Source: Candidatus Omnitrophota bacterium (lineage in GTDB: Bacteria > Omnitrophota > Gorgyraeia > Zapsychrales > Aceulaceae). Taken from it: a DNA stretch of 61,138 nucleotides. The stretch covers positions 1 through 61,138 of the forward strand of contig JAQUUP010000006.1 in the NCBI GenBank assembly GCA_028693815.1. The letters run 5' to 3'. Below the pieces are notes generated by a model. The model worked only from the letters and a program-made list of their open reading frames with translations, had not been told where the DNA came from and did no database searches. Below are positions 1 through 61,138 of this stretch, one piece after another. Within the stretch, counting starts at the first letter, position 1. Each line of letters begins with the position of its first letter. A program made the position numbers and the translations under genes.

Positions 1-148
1 CTCGCCAGAGGAAGGCAAAGATGTATTCGTTCATCATGCTGAAATTCAAGGAGAAGGCTATAAATCTTTAGAAGAAGGACAAGCCGTTGAGTTTGAAATT
101 GCTCAAGGTCCTAAAGGCGAACAAGCCAAAAATGTAAGAAAGTTATAA
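1..148 (+). CDS. Cold-shock domain protein, 5'-truncated first copy
   Basis: The window opens inside a cold-shock protein gene; codons 19 to 66 are visible. The DNA matches the complete copy at 434-634 base for base except for one substitution near the end, AAA for CAA, giving Lys instead of Gln in the last residues. The family binds single-stranded RNA/DNA and works as an RNA chaperone in the cytoplasm. The RNP2-like stretch with DVFVHH is present; RNP1 and the start lie outside the window. Confidence 0.93.
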
Positions 149-178
149 AGAAGCGATTTTCTAATATTGCTAATTTTA

Positions 179-211
179 AGAGCCGATGCGTTAAGCACCG
201 GCTCTTTTTTT
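179..211 (+). terminator. Rho-independent terminator of first cold-shock gene
   Basis: AGAGCCG at 179-185 pairs with CGGCTCT at 199-205, with an inner TGC/GCA stem and a GTTAA loop, followed by seven T residues. It is duplicated with the gene. Confidence 0.93.
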
Positions 212-239
212 GTTATTTTTTTGCTACTAAAGATTTTAG

Positions 240-268
240 TTGACAAAATCTAGTCCATGCCCCATACT
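240..268 (+). promoter_or_regulatory. Probable sigma-70-type promoter of the cold-shock gene
   Basis: TTGACA at 240-245, 17-base spacer, CATACT at 263-268. Transcription would start near 275 and leave a leader of about 160 bases before the ATG at 434, the sort of long leader known for cold-induced csp mRNAs in other bacteria. Confidence 0.55.
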
Positions 269-359
269 TGCTGTTGAGTTAATAGGGAGAAGGAAATTTG
301 AAGCCGTTCGGGCACAAAGATCTAGCCTAAGCGGTATTTTTAGTTTTCAGCCATTATTG

Positions 360-400
360 CCCTAGTTCTAATCAAAAAGTTTTCAACTTCAGAATTAGGG
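360..400 (+). promoter_or_regulatory. Ten-bp hairpin in the cold-shock gene leader
   Basis: CCCTAGTTCT at 360-369 pairs with AGAATTAGGG at 391-400, ten pairs with a single G-U, around a 21-base A/T-rich loop. It ends 20 bases before the Shine-Dalgarno site AGGAGG at 421-426. There is no T-tract after it, so it is not a terminator; a role in mRNA stability or temperature-dependent translation is inference. Confidence 0.6.
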
Positions 401-433
401 TTATACTCAAAGATTGCGAAAGGAGGTTAAATA

Positions 434-634
434 ATGGCAAAAGGAACAGTAAAGTGGTTTAGTAACCAAAAAGGTTATGGTTTTATCTCGCCAGAGGAAG
501 GCAAAGATGTATTCGTTCATCATGCTGAAATTCAAGGAGAAGGCTATAAATCTTTAGAAGAAGGACAAGCCGTTGAGTTTGAAATTGCTCAAGGTCCTAA
601 AGGCGAACAAGCCCAAAATGTAAGAAAGTTATAA
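434..634 (+). CDS. Cold-shock domain protein (CspA family)
   Basis: This 66-residue protein is full length for the CspA family. It opens with the usual GTVKWF strand, then GYGFI (RNP1-like, about residues 14-18) and DVFVHH (RNP2-like, 25-30), and ends in NVRKL. Such proteins bind single-stranded RNA and DNA and melt secondary structure in mRNA. The start is fixed by AGGAGG at 421-426, seven bases before the ATG. It follows a nearly identical truncated copy and has its own terminator and a long structured leader. Which member of the family it is cannot be said from sequence alone. Confidence 0.97.
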
Positions 635-664
635 AGAAGCGATTTTCTAATATTGCTAATTTTA

Positions 665-698
665 AGAGCCGATGCGTTAAGCACCGGCTCTTTTTTTT
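665..698 (+). terminator. Rho-independent terminator of second cold-shock gene
   Basis: Same hairpin as at 179-211 (AGAGCCG 665-671 with CGGCTCT 685-691), followed by eight T residues. Confidence 0.93.
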
Positions 699-807
699 CT
701 AATCTGACTAGTGATTTTCTTAAAATTGTGTAAAATACTTGGCGCACAATCTGTTTAATGATAAACTACTTATAAAATTAATTATTAAATGAGCAAGGAG
801 GAGCAAA

Positions 808-1365
808 ATGTTATTCATTATTATCATCGCTGTTGTGAGCATGGTGGCCTTCGGAATGTACAACAGTTTGATTGGAAAAAAGAACGATGTTGAAAAGGCT
901 TTTGCATCAATTGATGTCATGCTAAAAAAACGTTATGATCTTATTCCTAATTTGGTCGCTTCCGTTAAGCAGTACATGCAACATGAGGCCAATACGCTGA
1001 CTGAAATCACAGAGCTTCGAGCAAAAGCTGTTTCGGGAAATTTATCATCTAATGAAAAAGTTGATCTTGATAATAAGCTCACCAAAACTTTAGGCGGTAT
1101 CATGGTGGCTGTTGAAAATTATCCAGACTTAAAAGCTAGTCAGAATTTTATTCAGCTTCAAGGAAGTTTAAATGAGGTTGAGGAACAAATCTCTGCTGCT
1201 CGCCGGTCTTATAACGCATCGGTTACAGATTATAACAATGCTGTTGAGATGTTTCCAACCAACATTCTTGCATCAATGATGAATTATGAGCGTAAAGCTG
1301 TTTTTGCAGTAGCTAACGATCAAGAACGTCAGAATATTAATGTTGGGGATATCTTCAATAAATAA
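808..1365 (+). CDS. LemA family protein (first locus)
   Basis: A 185-residue protein with one N-terminal membrane segment (about residues 2-17) and then a helical cytoplasmic or periplasmic domain. The family hallmarks are visible: NSLIGKKNDVEKAFASIDV, then KKRYDLIPNLV and, later, YPDLKASQNF with the ISAARRSYN stretch. LemA proteins are four-helix bundle membrane proteins of poorly known role, often found with envelope or protease functions. AAGGAGGAG at 795-803 sets the start. It lies 19 bases before a DUF3137 gene, its usual type of partner, and a second LemA gene with a different partner is at 39781. Confidence 0.95.
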   Translation: MLFIIIIAVVSMVAFGMYNSLIGKKNDVEKAFASIDVMLKKRYDLIPNLVASVKQYMQHEANTLTEITELRAKAVSGNLSSNEKVDLDNKLTKTLGGIMVAVENYPDLKASQNFIQLQGSLNEVEEQISAARRSYNASVTDYNNAVEMFPTNILASMMNYERKAVFAVANDQERQNINVGDIFNK

Positions 1366-1384
1366 AAATTAACAGGGAGTTTCT

Positions 1385-2368
1385 TTGCGAACACTTTTAG
1401 AGCTAGCCCAATTTTATGATGAAAAACTTTTTCCTGGTATTCTTGTTTTAGAAGAAAAGAGAAAAGAGGTCGCCACCCTTGTCTATGCGTATAGTTTTAT
1501 TATTTTCTTGATTGGTGCGCTTGTTTTTTTCTTTTCTTTGAAGATACCAGGTAGCGATTCAGGAATTCATGGTCATTATGTTGATTTTAGAATTCCTGGC
1601 ACTATTATTGCGGCAACTTTTTCAGGAATGTATTTTGTGTATCGTCTTTTAACGAGAAGCTATGTTAGCGATTTTAAGGATGTTGTTATTAAGCAGATTG
1701 TAAACTTTATGGACGATAGTTTAGTCTACCAAAAAGATGGGTTTATTAGGGAATCAGAATTCAAATCAAGCGAAATTTTTAATCACTCGATCAATGAATA
1801 TAAAGGCGATGATTTAATTCAAGGGACAATAGGAAAAACAAAGATAAAATTTTCGGAATTGTGTGCTAAATATGTTACCCAGGGTAAAAATAGAAGTGAG
1901 CGTATCATTTTTAAGGGTCTTTTTTTTATTGCTGATTTTAACAAAGATTTCTGCAAAAAAACCTTTGTTCTTCCTGATAGAGTTGAAAGCATGTTGGGGG
2001 GCTTAGGTACAATTTTTCAGAAAATGAACATTTCACGCCCGCCTTTGGTTAAGCTTGAAGATCCAGAATTTGAAAAACTTTTTTCGGTTTATAGCGATGA
2101 TCCTATAGAGTCACGATATATTCTATCAACAAGCTTGATGCAGCGCATTGTAAGCTTCAAAAAGAAAAGTAAACGAGAAATTTATCTTTCTTTCATTCGT
2201 TCAAATGTTTACATTGCCATTTGGTATAAGCGCAATCTTTTTGAGCCGAAAGTATTTACTACGATGTTAGATTTCGCCCCGATCCAAGAGTATTTTGAAG
2301 ATCTCGAGCTAGCCATTAAAATTGTGGATGATCTTAATCTAAATACGCGCATTTGGTCAAAACAATAA
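1385..2368 (+). CDS. DUF3137 membrane protein
   Basis: This 327-residue protein has two membrane segments close to the N-terminus (about residues 29-50 and 73-90) and a soluble C-terminal domain. The C-terminal part has the signatures of DUF3137: FIADFNK, then VLPD, KLEDPEFEKLF, VYSDDPIESRYIL and a closing LFEP block. The function is unknown; the family is repeatedly found beside LemA, as here. The start is taken as TTG at 1385, just after GGGAG at 1376-1380; no ATG fits the first membrane segment better. It probably forms one operon with lemA and possibly with the following radical SAM gene 10 bases downstream. Confidence 0.85.
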   Translation: MRTLLELAQFYDEKLFPGILVLEEKRKEVATLVYAYSFIIFLIGALVFFFSLKIPGSDSGIHGHYVDFRIPGTIIAATFSGMYFVYRLLTRSYVSDFKDVVIKQIVNFMDDSLVYQKDGFIRESEFKSSEIFNHSINEYKGDDLIQGTIGKTKIKFSELCAKYVTQGKNRSERIIFKGLFFIADFNKDFCKKTFVLPDRVESMLGGLGTIFQKMNISRPPLVKLEDPEFEKLFSVYSDDPIESRYILSTSLMQRIVSFKKKSKREIYLSFIRSNVYIAIWYKRNLFEPKVFTTMLDFAPIQEYFEDLELAIKIVDDLNLNTRIWSKQ

Positions 2369-2378
2369 ATTTATTCCT

Positions 2379-3455
2379 ATGACAAATAATAATCATACTG
2401 CTCAGTGGTGGAAAAAATTAGAAGGCAACAGCGTTCAATGTTACCTTTGTCCTCGATTGTGCGTTATTCCTGAAGGTAGCCGCGGATTTTGTTTTGTGCG
2501 CCAAAATATTGCTGGTGAGCTTATCCTGACGACTTATGGGCGTTCGAGTGGGTTTTGTATTGATCCTATTGAAAAAAAGCCGTTGTATCATTTTTATCCG
2601 GGAACAAGTGTTTTGTCATTTGGGACAGCTGGATGCAACATGGGATGTAAGTTTTGCCAGAATTGGGATATTTCAAAATCAAAAGAATTTGATCGCCTTT
2701 CTGAGAAAGCCACACCAAAAACAATTGCTGATACCGCAAAGAAGGTGGGAGCAAAATCTGTTGCATTTACTTATAACGATCCTGTGATTTTCGCAGAGTA
2801 TGCTATTGATACAGCTAAAGAATGTCATCTTAACAATATCAAAACGATTTCAGTTACAGCGGGTTATATATCCAAAGAAGCGAGGGAAGAATTCTTTGAG
2901 AACATGGATGCTGCTAATGTGGACTTAAAATCAATTAGTGAAAGTTTCTATAGGCGACTTGCTTTAGCACAGCTTAAGCCGGTATTAGATGCACTTATTT
3001 TTATAAAAGAAAGAACGAATACTTGGCTTGAAGTTACCAATTTAATTATCCCCGGAGAAAATGATTCTGATGATGATTTGAATAAGATCTGTACGTGGAT
3101 TGTTGAAAATCTGGGGAAAGAAGTCCCTGTTCATTTCAGTGCATTTCATCCAAGTTTTCAGATGATGAATTATAGCCCAACGCCAAAGCAGACTCTATTG
3201 AGGGCAAGACAAATAGCTCTTAGCAAGGGATTGCAATATGTTTACACAGGTAATATCGATGATGACGAGGGGTCGATAACGCATTGCGCTGTTTGTCATC
3301 AAAAACTAATTGAACGCTCATGGTATGAGGTTAAGGAGTATCATTTGATTAATAATAGATGCGATAATTGCCACACTTCATGCGCTGGTTTTTTTGATGA
3401 AAAACCTGGAAGCTGGGGATCGCGGTGTGTTTCTGTGAAGCTTGGAGATGAATAA
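2379..3455 (+). CDS. amrS: AmmeMemoRadiSam system radical SAM enzyme (AmrS-like)
   Basis: A 358-residue radical SAM protein. The cluster-binding motif CNMGCKFCQNW (CxxxCxxC) sits near residue 87. Ahead of it is a Cys-rich N-terminus (CYLCPRLC), and the AmrS/PflX-like blocks follow: FTYNDPVIF, SVTAGYI, LKSISESFYRRL and NLIIPGEND. Two further CxxC pairs close the protein, as in AmrS. The family belongs with AMMECR1 and Memo proteins, whose chemistry is not settled; neither partner gene is seen in this window. The stop codon overlaps the next gene's start by one base (TAATG), indicating co-translation with the exonuclease gene. Confidence 0.92.
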   Translation: MTNNNHTAQWWKKLEGNSVQCYLCPRLCVIPEGSRGFCFVRQNIAGELILTTYGRSSGFCIDPIEKKPLYHFYPGTSVLSFGTAGCNMGCKFCQNWDISKSKEFDRLSEKATPKTIADTAKKVGAKSVAFTYNDPVIFAEYAIDTAKECHLNNIKTISVTAGYISKEAREEFFENMDAANVDLKSISESFYRRLALAQLKPVLDALIFIKERTNTWLEVTNLIIPGENDSDDDLNKICTWIVENLGKEVPVHFSAFHPSFQMMNYSPTPKQTLLRARQIALSKGLQYVYTGNIDDDEGSITHCAVCHQKLIERSWYEVKEYHLINNRCDNCHTSCAGFFDEKPGSWGSRCVSVKLGDE

Positions 3456-4219
3456 TGAAGATTTTAAGTTGGAATGTTAATGGTATTCGCGCGATTGAGA
3501 AAAAAGGATTTGTAGATTGGATTAAAAAAGAAGATCCCGACATCTTATGTATCCAAGAGACAAAATGCCATCCCGATCAACTTTCCGACAATCTTTTAAA
3601 ACCACTTCAATATAAGACTTTTTGGTCTGCGGGTGAAAAAAAAGGCTATAGCGGTGTTTCAGTTTTTTCTAAAAAAGAGCCAGAAAGTGTTTCAACAAAA
3701 ATAGGCAAAAAAGAATTTGATTGCGAAGGGCGCAACTTGGTTTTAGATTTTGGTGATTTTGTTTTGTTTAATATTTATTTTCCAAATGGTGGCGTGGAGA
3801 ACAAAAGAGTTCCTTACAAGATGGCGTTCTATAATCAATTTCTAAAAACCATAGAATCGTTTCGAAAAAAAAGTAAAAATGTGATTGTTTGTGGCGATGT
3901 CAATACTGCACATAATGAGATTGATTTAGCTCGCCCTAAAAGTAATCAAGAAAACACAGGATTTTTACCTGAAGAACGCGCGTGGATCACAAAGCTTATT
4001 AAAAAAGGATATGTTGATACTTTTCGTCATTTTTATCCTGAGCAACCTGATCACTATACTTTCTGGAATTACAAAACGGGTGCTCGTTCACGAAACGTTG
4101 GCTGGCGCTTAGATTATTTTTTTGTAAATCAGGAGTTCTTGCCGAAAGTTAAACGTTCGTATATTTTAAAAGATGTCTTAGGTTCTGATCATTGCCCAAT
4201 CGGAATTGAAATTATCTAA
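3455..4219 (+). CDS. xth: Exodeoxyribonuclease III
   Basis: A 254-residue AP endonuclease/exonuclease of the XthA family, acting in base-excision repair on abasic sites and 3' ends. Motifs along the chain are WNVNGIRA (6-13), QETKC with the metal-binding Glu near 35, GVSVFSK, the catalytic GDVNTAH block, WRLDYFF and the C-terminal SDHCPI with the general-base His. Its length is normal for the family. The ATG overlaps the stop of the upstream radical SAM gene by one base. Confidence 0.96.
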   Translation: MKILSWNVNGIRAIEKKGFVDWIKKEDPDILCIQETKCHPDQLSDNLLKPLQYKTFWSAGEKKGYSGVSVFSKKEPESVSTKIGKKEFDCEGRNLVLDFGDFVLFNIYFPNGGVENKRVPYKMAFYNQFLKTIESFRKKSKNVIVCGDVNTAHNEIDLARPKSNQENTGFLPEERAWITKLIKKGYVDTFRHFYPEQPDHYTFWNYKTGARSRNVGWRLDYFFVNQEFLPKVKRSYILKDVLGSDHCPIGIEII

Positions 4220-4224
4220 AGAAA

Positions 4225-4313
4225 TCCCGACTCAACTGCTAGACTGCAGTTTCGCGGGATAAATTCGTCAACAAACTTGCGTTAATGACGCTCCACAAGA
4301 TTGGACTCATTTA
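4225..4313 (+). promoter_or_regulatory. Two-hairpin leader element, copy A (before PEBP gene)
   Basis: First stem TCCCG 4225-4229 with CGGGA 4255-4259, containing an inner ACTGC/GCAGT stem. It abuts TAAAT 4260-4264, TC, GTC 4267-4269, an inner CTTG/CAAG plus GCGT/ACGC stem, then GAC 4304-4306, TC and ATTTA 4309-4313. The last A is the A of the ATG. The same architecture recurs at 16887, 27818, 35629, 57427, 57698 and 60903. Confidence 0.75.
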
Positions 4314-4810
4314 TGAAAAAAGTTCTTTTTTTAATATTGTTTATTTTGTTAATTGCCAAAGGAGGGTTTGCCATGAAAATTACTAGCCCTGAATTTAAGC
4401 ACAATGAAATGATTCCTAAGAAATTTACATGCCAAGGAGAAGATGTTTCTCCAACGCTTTTAATCAGCGATATCCCTGTAAATGCCAAAAGCCTTGTTTT
4501 GATTGTTGATGACCCCGATGCTCCGATTGGAAACTGGGATCACTGGATTGTTTATAATATTATGCCGCAAACTTCTCGAATTGAGGAAGGAAGCATCCCC
4601 GGCAAACAAGCCTTAAATGATTTTAACCGCGGGGATTGGGGCGGTCCTTGTCCTCCCAGTGGAACCCATCGCTATTTCTTTAAGATTTATGCTCTCAATA
4701 AAATTCTTACCTTAGATGAAAACTCAAGAAAATCCGACGTTGAATCTGCTATGTCAGGTTGCATTATTGACCAAGCTCAAATGATTGGATTGTACAAAAA
4801 AACTTTTTAG
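4313..4810 (+). CDS. PEBP-family protein (YbhB/YbcL-like), probably exported
   Basis: From the ATG at 4313 the protein has 165 residues. It starts with a convincing signal peptide (KK, then a VLFLILFILLI core, then AKGGFA), and the mature part begins KITSPEF. PEBP hallmarks are DDPDAPIGNWDHW, with the ligand-pocket Asp-Pro and His, and GPCPPSGTHRY. The family binds phosphate-type ligands; its bacterial role is poorly known. A second ATG at 4373, right after the signal peptide region, has a near-ideal AAAGGAGGG site at 4358-4366, while the ATG at 4313 has none. A cytoplasmic 145-residue product is therefore also possible. Confidence 0.9.
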   Translation: MKKVLFLILFILLIAKGGFAMKITSPEFKHNEMIPKKFTCQGEDVSPTLLISDIPVNAKSLVLIVDDPDAPIGNWDHWIVYNIMPQTSRIEEGSIPGKQALNDFNRGDWGGPCPPSGTHRYFFKIYALNKILTLDENSRKSDVESAMSGCIIDQAQMIGLYKKTF

Positions 4811-5062
4811 CTATTTTTCAGAAACAATACGTAAGGTTTTTGACTTTTCAGCGTTGATCTGTTTAAAAGTTTTTAAATTTTGAGGAAGATCTTCTTCGGC
4901 GTAAATAATGCTAACAGGGCAGGCAGGGATGCATGCCCCGCAATCAATACAAATCTCAGGGTTAATCACAAGAGTATTTGTGTCTTCATGAAATGCCTCT
5001 ACAGGGCAAATTTCAACGCATTTCTTACACTTCGTACAACCATTTGTAATAACACTGGCCAT
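4811..5062 (-). CDS. 2[4Fe-4S] ferredoxin
   Basis: An 83-residue bacterial-type ferredoxin with two CxxCxxCxxxCP clusters, Cys 9/12/15/19 and Cys 38/41/44/48. It carries low-potential electrons in the cytoplasm, but no redox partner gene is adjacent, so its client is unknown. It converges on the PEBP gene, whose stop is directly next to its own, and diverges from aconitase. The C-terminal 30 residues (after the second cluster) are a charged extension with no recognisable motif. Confidence 0.95.
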   Translation of the reverse strand: MASVITNGCTKCKKCVEICPVEAFHEDTNTLVINPEICIDCGACIPACPVSIIYAEEDLPQNLKTFKQINAEKSKTLRIVSEK

Positions 5063-5100
5063 ATATTTTTTACTTCCGTCTTAAAAAGTCTATAAGATTA

Positions 5101-5129
5101 TATACAAAATTGCGATTTAGGTTTATAAT
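5101..5129 (+). promoter_or_regulatory. Probable aconitase promoter
   Basis: TATACA at 5101-5106, 17-base spacer, TATAAT at 5124-5129. The predicted start near 5136 leaves a leader of about 30 bases with AAGGAG at 5154-5159. Confidence 0.5.
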
Positions 5130-5165
5130 CTTATCAAAATCATAGTTAAAATCAAGGAGTCATTT

Positions 5166-7802
5166 GTGAAGAAAATAGATTTAGACCACATTAAAGCAAC
5201 CCTAAAAACAAAATCTGGATCCTACAATGTTTTTCAGATTTCAAAACTCAAGAAATTTGGTTTTGCAAATATTGATCAGCTTCCATTTTCGATTAAGATT
5301 TTATTAGAAAGTGCGATTCGAAATTGCGATGAATATAAAGTGACTTCACAGGATATTCAAAATATAGCTTCTTGGTCATCAAAAGTAAAGACTTTGCCAG
5401 AGATTGCTTTTAAGCCTGGGCGCGTGATTTTGCAAGATTTTACAGGTGTTCCGTGTGTAGTTGATTTAGCGGCCATGAGAAATGCTGTAAAGAATTTAGG
5501 TGGTGACTATCGAAAAATTAATCCTCAAGTTCAGTGTGACTTAATTATTGATCATTCTGTTCAAGTTGATTATGCAGGAACAAAGTATGCTTTTCAAAAA
5601 AATCTTACCAAAGAATTTAAACGCAACAAAGAACGATATGAATTCCTAAAATGGGGACAGCAAGCGTTTAAGAATTTTCGTGTTATTCCACCTGCTACAG
5701 GTATTATTCATCAGATCAATCTCGAGTATCTTGCACAAGGTGTTTTGGTACAAGGAAAAGGTAAAAATAAGACTTTGTATCCTGACAGCTTAATTGGAAC
5801 AGATAGTCATACAACCATGATTAACGGTCTTGGGGTTGCAGGATGGGGTGTCGGTGGTATCGAAGCTGAAGCAGTTATGCTCGGCGAGCCGCTAAACATG
5901 CTATTGCCACAAGTTGTTGGATTTCATCTTAAAGGGAAACTTCGTGATGGAATAACGCCAACAGATTTGGTTTTAACTATAGTTGAAAAACTTCGAAAAG
6001 TCGGTGTTGTTGGAAAGTTTGTTGAATATTTCGGGGAAGGCTTGGAAAGTTTAACATTAGAAAATCGTGCGATGATTGCCAACATGTCTCCTGAATATGG
6101 TGCGACTATGGGCATATTCCCAGTTGATTCAAAAACTCTTGAATATTATCGTGAAACTGGACGTTCAAAAGATCAAATTGAGCTTATTGAGAAATATTTT
6201 AAGCTCCAGGGTATGTTTTATAAAAAAGGAGCGAAACCACCAAAATATACAAAAACTATCGAGCTTGACCTAAATACGATTCAATTAAGTATGGCTGGAC
6301 CAAAACGACCGCAAGATCGCATTGTTTTAGGGAAAATGAAGTCTGAATTTAGCAAAAATTTTTCCGCACCAAAAACGACTGACACTTTAACAAATGGTTC
6401 TGTTGTAATTGCTTCGATTACAAGCTGCACCAATACATCAGATCCATCTGTTTTAATCGGCGCTGGATTATTGGCAAAGAACGCTATTGCAGCTGGACTA
6501 AAAATAAAACCTTTTGTTAAAACAAGTCTTGCTCCAGGATCACGTGTTGTTGTCGAGTATCTTAAAAAAGCAGGCCTTATTTCATATTTAGAGATGCTCG
6601 GCTTTCATCTTGCTGGATATGGGTGTATGACATGTATTGGAAATAGTGGACCATTAGCAGAAGAAATTACTAAGAAAATTACTGATAATAATTTAATAGT
6701 CGCCAGTGTTTTAAGCGGCAATCGAAATTTTGAAGGACGCATTAGTCCCTGGGTTAAGGCTAACTATCTTGCAAGTCCGGCTTTAGTTGTTGGCTATGCG
6801 ATTGCCGGAAATATTTCAATTGACTTAACAACAGAACCTTTAGGGAAAAATAAAAAAGGAGAGGATGTTTATCTTAGCGATATCTGGCCAACAAATTCTG
6901 AAATTAAAACTTTGATCAAGAAATCTGTTCAATCAAAAATGTTTGTTGAGCAGTATAGGAGTGCCTCCAAGGGAACATCTGAATGGAAAGAAATTAAATC
7001 AACGAAATCAGATCTCTATTCTTGGAAAGAAAAAAGCACCTATATTCAAAATCCACCATTCTTTAGCGGGATGAAAAAAGACGCTGATGATATTTCTGAG
7101 ATTAAAGGTGCTCGTGCACTTCTTGTTTTGGGTGATTCGATAACAACCGATCATATTTCTCCAGCCGGCGCCATTTCCTCTGCGAGTCCCGCTGGTCAAT
7201 TTTTACAAAGCAAAGGAATTAAGGCTGTTGATTTTAATAGTTATGGTTCTCGCCGAGGGAATGATCAAATTATGACACGGGGAACATTTGCTAATATTCG
7301 ACTCAAAAATTTATTGGCGCCTGGAACAGAAGGGTCTCAAACTATTTATTTACCGACAAATGAAAAAATGGATATTTATTCTGCATCTTTAAAATACAAA
7401 AAAGATCAAACGCCTCTTGTTGTGCTTGCTGGCAAAGAATATGGAACTGGCTCTTCTCGAGATTGGGCGGCCAAAGGAACAGCGCTTCTTGGAATCAAAG
7501 TTGTGATTGCCGAAAGTTATGAACGTATTCATCGAAGCAATCTAGTTGGAATGGGTGTTTTGCCGCTCGAGTTTATAAAAGGTCAGTCTTATAAAATGCT
7601 TGGGCTTAAAGGAGACGAATTCTTTGATTTTATCGGTCTTAGTAACAATATTAAGCCACAGCAAAAAATCAAGGTCATAGCAGTATCTTCGAGCGGGACA
7701 AAAAAAGAATTTTATGCTAAGCTACGGCTAGATACAAAAGTTGATATTGATTATTATCGAAACGGTGGAATCCTTCAGACAGTTCTGAGGCAATTGATTT
7801 AA
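5166..7802 (+). CDS. acnA: Aconitate hydratase, AcnA/IRP type
   Basis: An 878-residue enzyme that interconverts citrate and isocitrate in the TCA cycle. Length and motif order match the AcnA/IRP1 branch: DSHTTMINGLGV near 214, SCTNTSDPS with the first cluster Cys near 421, GYGCMTCIGNSG with Cys near 486 and 489, and the swivel-domain EYGTGSSRDW near 758. All three [4Fe-4S] ligands are present, so it should be catalytic. Translation starts at GTG 5166, with AAGGAG six bases upstream. No other TCA gene lies alongside; the neighbours downstream are small unknown genes. Confidence 0.97.
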   Translation: MKKIDLDHIKATLKTKSGSYNVFQISKLKKFGFANIDQLPFSIKILLESAIRNCDEYKVTSQDIQNIASWSSKVKTLPEIAFKPGRVILQDFTGVPCVVDLAAMRNAVKNLGGDYRKINPQVQCDLIIDHSVQVDYAGTKYAFQKNLTKEFKRNKERYEFLKWGQQAFKNFRVIPPATGIIHQINLEYLAQGVLVQGKGKNKTLYPDSLIGTDSHTTMINGLGVAGWGVGGIEAEAVMLGEPLNMLLPQVVGFHLKGKLRDGITPTDLVLTIVEKLRKVGVVGKFVEYFGEGLESLTLENRAMIANMSPEYGATMGIFPVDSKTLEYYRETGRSKDQIELIEKYFKLQGMFYKKGAKPPKYTKTIELDLNTIQLSMAGPKRPQDRIVLGKMKSEFSKNFSAPKTTDTLTNGSVVIASITSCTNTSDPSVLIGAGLLAKNAIAAGLKIKPFVKTSLAPGSRVVVEYLKKAGLISYLEMLGFHLAGYGCMTCIGNSGPLAEEITKKITDNNLIVASVLSGNRNFEGRISPWVKANYLASPALVVGYAIAGNISIDLTTEPLGKNKKGEDVYLSDIWPTNSEIKTLIKKSVQSKMFVEQYRSASKGTSEWKEIKSTKSDLYSWKEKSTYIQNPPFFSGMKKDADDISEIKGARALLVLGDSITTDHISPAGAISSASPAGQFLQSKGIKAVDFNSYGSRRGNDQIMTRGTFANIRLKNLLAPGTEGSQTIYLPTNEKMDIYSASLKYKKDQTPLVVLAGKEYGTGSSRDWAAKGTALLGIKVVIAESYERIHRSNLVGMGVLPLEFIKGQSYKMLGLKGDEFFDFIGLSNNIKPQQKIKVIAVSSSGTKKEFYAKLRLDTKVDIDYYRNGGILQTVLRQLI

Positions 7803-7823
7803 ACTTTACCAAGGAGGTATGAC

Positions 7824-8051
7824 GTGCCAAAAAAACATTCACCTGCAACAAAACGTAAGATTAGCTTGTCCCAGAGAGGATCTAAGAATTCTTTTTACGG
7901 GAAGAAACATAAAAAATCTTCAAAAGAGAAGATTTCCCAAAGCGTTAGCGGCAAAAATAATCCCATGTATGGCAAAAAGCATTCTGCTGCAACAAAGCGT
8001 AAAATCAGCCTTGCGATTAAACGCGCTCGACGTCTTGCTTTAAAAAAATGA
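7824..8051 (+). CDS. Stand-alone NUMOD3-type DNA-binding protein
   Basis: A 75-residue, very basic protein built from NUMOD3-like repeats: KHSPATKRKIS, a central NSFYGKKHKKSSKEKIS, then NNPMYGKKHSAATKRKIS. NUMOD3 is normally a DNA-contacting module at the C-terminus of GIY-YIG or HNH homing endonucleases; here there is no nuclease domain. The start is GTG 7824 with AAGGAGG at 7811-7817. The overlapping frame from ATG 7819 is not protein-like. Its stop overlaps the next small ORF by ATGA. A nucleoid or regulatory DNA-binding role, or the remnant of a homing enzyme, are both possible. Confidence 0.75.
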   Translation: MPKKHSPATKRKISLSQRGSKNSFYGKKHKKSSKEKISQSVSGKNNPMYGKKHSAATKRKISLAIKRARRLALKK

Positions 8052-8224
8052 CCAAAAAATCTCACCAGCGAGTTTGGCATAAAAAAGTCGGGAAAATAAT
8101 GCCTTCAAAAACAATGATTGTTCAGCAAGGAAAAAAAATCAATTGCCCGGCTCAAGCGCAAGACGATGACCCTAAAACTGTTTTTGCAAAAAAATTCAGG
8201 GAACAAATTAAAAAAGCACTTTAA
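8048..8224 (+). CDS. Small basic protein, unknown
   Basis: A 58-residue open frame begins at the ATG inside the stop of the NUMOD3 gene (ATGA overlap) and ends at TAA 8222-8224. The product is rich in Lys (MTKKSHQRVWHKK start, KKFREQIKKAL end) with an acidic QDDDP patch in the middle. There is no Shine-Dalgarno site of its own, so it would rely on coupling. I recognise no family. The tight overlap and its full use of the space to the next gene favour a real gene, but it could be chance. Confidence 0.45.
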   Translation: MTKKSHQRVWHKKVGKIMPSKTMIVQQGKKINCPAQAQDDDPKTVFAKKFREQIKKAL

Positions 8225-8242
8225 TAGAAGCAGGAGGGAAAA

Positions 8243-8605
8243 ATGCTTTTAAAATTTCTTGGAATTGTTTGGTTTATGTCTGCAACAATGCTCTTTTTAA
8301 AGCCATTGGCATTTAAAGCATGGCTAAAGACCGAAGACATTGAGCTCATTAGAAAAACTTTTTTTAGAATATGCATTCTTGTTGGTGTTTGGCTTTTAGC
8401 CGCGAGCTCTGAATTGCCGCAAGGGAAAATATGCTTGTTTGTTATCATTTTAGGATTTCTATCCATTCTAAAATCAATTATTTTTCTTGAAAGCAAATGG
8501 GTTGAAGAAATTATTACGCGGATTAGCAATCAATCGGTTTGGCTTCTTCGCCTTGGAGCATGCGTGCATATTGTAATTGCATTGATTATTATTTTTGGAG
8601 CATAG
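8243..8605 (+). CDS. Small integral membrane protein, unknown
   Basis: A 120-residue protein with three or four predicted membrane segments: about 1-20, 44-57, 62-82 and 100-119. AGGAGGG at 8232-8238 sets the start. The stop is directly followed by the next ATG, suggesting one transcript with the neighbouring small genes. No family is recognised; the order of hydrophobic segments and the lack of charged pore residues give no hint of transport. Confidence 0.75.
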   Translation: MLLKFLGIVWFMSATMLFLKPLAFKAWLKTEDIELIRKTFFRICILVGVWLLAASSELPQGKICLFVIILGFLSILKSIIFLESKWVEEIITRISNQSVWLLRLGACVHIVIALIIIFGA

Positions 8606-9025
8606 ATGTTAAATAAATTTATTTCTTTCCTTGGGATTCTTTTTATATGTGCTGGAGTTGCTTTTGCTGAGAATAATTTAAATGAGCTTCAGATAAGAGC
8701 TTTTAATAATATTCAGAGAGCTCAGCAAGTGGTTGCTTATGCGCAGAAATTGATGGAAGTAAGGCCTGATCGACAGAGTGCTGAGGCTTGTGTTGATCTT
8801 TATCTTGAAGCAGCAAAACTTTATGGCGATGCCGCGCGATTATTAAAAGTTGTTGGGCCACCCTATGTTTTGCAAAGCGTTGTCGATGAATTTGCAAAAG
8901 GAGAGCAAAATTATCTTGATATCGTTGATAAAATTCGACGATCATTAAATCAGGGTGAAATTGTATCGCCTAAAAAAGATACTTTTGAGTCATTATTAAA
9001 CGAATTAAAGGAGCTTTCCCAATGA
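8606..9025 (+). CDS. Exported helical protein, unknown
   Basis: A 139-residue protein with a clear signal peptide ([19 protein letters not shown], cleavage after AFA near residue 21). The mature part is predicted all-helical and has regularly spaced Leu/Ala and Tyr residues, resembling TPR-like or coiled helices. No cysteine remains after the signal, so it is not a lipoprotein. It probably acts in the periplasm. It abuts the membrane protein upstream and overlaps the DUF6485 gene downstream (ATGA). Confidence 0.75.
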
Positions 9026-9231
9026 ATTGTCCTAATAAACAAAAAAATCTTCAAGAATGCAACTGTAGTTATAGCTCATGCGAGAAAATGGGGATTTGTT
9101 GCGAGTGTATTCGATATCATCGAAAGAAAGGGGCGTTGCCCGCTTGTTATTTTCCAGCGGATGCTGAAAAAACGTATGACCGATCAATAGAGCATTTCAT
9201 CCAAGTTTATCAGAAGAAAAAGCAGGTATAA
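9022..9231 (+). CDS. DUF6485 cysteine-rich protein
   Basis: A 69-residue protein with seven Cys in the pattern C..C.C...C....CC.C, then LPACYFP and [12 protein letters not shown]. This matches the small DUF6485 family, which has no assigned function; the Cys arrangement suggests a zinc or iron-sulfur site. The ATG overlaps the stop of the exported-protein gene, so it is translationally coupled. It is the last gene of the small-gene run that begins after aconitase. Confidence 0.8.
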
Positions 9232-9256
9232 GTCGCTTGATCCTCACAGAAAACAC

Positions 9257-9285
9257 TTGAATGCCGTAATGCTCTATGTTAAATT
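9257..9285 (+). promoter_or_regulatory. Possible leuC promoter
   Basis: TTGAAT at 9257-9262, 17-base spacer, TAAATT at 9280-9285, about 38 bases before the leuC ATG. No clear Shine-Dalgarno site precedes that ATG. Confidence 0.35.
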
Positions 9286-9322
9286 AAGAGCTATTATAAA
9301 CACATGAATTCTTAGAAATATT

Positions 9323-10723
9323 ATGGGAAAAACACTTTATCAGAAAATTTGGGACGCACATATTGTTCGAGAAGGACAAAATGATGCTACGATTATTTAT
9401 GTTGATCGTCATTTATTGCATGAGGTTACGTCACCTCAGGCTTTTGAAGGATTGCGTTTAAAAGGGCGAAAAGTTCGTCATCCTAAAAGAACATGCGCAA
9501 CTATGGATCATAATGTGCCTACAAGCGCAAAAGATCTATCTTTCGCTGATGAAATATCAAGAATTCAGATGGATGCCTTAGATCGCAATTGCAAAGAGTT
9601 TGGCGTTAAATTATTAGATTTCATGCATCCAGATCAAGGAGTTGTTCACATCGTTGGCCCAGAATTAGGATTTACATTGCCTGGGATGGTTATTGTTTGC
9701 GGTGATTCGCATACAGCAACACATGGAGCATTTGGCTCACTCGCTTTTGGTATCGGCACATCTGAAGTAGAGCATGTTTTGGCAACCCAAACATTGCAAC
9801 AAAACCTTTCAAAAACTATGTTAATTAGGGTCAGCGGAACGTTGTCGAAAGGCGTTACGCCAAAAGATTTGATTTTATATATTATTGGTCAAATCGGAAC
9901 AGATGGGGCAACTGGCTATGTGATCGAGTACGCAGGGGATGCCATTGAAAATCTTTCAATGGAAGGGCGCATGACGATTTGTAACATGACAATTGAAGCC
10001 GGTGGCAGAGCTGGAATGATTGCCCCGGATGAGGTTACTTTTGAATATTTAAAAGGACGTGATTTTGCACCTAAGGGTGAAAATTGGAATAAGGCTGTTA
10101 ACTGGTGGAAAACTTTAAAAAGCGACAAGGATGCTGAGTTTGATAAAATCGTTGAAATTAATGCTAATATGATTACACCTCAAGTGACATGGGGAACATC
10201 TCCAGAACAAGTTGTTGGCGTCGATAGCGTTGTTCCTGATCCAAGTAGCTTTAAAGATTCAACAAAGAGCGAAGCTGCTAAAAAAGCTTTAGTCTATATG
10301 GATTTAAATCCAGGCATGCCGATTCAATCGATTAAGATTGATACTGTTTTTATTGGATCTTGTACTAATGGCCGCATTGAAGATTTGCGAGTTGCAGCAA
10401 AGATTGCAAAAGGACAAAAAGTTTCTAAAAACGTCCGCGCGTTAGTTGTGCCTGGCTCTGGACGCGTAAAACGTCAAGCTGAAAAAGAAGGCTTAGATAT
10501 TATTTTTAAAGAAGCAGGGTTCGAATGGCGCGAGCCTGGATGTTCAATGTGTTTAGCAATGAACGAAGACAAGCTTTCTGATGGGCAGAGATGCGCATCA
10601 ACAAGCAATCGTAATTTTGAAGGGCGTCAAGGAAAAGGCGGCAGAACGCATCTAGTTGGACCAGAAATGGCTGCTCTTGCGGCGATAAAGGGGCATATCG
10701 CCGATATTAGAAAATTTATTTGA
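9323..10723 (+). CDS. leuC: 3-isopropylmalate dehydratase large subunit
   Basis: A 466-residue LeuC of the bacterial leucine pathway, isomerising 2-isopropylmalate to 3-isopropylmalate with LeuD. Motifs: [19 protein letters not shown] near 130, [12 protein letters not shown] near 345 and [11 protein letters not shown] near 405, which together supply the three [4Fe-4S] cysteines. Length is standard for the LeuC1 type. leuD follows 34 bases later, but leuA and leuB are not in this window. The methylthio or homoaconitase alternatives are less likely given the length and the paired small subunit. Confidence 0.96.
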
Positions 10724-10757
10724 TGGCTTTAATTTTCTTAAAAGAAAGAAATTAGTA

Positions 10758-11369
10758 ATGGAACCGATAATCACACATTCAGGCATTGTTGCATCGATTG
10801 ATCGCGCAAATATTGATACAGATGCAATTATTCCAAAGCAATTCTTAAAAAAAGTAGAGCGAACCGGATTCGGAAAGCATTTGTTTCATGATTGGCGTTA
10901 TTTGGATGATGCTGGATTAAAAGAAAATCCTGATTTTATTCTAAACAAAGATGAATATCGCAAGGCAACAATTTTGATTGCACGTGATAATTTTGGATGT
11001 GGATCTTCTCGAGAACATGCTCCTTGGGCATTGTCAGATTTTGGATTTAAAGTGATTATTGCTCCAAGTTTTGCTGATATTTTTTATAATAATTGTCTTC
11101 GAAACGGTATTTTACTTGTAAAATTAAAATCAGAACAAGTTGATGAATTATTCCGCTTTGTTTTAAGTAACGCTAATGCTAAAATAACAGCAGATTTACC
11201 GAATCAAACAATTGAAACTCCTGATGGAAAAGAATATTCATTTGAGATCGATCCGTTTGCCAAAGATTGCTTAATTAAAGGTTTAGATAGTATTGGCTGG
11301 ACAGAGCAGTTTATCGATCATATTGAGAATTACGAAAAAGAATTATCTAAACAGAGAGCTTGGGTCTAG
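10758..11369 (+). CDS. leuD: 3-isopropylmalate dehydratase small subunit
   Basis: A 203-residue swivel-domain subunit that pairs with LeuC. It shows [15 protein letters not shown] at the N-terminus and the substrate-loop block [16 protein letters not shown] near 77-92, followed by [15 protein letters not shown]. The length fits the proteobacterial-type LeuD rather than the short archaeal form. The ORF ends one base before the chorismate synthase start, implying a leuC-leuD-aroC operon. Confidence 0.96.
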
Positions 11370-11370
11370 T

Positions 11371-12471
11371 ATGGCAGGCAATACTTTCGGAAAACTATTT
11401 ACAATAACCACCTTTGGGGAAAGCCACGGTCCTGCGATTGGTGCAGTTATTGATGGAGTGCGGCCTGGGATGCCGTTGACTAAGGAAGATATCCAAATCG
11501 AACTTAACAGACGGCGCCCTGGCCAAAGCTCAATGACAACGCAGCGTAAAGAGGCAGATGAAGTTGAAATTTTATCTGGCGTATTAGATGGAAAGACGAC
11601 AGGAACACCTATTGGTCTTTTAATACGCAATACAGATGCTAACCCAAAAGATTATGAAGATCTAAAAGATGTTTTTCGCCCTGGTCACGCTGATTATGCA
11701 TATTTTAAGAAATATGGTATTCGTGATTGGCAAGGAGGGGGTCGAGCTTCTGGACGAGAAACTGCGATGCGCGTTGCTGCTGGTGTCATTGCGAAGAAAA
11801 TGCTCGCTGAATATGGAATTACTGTAACGGCGTACACAAAACAAGTTGATGATATTGTTGCAAAGAATATTGATTTGCCAGCCATTGAGTCAAATCCTGT
11901 TCGTTGCCCAGACCCTGAAGCCGCAATGCTAATGGTAGAACGAATCAAAATTGCAAAAGCTGATGGCGATTCTGTCGGCGGCATTATTGAAGCGATTGTT
12001 AAGAATTGTCCTGCAGGACTTGGTGATCCAATTTTTGATAAGCTAGATGCTCGTTTGGCTGCAGCCGTCATGTCAATCGGTGCAATTAAAGGTGTTGAAA
12101 TTGGCGATGGATTTCACTCGGCGACCATGAAAGGATCAGAATTTAATGATGTTTCAGCATGGAAAGATGGAGCTTTAAAGTCAAAAACAAATCATTCTGG
12201 CGGCATTTCTGGTGGAATCTCCAATGGGAATGATATCATTTTGCGCACTGTTATTCGTCCAACATGTTCGATTGCCAAACCACAACAAGCCGCTACCTTA
12301 GACGGCAAATCAACAACAATGGAGATTAAAGGACGTCATGATCCTTGTATCTGTCCACGAGCAGTTGTTGTTGTTGAGGCTATGGTTGCACTTGTTATGG
12401 TTGATTGTTGCTTATCCAAAAAAGCATTTCAAAATCGTAGTTATTTACCCTCACATGACAAAAAAATCTAA
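11371..12471 (+). CDS. aroC: Chorismate synthase
   Basis: A 366-residue enzyme making chorismate from EPSP, the last step of the shikimate pathway, with reduced FMN. It opens with GNTFGKLFTITTFGESHGP (family signature 1) and has the GQSSMTTQR block, GGGRASGRETAMRVAAG, and RHDPCICPRA near 322. The start is the ATG at 11371, directly after the leuD stop; the frame stays open upstream but that part is leuD sequence in another frame. The last 20 residues are less conserved and overlap the next gene. Confidence 0.96.
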   Translation: MAGNTFGKLFTITTFGESHGPAIGAVIDGVRPGMPLTKEDIQIELNRRRPGQSSMTTQRKEADEVEILSGVLDGKTTGTPIGLLIRNTDANPKDYEDLKDVFRPGHADYAYFKKYGIRDWQGGGRASGRETAMRVAAGVIAKKMLAEYGITVTAYTKQVDDIVAKNIDLPAIESNPVRCPDPEAAMLMVERIKIAKADGDSVGGIIEAIVKNCPAGLGDPIFDKLDARLAAAVMSIGAIKGVEIGDGFHSATMKGSEFNDVSAWKDGALKSKTNHSGGISGGISNGNDIILRTVIRPTCSIAKPQQAATLDGKSTTMEIKGRHDPCICPRAVVVVEAMVALVMVDCCLSKKAFQNRSYLPSHDKKI

Positions 12472-13321
12472 TAAAAAAGTTGTTCTAATCACTGGTTGTT
12501 CGAGCGGATTTGGCTTGCGTATCGCGGCGCGATTAGCAAGTCTGGATTATCGCGTTGTGGCCACTATGCGCAATTTATCCAAGCAAGACGATCTTGTTGA
12601 AGAAATTGCTTTAAGAGGTGGTGAAGCAGAAATTTTAAGATTAGATGTATTAGATGTTGATTCTATTAAAAACGTTATTAAATATATCAAAGAAAAATAT
12701 GGCCATTTAGATGTTTTAGTAAATAATGCAGGATATGGCATTGGTGGTTTTTTTGAAGATTTAACGCAGGAAGAAATTCATTCACAAATGGAAACAAACT
12801 TTTTCGGCGTTCAAAATGTTACGCGTGAGGCTCTTCCGTTAATGCGAGAACAGAGAAAAGGGACGATCCTTAATATTTCAAGTGTTTCAGGATTGTATGG
12901 ATTGCCATGTTTTGGGGCCTACAATGCAAGCAAGTGGGCTTTAGAAGGATTTTCTGAGAGCCTATACTATGAATTGAAGCCATTCGGAATCAATGTGTGC
13001 TTGATTGAACCAGGATTATATAAAACAAAAATTCTTCATGAAAACAGGCGTTACGCTACAAATTTCTTTAATCCGCAAAGTCCGTATTATAAAATTTCGC
13101 AAAGTTTTCAAAAACGAACAAATGACCGTGTTAAAATATCTGGCCGCAACCCAGAGGACGTAGCCGTTCTTGTTGAAAGATTAATTAGTTCAAATTCCCC
13201 ACCTTTTCGAAATATCCCTGATGCAAGCGGTAAGCTTTTATATGCATTTCGAAAATTTCTCCCCTTTGGCCTTTTTTCGCGACTCGTGAGATATGTCACG
13301 CGTCTAAATTCTAAATTATAA
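12455..13321 (+). CDS. Short-chain dehydrogenase/reductase
   Basis: A 288-residue classical SDR. The cofactor motif TGCSSGFG is at about 13-20, NNAGYG near 90, the catalytic Ser in NISSVSG, and the YNASK tetrad pair near 155. The substrate is unknown; the C-terminal extension beyond 250 resembles SDRs annotated as acting on lipids or steroids, which is weak evidence. The ATG at 12455 overlaps the aroC end by 17 bases; the open frame extends further upstream but only as aroC shadow. It probably rides on the leu-aro transcript. Confidence 0.88.
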   Translation: MTKKSNKKVVLITGCSSGFGLRIAARLASLDYRVVATMRNLSKQDDLVEEIALRGGEAEILRLDVLDVDSIKNVIKYIKEKYGHLDVLVNNAGYGIGGFFEDLTQEEIHSQMETNFFGVQNVTREALPLMREQRKGTILNISSVSGLYGLPCFGAYNASKWALEGFSESLYYELKPFGINVCLIEPGLYKTKILHENRRYATNFFNPQSPYYKISQSFQKRTNDRVKISGRNPEDVAVLVERLISSNSPPFRNIPDASGKLLYAFRKFLPFGLFSRLVRYVTRLNSKL

Positions 13322-13338
13322 TATTATAAAAGAAATTC

Positions 13339-13366
13339 TTGACAAGTTTTTTCTTCTTGATACAAT
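13339..13366 (+). promoter_or_regulatory. Promoter of the Rrf2-metY-cysK operon
   Basis: TTGACA at 13339-13344, 16-base spacer, TACAAT at 13361-13366. A perfect palindrome AAGAA-A-TTCTT at 13330-13340 touches the -35 box and GATA-CAA-TATC at 13359-13369 covers the -10 box; either could be an operator for the Rrf2 protein encoded next. Confidence 0.75.
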
Positions 13367-13399
13367 ATCTAGTAAATCGATAGAGAAGGTAGAGATAGA

Positions 13400-15143
<1,744 letters not shown>

Positions 15144-15153
15144 GGAGGTTCTA

Positions 15154-16080
15154 ATGGCAAGAATATTCAATGATATTACAGAAACAGTCGGTAATACGCC
15201 GCTTATAAAAATTAATAAATTAACCGCAGGATTAGATGCCACTGTTTTAGCCAAGGCAGAATTTTTTAATCCACTTTCAAGTGTTAAAGATCGAATTGGA
15301 CTGGCTATGATTCAAGCTGCTGAAGAAAGCGGAGCCTTAAAGAAAGGTTCTGTTATTGTAGAGCCTACAAGCGGCAATACAGGCATCGCACTTTCTTTTG
15401 TTGCCGCAGCTAAAGACTATAAGCTTATTTTGACGATGCCGGATACTATGAGCGTCGAGCGCAGAAAACTTTTAAAGGCATTGGGCGCAGAGCTTGTTTT
15501 GACCGATGGAGCCAAAGGGATGAAGGGAGCCATTGAAAAAGCAGAGGAGATTGTTTCTGAGACACCAAACAGTTTTATGCCGCAACAATTTCAAAACTCC
15601 GCAAATCCAGAAATTCATCAGAAAACAACAGCACAAGAAATTTTAAAAGATACAGATGGAAATGTCGATTTCTTTATAACTGGTGTTGGTACAGGGGGAA
15701 CCATAACAGGTGTCGGCAAAGCTTTAAAAGAAAAGAATCCAAATGTTAAAATTATTGCTGTTGAACCCGTTGATTCACCTGTTTTGTCTGGCGGTAATCC
15801 TGGACCACATAAAATTCAAGGAATTGGCGCAGGTTTTATCCCAGATGTCATTGACAGGAGCGTTATCGATGAAATCATGACAGTTTCTAGCGAAGATGCA
15901 GGTCAGACATCAAGACGTCTTGCTAAAGAAGAAGGAATTTTGGTTGGGATTTCAGCAGGGGCTAATGTTTGGGCTGCTCTCGAGATTGCTAAGCGTCCTG
16001 AAGCCAAAGGAAAAACAATTGTCACAGTATTATGCGACACAGGAGAGCGCTATTTATCAACGTGGTTATTTGATGAATAA
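15154..16080 (+). CDS. cysK: Cysteine synthase A
   Basis: A 308-residue O-acetylserine sulfhydrylase joining sulfide and O-acetylserine to cysteine. PLP lysine is in SSVKDRIG near 45, the phosphate/substrate loop TSGNTG near 71-76, and [10 protein letters not shown] near 180. The C-terminus is family-like. AAGGAGG at 15143-15149 sets the ATG at 15154; the longer open frame is metY shadow. Only 10 bases separate it from metY, so methionine and cysteine routes are co-transcribed. In CymR-type systems CysK also acts as the regulator's partner. Confidence 0.95.
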
Positions 16081-16105
16081 TTCTAAGTTCTAATGCAAAT
16101 TTAAG

Positions 16106-16753
16106 CTAAAGACCCATTCGCTTAGACAAAAAATGTTCTAAGCTACTACTTTTCAAATAAGGATTTGTTTCTTTTTGAGATCTTAATGTCGCAGTTTCAG
16201 ATGGCCCGTAAAAATGTCCTGGATAGATAATTGTTTCGTCTGGTAATTTTCCTATAATGTTGTATAGCGAATGATACATTTTTGTTGCATCCCCACCAGG
16301 TAAATCGCAACGACCGCATCCATGAATAAAAAGAGTGTCTCCTGTGATCAAGTGGCCGGGAACATAGAAGCACTGACATCCTGGCGTATGACCTGGCGTT
16401 AGAATACATTCAATATTAATATTTCCAATTTTAATTTTCTCATGATTCTTTACTTTCTTTAAATTCTTACAGTTAGGCGTGTATATTTCAAGCTCTTGCT
16501 GTGAAATATAAACAGGAACATCGTATCGCTGAAGTAAATCATCGACACCGTCCACATGATCATAATGGCCATGCGTCAAAAGAATTGAAACAATTTTAAG
16601 ATTATTGTTTTCTGCTTGGCGACAAATCAAATCGATATCCCATGCTGGATCGACAACAGCAACTTGACGGGTTTCTGGATCACCAATCAAATATGCAAAG
16701 TTTTGCATAGATCCAACCATAATTTGCTTTATAATAATTTTTGAATCAACCAT
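16106..16753 (-). CDS. Metallo-beta-lactamase-fold hydrolase, glyoxalase II-like
   Basis: A 215-residue MBL-fold protein. The metal motif THGHYDH gives His61, His63, Asp65 and His66, followed by TPGHTPG, GDTLF and a final YPGH. The GCGRCDLPGGD stretch resembles that of persulfide dioxygenase (ETHE1) and rhodanese-linked MBL proteins as well as glyoxalase II, so hydrolase and sulfur dioxygenase are both possible. It converges on cysK, which makes a sulfur role attractive but unproven. AAAAGGA on the minus strand just before the ATG serves as ribosome site. Confidence 0.88.
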   Translation of the reverse strand: MVDSKIIIKQIMVGSMQNFAYLIGDPETRQVAVVDPAWDIDLICRQAENNNLKIVSILLTHGHYDHVDGVDDLLQRYDVPVYISQQELEIYTPNCKNLKKVKNHEKIKIGNINIECILTPGHTPGCQCFYVPGHLITGDTLFIHGCGRCDLPGGDATKMYHSLYNIIGKLPDETIIYPGHFYGPSETATLRSQKETNPYLKSSSLEHFLSKRMGL

Positions 16754-16833
16754 AAAAATCCTTTTGTAACCAATATTGCATTATTATATTTCAAATATTT
16801 CAAAAAGCAACTAAAAGCCTTTTTGGTTTGTCC

Positions 16834-16861
16834 TTGACAGAGCAAAACAGGGGTTTATAAT
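16834..16861 (+). promoter_or_regulatory. Consensus sigma-70-type promoter
   Basis: TTGACA at 16834-16839, 16-base spacer, TATAAT at 16856-16861, both perfect. Transcription from about 16868 would carry the whole two-hairpin element at 16887-16972 in the 5' leader of the thioredoxin-like gene. Confidence 0.9.
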
Positions 16862-16886
16862 ATATCTCTTAATAAAAATACTAACA

Positions 16887-16972
16887 TCCCGATCCTCTGC
16901 GGGACGGGATAAATTTTCCCCTGCTGCTTCGTTTTGCAAGCAAAACCGAAGCAAAACGGCAGGGCTCATTTA
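16887..16972 (+). promoter_or_regulatory. Two-hairpin leader element, copy C
   Basis: First stem TCCCG 16887-16891 with CGGGA 16905-16909. It abuts TAAAT 16910-16914, then CCCTGC 16919-16924 pairs with GCAGGG 16959-16964 and GCTTCG with CGAAGC, and the closing TC-ATTTA is 16966-16972. AAGAGGAG follows at once and the ATG is at 16986. Because a perfect promoter lies just upstream, this copy should be transcribed as leader RNA. Confidence 0.8.
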
Positions 16973-16985
16973 AAGAGGAGTACAT

Positions 16986-19158
<2,173 letters not shown>

Positions 19159-19161
19159 AAT

Positions 19162-20970
19162 TTATTTATTTTCTTGAATCTGATTAATTTGAGAAGGGGT
19201 AATACTCTCAAGCTTGGAGCGGAACTCTTTTAATTCATCGAGAATTCTTTTTTGTTGATCTTGTGTATCATGCATAAGTTTTGAGAATAAATCACGATAA
19301 TAATCAATACCGGCTATTAGATTCTTTTTAAATCCACTAAAATAAGCAATTTGCTTATCCGTTAGCGTGCATTTGCATCGTTTAATTTCTTTCACAAAAG
19401 AATCAACATAAAGCTTTATTTCTCTTATAAATACATGCTGACGATATTTTGAATTTAGCAGATTAATTCGACCGTAGATATGATCTGTCATTTCTTTTAA
19501 AGTTACGACCTTAGAGAAGTAAGCGAGGTTTGGCCCTGGGCAAACCGCAGGCTCTAAAGGCAATTTGGTTTCAATATTGTTAACAATCAACGCAGAAGCT
19601 CCAAGATCATGACAAATGCAAGTTTTTACTATGACATCTTCTTTTGAAGGTAAATCTTCCTTGTTAGGCGAGTTTTCAATTTGTTCCAATTTTAATTTTT
19701 GATATTGACGAGAGGCTACGCAAATTGGCAAATCTGTAAATTCTGTATTAAATTTAAGGTGTCCTTTAAAACAGCCACTTCCAGGACAACCAGCTTTAGC
19801 CCGATTTTCCTGAGCTACGTTGCTTGCTGCGCCCTTAAGGTTATTAAATGGAACTCCAATCGGAGAGGAGTCGCTTAGATAGAGGTCATCTTCACCAGCA
19901 GCACGTAATTTTTCTAAAGTCGATGCATCAATGCTAACAACTTCAGGAACGAGAAGAAATGGTGTTGCCCAGCCTGTTCCATCAATATTATAATAATTCA
20001 TTAGAAATTGATCTTCCTGAAAAGTGCCAATACCTCCCTGAACCGTGATTTTTGGATCAGGAGGGACAGAGCTTATTTTATTTTTTAATTTAACAGCTTC
20101 TTGGTAAACACGCTTGATTCCAGAAAATAGCTCGTCACGCTTTACTTTCATTTCTTCTAAGATAGGTCCAAGAAGGAATCCGTCAGAAATAAATGCATGC
20201 CCACCACAATTAAGGCCAGACTCAATACGGTACTCAGAAACCCACAAACCTTTTTTAGCTAAAAATTTACCCTGGGTAATACAAGATCGATGATCGCTGA
20301 CTTTTAAAATAATTTTCTTTTTAATTTCGCCAGCCGCATCACAATAAAAGTCCTTAAAATTCTCAACATAGCTATATAATCTACGATTAAATCCGGCAGA
20401 AAAAACAATCGCTGATTTCAATGTGCTCTGGGCATAGCCGCGAAGCGCAGAAAGGGCATCAGAGAATTCTGCAGGGAGCTCTTTGCCGTCTTTGTCATAA
20501 TTCGTACGATCAAGTTTTGTCATAATATTGACATCAATGCTTCCAGGGCGCACGCTTTCCCGAAGTTCATTCTGCAATTTTTCTTTTATTTTTGGATCTT
20601 GAATTGAAAGCATTTCTTGATATTTTTTTTTAAAAGGGGAGGTCTCGGGGAGAAGCTCAAAATATTTTGTAATTTCGCTTCCAGCTTCAAAAGCTGAGGA
20701 TTTAAGATCTGTAACTTGCTTTTTAATGATTCTATCAAGAAGATTTAAGTATGCCGTAATACGTCTTGCTCTATGATCAGAGTCATCTTTTTGAATCTCT
20801 GTGTAATCTTCATGGTAAAGATTGCAATAGAATTTGCGCATTTGCTCAATTAAAGTATCGTCCACAAGAGAAATAACCGATGAAATACCGTATTTGGCGA
20901 CTTTCAAAGGCGTGTCAATTGTGAAAGCGATGCCCATCACTGGAATATGGAATGTATGCCCTTTTTTCAT
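19162..20970 (-). CDS. Large protein, unknown; possibly nitronate-monooxygenase-like barrel
   Basis: A 602-residue protein counted from the ATG at 20970; a TTG five codons earlier is less likely because it lies within the -10 box. The N-terminal IDTPLKVAKYGISSVISLV and the later GGIGT and GTGWATPFLLVPE segments recall FMN barrel enzymes of the nitronate monooxygenase type, but the match is partial. It also has clustered cysteines (CPGSGCFKGH, KTCICHDLG, CPGPNLAYF) that could bind metal or a cluster. The C-terminus is helical and charged. No membrane segment or signal. It converges with thiC and diverges from bioB. The function is not known. Confidence 0.7.
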   Translation of the reverse strand: MKKGHTFHIPVMGIAFTIDTPLKVAKYGISSVISLVDDTLIEQMRKFYCNLYHEDYTEIQKDDSDHRARRITAYLNLLDRIIKKQVTDLKSSAFEAGSEITKYFELLPETSPFKKKYQEMLSIQDPKIKEKLQNELRESVRPGSIDVNIMTKLDRTNYDKDGKELPAEFSDALSALRGYAQSTLKSAIVFSAGFNRRLYSYVENFKDFYCDAAGEIKKKIILKVSDHRSCITQGKFLAKKGLWVSEYRIESGLNCGGHAFISDGFLLGPILEEMKVKRDELFSGIKRVYQEAVKLKNKISSVPPDPKITVQGGIGTFQEDQFLMNYYNIDGTGWATPFLLVPEVVSIDASTLEKLRAAGEDDLYLSDSSPIGVPFNNLKGAASNVAQENRAKAGCPGSGCFKGHLKFNTEFTDLPICVASRQYQKLKLEQIENSPNKEDLPSKEDVIVKTCICHDLGASALIVNNIETKLPLEPAVCPGPNLAYFSKVVTLKEMTDHIYGRINLLNSKYRQHVFIREIKLYVDSFVKEIKRCKCTLTDKQIAYFSGFKKNLIAGIDYYRDLFSKLMHDTQDQQKRILDELKEFRSKLESITPSQINQIQENK

Positions 20971-20976
20971 TCTAAT

Positions 20977-21005
20977 AATATACAAAATATTAGTATTAAT
21001 AGCAA
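20977..21005 (-). promoter_or_regulatory. Leaderless-type promoter of the 602-residue protein gene
   Basis: On the minus strand, TTGCTA at 21005-21000, 17-base spacer, TATATT at 20982-20977, then six bases to the ATG at 20970. No Shine-Dalgarno site. This promoter supports the 20970 start. Confidence 0.6.
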
Positions 21006-21036
21006 GTGCTTTTCAAATTATTATATCGTTAACTAT

Positions 21037-21065
21037 TTGATTTTTTGGTTAAATTGCATTAGAAT
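21037..21065 (+). promoter_or_regulatory. Leaderless-type bioB promoter
   Basis: TTGATT at 21037-21042, 17-base spacer, TAGAAT at 21060-21065, then eight bases to the bioB ATG at 21074. No Shine-Dalgarno site is present. Confidence 0.6.
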
Positions 21066-21073
21066 AAATCAAT

Positions 21074-22198
21074 ATGAACGCTGAATTTTACACAAACTTA
21101 ACAAATAAAAGCCTTTCTGGCGAAATTCTTTCCATTAATGAATGTGAACAAATCCTTTCTTCGCCAAAGATGCTATTGCTTCCGCTTTTGCAGGCTGCCT
21201 ACGAAATACGTTTTAAGCACTGGAAAAATGATGTAACAATTCACATCATTAATAATGTTCAAAATGGTTCATGTTCTGAAGATTGTCATTATTGTGCCCA
21301 ATCTAAATTATCAAAGGCTCAGATCGAGAAGTATCCGATGAAATCGGATGAAGAAATTCTTAAGGAAGCAGAGCAGGCATATGAAGCTGGAGCATTTCGT
21401 TATTGCATGGTTTTTTCTGGAAAATGCCAATCTGAAGATCGCATTACTCATCTTGTCAAAATCATTCAAAACATTAAATCAAAATTTCCTATCGAAGTCT
21501 GTGTTTCGCCTGGCTTTGTAACAGAAAAAGACGCAAAAATTTTAAAAGCAGCTGGCCTTAATCGATTAAATCATAATATCAATAGTTCTTCTGAGCATTA
21601 TAAGAACATTTGCACAACCCACTCATTTGAAAAGCGGATTGATACATTAACGGCTGCTCAAAATGCCGGGCTTGATATCTGCTCTGGTGTGATTATTGGC
21701 ATGGGAGAAAGCACCGGTGATTTAATTAATGCCGCTTTAACGCTTCGGAAATTTAAAAATGTTAAATCTATTCCTATTAATTTTCTTCTTCCTATTGAAG
21801 GGAATGTCTTAACAAAAGCAAATGAACTAACGCCGCAGTTATGCTTAAGAATTCTTTGCTTATATCGATTTTTAAACCCTACAGCTGAAATTAGAATTGC
21901 TGCTGGACGTGAATACCATCTTCGTGACTTGCAAGCTTTTGGTCTGTATCCAGCAAATTCTATTTTTATGGATGGATATTTAAATGCTAAAGGATTAATC
22001 CGAAAAAAAACACTTCAGATGATCAAAGATGCGGGATTTTCAATTAAATCTGATAAGAATTTAGATCAATTAATCGAAAATGAAGAAAAAAATGTATGTA
22101 AATCATACACAGCATATGATTCTGTTATTATTAAAGAATATCAAGATCTGCACCCAGGTGTTGTTAAAATGAATATGGAGGGACAAAATGACGATTGA
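21074..22198 (+). CDS. bioB: Biotin synthase
   Basis: A 374-residue radical SAM enzyme inserting sulfur into dethiobiotin. The motif CSEDCHYCAQS gives Cys67, Cys71 and Cys74 for the [4Fe-4S] cluster. NHNINSS, GVIIGMGES, INFLLPIEGN and RIAAGRE, carrying the Arg of the second cluster site, are all present. The C-terminal 50 residues extend beyond the usual end. No bioA, bioD or bioF is seen, so the rest of the pathway is elsewhere or dethiobiotin is imported. It overlaps trxB by 11 bases. Confidence 0.95.
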   Translation: MNAEFYTNLTNKSLSGEILSINECEQILSSPKMLLLPLLQAAYEIRFKHWKNDVTIHIINNVQNGSCSEDCHYCAQSKLSKAQIEKYPMKSDEEILKEAEQAYEAGAFRYCMVFSGKCQSEDRITHLVKIIQNIKSKFPIEVCVSPGFVTEKDAKILKAAGLNRLNHNINSSSEHYKNICTTHSFEKRIDTLTAAQNAGLDICSGVIIGMGESTGDLINAALTLRKFKNVKSIPINFLLPIEGNVLTKANELTPQLCLRILCLYRFLNPTAEIRIAAGREYHLRDLQAFGLYPANSIFMDGYLNAKGLIRKKTLQMIKDAGFSIKSDKNLDQLIENEEKNVCKSYTAYDSVIIKEYQDLHPGVVKMNMEGQNDD

Positions 22199-23132
22199 AA
22201 ATGTTGTAATCATTGGCTCTGGTCCAGCCGGACATACAGCAGCGATTTATGCTGGCCGTGCGGAGCTAAAACCGTTAATGTTTGAGGGAATGATGGCTGG
22301 CGGTGTGGCCGCAGGTGGTCAGTTGACAACAACAACAGAAATTGAAAATTTTCCTGGCTTCACGGACGGTATTCTTGGTTCAGAATTAATGGATCGCATG
22401 CGCAATCAAACTTTAAAATATGGAACACGCATTGAAACTAAAACAGTTTCAAAAGTCGATTTTACCTTTCAACCTTTTAAGATTTTCTTCGGTGAAAATT
22501 TTGTTGAAACAAAATCAGCTATCATCGCAACTGGGGCAACCGCAATGAGGCTTGGCATTGTTGGTGAAGACAAGCTTTGGCAAAAAGGAATTTCAGCCTG
22601 TGCTGTATGCGATGGAGCACTGCCACTTTTCCGAAATAAAATCTTGGCAATCATCGGCGGGGGGGATACCGCTTGTGAAGAAGCTCTTCATTTAACAAAA
22701 TATGCAAGCAAAGTTCTAATGTTTGTTCGGCGCGATGTTCTGCGTGCATCCAAAGTAATGCAAGACCGCGTTTTAAACAACGATAGAATTGAAATGACGT
22801 GGGAAACGCATGTTGTTGAAGCTGTCGGAGACAAGTTCCTAACATCGCTTAAAACCAAACATGCCAAAACCGGCAATGAAAAAACATTTAATGTTTCTGG
22901 GCTTTTCTATGCGATTGGGCATAAACCAAATGCCGATTTTTTGGAAAGCCAACTCGAAACTGATGAAACCGGATACATTAAAACAAAGCCCGGAACAACG
23001 CAAACAAATATCCCCGGCGTTTTTGCTTGTGGAGATGTCCAAGATAAAGCTTACCGTCAAGCTGTGACTGCAGCTGGTTCTGGCTGCATGGCTGCTTTAG
23101 AAGCAGACCGTTTTTTAAAAGAAAATGAATAA
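22188..23132 (+). CDS. trxB: Thioredoxin reductase
   Basis: A 314-residue FAD enzyme passing NADPH electrons to thioredoxin. FAD motif GSGPAG at 10-15, redox-active CAVC at 138-141, the NADPH loop GGGDTACEEA near 157 and the C-terminal GVFACGDVQD are all intact. Its length is standard. The start overlaps the bioB stop by 11 bases and its own end overlaps the next gene by 8, so bioB-trxB-menA form one unit. TrxB and the thioredoxin-like protein at 16986 and glutaredoxin at 27565 together give a thiol-redox theme. Confidence 0.95.
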   Translation: MTIENVVIIGSGPAGHTAAIYAGRAELKPLMFEGMMAGGVAAGGQLTTTTEIENFPGFTDGILGSELMDRMRNQTLKYGTRIETKTVSKVDFTFQPFKIFFGENFVETKSAIIATGATAMRLGIVGEDKLWQKGISACAVCDGALPLFRNKILAIIGGGDTACEEALHLTKYASKVLMFVRRDVLRASKVMQDRVLNNDRIEMTWETHVVEAVGDKFLTSLKTKHAKTGNEKTFNVSGLFYAIGHKPNADFLESQLETDETGYIKTKPGTTQTNIPGVFACGDVQDKAYRQAVTAAGSGCMAALEADRFLKENE

Positions 23133-24021
23133 AACAAGAGTTTCAACATTTAAGAAATGGCTTTTGATAACTCGTCCAAGCTCCCTTTTGATTTCTGCAA
23201 CACCTGTTTTTATTGGAACTTCCATGACTTTTGGAGACGGGATTATGCATTGGCCGAGTGCTGGTGCTGCGCTCATAGGAGCCTTGCTGATTCATGTCGT
23301 TGCAAATTTAACAAATGATTATTGCGACTTTAAAAGAGGTGCCGATCAAAAGGGAGACTTTGATCCCATGCGTGGCATCATTATTGGAATTGTTCGTCAA
23401 AACGAAATTAGGCGCGCAATTGATATATCCTTGCTACTTTTTATGCCGATTTGTTTTTATTTAATCGCGCGGGCAGGATGGCCAATCTTTATCATTGTAT
23501 TTCTTTCAATTTTTTCTGCTATTTTTTATACTGCCGGTAAAAATCCTCTCGGGTATCGAGGTCTTGGAGACATTTTAGTTTTTTTATTTTTTGGTCCTAT
23601 TGCGGTGGCAGGGACCTATTATGTTCAGACGCTCGAGATCAACGCTGCAGTTGTCCTAGCAGGATTTGCGCCTGGATTATTTGCAGTTTCGATCCTCGCC
23701 ATCAATAATATTCGAGATTTTAAGACAGATCAAGAAGTGGCGAAGAACACTCTGGTTGTGCGCTTTGGAGAATTATTTGGCAAAATTGAATACAGCATCG
23801 CTATTTTAACCGCGACACTCATGCCACTTATTATTTATTCTATTATTCAAGATCACAGAAAAATTCTTTTTTCGATGGTAACAATTCTTCCTGCGGTTGT
23901 GCTCATCGTTAAGATTTTTACTAAAAGGAATAAACCCGATTTAAATTCTTTAATCGGGTTTACTGTCCAAACGTGTCTTCTGTATGGAATTATTTTTTCA
24001 ATTGGATGGATCGTTAGGTAG
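23125..24021 (+). CDS. MenA/UbiA-family prenyltransferase
   Basis: A 298-residue integral membrane protein with about eight hydrophobic helices. The MenA-type Asp motif NLTNDYCDFKRGAD is near residue 61, and a second motif AINNIRDFKTDQ is near 192. These are the two Mg-diphosphate sites of UbiA enzymes and match 1,4-dihydroxy-2-naphthoate prenyltransferase of menaquinone synthesis best. No other men genes are visible, so the aromatic substrate is inferred from motif only. It overlaps trxB upstream and overlaps ilvN tail-to-tail by eight bases. Confidence 0.85.
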   Translation: MNKTRVSTFKKWLLITRPSSLLISATPVFIGTSMTFGDGIMHWPSAGAALIGALLIHVVANLTNDYCDFKRGADQKGDFDPMRGIIIGIVRQNEIRRAIDISLLLFMPICFYLIARAGWPIFIIVFLSIFSAIFYTAGKNPLGYRGLGDILVFLFFGPIAVAGTYYVQTLEINAAVVLAGFAPGLFAVSILAINNIRDFKTDQEVAKNTLVVRFGELFGKIEYSIAILTATLMPLIIYSIIQDHRKILFSMVTILPAVVLIVKIFTKRNKPDLNSLIGFTVQTCLLYGIIFSIGWIVR

Positions 24022-24508
24022 TTTCTTTGCCTCGAACCATTAAAACCTTTCCAGTTCGAACCATTTCAATTAGACCATATTTCTTTAATGTTATTTCAAG
24101 CTCGTTTAGCTTGACCGTTGTGCCCACGTGTTCAATGATAACGGCTCCATTAGTCGAATCAAGGATATGCGCTTTATATTCTTTAAGAATCTTTTGTAAT
24201 GCAGCTTTTTGTTGCGGCTTACAGCGAATCTTAAGGAGCGCAAACTCTTTCTCAATCGCATTTTCAGGTGGATGTTCACTGACATTTAAAACGTCGATTA
24301 ACTTTCCAGCCTGTTTAATAATTTGATCAAGCGTAGCAAGATCACCCTGCGCTGCTATCGTCATCCTTGAGTACTTCTCATTAAAAGAAGGGGAGACAAC
24401 CAGAGAATCAATGTTATATCCTCGTTTTGCAAAAACAAGAGCAACCCGAACTAAAACGCCCGGTTTATTAGCGACAAGAAAACTGATTGTGTGTATTTTT
24501 TTACTCAT
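24014..24508 (-). CDS. ilvN: Acetolactate synthase small (regulatory) subunit
   Basis: A 164-residue regulatory subunit with an N-terminal ACT domain (HTISFLVANKPGVLVRVALVFAKRGYNIDSL) that binds valine in characterised relatives, and a C-terminal domain that activates the large subunit. The length fits the IlvH/IlvN class. It starts 10 bases after ilvB ends on the same strand, so the two are co-transcribed. No ilvC or ilvD is nearby. Confidence 0.95.
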   Translation of the reverse strand: MSKKIHTISFLVANKPGVLVRVALVFAKRGYNIDSLVVSPSFNEKYSRMTIAAQGDLATLDQIIKQAGKLIDVLNVSEHPPENAIEKEFALLKIRCKPQQKAALQKILKEYKAHILDSTNGAVIIEHVGTTVKLNELEITLKKYGLIEMVRTGKVLMVRGKETT

Positions 24509-24518
24509 TTTATTACCT

Positions 24519-26249
24519 TTATGTGGTCCCAGTTGGTTTTTCTAACTTATCTGTCGGTGCCTCTATAATCATATGATGAGCAGATTTTCCTGCCGGTACC
24601 ATAGGAAAAACATTGCCCTGTTTAACAACCTCAGCATGAATTAAGGCAGGACCTTTATATCTCATCGCAGCTGTCAATATTTTACGAACATCTTTTGCGT
24701 CATCAAAATGAAATCCCTTGACGCCATATGCCTCGGCTAACTTAACAAAATCTGGATTGCCTTCTAAATCAACTCCAGATAATCTGTTGTCAAAAAATAA
24801 CTCTTGCCATTGACGAACCATGCCAAGATATTTATTGTCAATAATTAAAATCTTAACCGGCAATTTATGATTAAAAACTGTTGCCAGCTCAAAAAGAGTC
24901 ATCTGAAAACCACCATCACCGCAAATAGCAACAACAAGATCTTTGGGACATCCAAATTGCGCACCAATCGCAGCAGGAAAACCATAGCCCATGGTTCCAG
25001 CGCCACCAGAGGAAAGCCAGCGGTCTGGATAATCACTCTTGTAAAACTGAGCCGCCCACATTTGATGCTGGCCAACGTCAGTAACAACAATAGCTTTTCC
25101 TTGCGTAATGTGATAAAGCTCGTCGATAACACATTGCGCGCTTAATCCTTTTTTATTATCATAATGAAGAGGATATTCTTTCTTTAAATATTCCAATTCT
25201 CGAATCCATTCTTCTGTATCAAGTTTTGAAACATGCTTAATCAGTTCCTCTAAAACAAGCTTTGCGTCTCCAATGCAACTAACATCTGGTTTTACAATCT
25301 TTCCAATTTCAGCTGGATCAATATCAAGATGTATTTTCTTTGCACCTAAACAAAATTCAGCATTGTTTGAATTGATTCGATCATCCCATCGAGAACCAAT
25401 AGAAAAAATCAGATCACATAATGTAATCGCTTTATTGGCATAGGCCGTTCCGTGCATACCAACCATCCCAAGAGAAAGAAGGTGCGTTTCGGGAAAAGCG
25501 CCTTTGCCTAAAAGCGTATTGATAACCGGGGCTTGCAATTTTTCAACTAGCTTTATAACAGCGGAGCTTGCTTTAGAAATAATAGCACCGTGCCCAACAA
25601 GTAAAAGAGGTCGTTTAGACTGTTTTAACAATTTCGCAATCTTTAAAATGTCGCTTTTCTTTCCAACCGTAGGAATGCTGTATCCTGGAAGATCCATATT
25701 TGGATTCAATGAATTTCCCGTAAACTCACCAGAAGTAATATCTTTTGGTAAATCAATTAAAACAGGACCAGGCCTGCCCGTTTGAGCCAAATGAAAGGCT
25801 TCTTTAATAATTCTTGGAATATCATTAGTATTTTTAACAAGATAGCTGTGCTTAACCACAGGCATGCTAACACCAAACGTGTCAGTTTCCTGAAAAGCAT
25901 CTTTGCCAAGCATCGGAGTAATCGTCTGTCCACATAAAACAATCATCGGAACAGAATCCATGTGCGCGGTCATAATCCCTGTAATTGTATTTGTTGCTGC
26001 AGGACCACTTGTAACAAGCACAACACCAGCTTTTCCCGTGGCACGGGCATAACCATCAGCCATATGCGTAGCGCCTTGTTCATGACGAACTAAAATTGAT
26101 TTTATTTTTGAATCAACTAGAGCATCAAATAGCGGAATAACTGATCCACCTGGCAGCCCAAACATGTATTCAACGCCTTGATTTTCTAAGCATTTGATTA
26201 AAACTTGAGCGCCATTTATCAATTTCTTATTTTTTATTTCTTTTGCCAT
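24519..26249 (-). CDS. ilvB: Acetolactate synthase large subunit
   Basis: A 576-residue TPP enzyme condensing pyruvate to acetolactate in branched-chain amino-acid synthesis. It shows the N-terminal GLPGG and catalytic Glu in [15 protein letters not shown], the FAD-site middle domain (GMVGMHG), and the TPP-binding block beginning GDGGFQ and ending at [13 protein letters not shown]. It is the biosynthetic IlvB/IlvG type. The upstream region to 26400 carries A/T-rich -10-like sequence but no box pair I would commit to. Confidence 0.95.
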
Positions 26250-26400
26250 ATTTAACTCGCTATTAAAGTATTTGTAGGATTTATATATATAACATAAATA
26301 CTCAGCCGACGCAACATTTTAGTAAAACCTTTAAATATTTATCTTGAAAGCAGCACAAAATTACGCTAGCATATACTCAAATTTAGGAGAAATATTTATT

Positions 26401-27396
26401 GTGTCACGCATCAAAACAGTTGTTCTAATCTCTGGAGGACTCGATAGTGCGTTGGCAGCTAAGATTTTGATTGATCTTGGAGTCGATGTCTTCGGAATTC
26501 ATTTTGTTCTTCCTTGGGGATGCGGAGACAAGCCTCGATCTGTTAACATTGCTGAACAGCTTAAAATCCCACTTAAAATCATTCAATTAGATGAAGATTT
26601 CTTAGACATTGTTAAAAAGCCGCAGCATGGCTATGGATCAGCAATCAATCCTTGTGTTGATTGTCGCATTTATAATCTTAAAAAAGCAAAAAAATATATG
26701 GAAGAGATCGGGGCTGATTTTGTTGCAACCGGTGAGATTCTAGGACAAAGGCCGATGTCTCAAATGCGTCGCAGTTTAAAAAGTGTTGAGATCGGGAGTG
26801 GCCTAGAAAATCGCCTTCTTCGACCTTTATGCGCCAAACTCCTTGACCCAACAGATGCAGAGAAACAAGGGAAGATTGATCGCGAAAAGTTGCATAACTT
26901 TTCTGGGCGATCACGCTCTGGACTTCAGAAAATGGGAGAAAATCTTGATATCAAAAATTATACACCAACTGGCGGTGGATGCCTGTTAACAGATAGGAAT
27001 TTTGCTAGGCGCATAAAAGATAGCTTTAAACATGGGTATAAAAATTTAGATGAAATTATTAGCTTGAGGTGGGGTCGTCATTTTAGAATTAATGAGCATT
27101 TTAAAGTTATTGTTGGACGTGACGAATTTGAAAACAAAAAGCTTATTGAACATGCAGAAAATGATGATTTCATTTTTGAACTCAAAGATTTTGAAGGACC
27201 AACTGCGATATTAAAAGGAAAGAATCCAAAGAATAAAGAATTCTTAATAGCTGCTAATCTCGTTAGGCGTTATTCCAAATATCGCACAAATGCAAATCTT
27301 GTCCTTTCATTTTGGAATTCCTGCGAGCCAAACAACATCCAAGAAGTGCAATCTACGGAAATCTCCGAAGAAATCCTTTCCAAACTTTTTATTTAA
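26401..27396 (+). CDS. PP-loop ATPase, ThiI/MnmA-like tRNA thiolation family
   Basis: A 331-residue protein starting at GTG 26401, with AGGAG at 26385-26389. The PP-loop SGGLDS is at 11-16, and INPCVDCRIYNLKKAKKYM with a CxxC pair and ATGEILGQRPMSQ follow, as in tRNA sulfurtransferases of the ThiI/MnmA type. The C-terminal third (from about LRWGRHFRI) resembles the NFACT-R-like RNA-binding domain found in proteins of this kind. The likely job is adenylation and thiolation of tRNA uridine; the exact position is unknown. It diverges from ilvB. Confidence 0.8.
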   Translation: MSRIKTVVLISGGLDSALAAKILIDLGVDVFGIHFVLPWGCGDKPRSVNIAEQLKIPLKIIQLDEDFLDIVKKPQHGYGSAINPCVDCRIYNLKKAKKYMEEIGADFVATGEILGQRPMSQMRRSLKSVEIGSGLENRLLRPLCAKLLDPTDAEKQGKIDREKLHNFSGRSRSGLQKMGENLDIKNYTPTGGGCLLTDRNFARRIKDSFKHGYKNLDEIISLRWGRHFRINEHFKVIVGRDEFENKKLIEHAENDDFIFELKDFEGPTAILKGKNPKNKEFLIAANLVRRYSKYRTNANLVLSFWNSCEPNNIQEVQSTEISEEILSKLFI

Positions 27397-27564
27397 ACAA
27401 CAGAGGGAATTATTAGGATTTTTCTTCTGGGCAGCGCTATGAATGAAAAGGAATCAAGAATTCTAACAAATATTGTTTATGCGAAACAAAAAACTTAGAT
27501 TTCTCTAAAAAAAGGGAAGGTTGCTCATCAAACGAAACAAAGCTTTATTTACTCATACATAAAA

Positions 27565-27807
27565 TTAATTTGATGGTAAGACGTTTTTCTTTAGCCATTC
27601 AATAATATCTGCCGATTCATACATTGGTTTTTCATCAATCACTAGGCAGGGAACCTGAGATTTTCCACCAATTGAAATTAATTCTTGCTTAAACTCATCA
27701 ATCTCGTGAATATCTTTTTTTTCTAACAAAATACCATGCTCCTCTATAAAAGCAAGAACCCGACCGCAAAAAGGACAACCCTGAAAATAATATAATGTTA
27801 GCTGCAT
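27565..27807 (-). CDS. Glutaredoxin-like protein
   Basis: An 80-residue glutaredoxin with active site CPFC (Cys11, Cys14), the VPCLVID cis-Pro loop and the glutathione-contacting YESADIIEWL block. It would use glutathione, whose two synthetic enzymes are encoded directly upstream. The ribosome site AAGGAG lies immediately after a two-hairpin leader element (27818-27898). It is the last gene of the ABC-gsh run on the minus strand, separated from gshB by 304 bases of repeats. Confidence 0.92.
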   Translation of the reverse strand: MQLTLYYFQGCPFCGRVLAFIEEHGILLEKKDIHEIDEFKQELISIGGKSQVPCLVIDEKPMYESADIIEWLKKNVLPSN

Positions 27808-27817
27808 AATCTCTCCT

Positions 27818-27898
27818 TAAATGAGCGCATAATTTACGTGACTAAAAGGATCGTAAATTATCTGCGCGAATTTATCCCGCACGTGTAACGTGTCGGGA
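27818..27898 (-). promoter_or_regulatory. Two-hairpin leader element, copy D (before glutaredoxin)
   Basis: Read on the minus strand: TCCCG and CGGGA form the first stem (27898-27875). TAAAT-TC-GCGCA then pairs with TGCGC-TC-ATTTA (27874-27863 with 27829-27818). Inside is a 9-bp stem, TAATTTACG/CGTAAATTA. AAGGAG and the glutaredoxin ATG follow directly. This is the cleanest example of the closing TAAAT-TC/TC-ATTTA stem. Confidence 0.85.
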
Positions 27899-27900
27899 TA

Positions 27901-28108
27901 TTGAACCTTTAGATTTTTGAACTTTATCCCAAACGCATAACGTGTCGGGATATTGGACCTTTAGATTTTTGAACTTTATCCCAAACGCATAACGTGTCGG
28001 GATATTGAACCTTTAAATTTTTGAACTTTATCCCAAACGCATAACGTGTCGGGATATTGAACCTTTAAATTTTTGAACTTTATCCCAAACGCATAACGTG
28101 TCGGGATA
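27901..28108 (-). repeat. Four 52-bp tandem hairpin units
   Basis: Units at 27901-27952, 27953-28004, 28005-28056 and 28057-28108 are nearly identical, with differences only at a few positions. Each holds a TATCCC...GGGATA inverted repeat like the first stem of the neighbouring leader element, plus an A/T-rich half. The array fills the space between the gshB stop and the leader element of glutaredoxin and has no spacers. It looks like a local expansion of the first-hairpin module. Confidence 0.93.
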
Positions 28109-28111
28109 TCT

Positions 28112-29053
28112 TTAGTATCTTTTCGTTAATTCTTCCGCAAAATTGATTACTCGATCTTCCAAAGCAGTATGATAAAATCGATTCATTTCCTGCAAGCAAG
28201 TAGGCGAGGTCACGTTAACCTCGATTAAATAATCACCAATGATATCAATTCCAACAAAATAAAGTCCAAGGCTACGCAAGTGTGGCCTTAAAATCTCAAT
28301 AATTTGTTTATCTTTTGCAGTCATTTCCACAGGCTTGGCGCAACCTCCCGAAAAGAAATTGTTGCGATGATCGGTTTGCGAATGAACACGCAAAAGTGCA
28401 CCAATGGGATCGCCGTTCAAAAGAAGGATTCGCTTATCTCCAACTTTTGCCGCAGAAACATATTTTTGCACAACAACCTCATTTTTGCCTGAATTGCTTA
28501 ACGTTTCAAATGTAACATTAGCATTTAAATCACCTTTGCAAATATGAAAAATAGACATTCCTCCAAATAAATTGACAGGTTTTAAGATAATCTCTTTTTC
28601 AGAATCTAGAAAATGGATAAATTCGTTTTTATTTCTTGTGATTAATGTTTTTGGAACGATAGAAGTAAATTGTGTGGCCCATAGCTTTTCATTAACCGTT
28701 CGAACGCCATTTGGACTGTTGATAACGACAACCCGTTTTGGCAAGCGATCTAAAAGCCAGGTGCTCATCAGATACGCTTCATCAAAAGGTGGATCGGTTC
28801 GAATAAAGACAATATCCACATCGTTATCAAACAATTCTAGTGTTTCTTTTTTAACAAATGGCATGTCAGCATTTTTTTGTGGAATAACTTCCGTAACTTT
28901 AAAAGAAACTTTTCCATTTTTAATTGAAATATTTCCTTCGGGCAAGAAAAAAATTCGATGATTTCGAAAATACGCGCATAGCATTAAGGCAAACGTAGTA
29001 TCTTTTTCAACTTTAACTGTTTCCAAAGGATCCATTAAGAATACAAAATTCAT
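28112..29053 (-). CDS. gshB: Glutathione synthetase
   Basis: A 313-residue ATP-grasp enzyme adding glycine to gamma-glutamylcysteine. The order of the family blocks is seen: FLMDPLETV at the N-terminus, NSPNGVRTVNEKLWA, the ATP-lid region LKPVNLFGGMSIFHI, LRVHSQTDHRNNFFSGG and IGDYLIEVNVTSPTCLQEMN. The length matches bacterial GshB. The ATG overlaps the end of the glutamate-cysteine ligase gene by four bases (ATGA), so the two are translated together. Confidence 0.93.
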   Translation of the reverse strand: MNFVFLMDPLETVKVEKDTTFALMLCAYFRNHRIFFLPEGNISIKNGKVSFKVTEVIPQKNADMPFVKKETLELFDNDVDIVFIRTDPPFDEAYLMSTWLLDRLPKRVVVINSPNGVRTVNEKLWATQFTSIVPKTLITRNKNEFIHFLDSEKEIILKPVNLFGGMSIFHICKGDLNANVTFETLSNSGKNEVVVQKYVSAAKVGDKRILLLNGDPIGALLRVHSQTDHRNNFFSGGCAKPVEMTAKDKQIIEILRPHLRSLGLYFVGIDIIGDYLIEVNVTSPTCLQEMNRFYHTALEDRVINFAEELTKRY

Positions 29054-30303
29054 TTTTGATCAGCCTCCAGCTGAAGAATTTCATGATGCGCAGCAATCCC
29101 TGCAATGCGCGCCAGAAGACGATAAACGTCAAACATATTCATATCATGATGAACGCCACAATCGCCATGTTTTCTAAGGTGAGGACACATGGTTGAGAAA
29201 TCCATTCCTTTTGAATTCAGATTATCACGGTTTGTTTTTGCGCTATGAGAACGATAAAACCCGCCAATGAGATTGTTGTCAATTTGATAAATGCAAACTT
29301 CGCTAATTTTTTCGTGAACATGATAACAAGTAGAAACACCTTCTTGCAAAAGATATCGATTAGTAATCTTTGAACTTTTTCCTTTAAATAAATTGTTTCG
29401 ATTTTTTCGATTTAAATTTAAGATTTCTTTTGGGTTTTCGATAGGAACAACACCCATGCCATACGTCCCAGAATCTGATTTTAAAATAATATAGGGTTTT
29501 TCTTTAACATTATGCTCTTTGTATTTTTGTTCAATGCGTCCAAACAGCTTTAAGCTAGCATCCATTAAGAGCGATCGATCAGATTCATCATTAATATTAA
29601 TATCAACAACAATATCGTCCAAACAAGACAAGAGCCAAGGGTCAACATCAATAATCTTTGAAAACTCTTTGATCAAATCATAATTATGTCTAAAATGTTC
29701 AAATTTAGATCTGGCATGCCACCCAGCTTCAATGGAAGGATAAATAGGAATATTCGCATTGCGTAAAATATCAGGAACGCCAGCTGTTAGATCATTATTA
29801 AGAATAATCAAATCAAAACTTTTCTTCGCCGCCTTAATTTCTTCCAAAATCTTTTTAAAACAATAGATCTTGATTGTTTTTCCAGTTGCAGTCTCAAGGT
29901 CAACTGCATTTGCATTCTCGCAAAAAGAGGGCTGAACGTTTAGGAATGTTGCAATAATCGCGTCGTACCCCGCTTTCTTGATAATCTCTTTTAAAACTCG
30001 GACATGTTCAAGATACCATGTGTTTCGAGTATGCTCTTCGGCAACAATTAAGATATTTTTTCCGTTGTCAACGCGTTTCGCAATTGCTTTTCGAATAAAA
30101 AAAGACGCATCCGAGACACCATGTTCACAAATATTGTTGAATCCCGCAGGAAATAAATTAGTATCCACGACAGCGATTTTAAATCCAGAATTTCGAATGT
30201 CGACCGAAGAGTAAAGAGGAAGTTCCCGTCTGTCTTCGGAATCTCTAATCCATTTATAAATTTCTTTTTGTTTGTTTAAAACTTTCTGAATTAGGAAATC
30301 CAT
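29050..30303 (-). CDS. gshA: Glutamate-cysteine ligase, ATP-grasp-like Acidithiobacillus type
   Basis: A 417-residue protein matching the GshA class first defined in Acidithiobacillus ferrooxidans, which is unrelated in length and sequence to E. coli GshA. Recognised blocks are VDTNLFPAGFNNIC near 45, LVILN-like LIILNNDLTAGVPD, ILKSDSGTYGMGV and the closing GVHHDMN. It makes gamma-glutamylcysteine, the first step of glutathione synthesis. It starts three bases after the ABC permease stop and overlaps gshB, so it sits in the middle of one operon. Confidence 0.85.
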   Translation of the reverse strand: MDFLIQKVLNKQKEIYKWIRDSEDRRELPLYSSVDIRNSGFKIAVVDTNLFPAGFNNICEHGVSDASFFIRKAIAKRVDNGKNILIVAEEHTRNTWYLEHVRVLKEIIKKAGYDAIIATFLNVQPSFCENANAVDLETATGKTIKIYCFKKILEEIKAAKKSFDLIILNNDLTAGVPDILRNANIPIYPSIEAGWHARSKFEHFRHNYDLIKEFSKIIDVDPWLLSCLDDIVVDININDESDRSLLMDASLKLFGRIEQKYKEHNVKEKPYIILKSDSGTYGMGVVPIENPKEILNLNRKNRNNLFKGKSSKITNRYLLQEGVSTCYHVHEKISEVCIYQIDNNLIGGFYRSHSAKTNRDNLNSKGMDFSTMCPHLRKHGDCGVHHDMNMFDVYRLLARIAGIAAHHEILQLEADQK

Positions 30304-30306
30304 AAG

Positions 30307-31080
30307 TTATGTCCTGAGCTTGTATCCGATGCGAAACAAATAAACGGTTATTGAAAACATACTTATTGCCAAAACCATCGAAACAATAATGCTATAAATA
30401 ATATCTGTGTCTGCAACGCCAATGATGCTATAACGCATTCCAGTAACCAAATAATAAATTGGGTTTAATTTTGTGATGAATCGGAACTGTGAAGGAATCA
30501 AGTTGAGAGGATGAAATACGCCACCTAAAAATGTAAGCGGCATAATAAAATACGTATTCCACATGGTTAACATATTAAAATCTTCAGCCCAAAGCGCTGC
30601 GATCATGCCCATGCACGAAAAAATGATAGGAATTGTAATCATAAAATAAATCATTAAAGAAGGGTGTGCGATTGGCATTGGATAAACAGCCAAAGAAATC
30701 ACAAGGACACTATTAACGACAATAATAGATCGCACTAAACTACCAACTAAAATTCCTAAAACCATTTCAAAATAAGACAAAGGAGAGAGCAAAACTTCTT
30801 GAATATGATTATGCCATCGAGAAATAAACAATGATGAACTGGCGTTTTCATATGAGCTTGTAATCGCGTTCATCGTCATCAACCCTGGAATAATAAAAGC
30901 GATGTACGTAATTCCACCCTCACTTAGGTCAATGCGTTTACCGAGCGCAAGCCCAAAAATGCAGAGAAATAGAATCGAAGAGATCATCGGCGGAAAAAGC
31001 GTTTGTGTTGCAACTGAGAGAAAGCGCATAATTTCTCTTTTTGATAATGCTAAAATACCTGTTGGATTATTAATTAACAT
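30307..31080 (-). CDS. ABC-2 type transporter permease
   Basis: A 257-residue membrane protein with six hydrophobic segments and the ABC-2 motif region (IPGLMTMNAITSSYENASSSLF, GGVFHPLNLIPSQFRFI). It resembles NodJ/YadH/DrrB permeases that export drugs, lipids or polysaccharide. Its own start overlaps the ATPase gene by 11 bases. Being directly followed by gshA and gshB, it could export glutathione, gamma-glutamylcysteine or a conjugate, but that is only inference from context. Confidence 0.92.
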   Translation of the reverse strand: MLINNPTGILALSKREIMRFLSVATQTLFPPMISSILFLCIFGLALGKRIDLSEGGITYIAFIIPGLMTMNAITSSYENASSSLFISRWHNHIQEVLLSPLSYFEMVLGILVGSLVRSIIVVNSVLVISLAVYPMPIAHPSLMIYFMITIPIIFSCMGMIAALWAEDFNMLTMWNTYFIMPLTFLGGVFHPLNLIPSQFRFITKLNPIYYLVTGMRYSIIGVADTDIIYSIIVSMVLAISMFSITVYLFRIGYKLRT

Positions 31081-31813
31081 ATTTTTTTTTATGATTGGTT
31101 ACTTCTAGAAAAACAGCTTGAAGTGTTTTTTCTTTCATGACTTTTTCTTTTTCACCGATTTGAACAATATTACCGTCATGGATAATACCGATGGTTTTGC
31201 AAAGTTTTTCAGCCTCTTCCATGTAGTGCGTTGTTAAAAAAATTGTTTTTCCTTCTTTGTTGAGCTGTGCCAGATAATCCCAAATTAAAAAACGAAGCTC
31301 AAGATCGCAACCAGCGGTCGGTTCATCTAAAATTAAAACTTCAGGGTCATGCACTAATGCACGGCACAACAAAAGCCGTTTTTTCATCCCACCTGAAAGA
31401 GCGCGATATTTCATCGTTTTCTTTTCTGATAACTGAAATCGATCTAACAATTCATTGGCACGTTTTTTAGCTTGTTTTTCAGGAATGCCAAAATATCCAG
31501 CTTGATAAATAAGCATCTGCTCGAGCGGGAGAAAGGGGTCAAAATTAAATTCTTGCGCACAAAGGCCAATTAATAGCCGAGTTTTTTGATATTCACTAGT
31601 TACATCAAAACCAAAAACTTTAACAGAACCTTGGTTGTAATTTGAGAGGCCGGTTAAAACATTGATCGTTGTTGTTTTGCCGGCACCATTAGGCCCTAAA
31701 AAACCAAAAAAACTTCCTCGAGGAACATTAAACGAAATACCTTTTAAGGCCTGAAAAGACCCATAAAATTTACTTAAATCCCTAATTGAAATGGCGATAT
31801 CCGAATTTCTCAT
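31070..31813 (-). CDS. ABC transporter ATP-binding protein
   Basis: A 247-residue NodI/YadG/DrrA-like ATPase: Walker A GPNGAGKTT at 40-48, LSGGM signature at 139-143, Walker B LILDEP at 160-165 and the switch His in LTTHYMEEAE. It drives the ABC-2 permease encoded next. It is the first gene of a minus-strand operon that continues into gshA, gshB and glutaredoxin. Its promoter puts the predicted mRNA 5' end at the ATG itself. Confidence 0.95.
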   Translation of the reverse strand: MRNSDIAISIRDLSKFYGSFQALKGISFNVPRGSFFGFLGPNGAGKTTTINVLTGLSNYNQGSVKVFGFDVTSEYQKTRLLIGLCAQEFNFDPFLPLEQMLIYQAGYFGIPEKQAKKRANELLDRFQLSEKKTMKYRALSGGMKKRLLLCRALVHDPEVLILDEPTAGCDLELRFLIWDYLAQLNKEGKTIFLTTHYMEEAEKLCKTIGIIHDGNIVQIGEKEKVMKEKTLQAVFLEVTNHKKKYVN

Positions 31814-31819
31814 GGCGCT

Positions 31820-31848
31820 ATTATAAAGACCTGCCCCCGATATGTCAA
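31820..31848 (-). promoter_or_regulatory. Perfect consensus promoter, leaderless, for the ABC-gsh operon
   Basis: Minus strand: TTGACA at 31848-31843, 17-base spacer, TATAAT at 31825-31820, both perfect. Six bases then lead to the ATG at 31813-31811, so the expected transcription start is the A of the ATG or next to it. There is no room for a ribosome site. Confidence 0.9.
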
Positions 31849-31886
31849 TAAAATGAAAGCGTTTTCTTAAAAGCAGCTTTAACCCA

Positions 31887-31914
31887 TTGTTTTCGCCTAA
31901 ACATATGCTATAAT
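31887..31914 (+). promoter_or_regulatory. Extended -10 promoter of the HD-GYP gene, near leaderless
   Basis: TTGTTT at 31887-31892, 16-base spacer ending in TGC (extended -10), TATAAT at 31909-31914, then ten bases to the ATG at 31925. Predicted leader is only about 0-4 bases and there is no Shine-Dalgarno site. Confidence 0.75.
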
Positions 31915-31924
31915 TTTAAAATAC

Positions 31925-33289
31925 ATGGAAACAAAAATAAAAAATCAAAAAATAAACGGAAATATAAATTCCGTTTCGATGAATCAATTCACGCTTGCCT
32001 TTAAAGGCGAAACCGAAGAGAGATTTTTAAATTTTTACTTTAAGCATTACCTCAGCAATATGCGCGTTTCCATGTTTTTAGGAATTTTTGTTTGGGGATT
32101 ATTTGGCCTTATTGAAATCTGGTTTTATCCAAAAGAAGCTATTTGGCACTTACTTGTGTTACGCTATGGGGTTGTTTGGCCTTTTATGGTTGGATCTGTT
32201 TTGCTAACATTCACCAAAAATCCAAAACAACATGTTAGCTTCGCAATTTTTATAGGGATTATGGCTTCTGGCATTGGAGTTATCTCTAAATTTGCTCTGC
32301 TACCAAGCTCTTTTGCTTATACACCGAACCCGAGCCTTATTATTATTTTTTTATATGGATATGCTGTTATGCGTGCTCGTTTTGTTTGGGCATCTTTAGC
32401 AGGTACAATCATTGTCTTATTTTATGCTGCGGTGGCTGTTTGGATCAAGCATGTTCCAGCGCAAGAATTTGCTACAAATGCATTTCTTTTAGTTATGGCA
32501 AGCTTGATTGGAATGTATCTTTGTTATTGGTTAGAACTTTTTTCAAGAAGAAATTTTATATACGCTGAAAAGTTAAAATCACACAGAGAAAACCTAGGAG
32601 AGTTAGTCACACAAAGAACCAAAGAGCTTCAGGATACACAACATGAAATCATTCACATGCTTGGCACCGCCGCTGAATATCGCGATTGCGAAACAGGTCA
32701 GCATGTCAAGCGAATGAGCTATTATTGTGCTCTTTTAGCGCGTGCGGTTGGAGCAGAAAAAAAAGAATCAGAATTACTTTTTTATGCAAGCCAAATGCAT
32801 GACATCGGCAAAATCGGAATTCCGGATAATATTCTTTTAAAGCCAGGGGGACTAGAAGATAAAGAATGGGAAATAATGAAATCCCACACCACAATTGGAG
32901 CTCAAATTCTTCAAGAAAACAACTCGCCCTTGCTCGAAACTGCCCAAAAAATTGCTTTACTACATCACGAAAAATGGGATGGATCAGGATATCCTGGCGG
33001 ATTAAAAGGAGAAGCAATTCCTATTTTGGCTCGAATTGTTTGCCTTTGCGATGTTTTTGATGCACTCATATCAAATAGACCCTATAAGAAAGCATGGCCA
33101 GCACAAGAAGCCCTAAAAGAAATTGGAAGATTAAAGGGAATTTTCTTCGACCCAGAATTAGTTGATCACTTTAAAGAAATATTTCCAGAAATCCTTAAAA
33201 TCGGCGAACGCTTTTCTGACAAAAAAATAAAAACCAACCCACCTAAAGAAGAGACTGCAGGCGATCCAAAATCTGCTGTAACGGCTTAA
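31925..33289 (+). CDS. Membrane-bound HD-GYP domain protein
   Basis: A 454-residue protein. The N-terminal 210 residues hold about six membrane helices (roughly 48-66, 76-95, 105-122, 130-150, 155-172, 180-200). A short coiled segment follows, then an HD-GYP domain from about 240 with HDIGKIGIPD near 292, and HHEKWDGSGYPGGLKGEAIP near 347-366. HD-GYP enzymes hydrolyse cyclic di-GMP or related dinucleotides; all key motifs are intact. The sensory input of the membrane part is unknown. The 3' end overlaps the dus gene on the other strand by 47 bases. Confidence 0.92.
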   Translation: METKIKNQKINGNINSVSMNQFTLAFKGETEERFLNFYFKHYLSNMRVSMFLGIFVWGLFGLIEIWFYPKEAIWHLLVLRYGVVWPFMVGSVLLTFTKNPKQHVSFAIFIGIMASGIGVISKFALLPSSFAYTPNPSLIIIFLYGYAVMRARFVWASLAGTIIVLFYAAVAVWIKHVPAQEFATNAFLLVMASLIGMYLCYWLELFSRRNFIYAEKLKSHRENLGELVTQRTKELQDTQHEIIHMLGTAAEYRDCETGQHVKRMSYYCALLARAVGAEKKESELLFYASQMHDIGKIGIPDNILLKPGGLEDKEWEIMKSHTTIGAQILQENNSPLLETAQKIALLHHEKWDGSGYPGGLKGEAIPILARIVCLCDVFDALISNRPYKKAWPAQEALKEIGRLKGIFFDPELVDHFKEIFPEILKIGERFSDKKIKTNPPKEETAGDPKSAVTA

Positions 33290-34193
33290 TTCTAACAAGC
33301 TCTGAGCGAAGTTTTACAACACCAGGATGATCGCGCAAATAGCCTGCATAATGTTTTCTAAAATCATTAACGCCATGACACTCGCCTTTAAAATTAACAG
33401 AAAGTTTTAAATGCTCGATACAAAGCTCAATGCGCTCCTTAAAAGAAGCTTCGGGAAGATATTCTCCGGTTTTTAAAAAATACTTTGCTTGCCTAAAAAT
33501 CCAAGGATTTGTTACAGCGCCTCGACCAATCATAACACCATCACAACCTGTTTCAAAAACTGTCTTAACATCTTCTGGTGTTAAAATATCCCCGTTTCCA
33601 ATTAAAGGAATTTTAATCACTTTACGAATTTTAGAAAGCCAAGACCAGTCAGCAATACCCTTAAATCCTTGCGTGCGCGTACGGCAATGAAGCGTCAGAG
33701 CTTTAGCCCCAGCTTGTTCAACCATTTTGGCAACTTCCAGAATAACAATATTTTCTTGATCCCATCCAAGGCGAGTTTTAACTGTAACCGGACACTTTAC
33801 GGCTTTGACAACAGTTTTGACAATTTCTTCAAATCGTTTTAAATCTTTCAAAAGCCCTGCGCCTTCACCGCGCGTAACAAGATTTCGAACCCAACAACCA
33901 GCGTTGATATCAATAAAATCTGGACGAGCCTCTTGAACCACCTGAGCCGCGTTTTGCATCGAAAGAGGACGGCTACCGAAAATTTGGATACCAATCGGAC
34001 GTTCTTCATCGCGAATCGTAATTTTATGAAAAGCACTTTTAACGTCTCGAATCAATGCCTCGCTACTAACAAATTCAGTATAAAGTAAGTCTGCATCCAA
34101 TCGCTTGCAAATTAAGCGAAACGGCGTATCCGTGACATCTTCCATGGGTGCCAAAGCAATCGGTTTTTCTATTTTAATTTTTCCTATTTTCAT
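33243..34193 (-). CDS. dus: tRNA-dihydrouridine synthase (DusB-like)
   Basis: A 316-residue FMN barrel enzyme reducing uridine to dihydrouridine in tRNA. LAPMEDVTDTPFR opens the barrel, IGIQIFGS and DINAGCW carry the catalytic Cys at 100, VKTRLGW, HCRTR and NGDILTPED, MIGRGAVTNPW follow. In most Dus proteins the catalytic Cys is followed by Pro; here it is Trp101, which is unusual. The start at 34193 is preferred over an open frame 21 codons longer because a TATAAT box ends seven bases before it. Confidence 0.93.
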   Translation of the reverse strand: MKIGKIKIEKPIALAPMEDVTDTPFRLICKRLDADLLYTEFVSSEALIRDVKSAFHKITIRDEERPIGIQIFGSRPLSMQNAAQVVQEARPDFIDINAGCWVRNLVTRGEGAGLLKDLKRFEEIVKTVVKAVKCPVTVKTRLGWDQENIVILEVAKMVEQAGAKALTLHCRTRTQGFKGIADWSWLSKIRKVIKIPLIGNGDILTPEDVKTVFETGCDGVMIGRGAVTNPWIFRQAKYFLKTGEYLPEASFKERIELCIEHLKLSVNFKGECHGVNDFRKHYAGYLRDHPGVVKLRSELVRIKPLQQILDRLQSLL

Positions 34194-34200
34194 AATGGCT

Positions 34201-34228
34201 ATTATACCGAATTCTTGCCTACATGCAA
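34201..34228 (-). promoter_or_regulatory. Leaderless-type dus promoter
   Basis: Minus strand: TTGCAT at 34228-34223, 16-base spacer, TATAAT at 34206-34201, seven bases to the ATG at 34193. The -35 box is weak, the -10 perfect. Confidence 0.6.
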
Positions 34229-34306
34229 CCTTGTCTCGAGCTTTTTTAATAATCAATGGTATCGGTCTATAGTGTTACTTCTTAAAATTACTTCTTAAAA
34301 TCTGTG

Positions 34307-34334
34307 TTGAATCTTAAATATAAATAAGTATACT
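34307..34334 (+). promoter_or_regulatory. Leaderless-type mtaB promoter
   Basis: TTGAAT at 34307-34312, 16-base spacer, TATACT at 34329-34334, then six bases to the ATG at 34341. No Shine-Dalgarno site. Confidence 0.65.
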
Positions 34335-34340
34335 AATAGT

Positions 34341-35624
34341 ATGAAAAAAACAATTTCGTTTTATACTCTTGGGTGCCGGTCAAATCAATCCGAAACCGCG
34401 GTTTTAGAAAATCTTTGTAAACAGCACGGATTCACACTTATTCCGGAGAACCAAGAATCCGATATTGCAGTTATCAACACCTGTACCGTTACAGAAAAAA
34501 GCGACTCAGACACCAGACGTCTCGTTAGCAAAATTTGTCGATTAAATAAAAAAGTCAAAATCGCATTAATTGGCTGTCAGGCTCAAACACAAAAAGAAGA
34601 GTTAGTGAAATTTTCTAATGTGCGATGGGTTATTGGAAATGCAAAAAAAATGCAATTGCCAGAAATTATTGCCAAACCAGAGAATAATCAACAAGAGGTT
34701 TTAGTTTCACCCATTTCAAAGGAACCTTTTACGATGCCGGCATCTGGAACCAGCGAAAAACGAACACGAGCTAATATTAAAATTCAGGATGGTTGTGATT
34801 CTTTTTGCGCCTATTGTGAAGTGCCTTATGCGCGAGGGAACGCGAGAAGCCGTGAATTTGATGATATCATCAAAGAAGCAAAAAATTTAGCTGCGTTTGG
34901 ACACAAGGAAATAGTGCTTACCGGCATTAACCTTGGAGCCTATCATTTTAAGAAAAAAACAATCAATGATGTTATTAAAGAAGTGATGCTGGTCGATGGA
35001 ATCAAGCGCATTCGAATTTCATCTATTGAGCCAAACACGATTCCATCTGATCTTATTCTTTTAATGGCCTCAAATACAAAACTTTGCCGCTATTTGCATA
35101 TTCCAATTCAAAGCGCCTGTGATGAAATTTTGTCTTCAATGAAACGGCATTATACTGCGAATGATTTAGATTTATTTCTTCAATTTGCTGCGCAAAATAT
35201 TCCCGAGATTTGCATCGGCGCGGATGTCATTGTGGGATTTCCAGGCGAAACAGATCGATTTTTTGAACGAACATATGAATTCTTTGAACAAGCGCCAATT
35301 TCATATTTTCATACTTTTAGTTACTCTACTCGAAAATTTGCTGAAAGCAAAAACTTCCCAAATCAAGTTACTAAAAAAACGATTGTCAAGCGTAGCCAAT
35401 ATTTGCGCGAACTCAGTGAAAGAAAAAAGAATTCTTTTACGCAGAAATTTATCGGAACACGACAGAAAGTTCTTTTTGAAGAACGAAAAAATAAAATGTG
35501 GACTGGCTTAACAGATAACTATTTGCGTGTTTACGCTTCATCCGATAAAGATTTGCGTAATCAACTTTGCCGTGTTTCAATTGATAAAATTAAAAGTGGG
35601 TCATTATTTGGCCAAATACAATAA
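34341..35624 (+). CDS. mtaB: tRNA methylthiotransferase MtaB-like
   Basis: A 427-residue radical SAM methylthiotransferase. The N-terminal MTTase domain carries Cys12 (LGCRSNQSE), the NTCTVT motif and an IGCQAQ motif for the auxiliary cluster. The radical SAM motif CDSFCAYCEVPYARG has Cys152, 156 and 159. A TRAM-like domain closes the protein. CxxxCxxC context and NTCTVTEKSDSDTRR fit MtaB, which methylthiolates t6A37 of tRNA, better than MiaB or RimO. It diverges from dus, another tRNA-modification gene. Confidence 0.93.
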   Translation: MKKTISFYTLGCRSNQSETAVLENLCKQHGFTLIPENQESDIAVINTCTVTEKSDSDTRRLVSKICRLNKKVKIALIGCQAQTQKEELVKFSNVRWVIGNAKKMQLPEIIAKPENNQQEVLVSPISKEPFTMPASGTSEKRTRANIKIQDGCDSFCAYCEVPYARGNARSREFDDIIKEAKNLAAFGHKEIVLTGINLGAYHFKKKTINDVIKEVMLVDGIKRIRISSIEPNTIPSDLILLMASNTKLCRYLHIPIQSACDEILSSMKRHYTANDLDLFLQFAAQNIPEICIGADVIVGFPGETDRFFERTYEFFEQAPISYFHTFSYSTRKFAESKNFPNQVTKKTIVKRSQYLRELSERKKNSFTQKFIGTRQKVLFEERKNKMWTGLTDNYLRVYASSDKDLRNQLCRVSIDKIKSGSLFGQIQ

Positions 35625-35628
35625 GGAG

Positions 35629-35722
35629 TCCGATTTTTCGTTTTGTAAAAAAAATAGGATGAATTCGCCCTTGCTGCTTCGCTTTGTAAGCAAAAGCGAA
35701 AAAAGCGTCAGGGGCTCATTTA
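35629..35722 (+). promoter_or_regulatory. Two-hairpin leader element, copy E
   Basis: First stem TCC 35629-35631 with GGA 35657-35659, extended by ATTTTT/AAAAAT. It abuts TGAAT-TC-GCCC (35660-35670), pairing with GGGC-TC-ATTTA (35712-35722), where G-U replaces A-U. Inside, TTCGCTTT pairs with AAAGCGAA. AAGGAGG follows at once, then GTG 35735. It starts five bases after the mtaB stop. Confidence 0.78.
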
Positions 35723-35734
35723 AAGGAGGCGCGA

Positions 35735-35902
35735 GTGACACAATTACCAATGAAGGTTAATATTCAAAAAATTCCTAATAATCCTGATGTTTTTGAATTT
35801 ACAATTGCAACGCCAGCATTGCGCACACAATTCCGTTTGCCTCGGCCAGTCGTTAATCAATTGCGTATTTTAATTGAAAAAATTTTATTTGATAAAAAAT
35901 GA
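35735..35902 (+). CDS. Small protein, unknown, coupled to rlpA-like gene
   Basis: A 55-residue frame starting at GTG 35735, with AAAGGAGG at 35722-35729, and ending in a TGA that overlaps the next ATG by four bases (ATGA). The product reads as a small alpha/beta protein (VNIQKIPNNPDVFEFTIATP, then FRLPRPVVNQLRILIEKIL). I recognise no family. The strong ribosome site, the leader element just before it and the coupling to the next gene make it a credible gene despite its size. Confidence 0.7.
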   Translation: MTQLPMKVNIQKIPNNPDVFEFTIATPALRTQFRLPRPVVNQLRILIEKILFDKK

Positions 35903-36324
35903 ACAGAAGAAATATTCCTTTTTTGACAAAATACGTGCTTTTACTCAAGCATTTCTTGACACAACCTAAGCCTTTAAAACTTTTTATTCTCTTGGTTGTC
36001 GCTAGCTTGATCTGTCTTTTTTGTACAACGCATAGGAGTCGAGTTGGAATTGCATCCTGGTATGGAAAAGTCAGCCGAAAGAAGACTGCGAATGGTGAGC
36101 GTTATGACCGTGATGCGTACACTGCGGCTCATCGAACACTAGCATTTGGAACATTGGTTAAAGTCAAAAACTTAACCAATGGTAAATTTATTGTTGTTCG
36201 CGTCAATGATCGAGGGCCCTACGTCAGAGGGAGAATTATTGACTTATCCTACGCAGCAGCCAAAAAAATTGATATAATTAAAAAAGGAATTACAAAAGTT
36301 CATCTTGAAATCTTTAAACTGTAA
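35899..36324 (+). CDS. rlpA: RlpA-like DPBB-domain protein
   Basis: A 141-residue protein with an N-terminal membrane anchor or signal (about 28-45) and a C-terminal double-psi beta-barrel. RlpA motifs are complete: GIASWYG, TANGERYD, TAAHRTLAFGT with its His, and VRVNDRGPYVRGRIIDLSYAAA with the catalytic Asp. RlpA proteins cut or bind denuded glycan strands at the septum. It lacks the SPOR domain of the long form and no LxxC lipobox is clear, though CLFC near the end of the anchor could be one. Coupled to the 55-residue ORF. Confidence 0.88.
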   Translation: MNRRNIPFLTKYVLLLKHFLTQPKPLKLFILLVVASLICLFCTTHRSRVGIASWYGKVSRKKTANGERYDRDAYTAAHRTLAFGTLVKVKNLTNGKFIVVRVNDRGPYVRGRIIDLSYAAAKKIDIIKKGITKVHLEIFKL

Positions 36325-36333
36325 TACACATTT

Positions 36334-38037
36334 ATGTTTGAACGAATAAAGCACAGCTCAATTATAAAAAAAATTATTTCTTTATCGATTAACTGCGAAA
36401 TTGCCATTATTATTGTCGGTATTCTTTTAAGAGTGAGGCATTACCTGTCAAATTGCTCACTTTGGACAGATGAGACATATGTTGCCTTAAGTATTGTAGG
36501 CCGATCACTTTCTGAGATTATTCGACATGTTGTTATTTTCCCGGAGCTGGCTAAAGCGCCCCTTGGGTTTCTTGTATTTGAAAAAATCGCAATTTTAACC
36601 ACAGGCAATACAGAGCTTGTTTTAAAATTTTTTCCTTTTCTGTTTGGCACAGGCGCGTTAATATTATTCTATTTTTTTCTTAAACGTTATTTTTCTTATG
36701 GTGTCCGCTCATGGTCGCTGGTTTTATTCGCGCTATCTCCAATTCTTGTATATTATTCGGCTGAAGTTAAACAATACTCGATGGATGTTTTCTTTGCGCT
36801 GGTCCTGTTGCTATTCATTCCGTTTTTTAAGATCCAACAATTAAATCTTAAAAAAATATTTTTTTTATCTTTTCTTGGAGCATCCGTGGTTTGGTTTTCG
36901 AATGCTTGCCTTTTTGTATTAGTCGGAATTGGCGCGACCATGTGCTTGGAAATTTTAACAAAAAAAGAGTGGAAGAAAATTTTTTTTGTGACCCCAATCT
37001 TTACTGCTTGGATAACGAGCCTGGCCGGATTGTACCAAATTTCTTTTAAACATATGGTCAGCATGGACAGCCTAACTAGCTCTTGGCCTGGCGCTTTTGG
37101 TCCCAAACCATTTTTTACTATCGAAGGTGCTACGTGGCTTAAAACAGTTTTCAGTGAAATGTTTATAAACCCTGGGGCAATGGCTTTTCCACTTTTCTGT
37201 GGCCTTTTATTTTTTATTGGAATAATTGATCTTTTTAGAAAAGAGAGAAAACTCTGCTGTTATTTAGGAATCCCAATTTTTATTACGCTCTTGGCTGCAA
37301 TTTTAGGCAAATATCCTTTTCGTGGACGGCTATTGATATTCTTAGTACCATCATTGATTATTTTTGTTATTCATGGAATCTTTTGGATCAGTTCTTTTTT
37401 TAGGAAATACAAAACAATTACCGTCTTTTTCCTTGTATTCATCATCTCTCATTCAGCACTCATAAAAACTTCAAATTCTTTTGTTTCTAGCTATTGCCAG
37501 CAAGATAATCGTAAAATGTTAAGCACGTTTAAAGAAAAATATAAAGAGGGAGACATTTTTTTTTCAACCCCACACGGATTATTGGCATTTTGGTATTATT
37601 CCACCAGCCTTAACTATGGATCTTTTTTTCCGAAAACAGAATTTCCAACTATTCCGTTTCTAAGAGGGATCAAAGTTGGGCGTTTTTCTCGATTTGATGT
37701 CACTGGCAGTGATCGCTACGTAACTTACCTTTACGAGTATGTGTTTCTTGATAGTAATAATTGCTTTCAAAGATCCCTTCCGGAAGAAAAAAGGTATTAT
37801 ATTTTAAAAAATAATCCAGTTTTCAATGATATTGATGCCAAGAGAGCTTGGGTTTTCTTCTCTGGACCAGATTCAGAGCTGCAGAACATTGTCATCGATT
37901 CTTTTTCTAGGAGGTGGCAAAAAATTTGGCAACTCGAAGGCAGGGGTGCTTCAATATATTTATTTAATCTAGAAAACGATATCTTTAATTATTACAAAAA
38001 TTTTGAAGCATCTGAACAGCGAGGGAACATCAAATGA
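36334..38037 (+). CDS. Multi-pass membrane glycosyltransferase, GT39/ArnT-like
   Basis: A 567-residue protein with some 10 to 12 membrane helices in the first 400 residues and a soluble C-terminal domain. Early on LWTDETYVALSIV carries the Asp-Glu pair expected of the GT-C fold catalytic loop, and SPILVYYSAEVKQYS resembles the second conserved loop of PMT/ArnT-type enzymes that move sugars from polyprenyl phosphate. The acceptor is unknown. It begins 9 bases after rlpA and overlaps the deaminase gene by ATGA. Confidence 0.8.
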   Translation: MFERIKHSSIIKKIISLSINCEIAIIIVGILLRVRHYLSNCSLWTDETYVALSIVGRSLSEIIRHVVIFPELAKAPLGFLVFEKIAILTTGNTELVLKFFPFLFGTGALILFYFFLKRYFSYGVRSWSLVLFALSPILVYYSAEVKQYSMDVFFALVLLLFIPFFKIQQLNLKKIFFLSFLGASVVWFSNACLFVLVGIGATMCLEILTKKEWKKIFFVTPIFTAWITSLAGLYQISFKHMVSMDSLTSSWPGAFGPKPFFTIEGATWLKTVFSEMFINPGAMAFPLFCGLLFFIGIIDLFRKERKLCCYLGIPIFITLLAAILGKYPFRGRLLIFLVPSLIIFVIHGIFWISSFFRKYKTITVFFLVFIISHSALIKTSNSFVSSYCQQDNRKMLSTFKEKYKEGDIFFSTPHGLLAFWYYSTSLNYGSFFPKTEFPTIPFLRGIKVGRFSRFDVTGSDRYVTYLYEYVFLDSNNCFQRSLPEEKRYYILKNNPVFNDIDAKRAWVFFSGPDSELQNIVIDSFSRRWQKIWQLEGRGASIYLFNLENDIFNYYKNFEASEQRGNIK

Positions 38038-38510
38038 TAAAAAATGATAAGAAAAATATGGCACTTGCCATGCAAAAAGCTCAACAAGGTATCAAAGTAG
38101 GTCAAACCCCTTTTGGTGCGTGCATTGTCAAAAACAATATAATAATTGCTTGCTCACACAATAAAGTATGGAAAACTACAGACATTACTGCGCACGCCGA
38201 AATTGTCGCGATTCGTCTTGCCTGTAAAAAACTAAAAACAATCGATTTGTCAGGTTGCACTATTTATTCGACCTGCGAACCTTGCCCAATGTGCTTCAGT
38301 GCTTGTCACTGGGCAAAGATTTCCAAAATTGTTTATGGCGCAAGAATTTCTGACGCTAAAGAATATGGATTTAACGAACTTAGCATCTCAAACGCAACCA
38401 TGAAAACAAAAAGCAAAAGCTCTATGAAAATCATAAAAGATTTTATGCGCGAAGAAAATATTAGGGTTTTTGAAGAATTTAACAAAAAAAAGAACAAACG
38501 TCTCTATTAA
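38034..38510 (+). CDS. Nucleoside deaminase, guanine-deaminase-like
   Basis: A 158-residue zinc deaminase. HAE with zinc His54 and catalytic Glu56, and PCPMC with Cys84 and Cys87, define the CDA fold. The region YGARISDAKEYGFNEL is typical of the GuaD-type guanine deaminases and differs from TadA. Cytosolic purine salvage is the likely role. Start overlaps the membrane glycosyltransferase stop (ATGA). Confidence 0.88.
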   Translation: MIKNDKKNMALAMQKAQQGIKVGQTPFGACIVKNNIIIACSHNKVWKTTDITAHAEIVAIRLACKKLKTIDLSGCTIYSTCEPCPMCFSACHWAKISKIVYGARISDAKEYGFNELSISNATMKTKSKSSMKIIKDFMREENIRVFEEFNKKKNKRLY

Positions 38511-38525
38511 AAGATTGGATTACTT

Positions 38526-39746
38526 ATGAATTCTATCCTTATTGCTGGCATCATTGTTTCAGTGGGATTTCTTTTTGGTGAAATTGCCCAAAAAATTAAA
38601 CTTCCAAAAATCACTGGTTATATCATTGCCGGTGTTTTGCTTAATCCAGGCATTGTTTCATTTATCCCAAAAAACTTTCCTGAGGCTACAAATCCAATCA
38701 CCAATATTGCGCTGGCATTTATTACATTCTCAATCGGCGGATCTCTTTTGTATTCAAACATCAAAAAACTTGGAAAGGGAATGCTTTTAATTACTCTTTT
38801 TGAGGCTGAATTTGCCTTTTTAGCAATTGCTTTTAGCTTTATTTTATTCGGACCAATGTTCCTCACCGATGGTAATCCAAGTTGGCTTCAAATTATTATT
38901 CCAATGGGCTTGCTTTTAGGATGCCTAGGATCACCGACAGACCCATCTGCGACTTTAGCAATCAAGCAAGAATACAAGCCTGTTGGTGACGTGTCAGAAA
39001 CAATGCTTGGTGTTGCTGCTTTTGATGATGTCTTGGGGATTATCAATTATAGCGTGGCTGTTGTTATTGCGGCCGCATGCGCTACGTCTACAACATTTAG
39101 CGTCGGAAGCGTTGTTATTCAGCCGATTGGTATCATTTTAGGTTCAGTTGCTCTCGGAGTAGCTTTTGGAGTCATCTTTAATCGAATTACCGATTTTATC
39201 ACCAAAGAAAGCGAGGGAGTTCACATTGTTGTTGTTTTTGGATTGTTAACTTCGTGCTTTGGGCTCTGCCAAATGATTGGCACAGACGCACTTTTAGCCA
39301 TTATGACTTTGGGCGCGATTGTTGTTAATTTCAACAAAAAACAAGATCAAATATTTAAGCTGATGGAGCGATATGTTGATGAACTTATTTTTATTTTGTT
39401 TTTTACTTTAAGTGGGATGCATTTAAATTTTTCGGTTCTTTTCTCATCGGGTGCGATTGTTTTATTATTTGTCGTATTTAGAACGATCGGAAAATTCACC
39501 GGAACATTTGTCGGGGCAACAATTGCCAAAGCACCTGAAAATATTCGAAAATATACCATTGGAGGATTAATTCCTCAGGGTGGCATTGTTATTGGACTTG
39601 CCCTCGTGATTCGCCAAAATCCCGCATTTTATCAAATTTCTGATATCATCATAAGCGTTGTTATTGGTTCAACGGTTATTCACGAGATTGTTGGCCCAAT
39701 TTGTGCAAAAATAGCATTGCAGAAAGCAGGAGAGATTTCAAAATAG
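38526..39746 (+). CDS. Cation:proton antiporter (CPA2-like)
   Basis: A 406-residue polytopic protein with about 12 membrane helices, no C-terminal TrkA domain. The helix-4 region (ITGYIIAGVLLNPG near 30) and GSPTDPSATLA near 140, then AAFDDVLGI with the ion-binding Asp pair near 165, fit the CPA2 (Kef/NhaS/GerN) family. It probably exchanges Na+ or K+ for protons across the inner membrane. No Shine-Dalgarno site precedes the ATG; it is likely on the same transcript as the deaminase. Confidence 0.9.
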   Translation: MNSILIAGIIVSVGFLFGEIAQKIKLPKITGYIIAGVLLNPGIVSFIPKNFPEATNPITNIALAFITFSIGGSLLYSNIKKLGKGMLLITLFEAEFAFLAIAFSFILFGPMFLTDGNPSWLQIIIPMGLLLGCLGSPTDPSATLAIKQEYKPVGDVSETMLGVAAFDDVLGIINYSVAVVIAAACATSTTFSVGSVVIQPIGIILGSVALGVAFGVIFNRITDFITKESEGVHIVVVFGLLTSCFGLCQMIGTDALLAIMTLGAIVVNFNKKQDQIFKLMERYVDELIFILFFTLSGMHLNFSVLFSSGAIVLLFVVFRTIGKFTGTFVGATIAKAPENIRKYTIGGLIPQGGIVIGLALVIRQNPAFYQISDIIISVVIGSTVIHEIVGPICAKIALQKAGEISK

Positions 39747-39780
39747 TCAATCTTAAAATGCTTAACTTAAAGGAGGGAAT

Positions 39781-40326
39781 ATGTTGCTAACACTTATTAT
39801 CATTGTCGTTTTAGGATTAGCTGTTGGAGGCATGTATAATCAATTTATTCAAGGACGCATTCATGTCCAAGAAGGCTTAAGCGGCGTTGATGTTCAACTT
39901 AAACGACGCCACAACCTTATCCCTAATCTTGTTGAAATCGTCAAAGGATACGCGCAGCATGAAAGTAGTTTATTCCAAAAAGTAACAGAGCTACGCTCTA
40001 AAGCAACAACCGCAACAGACATCAAAGAAAAGGCATCCTTGGAAAATAGCATCACACAAGCTCTTAAAGGCCTTCTTGTGGTTGTTGAAGCGTATCCCGA
40101 CCTAAAGGCCAATCAAAATTTTATTGAATTGCAAAAAAATCTTTCAGAAATTGAAGATGAAATTCAAATTTCTCGTCGATACTACAATGGAACTGTCCGA
40201 AATTTGAATATTCTAGTCCAAACTTTTCCACGAAATATTATTGCTAATATATTTGATTTTAAATCTGAGGAATTCTTCGAAGTTGAGTCCGCAACCGAAC
40301 GCTCCACACCTGAAATACAGTTTTAA
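39781..40326 (+). CDS. LemA family protein (second locus)
   Basis: A 181-residue LemA protein, paralogous to the one at 808. It has an N-terminal membrane helix (2-19), then GRIHVQEGLSGVDVQLKRRHNLIPNLVEIVKGYA and the YPDLKANQNF block. AAGGAGGG at 39770-39777 gives the start. Here the partner is a DUF2207 protein 28 bases downstream, the other common LemA companion, so this genome carries both types of LemA pair in one window. Confidence 0.95.
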   Translation: MLLTLIIIVVLGLAVGGMYNQFIQGRIHVQEGLSGVDVQLKRRHNLIPNLVEIVKGYAQHESSLFQKVTELRSKATTATDIKEKASLENSITQALKGLLVVVEAYPDLKANQNFIELQKNLSEIEDEIQISRRYYNGTVRNLNILVQTFPRNIIANIFDFKSEEFFEVESATERSTPEIQF

Positions 40327-40354
40327 TAAAACTTTTAGCAAAAAGGAGGGCTCT

Positions 40355-42118
40355 TTGCGAAAAACATTTTTCTTTCGAATTTTAATTTTAAGTTTTTTAG
40401 TTCTTATTTCTAATGAAAATGTATTATTTGCACAAACGTTAGAGCAAATTCTTTCGTTCCAGAGTGAAATTAGCGTCCAGCAAAATTCCAATCTCATTGT
40501 AACCGAAACAATCAAAGTTTATGCCGCTAGTCAAGAAATAAAACGCGGTATTTATCGTGATTTTCCAACTCGCTATAAAGATCAATTTGGGAATAATTAC
40601 GTTGTTGGTTTTAAAGTTATCTCTGTTTTGCGTGATGGACAACCAGATCAATATCACATAAAAAATATCGCCAATGGACAACGAGTTTATATTGGAGATG
40701 CAAACTATTTTTTGCCAAAAGGAGAATACACCTATACCCTCATATATCAAACAAACCGACAACTTGGATTTTTTAAAGATCATGACGAACTTTACTGGAA
40801 CGTTACTGGAAACGGCTGGGTATTTCCGATTCTATACGCAAAGGCCATTGTTGATTTACCACGGGGTGCCTACGAGGATATACTGCAATACAAAAGCTTT
40901 ACAGGCTATCAAGGATCTCAAAAAAAGGATGCAACAATTAAGCGCGATATGTTTGGCCGTTTGGTTTTCGAAACAACAAAGACACTTCTTCCAACTCAAG
41001 GGCTAACGATTGCGGTTATGTGGCCGAAAGGATACATAACAGAGCCAACAGCAATGATGAAACTTAAATATCTTTTAGCAGATAATAAAAATAATTTTTA
41101 CGCGTTTTTAGGTTTCCTTTTTCTTCTTTTTTATTACCTTTTAGCTTGGTATCTTTTTGGTCGTGATCCATCCAAAGGGACAATTATTCCACTTTTTCAT
41201 CCTCCAAAAAATATATCACCGGCTTCAATGCGCTATATTCTGAATATGAAATATGATCATAAAGTTTTTGTCGTTACTGTTCTTAGCATGGCAGTTAAGA
41301 AATTTCTTCGAATTGAAGAAAAAGATAATCTTAAAATCCTAAATTTTGGCAAAACTTACACACTTACAAAAACTGGCAATCAAGCTTCTTTAACAGCCGA
41401 AGAAAAAAATGTAAGCCAAAAACTTTTTAGACTATCAGAAGCAATAGAATTAAAGAATGAAAACTATGTGGAAATCGGAGACGCAATTTCTAATTTAAAA
41501 TTTCACTTAGAAAAAAATGTTGAATCTAAGTATTTCTTTTCAAATCATGGTTACTTCATTTTTGGAATTATTCTTTCAATAGGTTTCTTTATTCCGTGTT
41601 CTAATCTTCTAGTTCTAGAAAGTAACAGTGCTTCTGTGCCTTGGATTCTGTTCATATTGGCAAGCACTGTTATTTTAAACCTTGTATTTCATCATTTATT
41701 GAAAGCGCCAACCTCAATGGGTCGAAAAATGATGGATCAAATTAAAGGATTCAAAATGTTTTTGTCGGTCACCGAAAAAGAACGACTTAATATTTTAAAT
41801 CCACCAGAAAAAACACCCGAGCTATTTGAAAAATATCTTCCATACGCCTTAGCCCTTGATGTTGAGCACAAGTGGTCAGAACAATTTTCGGATGTTTTTG
41901 CTCGCCTAGAGCAACAAGGTCAGGCTTATTATCCTACATGGTACTCTGGCGGATCATGGAATTCATATAATATCGGTGGGTTTACTTCTAATCTTGGAAA
42001 TTTCTTTTCTTCAACTATTGCGTTATCTTCAATATCGCCTGGATCAAGCTCTGGATTCGGAGGAGGAGGCGGCGGATGTGGTGGTGGAGGAGGCGGAGGA
42101 GGCGGTGGTGGATGGTAG
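40355..42118 (+). CDS. DUF2207 membrane protein with Gly-rich tail
   Basis: A 587-residue protein starting at TTG 40355, five bases after AAAAGGAGGG. The first 25 residues are a signal peptide ending FAQ. The exported domain to about 240 is DUF2207-like (TETIKVYAASQEIKRGIYRDFP, YWNVTGNGWVFPI), followed by three or four membrane helices and cytoplasmic segments with RKMMDQIKGFKMFL. The protein ends in a run of Gly residues with one Cys and a final Trp, as in many DUF2207 proteins. Function unknown; works with LemA by association. Confidence 0.88.
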   Translation: MRKTFFFRILILSFLVLISNENVLFAQTLEQILSFQSEISVQQNSNLIVTETIKVYAASQEIKRGIYRDFPTRYKDQFGNNYVVGFKVISVLRDGQPDQYHIKNIANGQRVYIGDANYFLPKGEYTYTLIYQTNRQLGFFKDHDELYWNVTGNGWVFPILYAKAIVDLPRGAYEDILQYKSFTGYQGSQKKDATIKRDMFGRLVFETTKTLLPTQGLTIAVMWPKGYITEPTAMMKLKYLLADNKNNFYAFLGFLFLLFYYLLAWYLFGRDPSKGTIIPLFHPPKNISPASMRYILNMKYDHKVFVVTVLSMAVKKFLRIEEKDNLKILNFGKTYTLTKTGNQASLTAEEKNVSQKLFRLSEAIELKNENYVEIGDAISNLKFHLEKNVESKYFFSNHGYFIFGIILSIGFFIPCSNLLVLESNSASVPWILFILASTVILNLVFHHLLKAPTSMGRKMMDQIKGFKMFLSVTEKERLNILNPPEKTPELFEKYLPYALALDVEHKWSEQFSDVFARLEQQGQAYYPTWYSGGSWNSYNIGGFTSNLGNFFSSTIALSSISPGSSSGFGGGGGGCGGGGGGGGGGGW

Positions 42119-42253
42119 ATTTCTTTTAAAAAAACACTGAAAATTGCAAAGTAATATTTTAACTCAATAAATTTTAGTATATACTGTATTTTATTTATAT
42201 ATGTTTATATCCTAGTAAATGCCATGCACCTACTATAGATTAGGAAAAAAGAA

Positions 42254-43222
42254 ATGAAGAAATGGCAAAAAATACCAGTCATCACGTTATCAATTATTCT
42301 GCTTCTTGGAATAATCAAGAATCAAATCATAAAAACAGTAGTCGCCACAGCTGCTTCAAGCATTTTAGGAGCAAAAGTACATATCGATAGTCTTGCCGTT
42401 GGCGTCTTTAAACCTGCGATAAAAATTAACGGATTAAAAGTTTACAATCCAAAGGATTTTCCAAAGGGAATTTTAATTGACATTAATAAAATGGAAGTCC
42501 AATACAATTTGCCCTCAATTTTAAAAGGAAAACTTCACTTGCCACTGGTAGCTTTAGACCTAAAGGAAATGATTGTTGTAAAAAATGCCACCGGTGAACT
42601 TAATGTTGATTCTCTTAAAGTAATTCAGCAAGAGGATGGTCAAAAGCAAATTAACAACAAAAATAAAAAACCTGCTAAGCAAATGTCAATGCAAATTGAT
42701 GAATTACACCTCAATTTAGGCAAGGCGATTATTAAAGATTACACAAAAGGAGAGTTACCCACAGTCTTGGCGTATGACATCGGCATAAAAAATAAAATTT
42801 ACACCAATATCCAGAGTGCTCAAGAACTTGTTGCGAGAATCATGCTTGATGCCATGGGACCAATAGGATTAAAGAGTGCGGCAATTTATGGAGCAGCTAC
42901 AGCTTTAGGCGTTGCGTTCTTGCCAGCTGGAATTGCTGGCATCCTAATCGGCGAAGATAGCGTGGTTGGTATTTACAAAAGTAGTCCAGATAAAGTTTTC
43001 GACAAAGCACTTGAATTGCTACAAAAAATTGGGACAATCAAAAAATCCAATACACAAAGAAAAACAATTACAGCAAACGTTTATGGGGCTGATGTCAACC
43101 TGACTATTTCAATTAATACGGATAAAAAAACAGAAGTCCGCATTAAAGCGCGTCAACTCATGGCGCCGAAAGACGAAATCGCTGGTGGCGTTCTGTATCA
43201 GCTTTCACAGGAGATAAAATAA
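42254..43222 (+). CDS. AsmA-like protein with DUF3568-like C-terminus
   Basis: A 322-residue protein. One N-terminal membrane helix (6-24) leads into an AsmA-type stretch (LAVGVFKPAIKINGLKVYNP and IDINKMEVQYNLPSIL), the start of a periplasmic beta-groove. A Lys/Asn/Gln-rich linker lies near 125-145. Near 195-240 is a hydrophobic Ala/Gly-rich segment. The last 80 residues (ITANVYGADVNLTISINTDK, then LYQLSQEI) resemble the DUF3568 domain of the lipoprotein at 59267. It ends one base before the RND gene, at the place where an adaptor protein is normally encoded. Confidence 0.75.
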   Translation: MKKWQKIPVITLSIILLLGIIKNQIIKTVVATAASSILGAKVHIDSLAVGVFKPAIKINGLKVYNPKDFPKGILIDINKMEVQYNLPSILKGKLHLPLVALDLKEMIVVKNATGELNVDSLKVIQQEDGQKQINNKNKKPAKQMSMQIDELHLNLGKAIIKDYTKGELPTVLAYDIGIKNKIYTNIQSAQELVARIMLDAMGPIGLKSAAIYGAATALGVAFLPAGIAGILIGEDSVVGIYKSSPDKVFDKALELLQKIGTIKKSNTQRKTITANVYGADVNLTISINTDKKTEVRIKARQLMAPKDEIAGGVLYQLSQEIK

Positions 43223-43223
43223 A

Positions 43224-46200
43224 TTGTTTAAAGAACAAATCATAAACTTTTTCCTTAAACGCCACTTATTGGCCAATCTTATTTTTATAACGGTTTTTGT
43301 TGGTGGTATTATTGCCTGGAATCAAATCCCAAAAGAAGAGCTTCCAGACATTACTTTTGATACTGTGCGTATTTCTGTTAATTATCCTGGTGCCTCAGCA
43401 GAAGAGGTCGAATATTATATTACGCGCCCTATTGAAGAGGCGGTGCGAAGCCTTGATGGGATTTACAAAATCACAAGCGCTACGGGTGTTGGCAGTTCGT
43501 CTGTTACCATCGAAATTGAAAAAGATTACCCGGACAAAGACGACGTTATCACAGAAATACGAAACGTCACGCTTGATGTTGATTTGCCTGATGATGTCAA
43601 AGACGACCCTAATATTCGAGTTTTTAAAACCTCTCGTAAAGCGATCATTGACATCGTTCTTTTTCTAGAAGACAAAAATATCTTAGATGTCTTATCGCGT
43701 CAAAAACTGCAATCCTACGCGCTAGCCCTTGAAAATAAACTTTTAAGTATTTCCGAAGTCAGCTCCATATCACGCTCTGGATACCTAGATGATGAAATTC
43801 ATATCAAAATTCATCCTGAAAAATTAATCGAATACCGAATTCCCTTTAATACGATTATCAGGGAAATTCAAGCCAACAATATCCGACAGCCTGCCGGAAA
43901 CATCGAAAATATTCAAGAACCAAAAGTGACGCTTTTTGGCGAGCTGACCGATATTACGGCTCTAAAGAACCTAGCGATTCAAGGTGGTTTTGAAGGACAA
44001 GTTATTCGTTTAAGCGATATCGCCGATGTCGTTAAAGGATATGAAAAAACAAAAACCGTTACAAAAATAAACGGGAGAGAAGGCATTGTCCTTAATGTAG
44101 TCAAAAGCTCCCAGGTTGGAATCATCGAAGCCATTGATGCCGTTACTCGAGTTGTTCAGAATTTTGAGCAAAACAATGCAAAGGAAAGCGGCATTAAAAT
44201 CGCTTTATTAGACGATGAATCTTTTGATGTACGAAATAGACTTTCTTTAATTATGCTTAATGGCGCAATTGGATTTATCTTGATTGCGTTTGCACTTTTT
44301 CTATTTCTGGATTTTCGTTCAGGGTTATGTGTCGCAATGGGCATTCCATTTACTTTTTGCTTTGCTTTAATTGCCGCATTCTTTGCAGGATACTCTGTTA
44401 ATAATATTACGCTTGCCGCAGTCATCATTGTCATGGGAATGGTTGTTGATGATGCCATTGTGGTCTCTGAAAACATTTCGCGATTTCGCGTCACAGGCAT
44501 GGACCCAGAACAAGCAGCCAACAAAGGAACTTCGTTTGTGTTTTTACCTATTATAGCAAGCATCCTAACAACTTGTGTTGCCTTCATACCGCTATATTTC
44601 TTCTCTGGAAGATTTGGCGCCATGGTTGGATTTATTCCATTAATTGTGTTTGTTATGCTTGGTGGAAGCTTATTTGAAGCACTCTTTATTCTCCCTGGAC
44701 ACATGATTTTACCTTTGGGAGATAAATTAAATAAGATTGTTCACGATTTTAATCTTAACAAACATGTTAAAAAACTTTTTAAAAAAACACTTTCACCAGC
44801 CGAGATCTCTAAAAAGCACTGGTTTGATTTCTGCGAAAGGATATACGCAAAATTAATCAAAAAATTGCTTCCTTTAAAATTCATTGTGTTTGGTTGTTTT
44901 GCAGTTCTTCTTGTTATATCTGCAATCATTGGCACTTATCGAATGAAATTCCTTATGTTTCCAGATGAGGAAACGCGACAAATTATTTTGACAGGAGAAG
45001 CTCCTGAAGGAACGCAACGATACCAAACGGCTCGTTTTACTCAAGCGATTGAAGATATTATCTTAAAATCTGTTGGCAAAGAAGTCGTTGGATTTAGAAA
45101 TCAGGTCGCCCAAACTCGTAGAGGTTCAGCGGCAACAGAAAATCAGTTTCGCATAAACATAGAAATTTTGCCGAAAGAAAAGCGAGAAAAAAGCGCCGAT
45201 CAACTCATTAAACAATGGGAAAAAGAATTTGCCAACCTTGAAAATTTTAAAAAATTAAAATTTCGAAAAACATGGCACGGACAATCAGGAGAGAGCCCTA
45301 TTGAAATTTTAGTCAAAGAAAATAATGATGAGCGTCGTTTTAAAATTTGCGATGAATTGAGTGAAATCATGAAATCATCCCCAGCTCTGACTGCCGTTGA
45401 AATCGATCGACCGATTTTAAATCTTGAATACCGCATCAAACTTGATCGCGATAAAATTCGAAGACTCGCGATAAATCCTTCGGACATCGCTTCAACACTT
45501 CGCGCTTCTTTAGAAGGAAAAATTTTATATGATTTTATGGGAGATGATGAAGAAATTTATGTGCGACTAACCACAACCGATAGCGCCAAAGACAGTATTG
45601 AAAAAGTTCTTGAGCTTCCAGTCGAAAACGCAGGAAACTATCTTGTCCCTTTAGGCGATATCGTTTTTGTTGAAAAGATTGAGAAGCCCGACTCAATCAT
45701 CCGTGAAGACCTGAAACGTACCACAACCATCTTTGCGGATATCAAGCCGGGGTCTGGAAAAACACCTCTAGATATTGCCGATTATTTTGAACACAATGTT
45801 TTTAGCAAGATTATGGCCAAATCCCCATCGACGATTGTGGAATTCGCAGGAGAAGTCTTGGACACACGAGAGTCACAAAAAAACTTTAGCGTGGCCATCT
45901 TAATGGCCATTGTGCTAATTTATATTATTTTAGCCCTTTTGTTTAATTCACTATTTAAGCCATTTATTATTATGCTCACAATTCCGTTTGGTATCGTTGG
46001 CATTATTTTGGCGTTTTGGTTACACGGAATTTCCATGTATGGATTCTTTGCGGTTATTGGAGCACTCGGTCTTGCTGGCGTTGTTGTCAATGACGCGATT
46101 ATTATGCTGGTTAAACTGGATAGTGATTTTAATTCATCTCTAGGCAAAGATCAAATTAACAACCAAATCGCTGAGATCGCAAAAACACGACTTCGCGCGG

Positions 46201-46391
46201 TTGTTCTCACAACGCTAACAACGGTCGTCGGCATCATCCCAACAGCATACGGGTGGGCTGGATACGATTCGATGCTTGCACAAATGATGCTGGCGCTCTG
46301 CTGGGGACTTATTTTTGGTACAACCATCACACTTATTCTTATTCCAAGTCTTTATAGTTTTATTCAAAATACGAGGTGTCGATTATCATGA
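43224..46391 (+). CDS. RND-family efflux permease
   Basis: A 1055-residue inner-membrane permease of the AcrB/MdtB type: 12 membrane helices in two halves, with large periplasmic loops at about 35-335 and 545-865. The proton-relay pair is in GMVVDDAIVVSENI near 405-418, and NITLAAVIIVMG before it. The start is TTG 43224 with AGGAG 11 bases upstream. Substrate is not predictable. It is linked to the AsmA-like gene upstream and overlaps tolC (ATGA), but no membrane-fusion protein gene is present. Confidence 0.93.
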   Translation: MFKEQIINFFLKRHLLANLIFITVFVGGIIAWNQIPKEELPDITFDTVRISVNYPGASAEEVEYYITRPIEEAVRSLDGIYKITSATGVGSSSVTIEIEKDYPDKDDVITEIRNVTLDVDLPDDVKDDPNIRVFKTSRKAIIDIVLFLEDKNILDVLSRQKLQSYALALENKLLSISEVSSISRSGYLDDEIHIKIHPEKLIEYRIPFNTIIREIQANNIRQPAGNIENIQEPKVTLFGELTDITALKNLAIQGGFEGQVIRLSDIADVVKGYEKTKTVTKINGREGIVLNVVKSSQVGIIEAIDAVTRVVQNFEQNNAKESGIKIALLDDESFDVRNRLSLIMLNGAIGFILIAFALFLFLDFRSGLCVAMGIPFTFCFALIAAFFAGYSVNNITLAAVIIVMGMVVDDAIVVSENISRFRVTGMDPEQAANKGTSFVFLPIIASILTTCVAFIPLYFFSGRFGAMVGFIPLIVFVMLGGSLFEALFILPGHMILPLGDKLNKIVHDFNLNKHVKKLFKKTLSPAEISKKHWFDFCERIYAKLIKKLLPLKFIVFGCFAVLLVISAIIGTYRMKFLMFPDEETRQIILTGEAPEGTQRYQTARFTQAIEDIILKSVGKEVVGFRNQVAQTRRGSAATENQFRINIEILPKEKREKSADQLIKQWEKEFANLENFKKLKFRKTWHGQSGESPIEILVKENNDERRFKICDELSEIMKSSPALTAVEIDRPILNLEYRIKLDRDKIRRLAINPSDIASTLRASLEGKILYDFMGDDEEIYVRLTTTDSAKDSIEKVLELPVENAGNYLVPLGDIVFVEKIEKPDSIIREDLKRTTTIFADIKPGSGKTPLDIADYFEHNVFSKIMAKSPSTIVEFAGEVLDTRESQKNFSVAILMAIVLIYIILALLFNSLFKPFIIMLTIPFGIVGIILAFWLHGISMYGFFAVIGALGLAGVVVNDAIIMLVKLDSDFNSSLGKDQINNQIAEIAKTRLRAVVLTTLTTVVGIIPTAYGWAGYDSMLAQMMLALCWGLIFGTTITLILIPSLYSFIQNTRCRLS

Positions 46392-47761
46392 AAAAAATAT
46401 TTCTTATTCTTTTAATTCTTTTTGTATCAATAGCTTCTTTTTCTCAGGAAAAAAGTATTAAAGTCTTACCCCTTGAAGATTTTGTTAATCTTGCGTCACA
46501 AAATGACACACGCTTTGAAGAAATCTTAATCGATGAGCTTAAGCTTAAATACCAGAAAACCCTCAGCCTTCCGACAGGGGATTTTCTTCTTTCTATCAAA
46601 GGACAATATGATTTTCTTTTTAATCCGAGCGACAATGATTATGAAAATAAAATTTCACTATCTAAGCTTTTTCCTTACACAGGCACAACACTGGCAGCGG
46701 AATACGATTCGTCAGTATCGTCACGCGCACGAAATGTAAGCTCAGAATTTAATATAACATTTTCGCAACCCATCGCCCAGAATGCGTTTGGTCGAAATAC
46801 ACGGCTACTCTCTAAAATTATTGGTCTCGAAACTGAAGTCGCAAGGTTCCAGATCACAGAAGCCTACGAAGATTATTTAGCATCGATTATTCAGCTTTAT
46901 TATAATTGGTATTCTGCTTATGAAAACGTCAAAACAGCTCAAAACTCTTTAAATGAAAATTTAAAGTTGCTTGACAACACAAAAGAACGTCAGAAGCATA
47001 AGATTGCTCTGCCCGTAGACGTCAACAAGGTCGAGCTTCAGGTTGCCGCTAAAAAGGAAGCCTTGATTGCGCTTGAAAATGCATACGCTAAATATCTAAA
47101 TCTCATCAAAGAATCAATTCGACATAATGCCACAGAAGCCCTGGAGCCAACAAATCCATCTGTTTATGAAGAAGTCGCTATTGATTTTGATTCTGATTAT
47201 GAATTATTTAAGACGCAAAGTCGCACAATACAAATTTTAAATCTTTTGCAAAACAAGGGCGGACTTGAGATCAACCAGTATGCTGATGAGATTTTACCGT
47301 CAATTAATATTATTGCCGGTTATTCAAAAGAGGGTTCTGATCGAGACTTAAGGGATAGCGATCAAATGGCTTTCGCCGGACTTTCGTTTGACTGGCCTTT
47401 TCCATCTACGGTTGAGCGCGCAAGATTAGAAATCGCTAAAATCAATCTTGAAAAAACAAAGCTATCAAATGAAAATATTTATCTTCGTCTTCATTCTAAT
47501 TTAAAGAATTTAAACAATCAAATCGCAAACGAGAGGCAGCTTATCGTGCTTGCCAAAAGCAAAATTATTTTTGCCCAATCCATTGTGGAAGATGAAAGAA
47601 AGAACTATTCTTTAGGTCGCACAACACTTAAGGATTTTATTGACGAAGTCAACAAGCTTGAAGACAACAAATTCAATAAACTTTATCATGAAATTGAGCT
47701 CAAACGGCTTATTGTGGAATGGTTGAGATTAACAGATAATTTGCTTACTAAAACGCTTTAA
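46388..47761 (+). CDS. TolC-family outer-membrane factor
   Basis: A 457-residue protein with a signal peptide (MKKIFLILLILFVSIASFS) and a long helical, repeated architecture with heptad-rich segments around 130-230 and 330-440, as in TolC proteins. The strands FSQPIAQNAFGRNTR and FDWPFPSTVERARLE mark the two structural repeats. It would provide the outer-membrane channel for the RND permease, whose stop it overlaps by ATGA. The ATG at 46388 is preferred to the GTG 12 bases earlier because it starts the signal peptide and GAGGTG lies 10 bases upstream. Confidence 0.88.
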   Translation: MKKIFLILLILFVSIASFSQEKSIKVLPLEDFVNLASQNDTRFEEILIDELKLKYQKTLSLPTGDFLLSIKGQYDFLFNPSDNDYENKISLSKLFPYTGTTLAAEYDSSVSSRARNVSSEFNITFSQPIAQNAFGRNTRLLSKIIGLETEVARFQITEAYEDYLASIIQLYYNWYSAYENVKTAQNSLNENLKLLDNTKERQKHKIALPVDVNKVELQVAAKKEALIALENAYAKYLNLIKESIRHNATEALEPTNPSVYEEVAIDFDSDYELFKTQSRTIQILNLLQNKGGLEINQYADEILPSINIIAGYSKEGSDRDLRDSDQMAFAGLSFDWPFPSTVERARLEIAKINLEKTKLSNENIYLRLHSNLKNLNNQIANERQLIVLAKSKIIFAQSIVEDERKNYSLGRTTLKDFIDEVNKLEDNKFNKLYHEIELKRLIVEWLRLTDNLLTKTL

Positions 47762-47831
47762 CGAAGGTAAAAATTACCTCACATTAAAATTTAAATAAAA
47801 TTTCACATTAAAAATATAAAAAATAAAATCG

Positions 47832-48182
47832 ATGCAAAAAATTTTAATTACAATTGGAATGCTTGCCTTTAGCAATATATTTATGACTTTTGCCTGGTAC
47901 GGTCATCTAAAAAACCTGAACACAAAGCCATGGATTATCGCGGCGTTGATTAGCTGGGGAATCGCATTATTTGAATATTTGATACAAGTACCAGCGAACC
48001 GCACAGGATATCAAGTGATGAGCCTTGGACAATTAAAAATTCTTCAAGAGGCGATCACGCTGTCCATTTTTATTCCTTTTTCAATTTTTTATATGAAAGA
48101 AAACTTAAAACAAGAATACATCTGGGCATCACTCTTTATTTTGGCTGCGGTTATTTGCATTTTTAAAGGAGAATTAAAATGA
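47832..48182 (+). CDS. DUF486 (DMT-like) membrane protein
   Basis: A 116-residue, four-helix membrane protein. FAWYGHLKN, the FEYLIQVPANRTGY stretch and LKILQEAITL are characteristic of DUF486, a small relative of drug/metabolite transporters, with no defined substrate. The stop overlaps the next ATG (ATGA). Confidence 0.9.
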   Translation: MQKILITIGMLAFSNIFMTFAWYGHLKNLNTKPWIIAALISWGIALFEYLIQVPANRTGYQVMSLGQLKILQEAITLSIFIPFSIFYMKENLKQEYIWASLFILAAVICIFKGELK

Positions 48183-48760
48183 TGACATTAGAATTATTCA
48201 CTAATCAAAGCGCATCTTATCAATGGTTTTTCTTGCCATTTTTAATTTTTTTAGCGAGAGTCTGCGATGTCTCAATGGATACCCTTCGCATTATGCTTCT
48301 TTCGAAGGGTAAAAAAATACTTGCTCCACTGATTGGATTTTTCCAAATTCTTATTTGGCTTTTGGCTTTTAGGCAAATTATCCTCAACCTATCAAATCCT
48401 GCCTGCTACATAGGCTTTGCCGCTGGGTTTGCCACGGGAACATATGTTGGAATAATCCTCGAAGAAAAACTAGCAATAGGATTTCAAATCCTTAGAGTCG
48501 TTACCCGCAAAGACGCGTCTTCTTTGATTGAATTTCTTAAAAGTCATGGGTATGGAATCACGAGCGTCGAAGGCCAAGGAGTGACTGGAAAAGTCGACAT
48601 CATCTACACTATTGTTAGACGTTGCGAAATCTCTAGACTCGTTGGCATTATTAAAAAATTCAATCCCAATGCTTTTTATACAATTGAAGATGTTCAGGGG
48701 ATAAGCGAAGAAGGAATCCACTTAGTTAAACGAAAAAGATCAAAAAAAAGAAAATTATAA
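48179..48760 (+). CDS. DUF2179/UPF0316 membrane protein
   Basis: A 193-residue protein. Three N-terminal helices (about 15-33, 43-63, 72-95) with RVCDVSMDTLRIMLLSKGKK and ATGTYVGIILEEKLAIG define UPF0316, followed by a cytoplasmic DUF2179 domain (residues 105-175, VTRKDASSLIEFLKSHGYG). Related YitT-type DUF2179 proteins bind nucleotides, but the role of this family is unknown. The basic tail is KRKRSKKRKL. It is coupled to the DUF486 gene; whether ATG 48179 or the next ATG is used cannot be told. Confidence 0.88.
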   Translation: MMTLELFTNQSASYQWFFLPFLIFLARVCDVSMDTLRIMLLSKGKKILAPLIGFFQILIWLLAFRQIILNLSNPACYIGFAAGFATGTYVGIILEEKLAIGFQILRVVTRKDASSLIEFLKSHGYGITSVEGQGVTGKVDIIYTIVRRCEISRLVGIIKKFNPNAFYTIEDVQGISEEGIHLVKRKRSKKRKL

Positions 48761-48867
48761 AATAGACAAGGCCTCAATGCTTTGTGATTTTTGCACAAAA
48801 TTAAATTGACCCACGTGGCATACTCGCAGAACGAGACATTCTCTATAAAAATAAATATTATATTTTG

Positions 48868-48895
48868 TTGAAAAAAAAGACGAAGATACTATACT
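48868..48895 (+). promoter_or_regulatory. Promoter of the P-loop protein gene
   Basis: TTGAAA at 48868-48873, 16-base spacer, TATACT at 48890-48895. Leader about 28 bases with AAAGGAGC before the ATG at 48930. Confidence 0.65.
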
Positions 48896-48929
48896 AATTT
48901 TACTTAAACAATTATTAAAGGAGCTGTAA

Positions 48930-50687
48930 ATGAATTTTTGTGAATTTGACGTATTCGAAAAGAAAGTTATTATTCGAACCAAAACAAGAATTTGCGAGAC
49001 TGTTGATGAGCTGCTGGCAAGTCCACTCTTTATTCATATTTTAAAACTTTGCATAAAACAGCTACAGAAACACCATTCTTATTTACTTGGTATCTTTGAA
49101 AAAAAAGAAATCACAAACCAAGATATTGAAAACCTTGTTAAAACTTTTCACTTCTTAACAAAAATGTCAGGAAACCTAATCCCAAACGTTGTTAAAGAAT
49201 CTTCTACATTTTTCAAAGATAAGAAATTATTAAATGAATTTGTTGAATACATTTACAACAACTGGAGAAGCTTCGACCGTTTTATTCTCTGCGAATACGA
49301 AGAAAGCACGCAAGAAGATCGCCCTTACAGAATTTTTAACAATACTGTTGAACAATTGATGCATCTTGTCAGAGCTGCATACCGCGACATCCAGGAAAAT
49401 ATCACCGGCACTCATCCTCGAATATATCGTCAAGTACGGGCGGGCGCAGAAATTGCCAGCATTACAATTGTTAAAAAAATACCGTTTGGATCCTCTGAAT
49501 ATGAAAAATTAAATTCAGTCCCGATTATTCGACAAATTTTGATGTATCCTCCACTAATACTGAATCCTCCAATGAATAAGCGCACAGGCATGTTTGAGCA
49601 AGTCAAGCAAAATCCATTGGAAAAAGTGAAGCTAGAGGAAAACGATTGGTTGTGTTATCCCGCCAAAGTCGGTCAACTTGTTATTCTTATTTATTTTCAT
49701 CGTAAATTTTACGAACTTGGCTTTTCCTTGTGTAATCTTTTTGAGCTTGCGGAAGATGAAAAGCTAACTAAAAAGCCTGATGCTGTTTATTGTTTTGGTG
49801 TGTCCAAAGAAAACATCGAGGGCCTTGGTAAATCGCTAACTGTTTTCTATGAAGATTACAAAAATGGAATGCTCACCGCCGTCGTTCCCAGTGAAGATGA
49901 ATTTGGGTATTTTGGCTATCTCAAAAAGATGGTTTTAACGCTTCACAACGTTATTATGATGCGCCGAGGTATTTTACCATTTCATGGAGCGCTTCTAAAT
50001 GTGATGTTACCTGAAAATAAAGCTACGACAATTTTGCTTATTGGTGATACCGGTGCTGGCAAGTCCGAGACAATCGAAGCTCTGCGTGATCTAGGAAAAG
50101 ACGAAATCCAAGATATGATCATTATCGCAGATGATATGGGTTCGATCCAAGTTAATAAAGACGGCGATGCGATTGGTTATGGGACAGAAATTGGAGCTTT
50201 CTTGCGCCTGGATGATCTAAAAACAGGATATGCGTTTGGTCAAATCGATCGAGCCATTATTATGAGTCCAAACAAGACAAATGCCCGTATTATACTTCCT
50301 GTTGCGTCATTTGATCGCGTTGTACACGGATACAAAATTGATTTTATTATTTACGCGAATAATTATGAAGAAATCGATGACGAACATCCCGCTGTTGAAC
50401 AAATCAACAATTCTGAGAGCGCCTTACAAATATTTCGTGAAGGCACCGTTATGAGCAAAGGGACAACAACATCCACGGGACTTGTTCATTCCTATTTTGC
50501 AAATGTCTTTGGTCCAGCACAATATAAAAGTTTGCATGATGAACTCGCGAAAGAATATTTCGCAAAGTTTTATCAAAAAAATCTTTTTGTTGGCCAAATG
50601 AGAACACGGCTTGGTATCGCAGGATATGAGAGGCAAGGCCCAGAAAAAGCCGCCAAAGAACTTTTAAATATAATTAAGAATCGTTAA
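48930..50687 (+). CDS. P-loop protein of the PEPCK/HPr-kinase superfamily, unknown
   Basis: A 585-residue soluble protein. The Walker A loop GDTGAGKSETIEAL sits near 372-385 and is preceded by RGILPFHGALLNVML, an arrangement shared by HPr kinase and ATP-dependent PEP carboxykinase. After it, IIADDMGSIQVN offers an Asp pair for metal. The N-terminal 250 residues are helical and have no recognised domain, and the carboxykinase active-site motifs are not complete, so enzyme activity should not be assumed. A protein or small-molecule kinase is possible. It stands alone with its own promoter. Confidence 0.7.
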   Translation: MNFCEFDVFEKKVIIRTKTRICETVDELLASPLFIHILKLCIKQLQKHHSYLLGIFEKKEITNQDIENLVKTFHFLTKMSGNLIPNVVKESSTFFKDKKLLNEFVEYIYNNWRSFDRFILCEYEESTQEDRPYRIFNNTVEQLMHLVRAAYRDIQENITGTHPRIYRQVRAGAEIASITIVKKIPFGSSEYEKLNSVPIIRQILMYPPLILNPPMNKRTGMFEQVKQNPLEKVKLEENDWLCYPAKVGQLVILIYFHRKFYELGFSLCNLFELAEDEKLTKKPDAVYCFGVSKENIEGLGKSLTVFYEDYKNGMLTAVVPSEDEFGYFGYLKKMVLTLHNVIMMRRGILPFHGALLNVMLPENKATTILLIGDTGAGKSETIEALRDLGKDEIQDMIIIADDMGSIQVNKDGDAIGYGTEIGAFLRLDDLKTGYAFGQIDRAIIMSPNKTNARIILPVASFDRVVHGYKIDFIIYANNYEEIDDEHPAVEQINNSESALQIFREGTVMSKGTTTSTGLVHSYFANVFGPAQYKSLHDELAKEYFAKFYQKNLFVGQMRTRLGIAGYERQGPEKAAKELLNIIKNR

Positions 50688-50735
50688 GACGACCTTAGCC
50701 ATCAAAGCTATCCTAAAAAAACACTTTTCTATATT

Positions 50736-52286
50736 ATGAAACAAAAAAGTGATTCAGAAAAATATTCTTCCGAAGAAATCGCTAACTGTGTTTCTTTACT
50801 CGAAAAATTTGTCGAAAATAGCGAACAGTTGGCACTTCTATCCGAAGAAGAGCGTATTCTTCTCTTAAAAGCTGCTGGTAAGCTTGCACAGCCCACGAGC
50901 GATGAAAAGCTTAAGCGCAAAAGAGATATTCGTCAAGCCAAGCGTCAAAAGATTATCAAAAAAGAAAGATCCGCTCGCGCAAAAACAGGAATCCGCAAAG
51001 CTCGCGAATCGTCGGTTTTTATTGCCCCCCAACAACTTCTTGAGAGTAAAACCCACTCCGATCACTCTTATTCAGAATTAAAATCTCATCGCAATTGCTA
51101 TGTTTGCAAATCTGAATTTAAGCGCCTACATTTTTTTTATGACGCTATGTGTCCGAAATGCGCTGAATTTAATTATCAAAAAAGATTCCAAACCGCACCC
51201 CTTAACAATAAAGTCGCGCTGATCACAGGCTCACGTTTAAAAATTGGGCATCACGCAACATTAATGATGTTGCGTGCCGGAGCCAAAGTGATCGCAACAA
51301 CACGGTTTCCGGTAGATTCAGCTTTGAGATTTTCTAAAGAAAAAGATTTTGCGAAATGGTCACACAGATTACATATTTATGGATTAGATTTGCGCCACAC
51401 GCCTAGCGTTGAAATCTTCTGCACATATATCGAACAAAAATACGATCGATTGGATTTATTAATTAACAATGCAGCGCAGACCGTTCGACGACCACCAGGT
51501 TTTTATGCGCATATGATTGCTAATGAAACACTAAATTTCAAGGATTTACCGCAACCTGCACAAATGGTGTTAAATCATTTTGAAGAATGCAAAAAAGTCT
51601 TGATATCTTTTTCTAAATCTAGTCTTGCCACAGATCTTGCGTTGCCAGTAAGTTGGAATGGGCGAACGCCGGGCATTGGATTGTGTTCTTCGGCACAACT
51701 TTCTCAAATTCCTTATACTTATGATCACGCTTTAGCAAAAGAAGAAGTTTTTCCAACTGGGAAATTAGATGCGGACTTACAACAAGTCGATTTACGCAAA
51801 ACAAATAGTTGGCGTTTAAAGTTAGGAGAAATTCCTACATCCGAAATGTTAGAGCTTCAGCTGGTCAACGCGATTGCCCCATTTGTTTTGTGCAATCGTC
51901 TTGTCTCTCTAATGAAGCGCGACAATACTGGAGAAAAACATATCGTTAATGTGTCAGCAATGGAAGGAAAATTCTTACGCTTTAAAAAAAGCGAACGTCA
52001 TCCTCATACCAATATGGCTAAAGCAGCTTTGAATATGCTGACACATACGTCTTCTCGAGAGTTGGCAAAATACGGTATTTTTATGAATGCGGTTGATACA
52101 GGTTGGGTCACGGATGAAGATCCGGCAGCACTATCCATTCACAAACAAGAACAGCACGACTTCCAACCTCCATTAGATATTGTTGATGGTGCCGCGCGTG
52201 TGTGTGATCCGTTTTTTGATGGTATCTTAAAGGGTGAGCATTGGTGTGGAAAATTTTTAAAAGATTATTTCCCAATTGATTGGTAA
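50736..52286 (+). CDS. SDR-like protein with N-terminal zinc-ribbon extension
   Basis: A 516-residue protein. Residues 1-110 are charged and Lys/Arg-rich; a CxxC pair at about 122 (CYVCKSEF) and another near 138 (CPKCAEF) form a zinc-ribbon-like unit. The SDR domain begins near 160 with [20 protein letters not shown] and NVSAMEG. The position of the catalytic Tyr of YxxxK is filled by Thr in [10 protein letters not shown] near 423, so the active site is non-standard. It may act on an unusual substrate or be a binding protein. No ribosome site is clear. Confidence 0.8.
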
Positions 52287-52342
52287 AAAGACAGTCTAAA
52301 GAAATCACAAAATCCTTTTGAGCAAATCAACTAAAAGCATTT

Positions 52343-53374
52343 CTATTTTACTTGACCCATCAAAGTAATTTCTTCTCGATCGTGATACAGTTGCTTTACA
52401 CGTAAAATCTTGCAATGAGGGAGAAGTCCTCCTTTAGCATCTCTAATTTTTCGTAATAATAAAATAGGATCATTCTTTCCAACTTTAATGTTGGCAATGA
52501 AATAGCGACACCATTTTTGACTCAGCCATTTGCGCAAAAGATTTAAAATGACTTCTGGTTTCTCAATAATGTCGCACAAAAGCCAATCAGCAGGTCTACG
52601 ATCAATATATCGATACTTAAGCGCGTCAGTTTTTAAATGATATATATTTTTGTTTGATCGAGCAACGCCCTTAAGCAGTCCGTTGTCGATTGCGGTAACG
52701 TACGCACCACGCTTCATTGCGCTATAGCTCCATCCGCCAGGAGCAGCTCCAAGATCAATAACAGTGTCATTGGATATAGGCTGGTGACCAAATATTTTAA
52801 AGGCTTCTTCTATTTTAAGATAAGACCGTGACGGTGCGGCTGGATCCATTTGCATTCGTTGCTGCCCTGCACAAAGGGCTTTGAAGGAAACGAAGGCCTG
52901 GTTAAAGCCTGTAAAGTAAACAAAAAATCCTTCAGAGAATTCTGGAGTACAGGGAATATCTTTTTTGGCAAGTTTTGCTATCCGAGACATTTTCTTCAGC
53001 ATTTTGTTAGACCAGTTTTTTTCAACGGTTTTTGCGTGATGAGCCAACTGCTCATTGCCAGAAGAAGAAAAGAGGCGTGCCCACGGCGCAACAATACGTT
53101 CTTGTCCAATATGCGCGATAAAAAGATTGATAAGCTTCTCGGTTAAACTATTCACAGATGTTGCGCAAACAAAAACAGGATTCTCCAAAACCTGACGCGC
53201 AAAACAGAGATTTCTTAAAGGTATTTCGCATTGTTTGAATAATATTTGATTTTGCCACTGCGCGAGAATCCCTCCGTGACATTTATTTAAAAAATTGATA
53301 TCATATAAGCTAATTTCACGCGCAAGTATTTTTTCATAATCTTTCTTGCAAGTGATTAAAGTCGTTGTTGTCAT
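52343..53374 (-). CDS. RlmM/FtsJ-type 2'-O-ribose methyltransferase
   Basis: A 343-residue protein with an N-terminal THUMP-like region and a C-terminal FtsJ Rossmann domain. SAM motif DLGAAPGGWSYSAM near 220, VTAIDNG, LLCDI and IANIKVG supply the SAM loop and the K-D-K type catalytic residues. It matches RlmM, which methylates C2498 of 23S rRNA, though the N-terminus is more diverged, so the target is inferred. It is alone on its strand between two plus-strand genes. Confidence 0.85.
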   Translation of the reverse strand: MTTTTLITCKKDYEKILAREISLYDINFLNKCHGGILAQWQNQILFKQCEIPLRNLCFARQVLENPVFVCATSVNSLTEKLINLFIAHIGQERIVAPWARLFSSSGNEQLAHHAKTVEKNWSNKMLKKMSRIAKLAKKDIPCTPEFSEGFFVYFTGFNQAFVSFKALCAGQQRMQMDPAAPSRSYLKIEEAFKIFGHQPISNDTVIDLGAAPGGWSYSAMKRGAYVTAIDNGLLKGVARSNKNIYHLKTDALKYRYIDRRPADWLLCDIIEKPEVILNLLRKWLSQKWCRYFIANIKVGKNDPILLLRKIRDAKGGLLPHCKILRVKQLYHDREEITLMGQVK

Positions 53375-53488
53375 TTTTATTTTCGTTGATTAAAGATTAT
53401 TTTTTGTTTATTAAAATTAGTTTATCATAAAAAACATTTAGTTTTATTAATAAATTTCATCAAAAAGAAAGCGTAAAGAAACAACCTC

Positions 53489-54217
53489 ATGCCTCAAAGC
53501 AATAAAATACCTAAAAGATATCAACCCAAAAATTTCAATATTTTATATGACGATCGTGATATCATCATTGGCGACAAGGCCGCGGGTGTTCTAACCGTTG
53601 CTGCCGCGTGGAACAAAAATGATACTGTTCATTCTGCACTCAACCAATATGTTCGCAAGGGTAATTCAAAATCAAAAAAATGTGTCTATGTTGTGCATAG
53701 GCTAGACCAGAATACTTCTGGAATACTTATTTTTGCAAAGACCGAACAAGTGCAAAGATTTTTAAAAGATGATTGGAAAAACACAATCAAAACATATTAT
53801 GCTGTTGTTCATGGACAGATGGCAAAAAAAGGCGGAACAATCTCGAGCTATCTAATTGAAGACGAGGAATATATGGTGCATTCCACTAAAGATAGAACAG
53901 AAGGAAAACTATCGCATACCGAATATGTCGTCATTGGGGAGACATCGAAGTTTAGTTTATTAAAGATCAATCTTTTAACTGGAAGAAAGAATCAAATACG
54001 CGTTCACCTTGCAAATGAAGGCCACCCCGTAGTCGGAGATAGCAAATATGGCAAAAATGCATCTAGACAAAAGCGCTTAGCACTACATTCCCAGTCAATT
54101 TCTTTTACTCATCCATTCAGCAAAGAACGAATGACTTTTGAGACTAACGTGCCAGAATACTTCACCACTTTCGTTGGCCACTGGCAAAAGAAACCTATCC
54201 AACCAAATTCTTCTTGA
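53489..54217 (+). CDS. RluA-family pseudouridine synthase
   Basis: A 242-residue enzyme. The catalytic motif VHRLDQNTSGILIFAKT has the Asp near 73; KTYYAVVHG, TGRKNQIRVHL and HPVVGDSKYG are the usual later blocks. It lacks an S4 domain, like RluA and RluE-type enzymes. It isomerises uridine in rRNA or tRNA; the exact site cannot be assigned. It is divergent from the RlmM-like gene. Confidence 0.92.
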   Translation: MPQSNKIPKRYQPKNFNILYDDRDIIIGDKAAGVLTVAAAWNKNDTVHSALNQYVRKGNSKSKKCVYVVHRLDQNTSGILIFAKTEQVQRFLKDDWKNTIKTYYAVVHGQMAKKGGTISSYLIEDEEYMVHSTKDRTEGKLSHTEYVVIGETSKFSLLKINLLTGRKNQIRVHLANEGHPVVGDSKYGKNASRQKRLALHSQSISFTHPFSKERMTFETNVPEYFTTFVGHWQKKPIQPNSS

Positions 54218-54242
54218 CGAAAAATTAACAAAAGAATATAAA
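54214..54242 (+). promoter_or_regulatory. Possible promoter ahead of the YkgJ-family gene
   Basis: TTGACG at 54214-54219, 17-base spacer, TATAAA at 54237-54242, overlapping the stop codon of the RluA-family gene. The predicted leader would be about 125 bases; an AAAGGAG at 54240-54246 has no start codon nearby. Confidence 0.4.
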
Positions 54243-54372
54243 GGAGTACATCAGTTACAGGGTATAGTGCTTATAAATGATATGTTTGATTTTATTTATT
54301 TGTTGAATTTAAAAGCGAAAATACAAAACAATTAATTAAATACCGATTCCTAGTTTTAAAAAAATTATTAAA

Positions 54373-55032
54373 ATGAACAATGCTCCAGATGGCATCCCGC
54401 AAAATTCAAGAAAAATCGATACGCTTTTGCCTAAAACCGATAAAATTGTTATTCTGCAGCTCTTAGAACTTTTTTCAAAAGTCGATCAAAGATCCTCACA
54501 GCTTAAAAACGATTCTGGTATCCATTGCCCAGATAGATGTGCGCAATGCTGTGCCACAGCCCAAGTCGAAACAACCGCAATTGAGATGCTTCCGCTAGCG
54601 GTTGAATTATGGCGAACAAACCAGGCCGACACATATCTTGAGCTGATCGATGCGACTCAAGGCTCAAGAAAATGCGTTTTTCTAAATCAAGATCCAGACG
54701 CACCCAATAACGGTCGTTGTGCGATTTATACGCTTAGGCCTTTGATTTGTCGACTATTTGGATTTTTTACGATAAGAAACAAATACGGTAAGTATGTTTA
54801 CGGTGGATGCAAAATAATTAGAGAAAAATACCCCGAAGCTCATCAGAAAGCAATGTCGCTTATTGCAGCGCACACGCACCCATCTTTATTAACCGATTAC
54901 ACCATTCAAATTATCAGCATGGGTTGCGCTCTCGATAGAAAAATGGTTCCAATTAATCTTGCCGCAAAACTAGCTCTTGAAAAAGTTGGACTCGAAATAC
55001 ACAAAAGGGCAGCAATAAAAATAGATAATTAA
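54373..55032 (+). CDS. YkgJ-family cysteine-cluster protein
   Basis: A 219-residue cytoplasmic protein. CPDRCAQCC near 52-60, followed by RKCVF and CAIYTLRPLICRLFGF, then GGCKII, gives the CxxxCxxCC...C...C pattern of the YkgJ group, thought to bind zinc or an iron-sulfur cluster. Function unknown. It is followed five bases later by the MATE gene. Confidence 0.88.
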   Translation: MNNAPDGIPQNSRKIDTLLPKTDKIVILQLLELFSKVDQRSSQLKNDSGIHCPDRCAQCCATAQVETTAIEMLPLAVELWRTNQADTYLELIDATQGSRKCVFLNQDPDAPNNGRCAIYTLRPLICRLFGFFTIRNKYGKYVYGGCKIIREKYPEAHQKAMSLIAAHTHPSLLTDYTIQIISMGCALDRKMVPINLAAKLALEKVGLEIHKRAAIKIDN

Positions 55033-55037
55033 AATAG

Positions 55038-56453
55038 ATGAGCAATAGAAAAAAACGAAAAATTTATACCAGCCTTACAAATGGTCCTTTAAGTCGCTCG
55101 ATTTGGAGATTAGCCATTCCTATGATGATTGGAGCATTTCTTCAAAATTTGTTTACTTTGGCCGATTTATTTTTTGTTGGCAAACTTGGTTACATTGCCG
55201 TTGCTGCAATATCAATCGCGGATGTTATTCTTGGATTCTTAATTATGGTTGTTATGGGCGTTTCTTCAGGCGCAACAGTCTTGATTTCGCATTTTATCGG
55301 TAAACAAGAATACGAGAATGCTGATAGTGTACTTTTTCAGATCATCATTATAAGTATTTTCTGTGCAGGCGCGATGATCTGTATTGGGCTTTTTGGCACA
55401 ACATGGCTTTTACGCTTATCCGGAGCCACGCCTGCCATTATCCCCGTGGCTCTCGAATATTTAAAGATAAGCTTTCTCTGGTCAATTTTTATCTTTCTCC
55501 TCATCGGGCTTAGTCAAGCTTTACGCGGGTCTGGCGAGGCTGTTTTTCCTCTAAAAGTATTAATATTTTCTAATTTACTAAACGTTGCGCTTGATCCAAT
55601 TTTTATTTTCGGCTGGGGATTTATACCAAGAATGGAGGTAGCGGGATCTGCGATAGCAACCATTATTAGCGAGGCTGTCGGAGTCAGTTTACTTTTGTGG
55701 CACTTATTATTTGGTCACTCAACATTACATTTTAAAAAGGCAGTCTCAAGAATCAATATCGCTGTCATTTCACGAATCTTTAAAATTGGTATTTTTTCAT
55801 CAATTGAAATATTCTTAAGACAGGTATCAATTCTCCTTTTATTATATCTCGTGACTTCTTATGGTGAAACGTACATCGCTGCTTTTGGTATTGTTACGCG
55901 ACTTAGACTCTCCGTTGTAATGCTTGGCCTTGGAATGGGAAGCGCGTGTTCAGTTTTAATTGGACAAAACATGGGAGCCGGACGCCCTGAAAGAGCAACT
56001 CAAACCGCAAAATTAACATTACGATATTATGAATATATGGTTATCCCTTTGTCTGTATTTTTCTTTATTTTTTCAAAAAGCATTATAAGTGCCTTTAACG
56101 TTAATCCCCAAGTCGTTGAGACAGGAAGCACGTTCTTAAAATTCATTGCAGTGACTCTACCATTTTTACCCCCCGCTTTAATATTCGGCCTTGGCGTTGC
56201 AGGAGCCGGAGATACGATTGCACCAGCTGCAATGACTGGAATATTTCAATTAGGTCTCAGAATATCTATTGCTTACATATTATCTATTATTATTCAACTT
56301 GGTACAAACGGATTGTGGTTAGGAATGAACGTGTCAGACATCTGCCAAGGTCTCGCAATGTTTTGGTATTTTAACCGTGGGTATTGGAAAAAAAGATATT
56401 ATCAACATCGAGATGCTATTGAAGAAGAAAATATTGCACTAATCAAATCATGA
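55038..56453 (+). CDS. MATE-family efflux transporter
   Basis: A 471-residue, 12-helix transporter. N-terminal PLSRSIWRLAIPMMIGAFLQNLFTLAD and GKLGYIAVAAISIA, and the second-half GLGMGSACSVLIGQNMGA block, are typical of MATE pumps driven by Na+ or H+. Substrates are usually cationic drugs or metabolites. It lies five bases after the YkgJ-family gene and is probably co-transcribed with it. Confidence 0.93.
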   Translation: MSNRKKRKIYTSLTNGPLSRSIWRLAIPMMIGAFLQNLFTLADLFFVGKLGYIAVAAISIADVILGFLIMVVMGVSSGATVLISHFIGKQEYENADSVLFQIIIISIFCAGAMICIGLFGTTWLLRLSGATPAIIPVALEYLKISFLWSIFIFLLIGLSQALRGSGEAVFPLKVLIFSNLLNVALDPIFIFGWGFIPRMEVAGSAIATIISEAVGVSLLLWHLLFGHSTLHFKKAVSRINIAVISRIFKIGIFSSIEIFLRQVSILLLLYLVTSYGETYIAAFGIVTRLRLSVVMLGLGMGSACSVLIGQNMGAGRPERATQTAKLTLRYYEYMVIPLSVFFFIFSKSIISAFNVNPQVVETGSTFLKFIAVTLPFLPPALIFGLGVAGAGDTIAPAAMTGIFQLGLRISIAYILSIIIQLGTNGLWLGMNVSDICQGLAMFWYFNRGYWKKRYYQHRDAIEEENIALIKS

Positions 56454-56578
56454 TCATCTTTTAGAAATCTACGTTATTATGCTAGGAGAGAATTAAGTTC
56501 TCGGAACGAAAAGATTTAAAAGGCAATATGTCTAATAATCCAAGAAACTATATGATTAAATGTAGCGAGAAGGTATAA

Positions 56579-57409
56579 ATGATTGAGATTGGAAAATATA
56601 ATAAATTAAAAGCCGTGAAAACATCAGCAGACGGCGTCTATCTAGACGCAGGAAATTACGGTGAATTATTGCTTCCGACAGCCGAAGTCCCGGATAATTA
56701 TAATGCTGGGGACTCATTAAAAGTTTTTCTTTATCGCGAGTCAGAGACGCAGATAATACCGACAACCAAAAAGCCACACGCGATCTTAGGAGAGTTTGCG
56801 TGCCTTAAGGTACTCGATGTTTTACCAATAGGCTCATTCTTAGATTGGGGACTGCCTAAAGATTTATTTGTTCCTTTATCCGAGCAACAAGAAGCTATGA
56901 AAGAAGGGGTGTCTTACGTTGTATATATCTATAAAGATGATCGACACGATCGTTTAGCGGCGTCATCAAAGTTAAACGCCTTTTTGGATCAAAAGCCTGT
57001 GGCTTTTAAAGAGAATGAAAAAGTTGATCTTGTGATTTGCAATCAAACAGAGCTTGGATATAATGCCATTGTTAATCATTCGCATTGGGGACTGCTTTAT
57101 AAAAATGAAGCGTTTCAGACTCTTGAATACGGTCAAAAAGTACAAGGCTTTATTAAGAAAATCCGTGCAGATAAAAGAATTGATTTGAGTTTGCATATTC
57201 AGGGATACCAGAAAATGGATGATCTTGAAGAGAAAATCATTGCTGAAATCAATAGAGTGGGTGGAATATTTACGGTAACCGATAAAAGTTCGCCTGAAAT
57301 AATTTATGAATTATTTGGCGTGAGTAAGAAAAAATATAAGATGGCTTTAGGATCTCTATACAAGCTTAAACGTATTATCATCGAGGACGATATTATTAAA
57401 ATTCAGTAG
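56579..57409 (+). CDS. CvfB-like S1 RNA-binding protein
   Basis: A 276-residue protein with S1-type domains: residues 1-65 (LDAGNYGELLLPTAEVP), 66-135 (LGEFACLKVLDVLPIGSFLDWGLPKDLFVPL) and 140-215, then a C-terminal winged-helix (IYELFGVSKKKYKMALGSL). This is the layout of CvfB/YitL proteins, which bind RNA and affect virulence or stress responses in Firmicutes. GAGAAGG at 56565-56571 sets the start. Confidence 0.92.
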   Translation: MIEIGKYNKLKAVKTSADGVYLDAGNYGELLLPTAEVPDNYNAGDSLKVFLYRESETQIIPTTKKPHAILGEFACLKVLDVLPIGSFLDWGLPKDLFVPLSEQQEAMKEGVSYVVYIYKDDRHDRLAASSKLNAFLDQKPVAFKENEKVDLVICNQTELGYNAIVNHSHWGLLYKNEAFQTLEYGQKVQGFIKKIRADKRIDLSLHIQGYQKMDDLEEKIIAEINRVGGIFTVTDKSSPEIIYELFGVSKKKYKMALGSLYKLKRIIIEDDIIKIQ

Positions 57410-57426
57410 GAATTAAAGTTCATTTG

Positions 57427-57495
57427 TACAGCAAAGCTGGATAAATTTACTAACAAACTTACGTCATTAGCGTTCCATAAGATTGCACTCGTTTA
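57427..57495 (+). promoter_or_regulatory. Two-hairpin element, copy G (diverged)
   Basis: First stem CAGC-AAA-GCTG (57429-57439), then TAAAT 57442-57446 pairing with GTTTA 57491-57495 (one G-U), inner CTTACG...CGT...TAAG stem. Compared with copy A the inner stem changes G-C to A-U at two positions while keeping the pairs. AAAAAGGA follows, but instead of a gene there is a GAA tract. Confidence 0.7.
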
Positions 57496-57505
57496 AAAAG
57501 GAAAA

Positions 57506-57540
57506 GAAGAAGAAGAAGAAGAAGAAGAAGAAGAAGAAGA
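57506..57540 (+). repeat. GAA trinucleotide microsatellite
   Basis: Almost twelve perfect GAA units, directly after copy G. It lies in a 376-base stretch without genes. On the minus strand it makes a poly-Leu open frame that is not a real gene. Confidence 0.95.
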
Positions 57541-57602
57541 CAGCCCCCAAACAGAAACAGCTCTTTGAAGAAGGGGACAGCCCCAAACAGGGACAGCTCT
57601 TT
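57539..57602 (+). repeat. Two direct copies of a GACAGCCCC...CAGCTCTTT unit
   Basis: Positions 57539-57566 and 57576-57602 are near-identical 27/28-base units. The second starts within GGGG-ACAG-CCCC, a short palindrome of the kind found in REP-like intergenic repeats. No transposase is near. Confidence 0.8.
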
Positions 57603-57697
57603 AGATTCCGAAATTCCAAGGACACATACGTAATTAAGAATGTTCTGCAATCTTCACTTTGAAATAAAAGCTAGACCGGCCAAACGATAATAGGCAG

Positions 57698-57781
57698 TCC
57701 AGAAAATATTGAAATGTTTTCTGGATAAATTCGGGCTTTAATTTACGTCATAAAAACATCCGTAAATTATGCCCTCATTTA
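57698..57781 (+). promoter_or_regulatory. Two-hairpin leader element, copy F
   Basis: First stem TCCAGAAAA 57698-57706 with TTTTCTGGA 57717-57725. It abuts TAAAT-TC-GGGC (57726-57736), which pairs with GCCC-TC-ATTTA (57771-57781), and a 9-bp TAATTTACG/CGTAAATTA stem lies inside. The ATG of the next gene follows five bases later, without a clear Shine-Dalgarno site. Confidence 0.85.
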
Positions 57782-57785
57782 ATTT

Positions 57786-59219
57786 ATGAAAAAAATACCA
57801 AACATTTTGTCTTTTCTTAGAAATCCTTATTTTTATATCTTTTTTCTCGCCTTTTTTATAATTACCCCAACATTGCGATGGTCTTATTCTTTAGATGATA
57901 TTGATAATTTTTATCTTATTTCTCAGATAAAAGGGATGGGAGATTTTTTTGGATACCTCTTACTTCCCGGAGATGGACATTTTATTCCACTTTTTCGTCT
58001 TTTTTATTTTATTTGCTTTAAAATATCCTGGCTAAATCCTCTGCTTTCACATCTTTTTGTCACGCTCGCTTTTTTCTTGTCTGGTTTAATCTTGATGAAA
58101 ATTATCGAGCAACTAACAGGCTCTAAAACTGCAGGAATTTTTGCAGGAGCTTTTGTTCTTCTCTCCACAGGCTATACGCGTTGTCTGGAAATTGCTTTTT
58201 CACATTTTACACTGAGTTTGCCAATTATTCTTTTTTCTCTCTATAGCTTAATCAACTACCAACAAACAAAAAAACCGTGTTGGCATTTTTCGGTTATGGC
58301 GTGCATATTTATCGCACCATTATTTTCAGCGATGGGAATCTTGACAGGACCATGGGTTATCCTTTTTACGTTTTTATGCCTTGAAAGGAAAAATTGGAAA
58401 AAAATACTCATTAGTCCTTTTATCGTCTGGGTTTTAAGTGTTGTCATTTTCTTAGTAGAAATAAAAGCTGCTTCAACAATTGCAGATCCTCTTGTACGTG
58501 CATCAAATGCCATCCTGCTAACAGGGAAAGCCATTTGGATTTATACTTTACCAAATTTAACTTCTTACAAAGATCTGTCTTGGTTTTTAGTTGTTTTCTT
58601 TTTTTTAATGCTGTTTGTCCAAAGAAAGAAGATTAATTTTAAAATACTTAGCTTTTTTATCTTCTGGATTATTGGTAATTATCTTTTTATTTATTTTGGT
58701 CGAGGAAAATGGGGGATGAGACTCATTTTTTCACCACGGTACGCATTTTATGCTTCTTTAGGAATCGCATCGATCATTTGTCTAGTTATCGGATCCATCG
58801 CTCAAGACAAAGAATGGATTTATTTTTTTAAAAATAAAAAGAAAATATTAATCCCTATTTTTAGTCTTCTTATTATCGTGCACGCTTTTTATCAACACCA
58901 GATTATTTTGCAACAAACAAAAGAAAAGAACAGCCTTTTGGCCATCGGCACTCAAATGGAATCCGCACTAACAAATTATCTGCAAAAAACCAAGGAAAAA
59001 AAAGTTTTCTTAGAAGACAAAGAAACGCGTATACAAATGCTTTTTCCAGTTGATCGACGCATGAGCTACTATGCGTCGTTTTTATTAAGAGATGAATTTA
59101 AAAAAGAAATTGTTTGGAAAAAAGATAAAACTGAACAAAATTTTATCCAGCATGTTAAAATGAATCAATTGCAATATCCTAATTTCTTTGAATTATTAAA
59201 AGATGCGAAATATTTCTAA
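57786..59219 (+). CDS. Multi-pass membrane protein, glycosyltransferase-like
   Basis: A 477-residue protein with about 10 to 11 membrane helices through residue 375 and a small soluble C-terminus. SYSLDDIDNFYLI near 30 places an Asp-Asp pair in the first extracytoplasmic loop, as in GT-C enzymes, and GDGHFIPLFRLFYF follows. The layout resembles the membrane glycosyltransferase at 36334, but sequence similarity is low. Function not established. The leader element F sits directly before it. Confidence 0.7.
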   Translation: MKKIPNILSFLRNPYFYIFFLAFFIITPTLRWSYSLDDIDNFYLISQIKGMGDFFGYLLLPGDGHFIPLFRLFYFICFKISWLNPLLSHLFVTLAFFLSGLILMKIIEQLTGSKTAGIFAGAFVLLSTGYTRCLEIAFSHFTLSLPIILFSLYSLINYQQTKKPCWHFSVMACIFIAPLFSAMGILTGPWVILFTFLCLERKNWKKILISPFIVWVLSVVIFLVEIKAASTIADPLVRASNAILLTGKAIWIYTLPNLTSYKDLSWFLVVFFFLMLFVQRKKINFKILSFFIFWIIGNYLFIYFGRGKWGMRLIFSPRYAFYASLGIASIICLVIGSIAQDKEWIYFFKNKKKILIPIFSLLIIVHAFYQHQIILQQTKEKNSLLAIGTQMESALTNYLQKTKEKKVFLEDKETRIQMLFPVDRRMSYYASFLLRDEFKKEIVWKKDKTEQNFIQHVKMNQLQYPNFFELLKDAKYF

Positions 59220-59266
59220 GATAAGAAAAACAAAATAAACATTTTATTAAGCATGAGGAGAAACAA

Positions 59267-59638
59267 ATGAAAAAACTATTTACCTTTATTCTTGCGCTTT
59301 GCCTATTGTCATCTCTAACGGGCTGCGTCGCGCTTTTAGCCGGTGCAGGGGGCACAGCTTTATGGCAAGCTGGAAAAGTTATCTCCGAAGAACAGGTTTC
59401 AATGGAAAAAGGCTCTATGGCCGTTGAATCCGCCTTTAAAGCAAAAGGAATCATTCTCGAAAACAAGGTTGCAAGAAATGATGTCACACAATTACGCGGC
59501 AAAGATAAAAACGATTTGCGAGTTGCCGTTGATGTATTCTCCAAAGGGGATAAAAACATTAAGATTGAAATTCGCTACGGAATCGGCGATGAAACTCTCG
59601 CGAGAGATCTTTTAAACCAGATAAAGAGATATTTGTAA
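59267..59638 (+). CDS. DUF3568 lipoprotein
   Basis: A 123-residue lipoprotein: a signal peptide ending in the lipobox LTGC, with Cys20 as the lipidated residue, followed by a Gly/Ala-rich stretch and the DUF3568 domain (VISEEQVSMEKGSMAVESAFKAKG, IKIEIRYG, ETLARDLLNQI). It lies on the outer face of the inner or in the outer membrane. Function unknown; the C-terminal part of the AsmA-like protein at 42254 is of the same kind. GAGGAG at 59253-59258 sets the start. Confidence 0.88.
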   Translation: MKKLFTFILALCLLSSLTGCVALLAGAGGTALWQAGKVISEEQVSMEKGSMAVESAFKAKGIILENKVARNDVTQLRGKDKNDLRVAVDVFSKGDKNIKIEIRYGIGDETLARDLLNQIKRYL

Positions 59639-59664
59639 GCCTTAAAGAATAATGAGGAAATAAA

Positions 59665-60822
59665 ATGCAAAAAAGGAATATGTCTATATTTGAAAAATAT
59701 CTAACACTATGGGTTGGATTATGTATTGGAGCAGGGATTTTGATTGGCAAAATTGTTCCAAATTTTGCAAGCTATCTTGATGGTTTTGCTATTTATGTTA
59801 ATAACGCTCCGGTTGTTTCTATCCCTATTGCCATATGTTTATTTTTTATGATGTATCCTATCATGGTCAAGATCGATTTTGTAGAAGTTGTAAGAGCAGG
59901 GAAGTCTCCAAAACCTGTCGGGCTAACTCTTTTTGTGAATTGGGCAATAAAACCATTTACGATGTATGCGATTGCTTTTTTCTTTCTTGGCGTTTTATTT
60001 AAAGGATTCATTGGGGCTGATGCTATAGATTACGTAAAAATGCCTCCTGGGGCAAATTGGGCAATTGGTTCTATTCATGGAGCGGGAACAGTTGTAATGC
60101 AGCAGGGAATAAAGATGTTGCAGGTTCCCCTGTGGAGAAGTTATTTTGCTGGATGTATTTTGCTGGGAATCGCTCCTTGCACGGCAATGGTTTTGATATG
60201 GGGATTTCTTTCAAAAGGAAATGATAGCCATACGCTTGTCATGGTGGCTGTTAATTCTTTAACAATGTTATTGCTTTACGGGGTCCTCGGAGGTTTTCTC
60301 CTAGGAGTAGGGAGGATGCCGATTCCTTGGCAAGCGCTGTTGCTTTCTATCGCAATTTATGTTGCATTGCCTCTGGTTGCAGGATTTCTTTCAAGAAAAT
60401 GGATTATAGCGTACAAAGGAACCGATTGGTTTAACAAAAAGTTTTTACACATATTGTCCCCCGTATCCATCGTTGCACTGCTTTTTACTCTTGTGCTTTT
60501 GTTTTCTTTTAAAGGAAAAGTTATTCTCGATAAACCTTTGACTATTTTATGGATTGCAATACCGCTTTTTATTCAGACGTGTTTTATATTTGCGCTAACC
60601 TACTGGATGGCAAAAAAATTAAAATTAAGTTATGAAGATGCCGCTCCTTCGGCCATGATCGGTGCGAGCAATCATTTTGAAGTTGCGATTGCAACCGCAA
60701 CAATGTTGTTTGGACTTTCATCAGGTGCCGCGCTAGCAACCGTTGTTGGAGTTTTAATCGAAGTCCCCGTCATGTTAATGTTGGTAAAGATTTGTTTGAA
60801 AACAAAAAAGTGGTTCGAATAA
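59665..60822 (+). CDS. ACR3-type arsenite efflux transporter
   Basis: A 385-residue transporter of the bile acid/arsenite (ACR3) superfamily with about ten helices. [11 protein letters not shown] near 72, the conserved Cys in [11 protein letters not shown] near 169, [11 protein letters not shown] and [13 protein letters not shown] near 333 are ACR3 hallmarks. Between the third and fifth helices, residues about 117-155 form an insertion (from [12 protein letters not shown] to KMLQVPLW) not seen in the usual ACR3. No ArsR, ArsC or ArsM gene is visible. AGGAAA before the ATG is a modest ribosome site. Confidence 0.88.
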
Positions 60823-60902
60823 AAGCAGATGAAGATGGAAAACCAGCGCCCTTAGAAGCAGTGTTTTAAAAACCCGCGCGTCGTCACGGCAGGTTCCTAA
60901 GG

Positions 60903-61138
60903 TAAATTCGCACAGCAGCTTGATAGCACTGGCGTTCCATAAAACGGAGGTTCATTTGTCCAGCAAAGCTGGATAAATTCACTAACAAACTTACGTCACT
61001 GGCGTTCCGAAAAAACGGAGGTTCATTTGTCCAGCAAAGCTGGATAAATTCACTAACAAACTTACGTCACTGGCGTTCCGAAAAAACGGAGGTTCATTTG
61101 TCCAGCAAAGCTGGATAAATTCACTAACAAACTTACGT
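60903..61138 (+). repeat. 71-bp tandem array of the two-hairpin element (continues past the window)
   Basis: A diverged unit at 60903-60958 is followed by 60959-61029, 61030-61100 and a partial unit from 61101, with exact 71-base spacing. Each full unit has TCCAGC-AAA-GCTGGA, TAAAT-TC, an inner ACGT...GCGT stem and a TC-ATTTG close, with the G-U pair. CGGAGG precedes the close. No gene is seen after it. The 60823-60902 stretch before it holds only a short GTG frame ([17 protein letters not shown]) that I cannot identify. Confidence 0.93.

Follow-up and report, generated by a model that had tools for sequence, protein, structure and literature searches.

The two-hairpin element at positions 16887-16972 of the window, the whole 61138-nt stretch of DNA that was analysed, is one copy of a dispersed DNA repeat that is mobile or was recently so, and a regulatory leader RNA is not its main identity. 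This reading follows from empty sites in related genomes, from near-identical copies at unrelated sites and from the lack of a G-U excess in the covarying stems. The element probably belongs to the non-autonomous palindromic DNA repeats of the REP/MITE kind. It was assigned to this kind, with no new category proposed, because the GTAG/CGTC tag, a linkage to RAYT genes, inverted ends and an Rfam family were all absent. The original prediction had named both an RNA leader and a REP- or MITE-like repeat. The latter was borne out by 75 dispersed copies in the host genome, clean empty orthologous sites and the minority of sites common to congeners. The former was retained as a secondary role for some copies in Candidatus Aceula, and was set aside as the main identity owing to the dispersal and the missing G-U excess.

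Copies in the window

To identify the copies, the window was searched, with filters off, using a covariance model constructed from 30 copies of the second hairpin from this genome and its relatives. All seven places that had been grouped by eye were recovered as members of one family, with scores of 75.5, 64.0, 54.5, 29.5, 25.4, 21.7 (two units) and 21.4 bits (E 4e-14 to 0.02). The features are listed below.

4225-4313, plus strand: copy A, hairpin 1 and hairpin 2 (TAAATTC...TCATTTA, 4260-4313); fold z -3.3
4257-4313, plus strand: model match of copy A, 54.5 bits
16834-16861, plus strand: sigma-70 promoter TTGACA-16-TATAAT, upstream of copy B
16887-16972, plus strand: copy B, hairpin 1 closed by TCCCG/CGGGA, hairpin 2 from TAAATT (16910) to CATTTA (16972); fold z -3.9
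16907-16972, plus strand: model match of copy B, 21.4 bits, E 0.021
27818-27898, minus strand: copy C, hairpin 2 at 27818-27874 and hairpin 1 at 27875-27898 with a bulged A
27818-27877, minus strand: model match of copy C, 75.5 bits
27871-28109, minus strand: tandem array upstream of copy C, a 52-nt unit (hairpin 1 and an AT-rich spacer) repeated 4.6 times; TRF, 96% matches
35630-35722, plus strand: copy D, between mtaB and a 55-aa ORF/rlpA; GGATGAATT...TCATTTA variant
35657-35722, plus strand: model match of copy D, 29.5 bits, E 4e-4
57427-57495, plus strand: copy E, degenerate; model match at 57439-57495, 25.4 bits, E 0.003
57698-57781, plus strand: copy G, hairpin 1 at 57698-57725 and hairpin 2 at 57726-57781; fold z -5.8
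57723-57781, plus strand: model match of copy G, 64.0 bits
60927-61138, plus strand: copy H, tandem array of three 71-nt units (hairpin 1 plus hairpin 2) that runs off the contig end; TRF

The copies at 27818, 57698, 4225 and 16887 fold well, with z values of -3.3 to -5.8. For copy E, the lower stem no longer pairs and the sequence folds no better than its shuffles (z +0.56). Copy B is one of the lower-scoring members, since it has a longer and divergent form of hairpin 2. For copy H, the assignment to the family stood for the array but not for the exact start at 60903 (12.8 bits, E 1.5), which corresponds to the first, degenerate unit; the units at 60971-61029 and 61042-61100 each passed with 21.7 bits (E 0.017).

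Copy A ends on the A of the ATG that starts a PEBP (YbhB/YbcL-like) gene, an assignment backed by a match to TIGR00481, and a Shine-Dalgarno (SD)-like GGA at 4303-4305 lies in the 3' arm of its hairpin 2, 7 nt before the ATG. The promoter described as perfect ahead of copy B is indeed exact, matching at 12 of 12 positions; downstream of this copy follow the SD AGAGGAG, the ATG of a thioredoxin-like/ResA-like gene and then thiC. Copy C is followed by the SD AAGGAGAG and the ATG of a glutaredoxin gene, and the membrane-protein gene behind copy G starts at 57786.

An extra weak model match was present on the minus strand at 54239-54297 (20.8 bits, E 0.028), possibly a decayed copy. Directly behind copy E, at 57504-57602, an AAG microsatellite of 12 units is followed by a 36-nt repeat, GACAGCCCCAAACAGGGACAGCTCTTT. 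A perfect 211-nt direct repeat (1-211 and 487-697) occupies the start of the window.

Anatomy of the element and the level of its covariation

The element is about 80-115 nt long and consists of two flush hairpins with no spacer between them. From left to right, a lineage-specific left tail is followed by hairpin 1, hairpin 2 and a sharp right end, ATTNA. The left end is not sharply defined and varies by lineage, the tail being GGAAA or TCATTA in Aceula, TTGAACTT in genome G119 and about 22 AT-rich nucleotides in genome G165. The outer five pairs of hairpin 1 vary freely (TCCCG/CGGGA, CTCCG/CGGAG, CCCCG/CGGGG, TTCCG/CGGAA, TATCG/CGATA). The TCC/GGA closure given in the original prediction is present but not invariant, being replaced by CTCC/GGAG, CCCC/GGGG, TTCC/GGAA, CTTCG/CGAAG or TATCG/CGATA, with the partner arm matching each time. 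Hairpin 1 carries a bulge, mostly a single A after five base pairs, on the 5' arm in 30 cases and on the 3' arm in 5. Hairpin 2, of about 57 nt, is composed of a TNAAT foot, a TC/TC internal loop, a 4-bp stem, a bulge on the 5' arm, an upper stem and a loop. The foot pairs with ATTN'A at the right terminus, where N may be A, T, G or C and N' compensates. The TC/TC loop is near-invariant (117 of 138 Aceula copies and 104 of 104 others), the bulge of 1-2 nt lies on the 5' arm in 115 of 123 copies (classes (2,0) and (1,0)), and both the 4-bp stem and the upper stem covary.

Hairpin 1 can be swapped without a change in hairpin 2, as seen in the tandem units of locus L308. Inverted doublets around one common central palindrome were also found (L057 and L062, and pairs in genomes G010 and G012). 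In the common form, the two outer ends do not make up a pair of inverted repeats. In L308 (1550-1870) and L323 (1550-1790), the left flank of the element (about 19-24 nt) is repeated on its right within the tandem units; in L308, the units differ in hairpin 1 and have the same hairpin 2.

The covariation that had been noted proved real. In this genome's 79 distinct copies, pairing was seen in 94.6% of cells compared to 76.6% in shuffles, and both sides were changed in 287 cells compared to 91. In the loci fetched, which are stretches around matches, the motif with its pairing occurred 149 times, and it was absent from the reversed sequence (0 occurrences). When selection acts on an RNA strand, G-U intermediates are expected far above A-C mismatches, as in RNA families. 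The non-canonical pairs of the Aceula copies comprised 80 G.T and 80 A.C, and those on the model alignments 101 G.T and 86 A.C. Since the two classes were about equal, with no G-U excess, the palindrome is best read as kept at the DNA level, either through recognition of a folded DNA strand or through template switching that corrects quasi-palindromes. The unpaired conserved TC/TC loop and the one-sided bulges argue for recognition of the folded strand. An attC/integron site was considered on account of this folded-strand anatomy with bulges and was set aside, as inspection by eye revealed no RYYYAAC/GTTRRRY core boxes. Covariation among dispersed copies can thus come from a DNA palindrome and not from a functional RNA, and the count of G.T against A.C pairs offers a cheap means of discriminating the two.

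Dispersal, mobility and a candidate mobiliser

The host genome, Candidatus Aceula (Omnitrophota; 1.9 Mb), carried 75 copies by the covariance model, and its two congeners 44 and 41. Matches were found in 22 of 31 genomes at the level of the order and in 155 of 237 sampled Omnitrophota genomes. In a pattern scan of 84,980 species genomes, the matches listed were mostly from Omnitrophota and included two named Aceula species; outside the phylum, at least a few structured copies were present, in records of Bacteroidota, Deltaproteobacteria, Patescibacteria and Thermodesulfovibrionia. The family is abundant in a large uncultured phylum and at least sparsely present outside it. The viral contigs searched held practically no copies, and carriage by viruses was rejected on this basis. 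The earlier statement that no named element matches was upheld: Rfam gave no match in the window at the gathering score and nothing credible at E <= 1, and no description of the family was found in Rfam 15 or in the literature searched.

Comparison of orthologous gaps supported mobility. The gap before the glutaredoxin gene contains copy C and the 52-nt array in this genome, is an ATGA overlap in one congener (G002) and differs in the other (G001). The mtaB-rlpA gap, where copy D resides, is empty in both congeners, at 12-16 nt. AAGGAG is present on both flanks of copy D and is possibly a target duplication. Comparison of G165 with its congener G142 revealed a clean insertion of about 105 nt, with 75% identity resuming on both sides and AGGA on each flank, and a second clean insertion at a stop codon; the empty site indicates a target duplication of 0-4 nt in the best case, and the left end is not sharply defined. 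G165 and G119 each contain near-identical copies in unrelated places. Most element sites in Aceula are not shared between the species.

When left and right flanks were compared over the loci, shared sequence was no more frequent than in random pairs, except at L007 and L125. A fixed target duplication was therefore rejected, the two exceptions being tandem duplications of tRNA 5' ends. In these arrays (L125 and L056, which are probably the same array, and L007, 1170-1350), the element sits in duplicated 5' ends of genes for tRNA-Phe and tRNA-Asn; its position in the D-arm, GTAGCT^CAG, is identical in the two, and its orientation is reversed.

The element could in principle be a classical MITE, moved by a DDE transposase and bounded by terminal inverted repeats and a fixed target duplication. 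The clean insertions and the AAGGAG and AGGA flanks fit such an origin, but the outer ends of the common form and the random-like flanks, tRNA cases aside, do not, and we consider it very unlikely. It resembles the bacterial MITEs ERIC, NEMIS, RUP and Bcr1 (named in PMC3733652) in being short and inserted close to genes, and its common form differs from them in lacking both terminal inverted repeats and a target duplication of fixed length; those MITEs are transcribed and can alter mRNA structure, traits that the element would share. Membership of a GTAG- or CGTC-tagged REP family moved by a RAYT must be rated more improbable still. The element does share with REP/BIME/REPIN sequences and their RAYT (TnpA_REP) system (PMC3733652, PMC8266576) small imperfect palindromes in tens of intergenic copies, a conserved stem bulge, tandem and inverted groups and stop codons donated to neighbouring ORFs, as REPs are known to do (PMC3733652). 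Against the usual 20-40-nt, high-copy, intergenic REP palindrome, its hairpin 2 is somewhat longer at about 57 nt, at 41-75 copies per Aceula genome. Genes for Y1 transposases were moreover present in 14 of 15 element-rich genomes and in 24 of 32 genomes of the order. However, GTAG or CGTC occurred in 0 of 164 Aceula copies in the windows searched at the feet and ends, and the common unit is two flush hairpins in direct and not inverted order, with a covarying TNAAT/ATTNA foot helix and a right end fused to SD sequences or start codons. Furthermore, 60 Y1 loci (PF01797; about 185 kb from 47 genomes) contained no copy within 1.5 kb, and linkage of the element to Y1/RAYT genes was rejected on this basis. 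The two Aceula congeners have no Y1 gene at all, and this genome's single Y1 gene (L333, 1645-2319) lies next to no copy. Y1/RAYT transposases (L148-L177, L403-L432) are common in Omnitrophota, without linkage to the element.

The preferred reading, a non-autonomous repeat of the REP/MITE kind, allows a more tentative suggestion: the folded single-stranded DNA might be mobilised in trans by an IS200/IS605-like (HUH, Y1) transposase. Non-autonomous, PATE-like derivatives of IS200/IS605 served as the comparison system. Like IS200/IS605 ends, the element has two subterminal hairpins that are bulged by an unpaired base on the same arm, and it lacks terminal inverted repeats; any target duplication would be short. 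Its right end is sharp, and the final bases there can pair with the bases at the foot of hairpin 2, which may act as a guide. In IS200/IS605 elements, the tetranucleotide that terminates the right end base-pairs with a guide located at the foot of the hairpin on that side (PMC6006769). By analogy, the TNAAT foot would be a guide that pairs with a terminal ATTNA cleavage site, and the 5'-arm bulges would serve as recognition marks; the four-way covariation at N is what a guide of this type would be expected to produce. Such a covarying foot helix makes a directly testable prediction on guide-directed single-strand transposition. The element differs from IS200/IS605 in the unusually variable sequence of hairpin 1, in a left end at which no fixed target tetranucleotide is evident and in that no cognate TnpA or autonomous parent (a TnpA gene between the same ends) was found near the 60 Y1 loci. 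These loci, the congeners that lack Y1, the imprecise left end and the target duplication of at best 0-4 nt all weigh against the preferred reading.

Position at genes and start-codon copies in Aceula

The right end of the element is flush with gene starts or stops. Outside Aceula, its orientation in co-directional gaps was unbiased (27 versus 30). Roughly half of these copies lay at gene ends. Of 40 same-strand genes, 24 started within 25 nt; of 47 facing genes, 29 ended on the element's own stop codon, TAA (20) or TGA (9). Of the 118 co-directional gaps in Aceula, 101 had the element pointing at the start codon downstream and 17 had it pointing away (p 1e-15). A bias towards 5' leaders, which the original prediction had made a test of its proposal, was accordingly found in Aceula and not elsewhere in the phylum. 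Gene calls were mechanical (longest non-overlapping ORFs), so that individual distances can be wrong. The adjacency to genes can be explained by selection against insertions at other positions within the very short gaps, whereas the orientation bias in Aceula cannot. The genome is compact and tolerates mobile repeats that lie flush with genes and can bring a stop codon, a start codon or an SD-like word.

Two modes were distinguished in Aceula. In the first, the gene's own SD lies downstream of the element and the start is 9-16 nt away. In the second, the element's final A doubles as the first base of the ATG, leaving no room for an SD after it. Second-mode copies have GGAG, AGGA or a similar word some 7 nt before the ATG, within the 3' arm of hairpin 2, far more often than other copies do. 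Such a word was present in 8 of 12 second-mode copies of this genome compared to 10 of 67 others (p 5e-4). The words were set after a few examples had been seen; when the two other species were tested in turn, 7 of 17 second-mode copies had one compared to 2 of 68 others (p 1e-4). As the arms still pair in the second-mode copies, the SD-like word is inside the stem. Several start-fused sites of this genome recur in a congener, before what we take, from the sequences, to be dnaJ (all three species), secA, rsmD, a NUDIX gene and a gene for a small conserved protein, and the stems differ between species at the dnaJ, secA and rsmD sites.

We infer that the ATG-fused copies have been exapted to serve as ribosome-binding sites for the genes behind them, and that this role is why they are kept. 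An element that replaced the native initiation region could then no longer be lost. A broader version of this idea, rather unlikely, is that a phylum-wide mobile element became in Aceula a portable translation-initiation module, supplying the A of the start codon and an SD-like word in its stem, such that translation of a set of housekeeping genes (dnaJ, secA, rsmD, nrdR, folE and others) would pass through a transposable hairpin and might be regulated by it.

That the element is chiefly a cis-regulatory leader RNA, akin to a riboswitch or thermometer, controlling downstream translation and spread through a regulon appears unlikely. The sense orientation in Aceula, the SD-like words within the stem of ATTTATG copies, the sites common to species at dnaJ, secA and rsmD despite differing stems, and the exact promoter before copy B speak for it. 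Against it are the equal G.T and A.C counts, the unbiased orientation and the gene-end copies outside Aceula, the unrelated housekeeping genes at its sites, a gene set that is conserved only in a minority, the tested window sites that are empty in relatives, with few sites shared, and the absence of an Rfam match. The lack of a G-U excess, the dispersal and the want of a conserved gene set were the grounds for rejecting a riboswitch-type leader as the main identity. ROSE and fourU thermometers are RNA elements that sequester the SD; the ATTTATG copies resemble them in the SD-like word in a hairpin arm about 7 nt from the AUG, also before dnaJ, and differ in fold, in the unrelated genes and in the lack of a G-U bias. 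The leader reading nevertheless appears right for some copies, given the 101:17 bias and the subset apparently co-opted as translation-initiation regions; the same bias could mean more leader function than the dispersed-repeat reading, with its few exapted copies, allows.

At the other end of genes, the element abuts stop codons at L031, L133 (mnmE), L054, L123, L126 (xerC/D-like), L042 and L088 (groEL-like). In unrelated phyla it was found repeatedly at the stop codon of the same conserved genes, which we presume from their C-terminal residues to be mnmE, xerC/D-like and groEL-like.

Follow-up and report, generated by a model that had tools for sequence, protein, structure and literature searches.

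Gene Organization of the Locus

The window (the whole stretch of DNA that was analyzed, 61,138 nucleotides) belongs to an Omnitrophota genome, G000, which is available as a 1.9 Mb assembly of 52 contigs and is 96.5% complete. It includes three consecutive genes on the forward strand, encoding a protein of 322 residues, an RND permease, and an outer membrane factor of the TolC family. The features of this locus are listed below.

42254..43222, + strand: mini-AsmA/DUF3568-like protein, 322 aa (open reading frame; family profile matches; AF2 pLDDT 85.9)
42260..42367, + strand: predicted N-terminal membrane helix, residues 3–38 (AF2 secondary structure; hydrophobic sequence)
42377..42853, + strand: predicted curved sheet, chorein/AsmA-like, plus short helices, residues 42–200 (AF2 model of residues 1–200, pLDDT 88.6)
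42866..42949, + strand: conserved hydrophobic Gly/Ala-rich stretch, residues 205–232, of low model confidence (alignment; pLDDT <50 at 216–232)
42950..43219, + strand: predicted C-terminal DUF3568/BamC-N-like domain, residues 233–322 (VIA-align fold match)
43209..43213, + strand: AGGAG within the final bases of the 322-residue gene, which may serve the RND gene as its ribosome-binding site (read from the sequence)
43224..46391, + strand: RND permease of clade I, which lacks a membrane-fusion protein (MFP), 1055 aa (ACR_tran, 527 bits; orthologues 51–79% identical in other Omnitrophota)
44448..44453, + strand: Asp-Asp pair in TM4, residues 409–410, at the proton-relay positions (alignment)
46388..47761, + strand: outer membrane factor of the TolC family, 457 aa when read from ATG, or 461 aa from GTG at 46376 (OEP in Pfam, E 1.3e-27)

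The order AsmA-like gene, RND gene, TolC gene and their tight spacing, as given in the initial annotation, are borne out by three open reading frames. The RND gene starts with TTG one base past the stop codon of the 322-residue gene, and the starts of its homologues fall within a few residues of this position. The ATG of the TolC gene overlaps the stop codon of the RND gene in the sequence ATGA. The permease qualifies as an RND protein of the HAE type, being a full-length match to ACR_tran in Pfam (E 7.7e-158, model positions 1–1020 of 1021). Co-transcription of the AsmA-like gene with the RND–TolC genes is likely because of the one-base spacing and the AGGAG located inside the end of the former; scans for promoters and terminators gave signals at chance level.

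No MFP gene is found in or beside the operon, as had been noted earlier. The MFP gene usually lies 5′ of the RND gene in known RND operons, and so the 322-residue gene, which precedes the RND gene, does stand in the place of the MFP as proposed, but by position only.

Domains and Predicted Fold of the 322-Residue Protein

The folds described for the 322-residue protein are computed predictions. AlphaFold2, run on a 68-member family alignment, yields a model with a mean pLDDT of 85.9 that starts with a helix (residues 3–38), continues with a sheet extending to about residue 186, and ends with a compact domain, with the hydrophobic residues 216–232 being poorly modelled. Structural comparison of the whole model is dominated by the C-terminal domain, and the N-terminal part (residues 1–200) was predicted and compared alone. 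Its top matches are the N-terminus of Vps13 (Z 6.5, rmsd 4.8, 129 residues aligned), Atg2 (Z 5.6), LPD-3, and TamB (Z 5.4). The scores against chorein-like folds are modest, with Z of only 5–6.5, although the top six rows agree. Vps13, Atg2, and TamB are lipid-transfer or AsmA-like proteins. The N-termini of AsmA and TamB are related to chorein (PMC6791001).

Family profiles point in the same direction, with DUF748 recognized in all 68 aligned members and AsmA in 58 of them (E 0.01 or better). The protein encoded in the window matches only DUF748, partially and below the cut-off (E 3.3e-11, 42.4 bits against a cut-off of 50 in Pfam), and not the AsmA profile; weak matches of its N-terminus to TIGR03545 and LIC_11026 are found in NCBIfam. 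The C-terminal domain of the model superimposes on BamC-N (Z 11.9, rmsd 2.0, 88 residues aligned by VIA-align) and on Flpp3 (Z 10.8). DUF3568 is detected in 18 of the 68 family members, at best with 6e-5, the window protein itself having no DUF3568 match. MFP domains (HlyD_D23, RND_mfp) are absent from the Pfam and NCBIfam matches of the protein and its family, and no credible sequence relative is present in the PDB.

As far as could be tested here, the initial description of an inner-membrane-anchored periplasmic protein with an AsmA-like N-terminus and a DUF3568/BamC-like C-terminus appears to be right, and the refuting condition set there, a structure with no AsmA-like groove, did not overturn it. 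The N-terminal membrane helix and the chorein-like N-terminal domain would be shared with AsmA, TamB, YhdP, YdbH, and YicH (DUF748). Whereas AsmA-like proteins form a long rod, about 200 AsmA-like residues are here predicted to be fused to a DUF3568/BamC-like domain. That domain (residues 233–322) would have the same fold as DUF3568 lipoproteins, Flpp3, and BamC-N (Z 10.8–11.9); unlike the DUF3568 lipoproteins, however, it is not a separate lipoprotein and would be tethered to the inner membrane via the AsmA-like part. The same genome also encodes a DUF3568-like lipoprotein of 137 residues (L017, 2817–3230), unmatched by Pfam, which resembles the C-terminus of the 322-residue protein (E 2e-6).

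Conservation of the RND–TolC Pair

Orthologues of the permease (51–79% identity), referred to as clade I, were identified in 15 of the order's 81 genomes, counting the window genome; a second clade at ~30% identity raises the order-wide RND tally to 22 of 81. With a strict threshold, clade I is present in 32 of the 384 genomes sampled across the phylum. Downstream sequence is readable at 30 homologous loci, and at 27 of them a TolC orthologue directly follows the RND gene, the exceptions being G115, G219, and G052. The upstream neighbours vary and include a MiaB-like radical SAM protein, ornithine cyclodeaminase, a PAS/GAF protein, a Na/H exchanger, and others. The same-strand upstream proteins that were compared show no resemblance to one another, and no AsmA-like gene is found upstream of the orthologous RND gene among the loci inspected. 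A P-loop protein of 585 residues with weak similarity to PEPCK/HprK, encoded two genes beyond TolC in the window (48930–50687), also has its gene immediately 5′ of the clade I RND gene in both G219 (L090, 5152–6909) and G158 (L092, 1651–3408).

Each of the 12 aligned clade I proteins keeps the Asp-Asp pair of TM4. The RND proteins are 1015–1059 residues long and the TolC proteins 457–510, and the alignment with ACR_tran is full-length, with no large insertion. Since the pair is kept and proteins of these lengths could not accommodate an additional domain, the natural reading of the sequences is that the clade I RND is a proton-driven pump. An adaptor domain fused into RND or TolC was considered and is ruled out by the lengths and by the lack of a large insertion.

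The RND protein of the window is 72–79% identical to proteins from another family of the same class (G373, G268) and only 58% identical to the copy from its own genus. In the tree it groups with that of G373 (99/98), with the G176 copy placed among other members of the order. The greater closeness to the RND of another family, together with the tree, suggests that the RND–TolC pair reached the window lineage by horizontal transfer. The base composition of the insert carries no foreign signal (GC 0.36–0.39, like the surroundings).

Searches for an Adaptor

In the window genome, TIGR01730 gives one match better than E 0.01, a protein of 230 residues encoded on contig C44 in another operon. This match is below the model cut-off and falls largely in the C-terminal half of the MFP model, the protein contains no Pfam MFP domain, and HlyD_D23 finds nothing in this genome. 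An undetected short MFP beside the RND–TolC pair was looked for among the ten flanking genes with Pfam and among further neighbours by eye, and none of these is MFP-like. The operon on C44 (L016, 905–5946) comprises TolC, the 230-residue MFP-like protein, and an RND protein that lacks the Asp-Asp pair in TM4; short MFP-like proteins of 225–251 residues recur across many Omnitrophota genomes.

In a set of 16 genomes from the order, 30 of the 43 other RND genes or fragments have an MFP match no more than 3.5 kb away, compared with one of the 14 clade I genes and none of the 11 genes of clade II. The single exception in clade I is G219, where the MFP is 2.5 kb off and behind a different TolC-like gene. 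In 17 further genomes, none of the 18 clade I loci has an MFP nearby, and the single MFP match on the contig of a clade I gene is 48 kb away from it (G052). In total, a nearby MFP is absent from 31 of 32 clade I loci. At E 1e-4, no MFP match at all is found in G289, G345, and G191, the last of which has two clade I pairs; these are incomplete MAGs (80–89%), in which each absence alone is weak, but the pattern is not. MFPs seen in G000 and G176 adjoin their own RND genes, and at least one MFP gene is present in many relatives. The absence of a nearby MFP gene is a conserved trait of the clade I RND–TolC unit, and the pair is a conserved unit that is either adaptor-less or adaptor-borrowing.

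The window genome also includes a second MFP-less unit (L015, contig C16, 3203–8392), which consists of a MarR-like gene, TolC (509 aa), and RND (1054 aa). The RND protein of this unit, belonging to clade II, is 57–67% identical to those in G077, G115, and G217, none of which has an MFP nearby; in G077 and G115 TolC stands beside it.

Distribution of the Mini-AsmA Family and Its Neighbours

A whole-phylum search of Omnitrophota finds matches to the 322-residue protein in 289 of the 384 genomes. About 100 of these matches are full-length, at 31–58% identity, and many more cover only the first ~200 residues. Named related loci come nearly all from Omnitrophota, for example Candidatus Velamenicoccus archaeovorus LiM, apart from two with the label Elusimicrobia and a few called simply ‘bacterium’.

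An RND gene adjoins the AsmA-like gene in none of the 29 close relatives (flanks up to 1.5 kb) and in none of the 80 relatives in named genome contigs, these two sets being overlapping. In three of the 80, an RND gene is located within the flank examined, at least 1.7 kb away. The survey for AsmA/DUF3568 genes adjoining RND genes, which the initial annotation had called for, went against its reading, and an AsmA protein as a conserved operon partner of RND–TolC is ruled out by the two neighbour surveys.

Two genomes of the same genus show each component without the other. The AsmA-like gene of G302 is 58% identical and its upstream genes are syntenic with the window, yet RND–TolC is absent behind it; G176 has RND–TolC but no full-length AsmA/DUF3568 gene, only a weak match. 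In the window, a LemA gene and then a DUF2207 gene with a Gly-rich tail (39781–42118) lie between an antiporter gene and the AsmA-like gene, and both are absent from the syntenic region of G302. Across the order, a full-length AsmA gene is present in seven of the 12 carriers of clade I RND and in 24 of the 49 non-carriers (Fisher p 0.75), so the two co-occur no more than by chance. The tight AsmA–RND spacing is seen in the window genome only, whereas the coupling of RND with TolC is conserved.

Probably Two Separate Units at One Locus

We consider it probable that two unrelated units meet at this locus, an MFP-less RND–TolC pair and a separate mini-AsmA protein, and that they do not form a single machine. 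Gene content, conservation of the pair, the absence of a nearby MFP, and the lack of linkage are observed directly. Since the relatives show two separate units, the AsmA-like protein is probably a chance neighbour and not the missing adaptor. In the proposed arrangement, the RND trimer, powered by protons, would take its substrate from the periplasm or from the outer face of the inner membrane and would presumably pass it on to the co-encoded TolC. The two may make contact by direct tip-to-tip docking, or with the help of an adaptor that is unlinked or not recognizable as an MFP. The mini-AsmA protein would be a separate, phylum-wide protein that probably binds or transfers a hydrophobic envelope component, lipid or otherwise, in the periplasm. 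The RND–TolC pair would have come to stand directly behind its gene, and the three genes may be co-transcribed; as their spacing suggests this, the AsmA-like protein and the pump could be functionally coupled in this particular genome.

How the pair would function admits more than one answer. That a widespread RND clade works with TolC alone, through direct docking and with no MFP, can be put forward only tentatively. Borrowing of an adaptor encoded elsewhere, which is established for AcrD with AcrA or AcrE (PMC8446912), is an alternative of about the same, rather low, likelihood. The short MFP-like protein on C44 and the MFP genes of many relatives might provide such a partner, but the C44 protein has only 230 residues, scores below the cut-off mainly in the C-terminal half of the model, and is devoid of a Pfam MFP domain; moreover, the MFPs of G000 and G176 adjoin their own RND genes, and three (incomplete) genomes have no match at E 1e-4. 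A divergent adaptor, unrecognized as an MFP, is also possible. An adaptor may be present after all, as incomplete MAGs can hide MFP genes in single cases and an unlinked MFP could be shared in genomes that have one.

The initial annotation had placed the mini-AsmA protein in the role of the adaptor, with the RND–TolC complex moving lipid between membranes. Its gene is adjacent to the RND gene, on the same strand and with a one-base gap, the protein has an inner-membrane anchor and a predicted fold resembling those of lipid-transfer proteins, and a full MFP was found neither in the operon nor in the genome. Nevertheless, we regard this role as very unlikely: relatives of the protein do not stand beside RND genes, no orthologous RND locus inspected has such a gene upstream, co-occurrence is absent, within the genus each is found without the other, and the protein has no MFP sequence domain and a C-terminal fold like that of BamC. 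Transport of lipid by the complex is unsupported, the linkage of the AsmA-like gene with RND–TolC being confined to the window genome. Finally, an MFP gene missed through assembly gaps in a MAG of 52 contigs, or lost to leave a non-functional pump, is most improbable, as a nearby MFP is lacking in 31 of the 32 orthologous loci across the phylum and the RND and TolC genes are open and full-length, with the proton-relay residues conserved.

Comparison with Known Pumps

The RND–TolC pair shares with AcrAB-TolC and CmeABC (the AcrB/MexB/CmeB type) a full-length ACR_tran permease, the TM4 Asp-Asp pair, and a co-encoded OEP/TolC protein, and the best match of the window RND in the PDB is CmeB (E 3e-64). 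In contrast to these systems, the operon has no MFP gene, and no full MFP gene was found in the genome. The AcrD gene of Salmonella and E. coli likewise has no MFP gene of its own (PMC8446912). However, AcrD uses an unlinked MFP, whereas in clade I TolC is co-encoded and several carriers yielded no partner MFP. In BesCAB of Borrelia burgdorferi, too, the adaptor deviates from the standard form, and neither pump nor channel has a domain that compensates for this (PMC3807786); BesA is still an MFP, with lipoyl, barrel, and MP domains, whereas the window operon encodes no MFP. The BesA case demonstrates that an RND pump can function without the MFP hairpin, and the authors of that study prefer a model of pump–channel contact (PMC3807786). 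A complete lack of an adaptor would go further than the missing hairpin of BesA.

Among open-licence papers, none was found that joins Omnitrophota, RND, and TolC, or that describes an adaptor-less RND–TolC unit. If true, adaptor-free docking would contradict the rule that RND pumps require an adaptor to export across the outer membrane, and pump–channel function without one would bear on the long efflux debate over the extent of direct pump–channel contact, for which BesA offers a comparison. A natural clade that consistently encodes RND and TolC with no adaptor, including some genomes without a detected adaptor, would make this question testable.

The mini-AsmA/DUF3568 family, in turn, is an uncharacterized phylum-wide family of envelope proteins with no specific tie to efflux. 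A short form of mini-AsmA is common in the phylum (L195–L205); in the ten such proteins read, of 251–301 residues, the N-terminus is the same and an amphipathic-looking C-terminus replaces the DUF3568-like domain.
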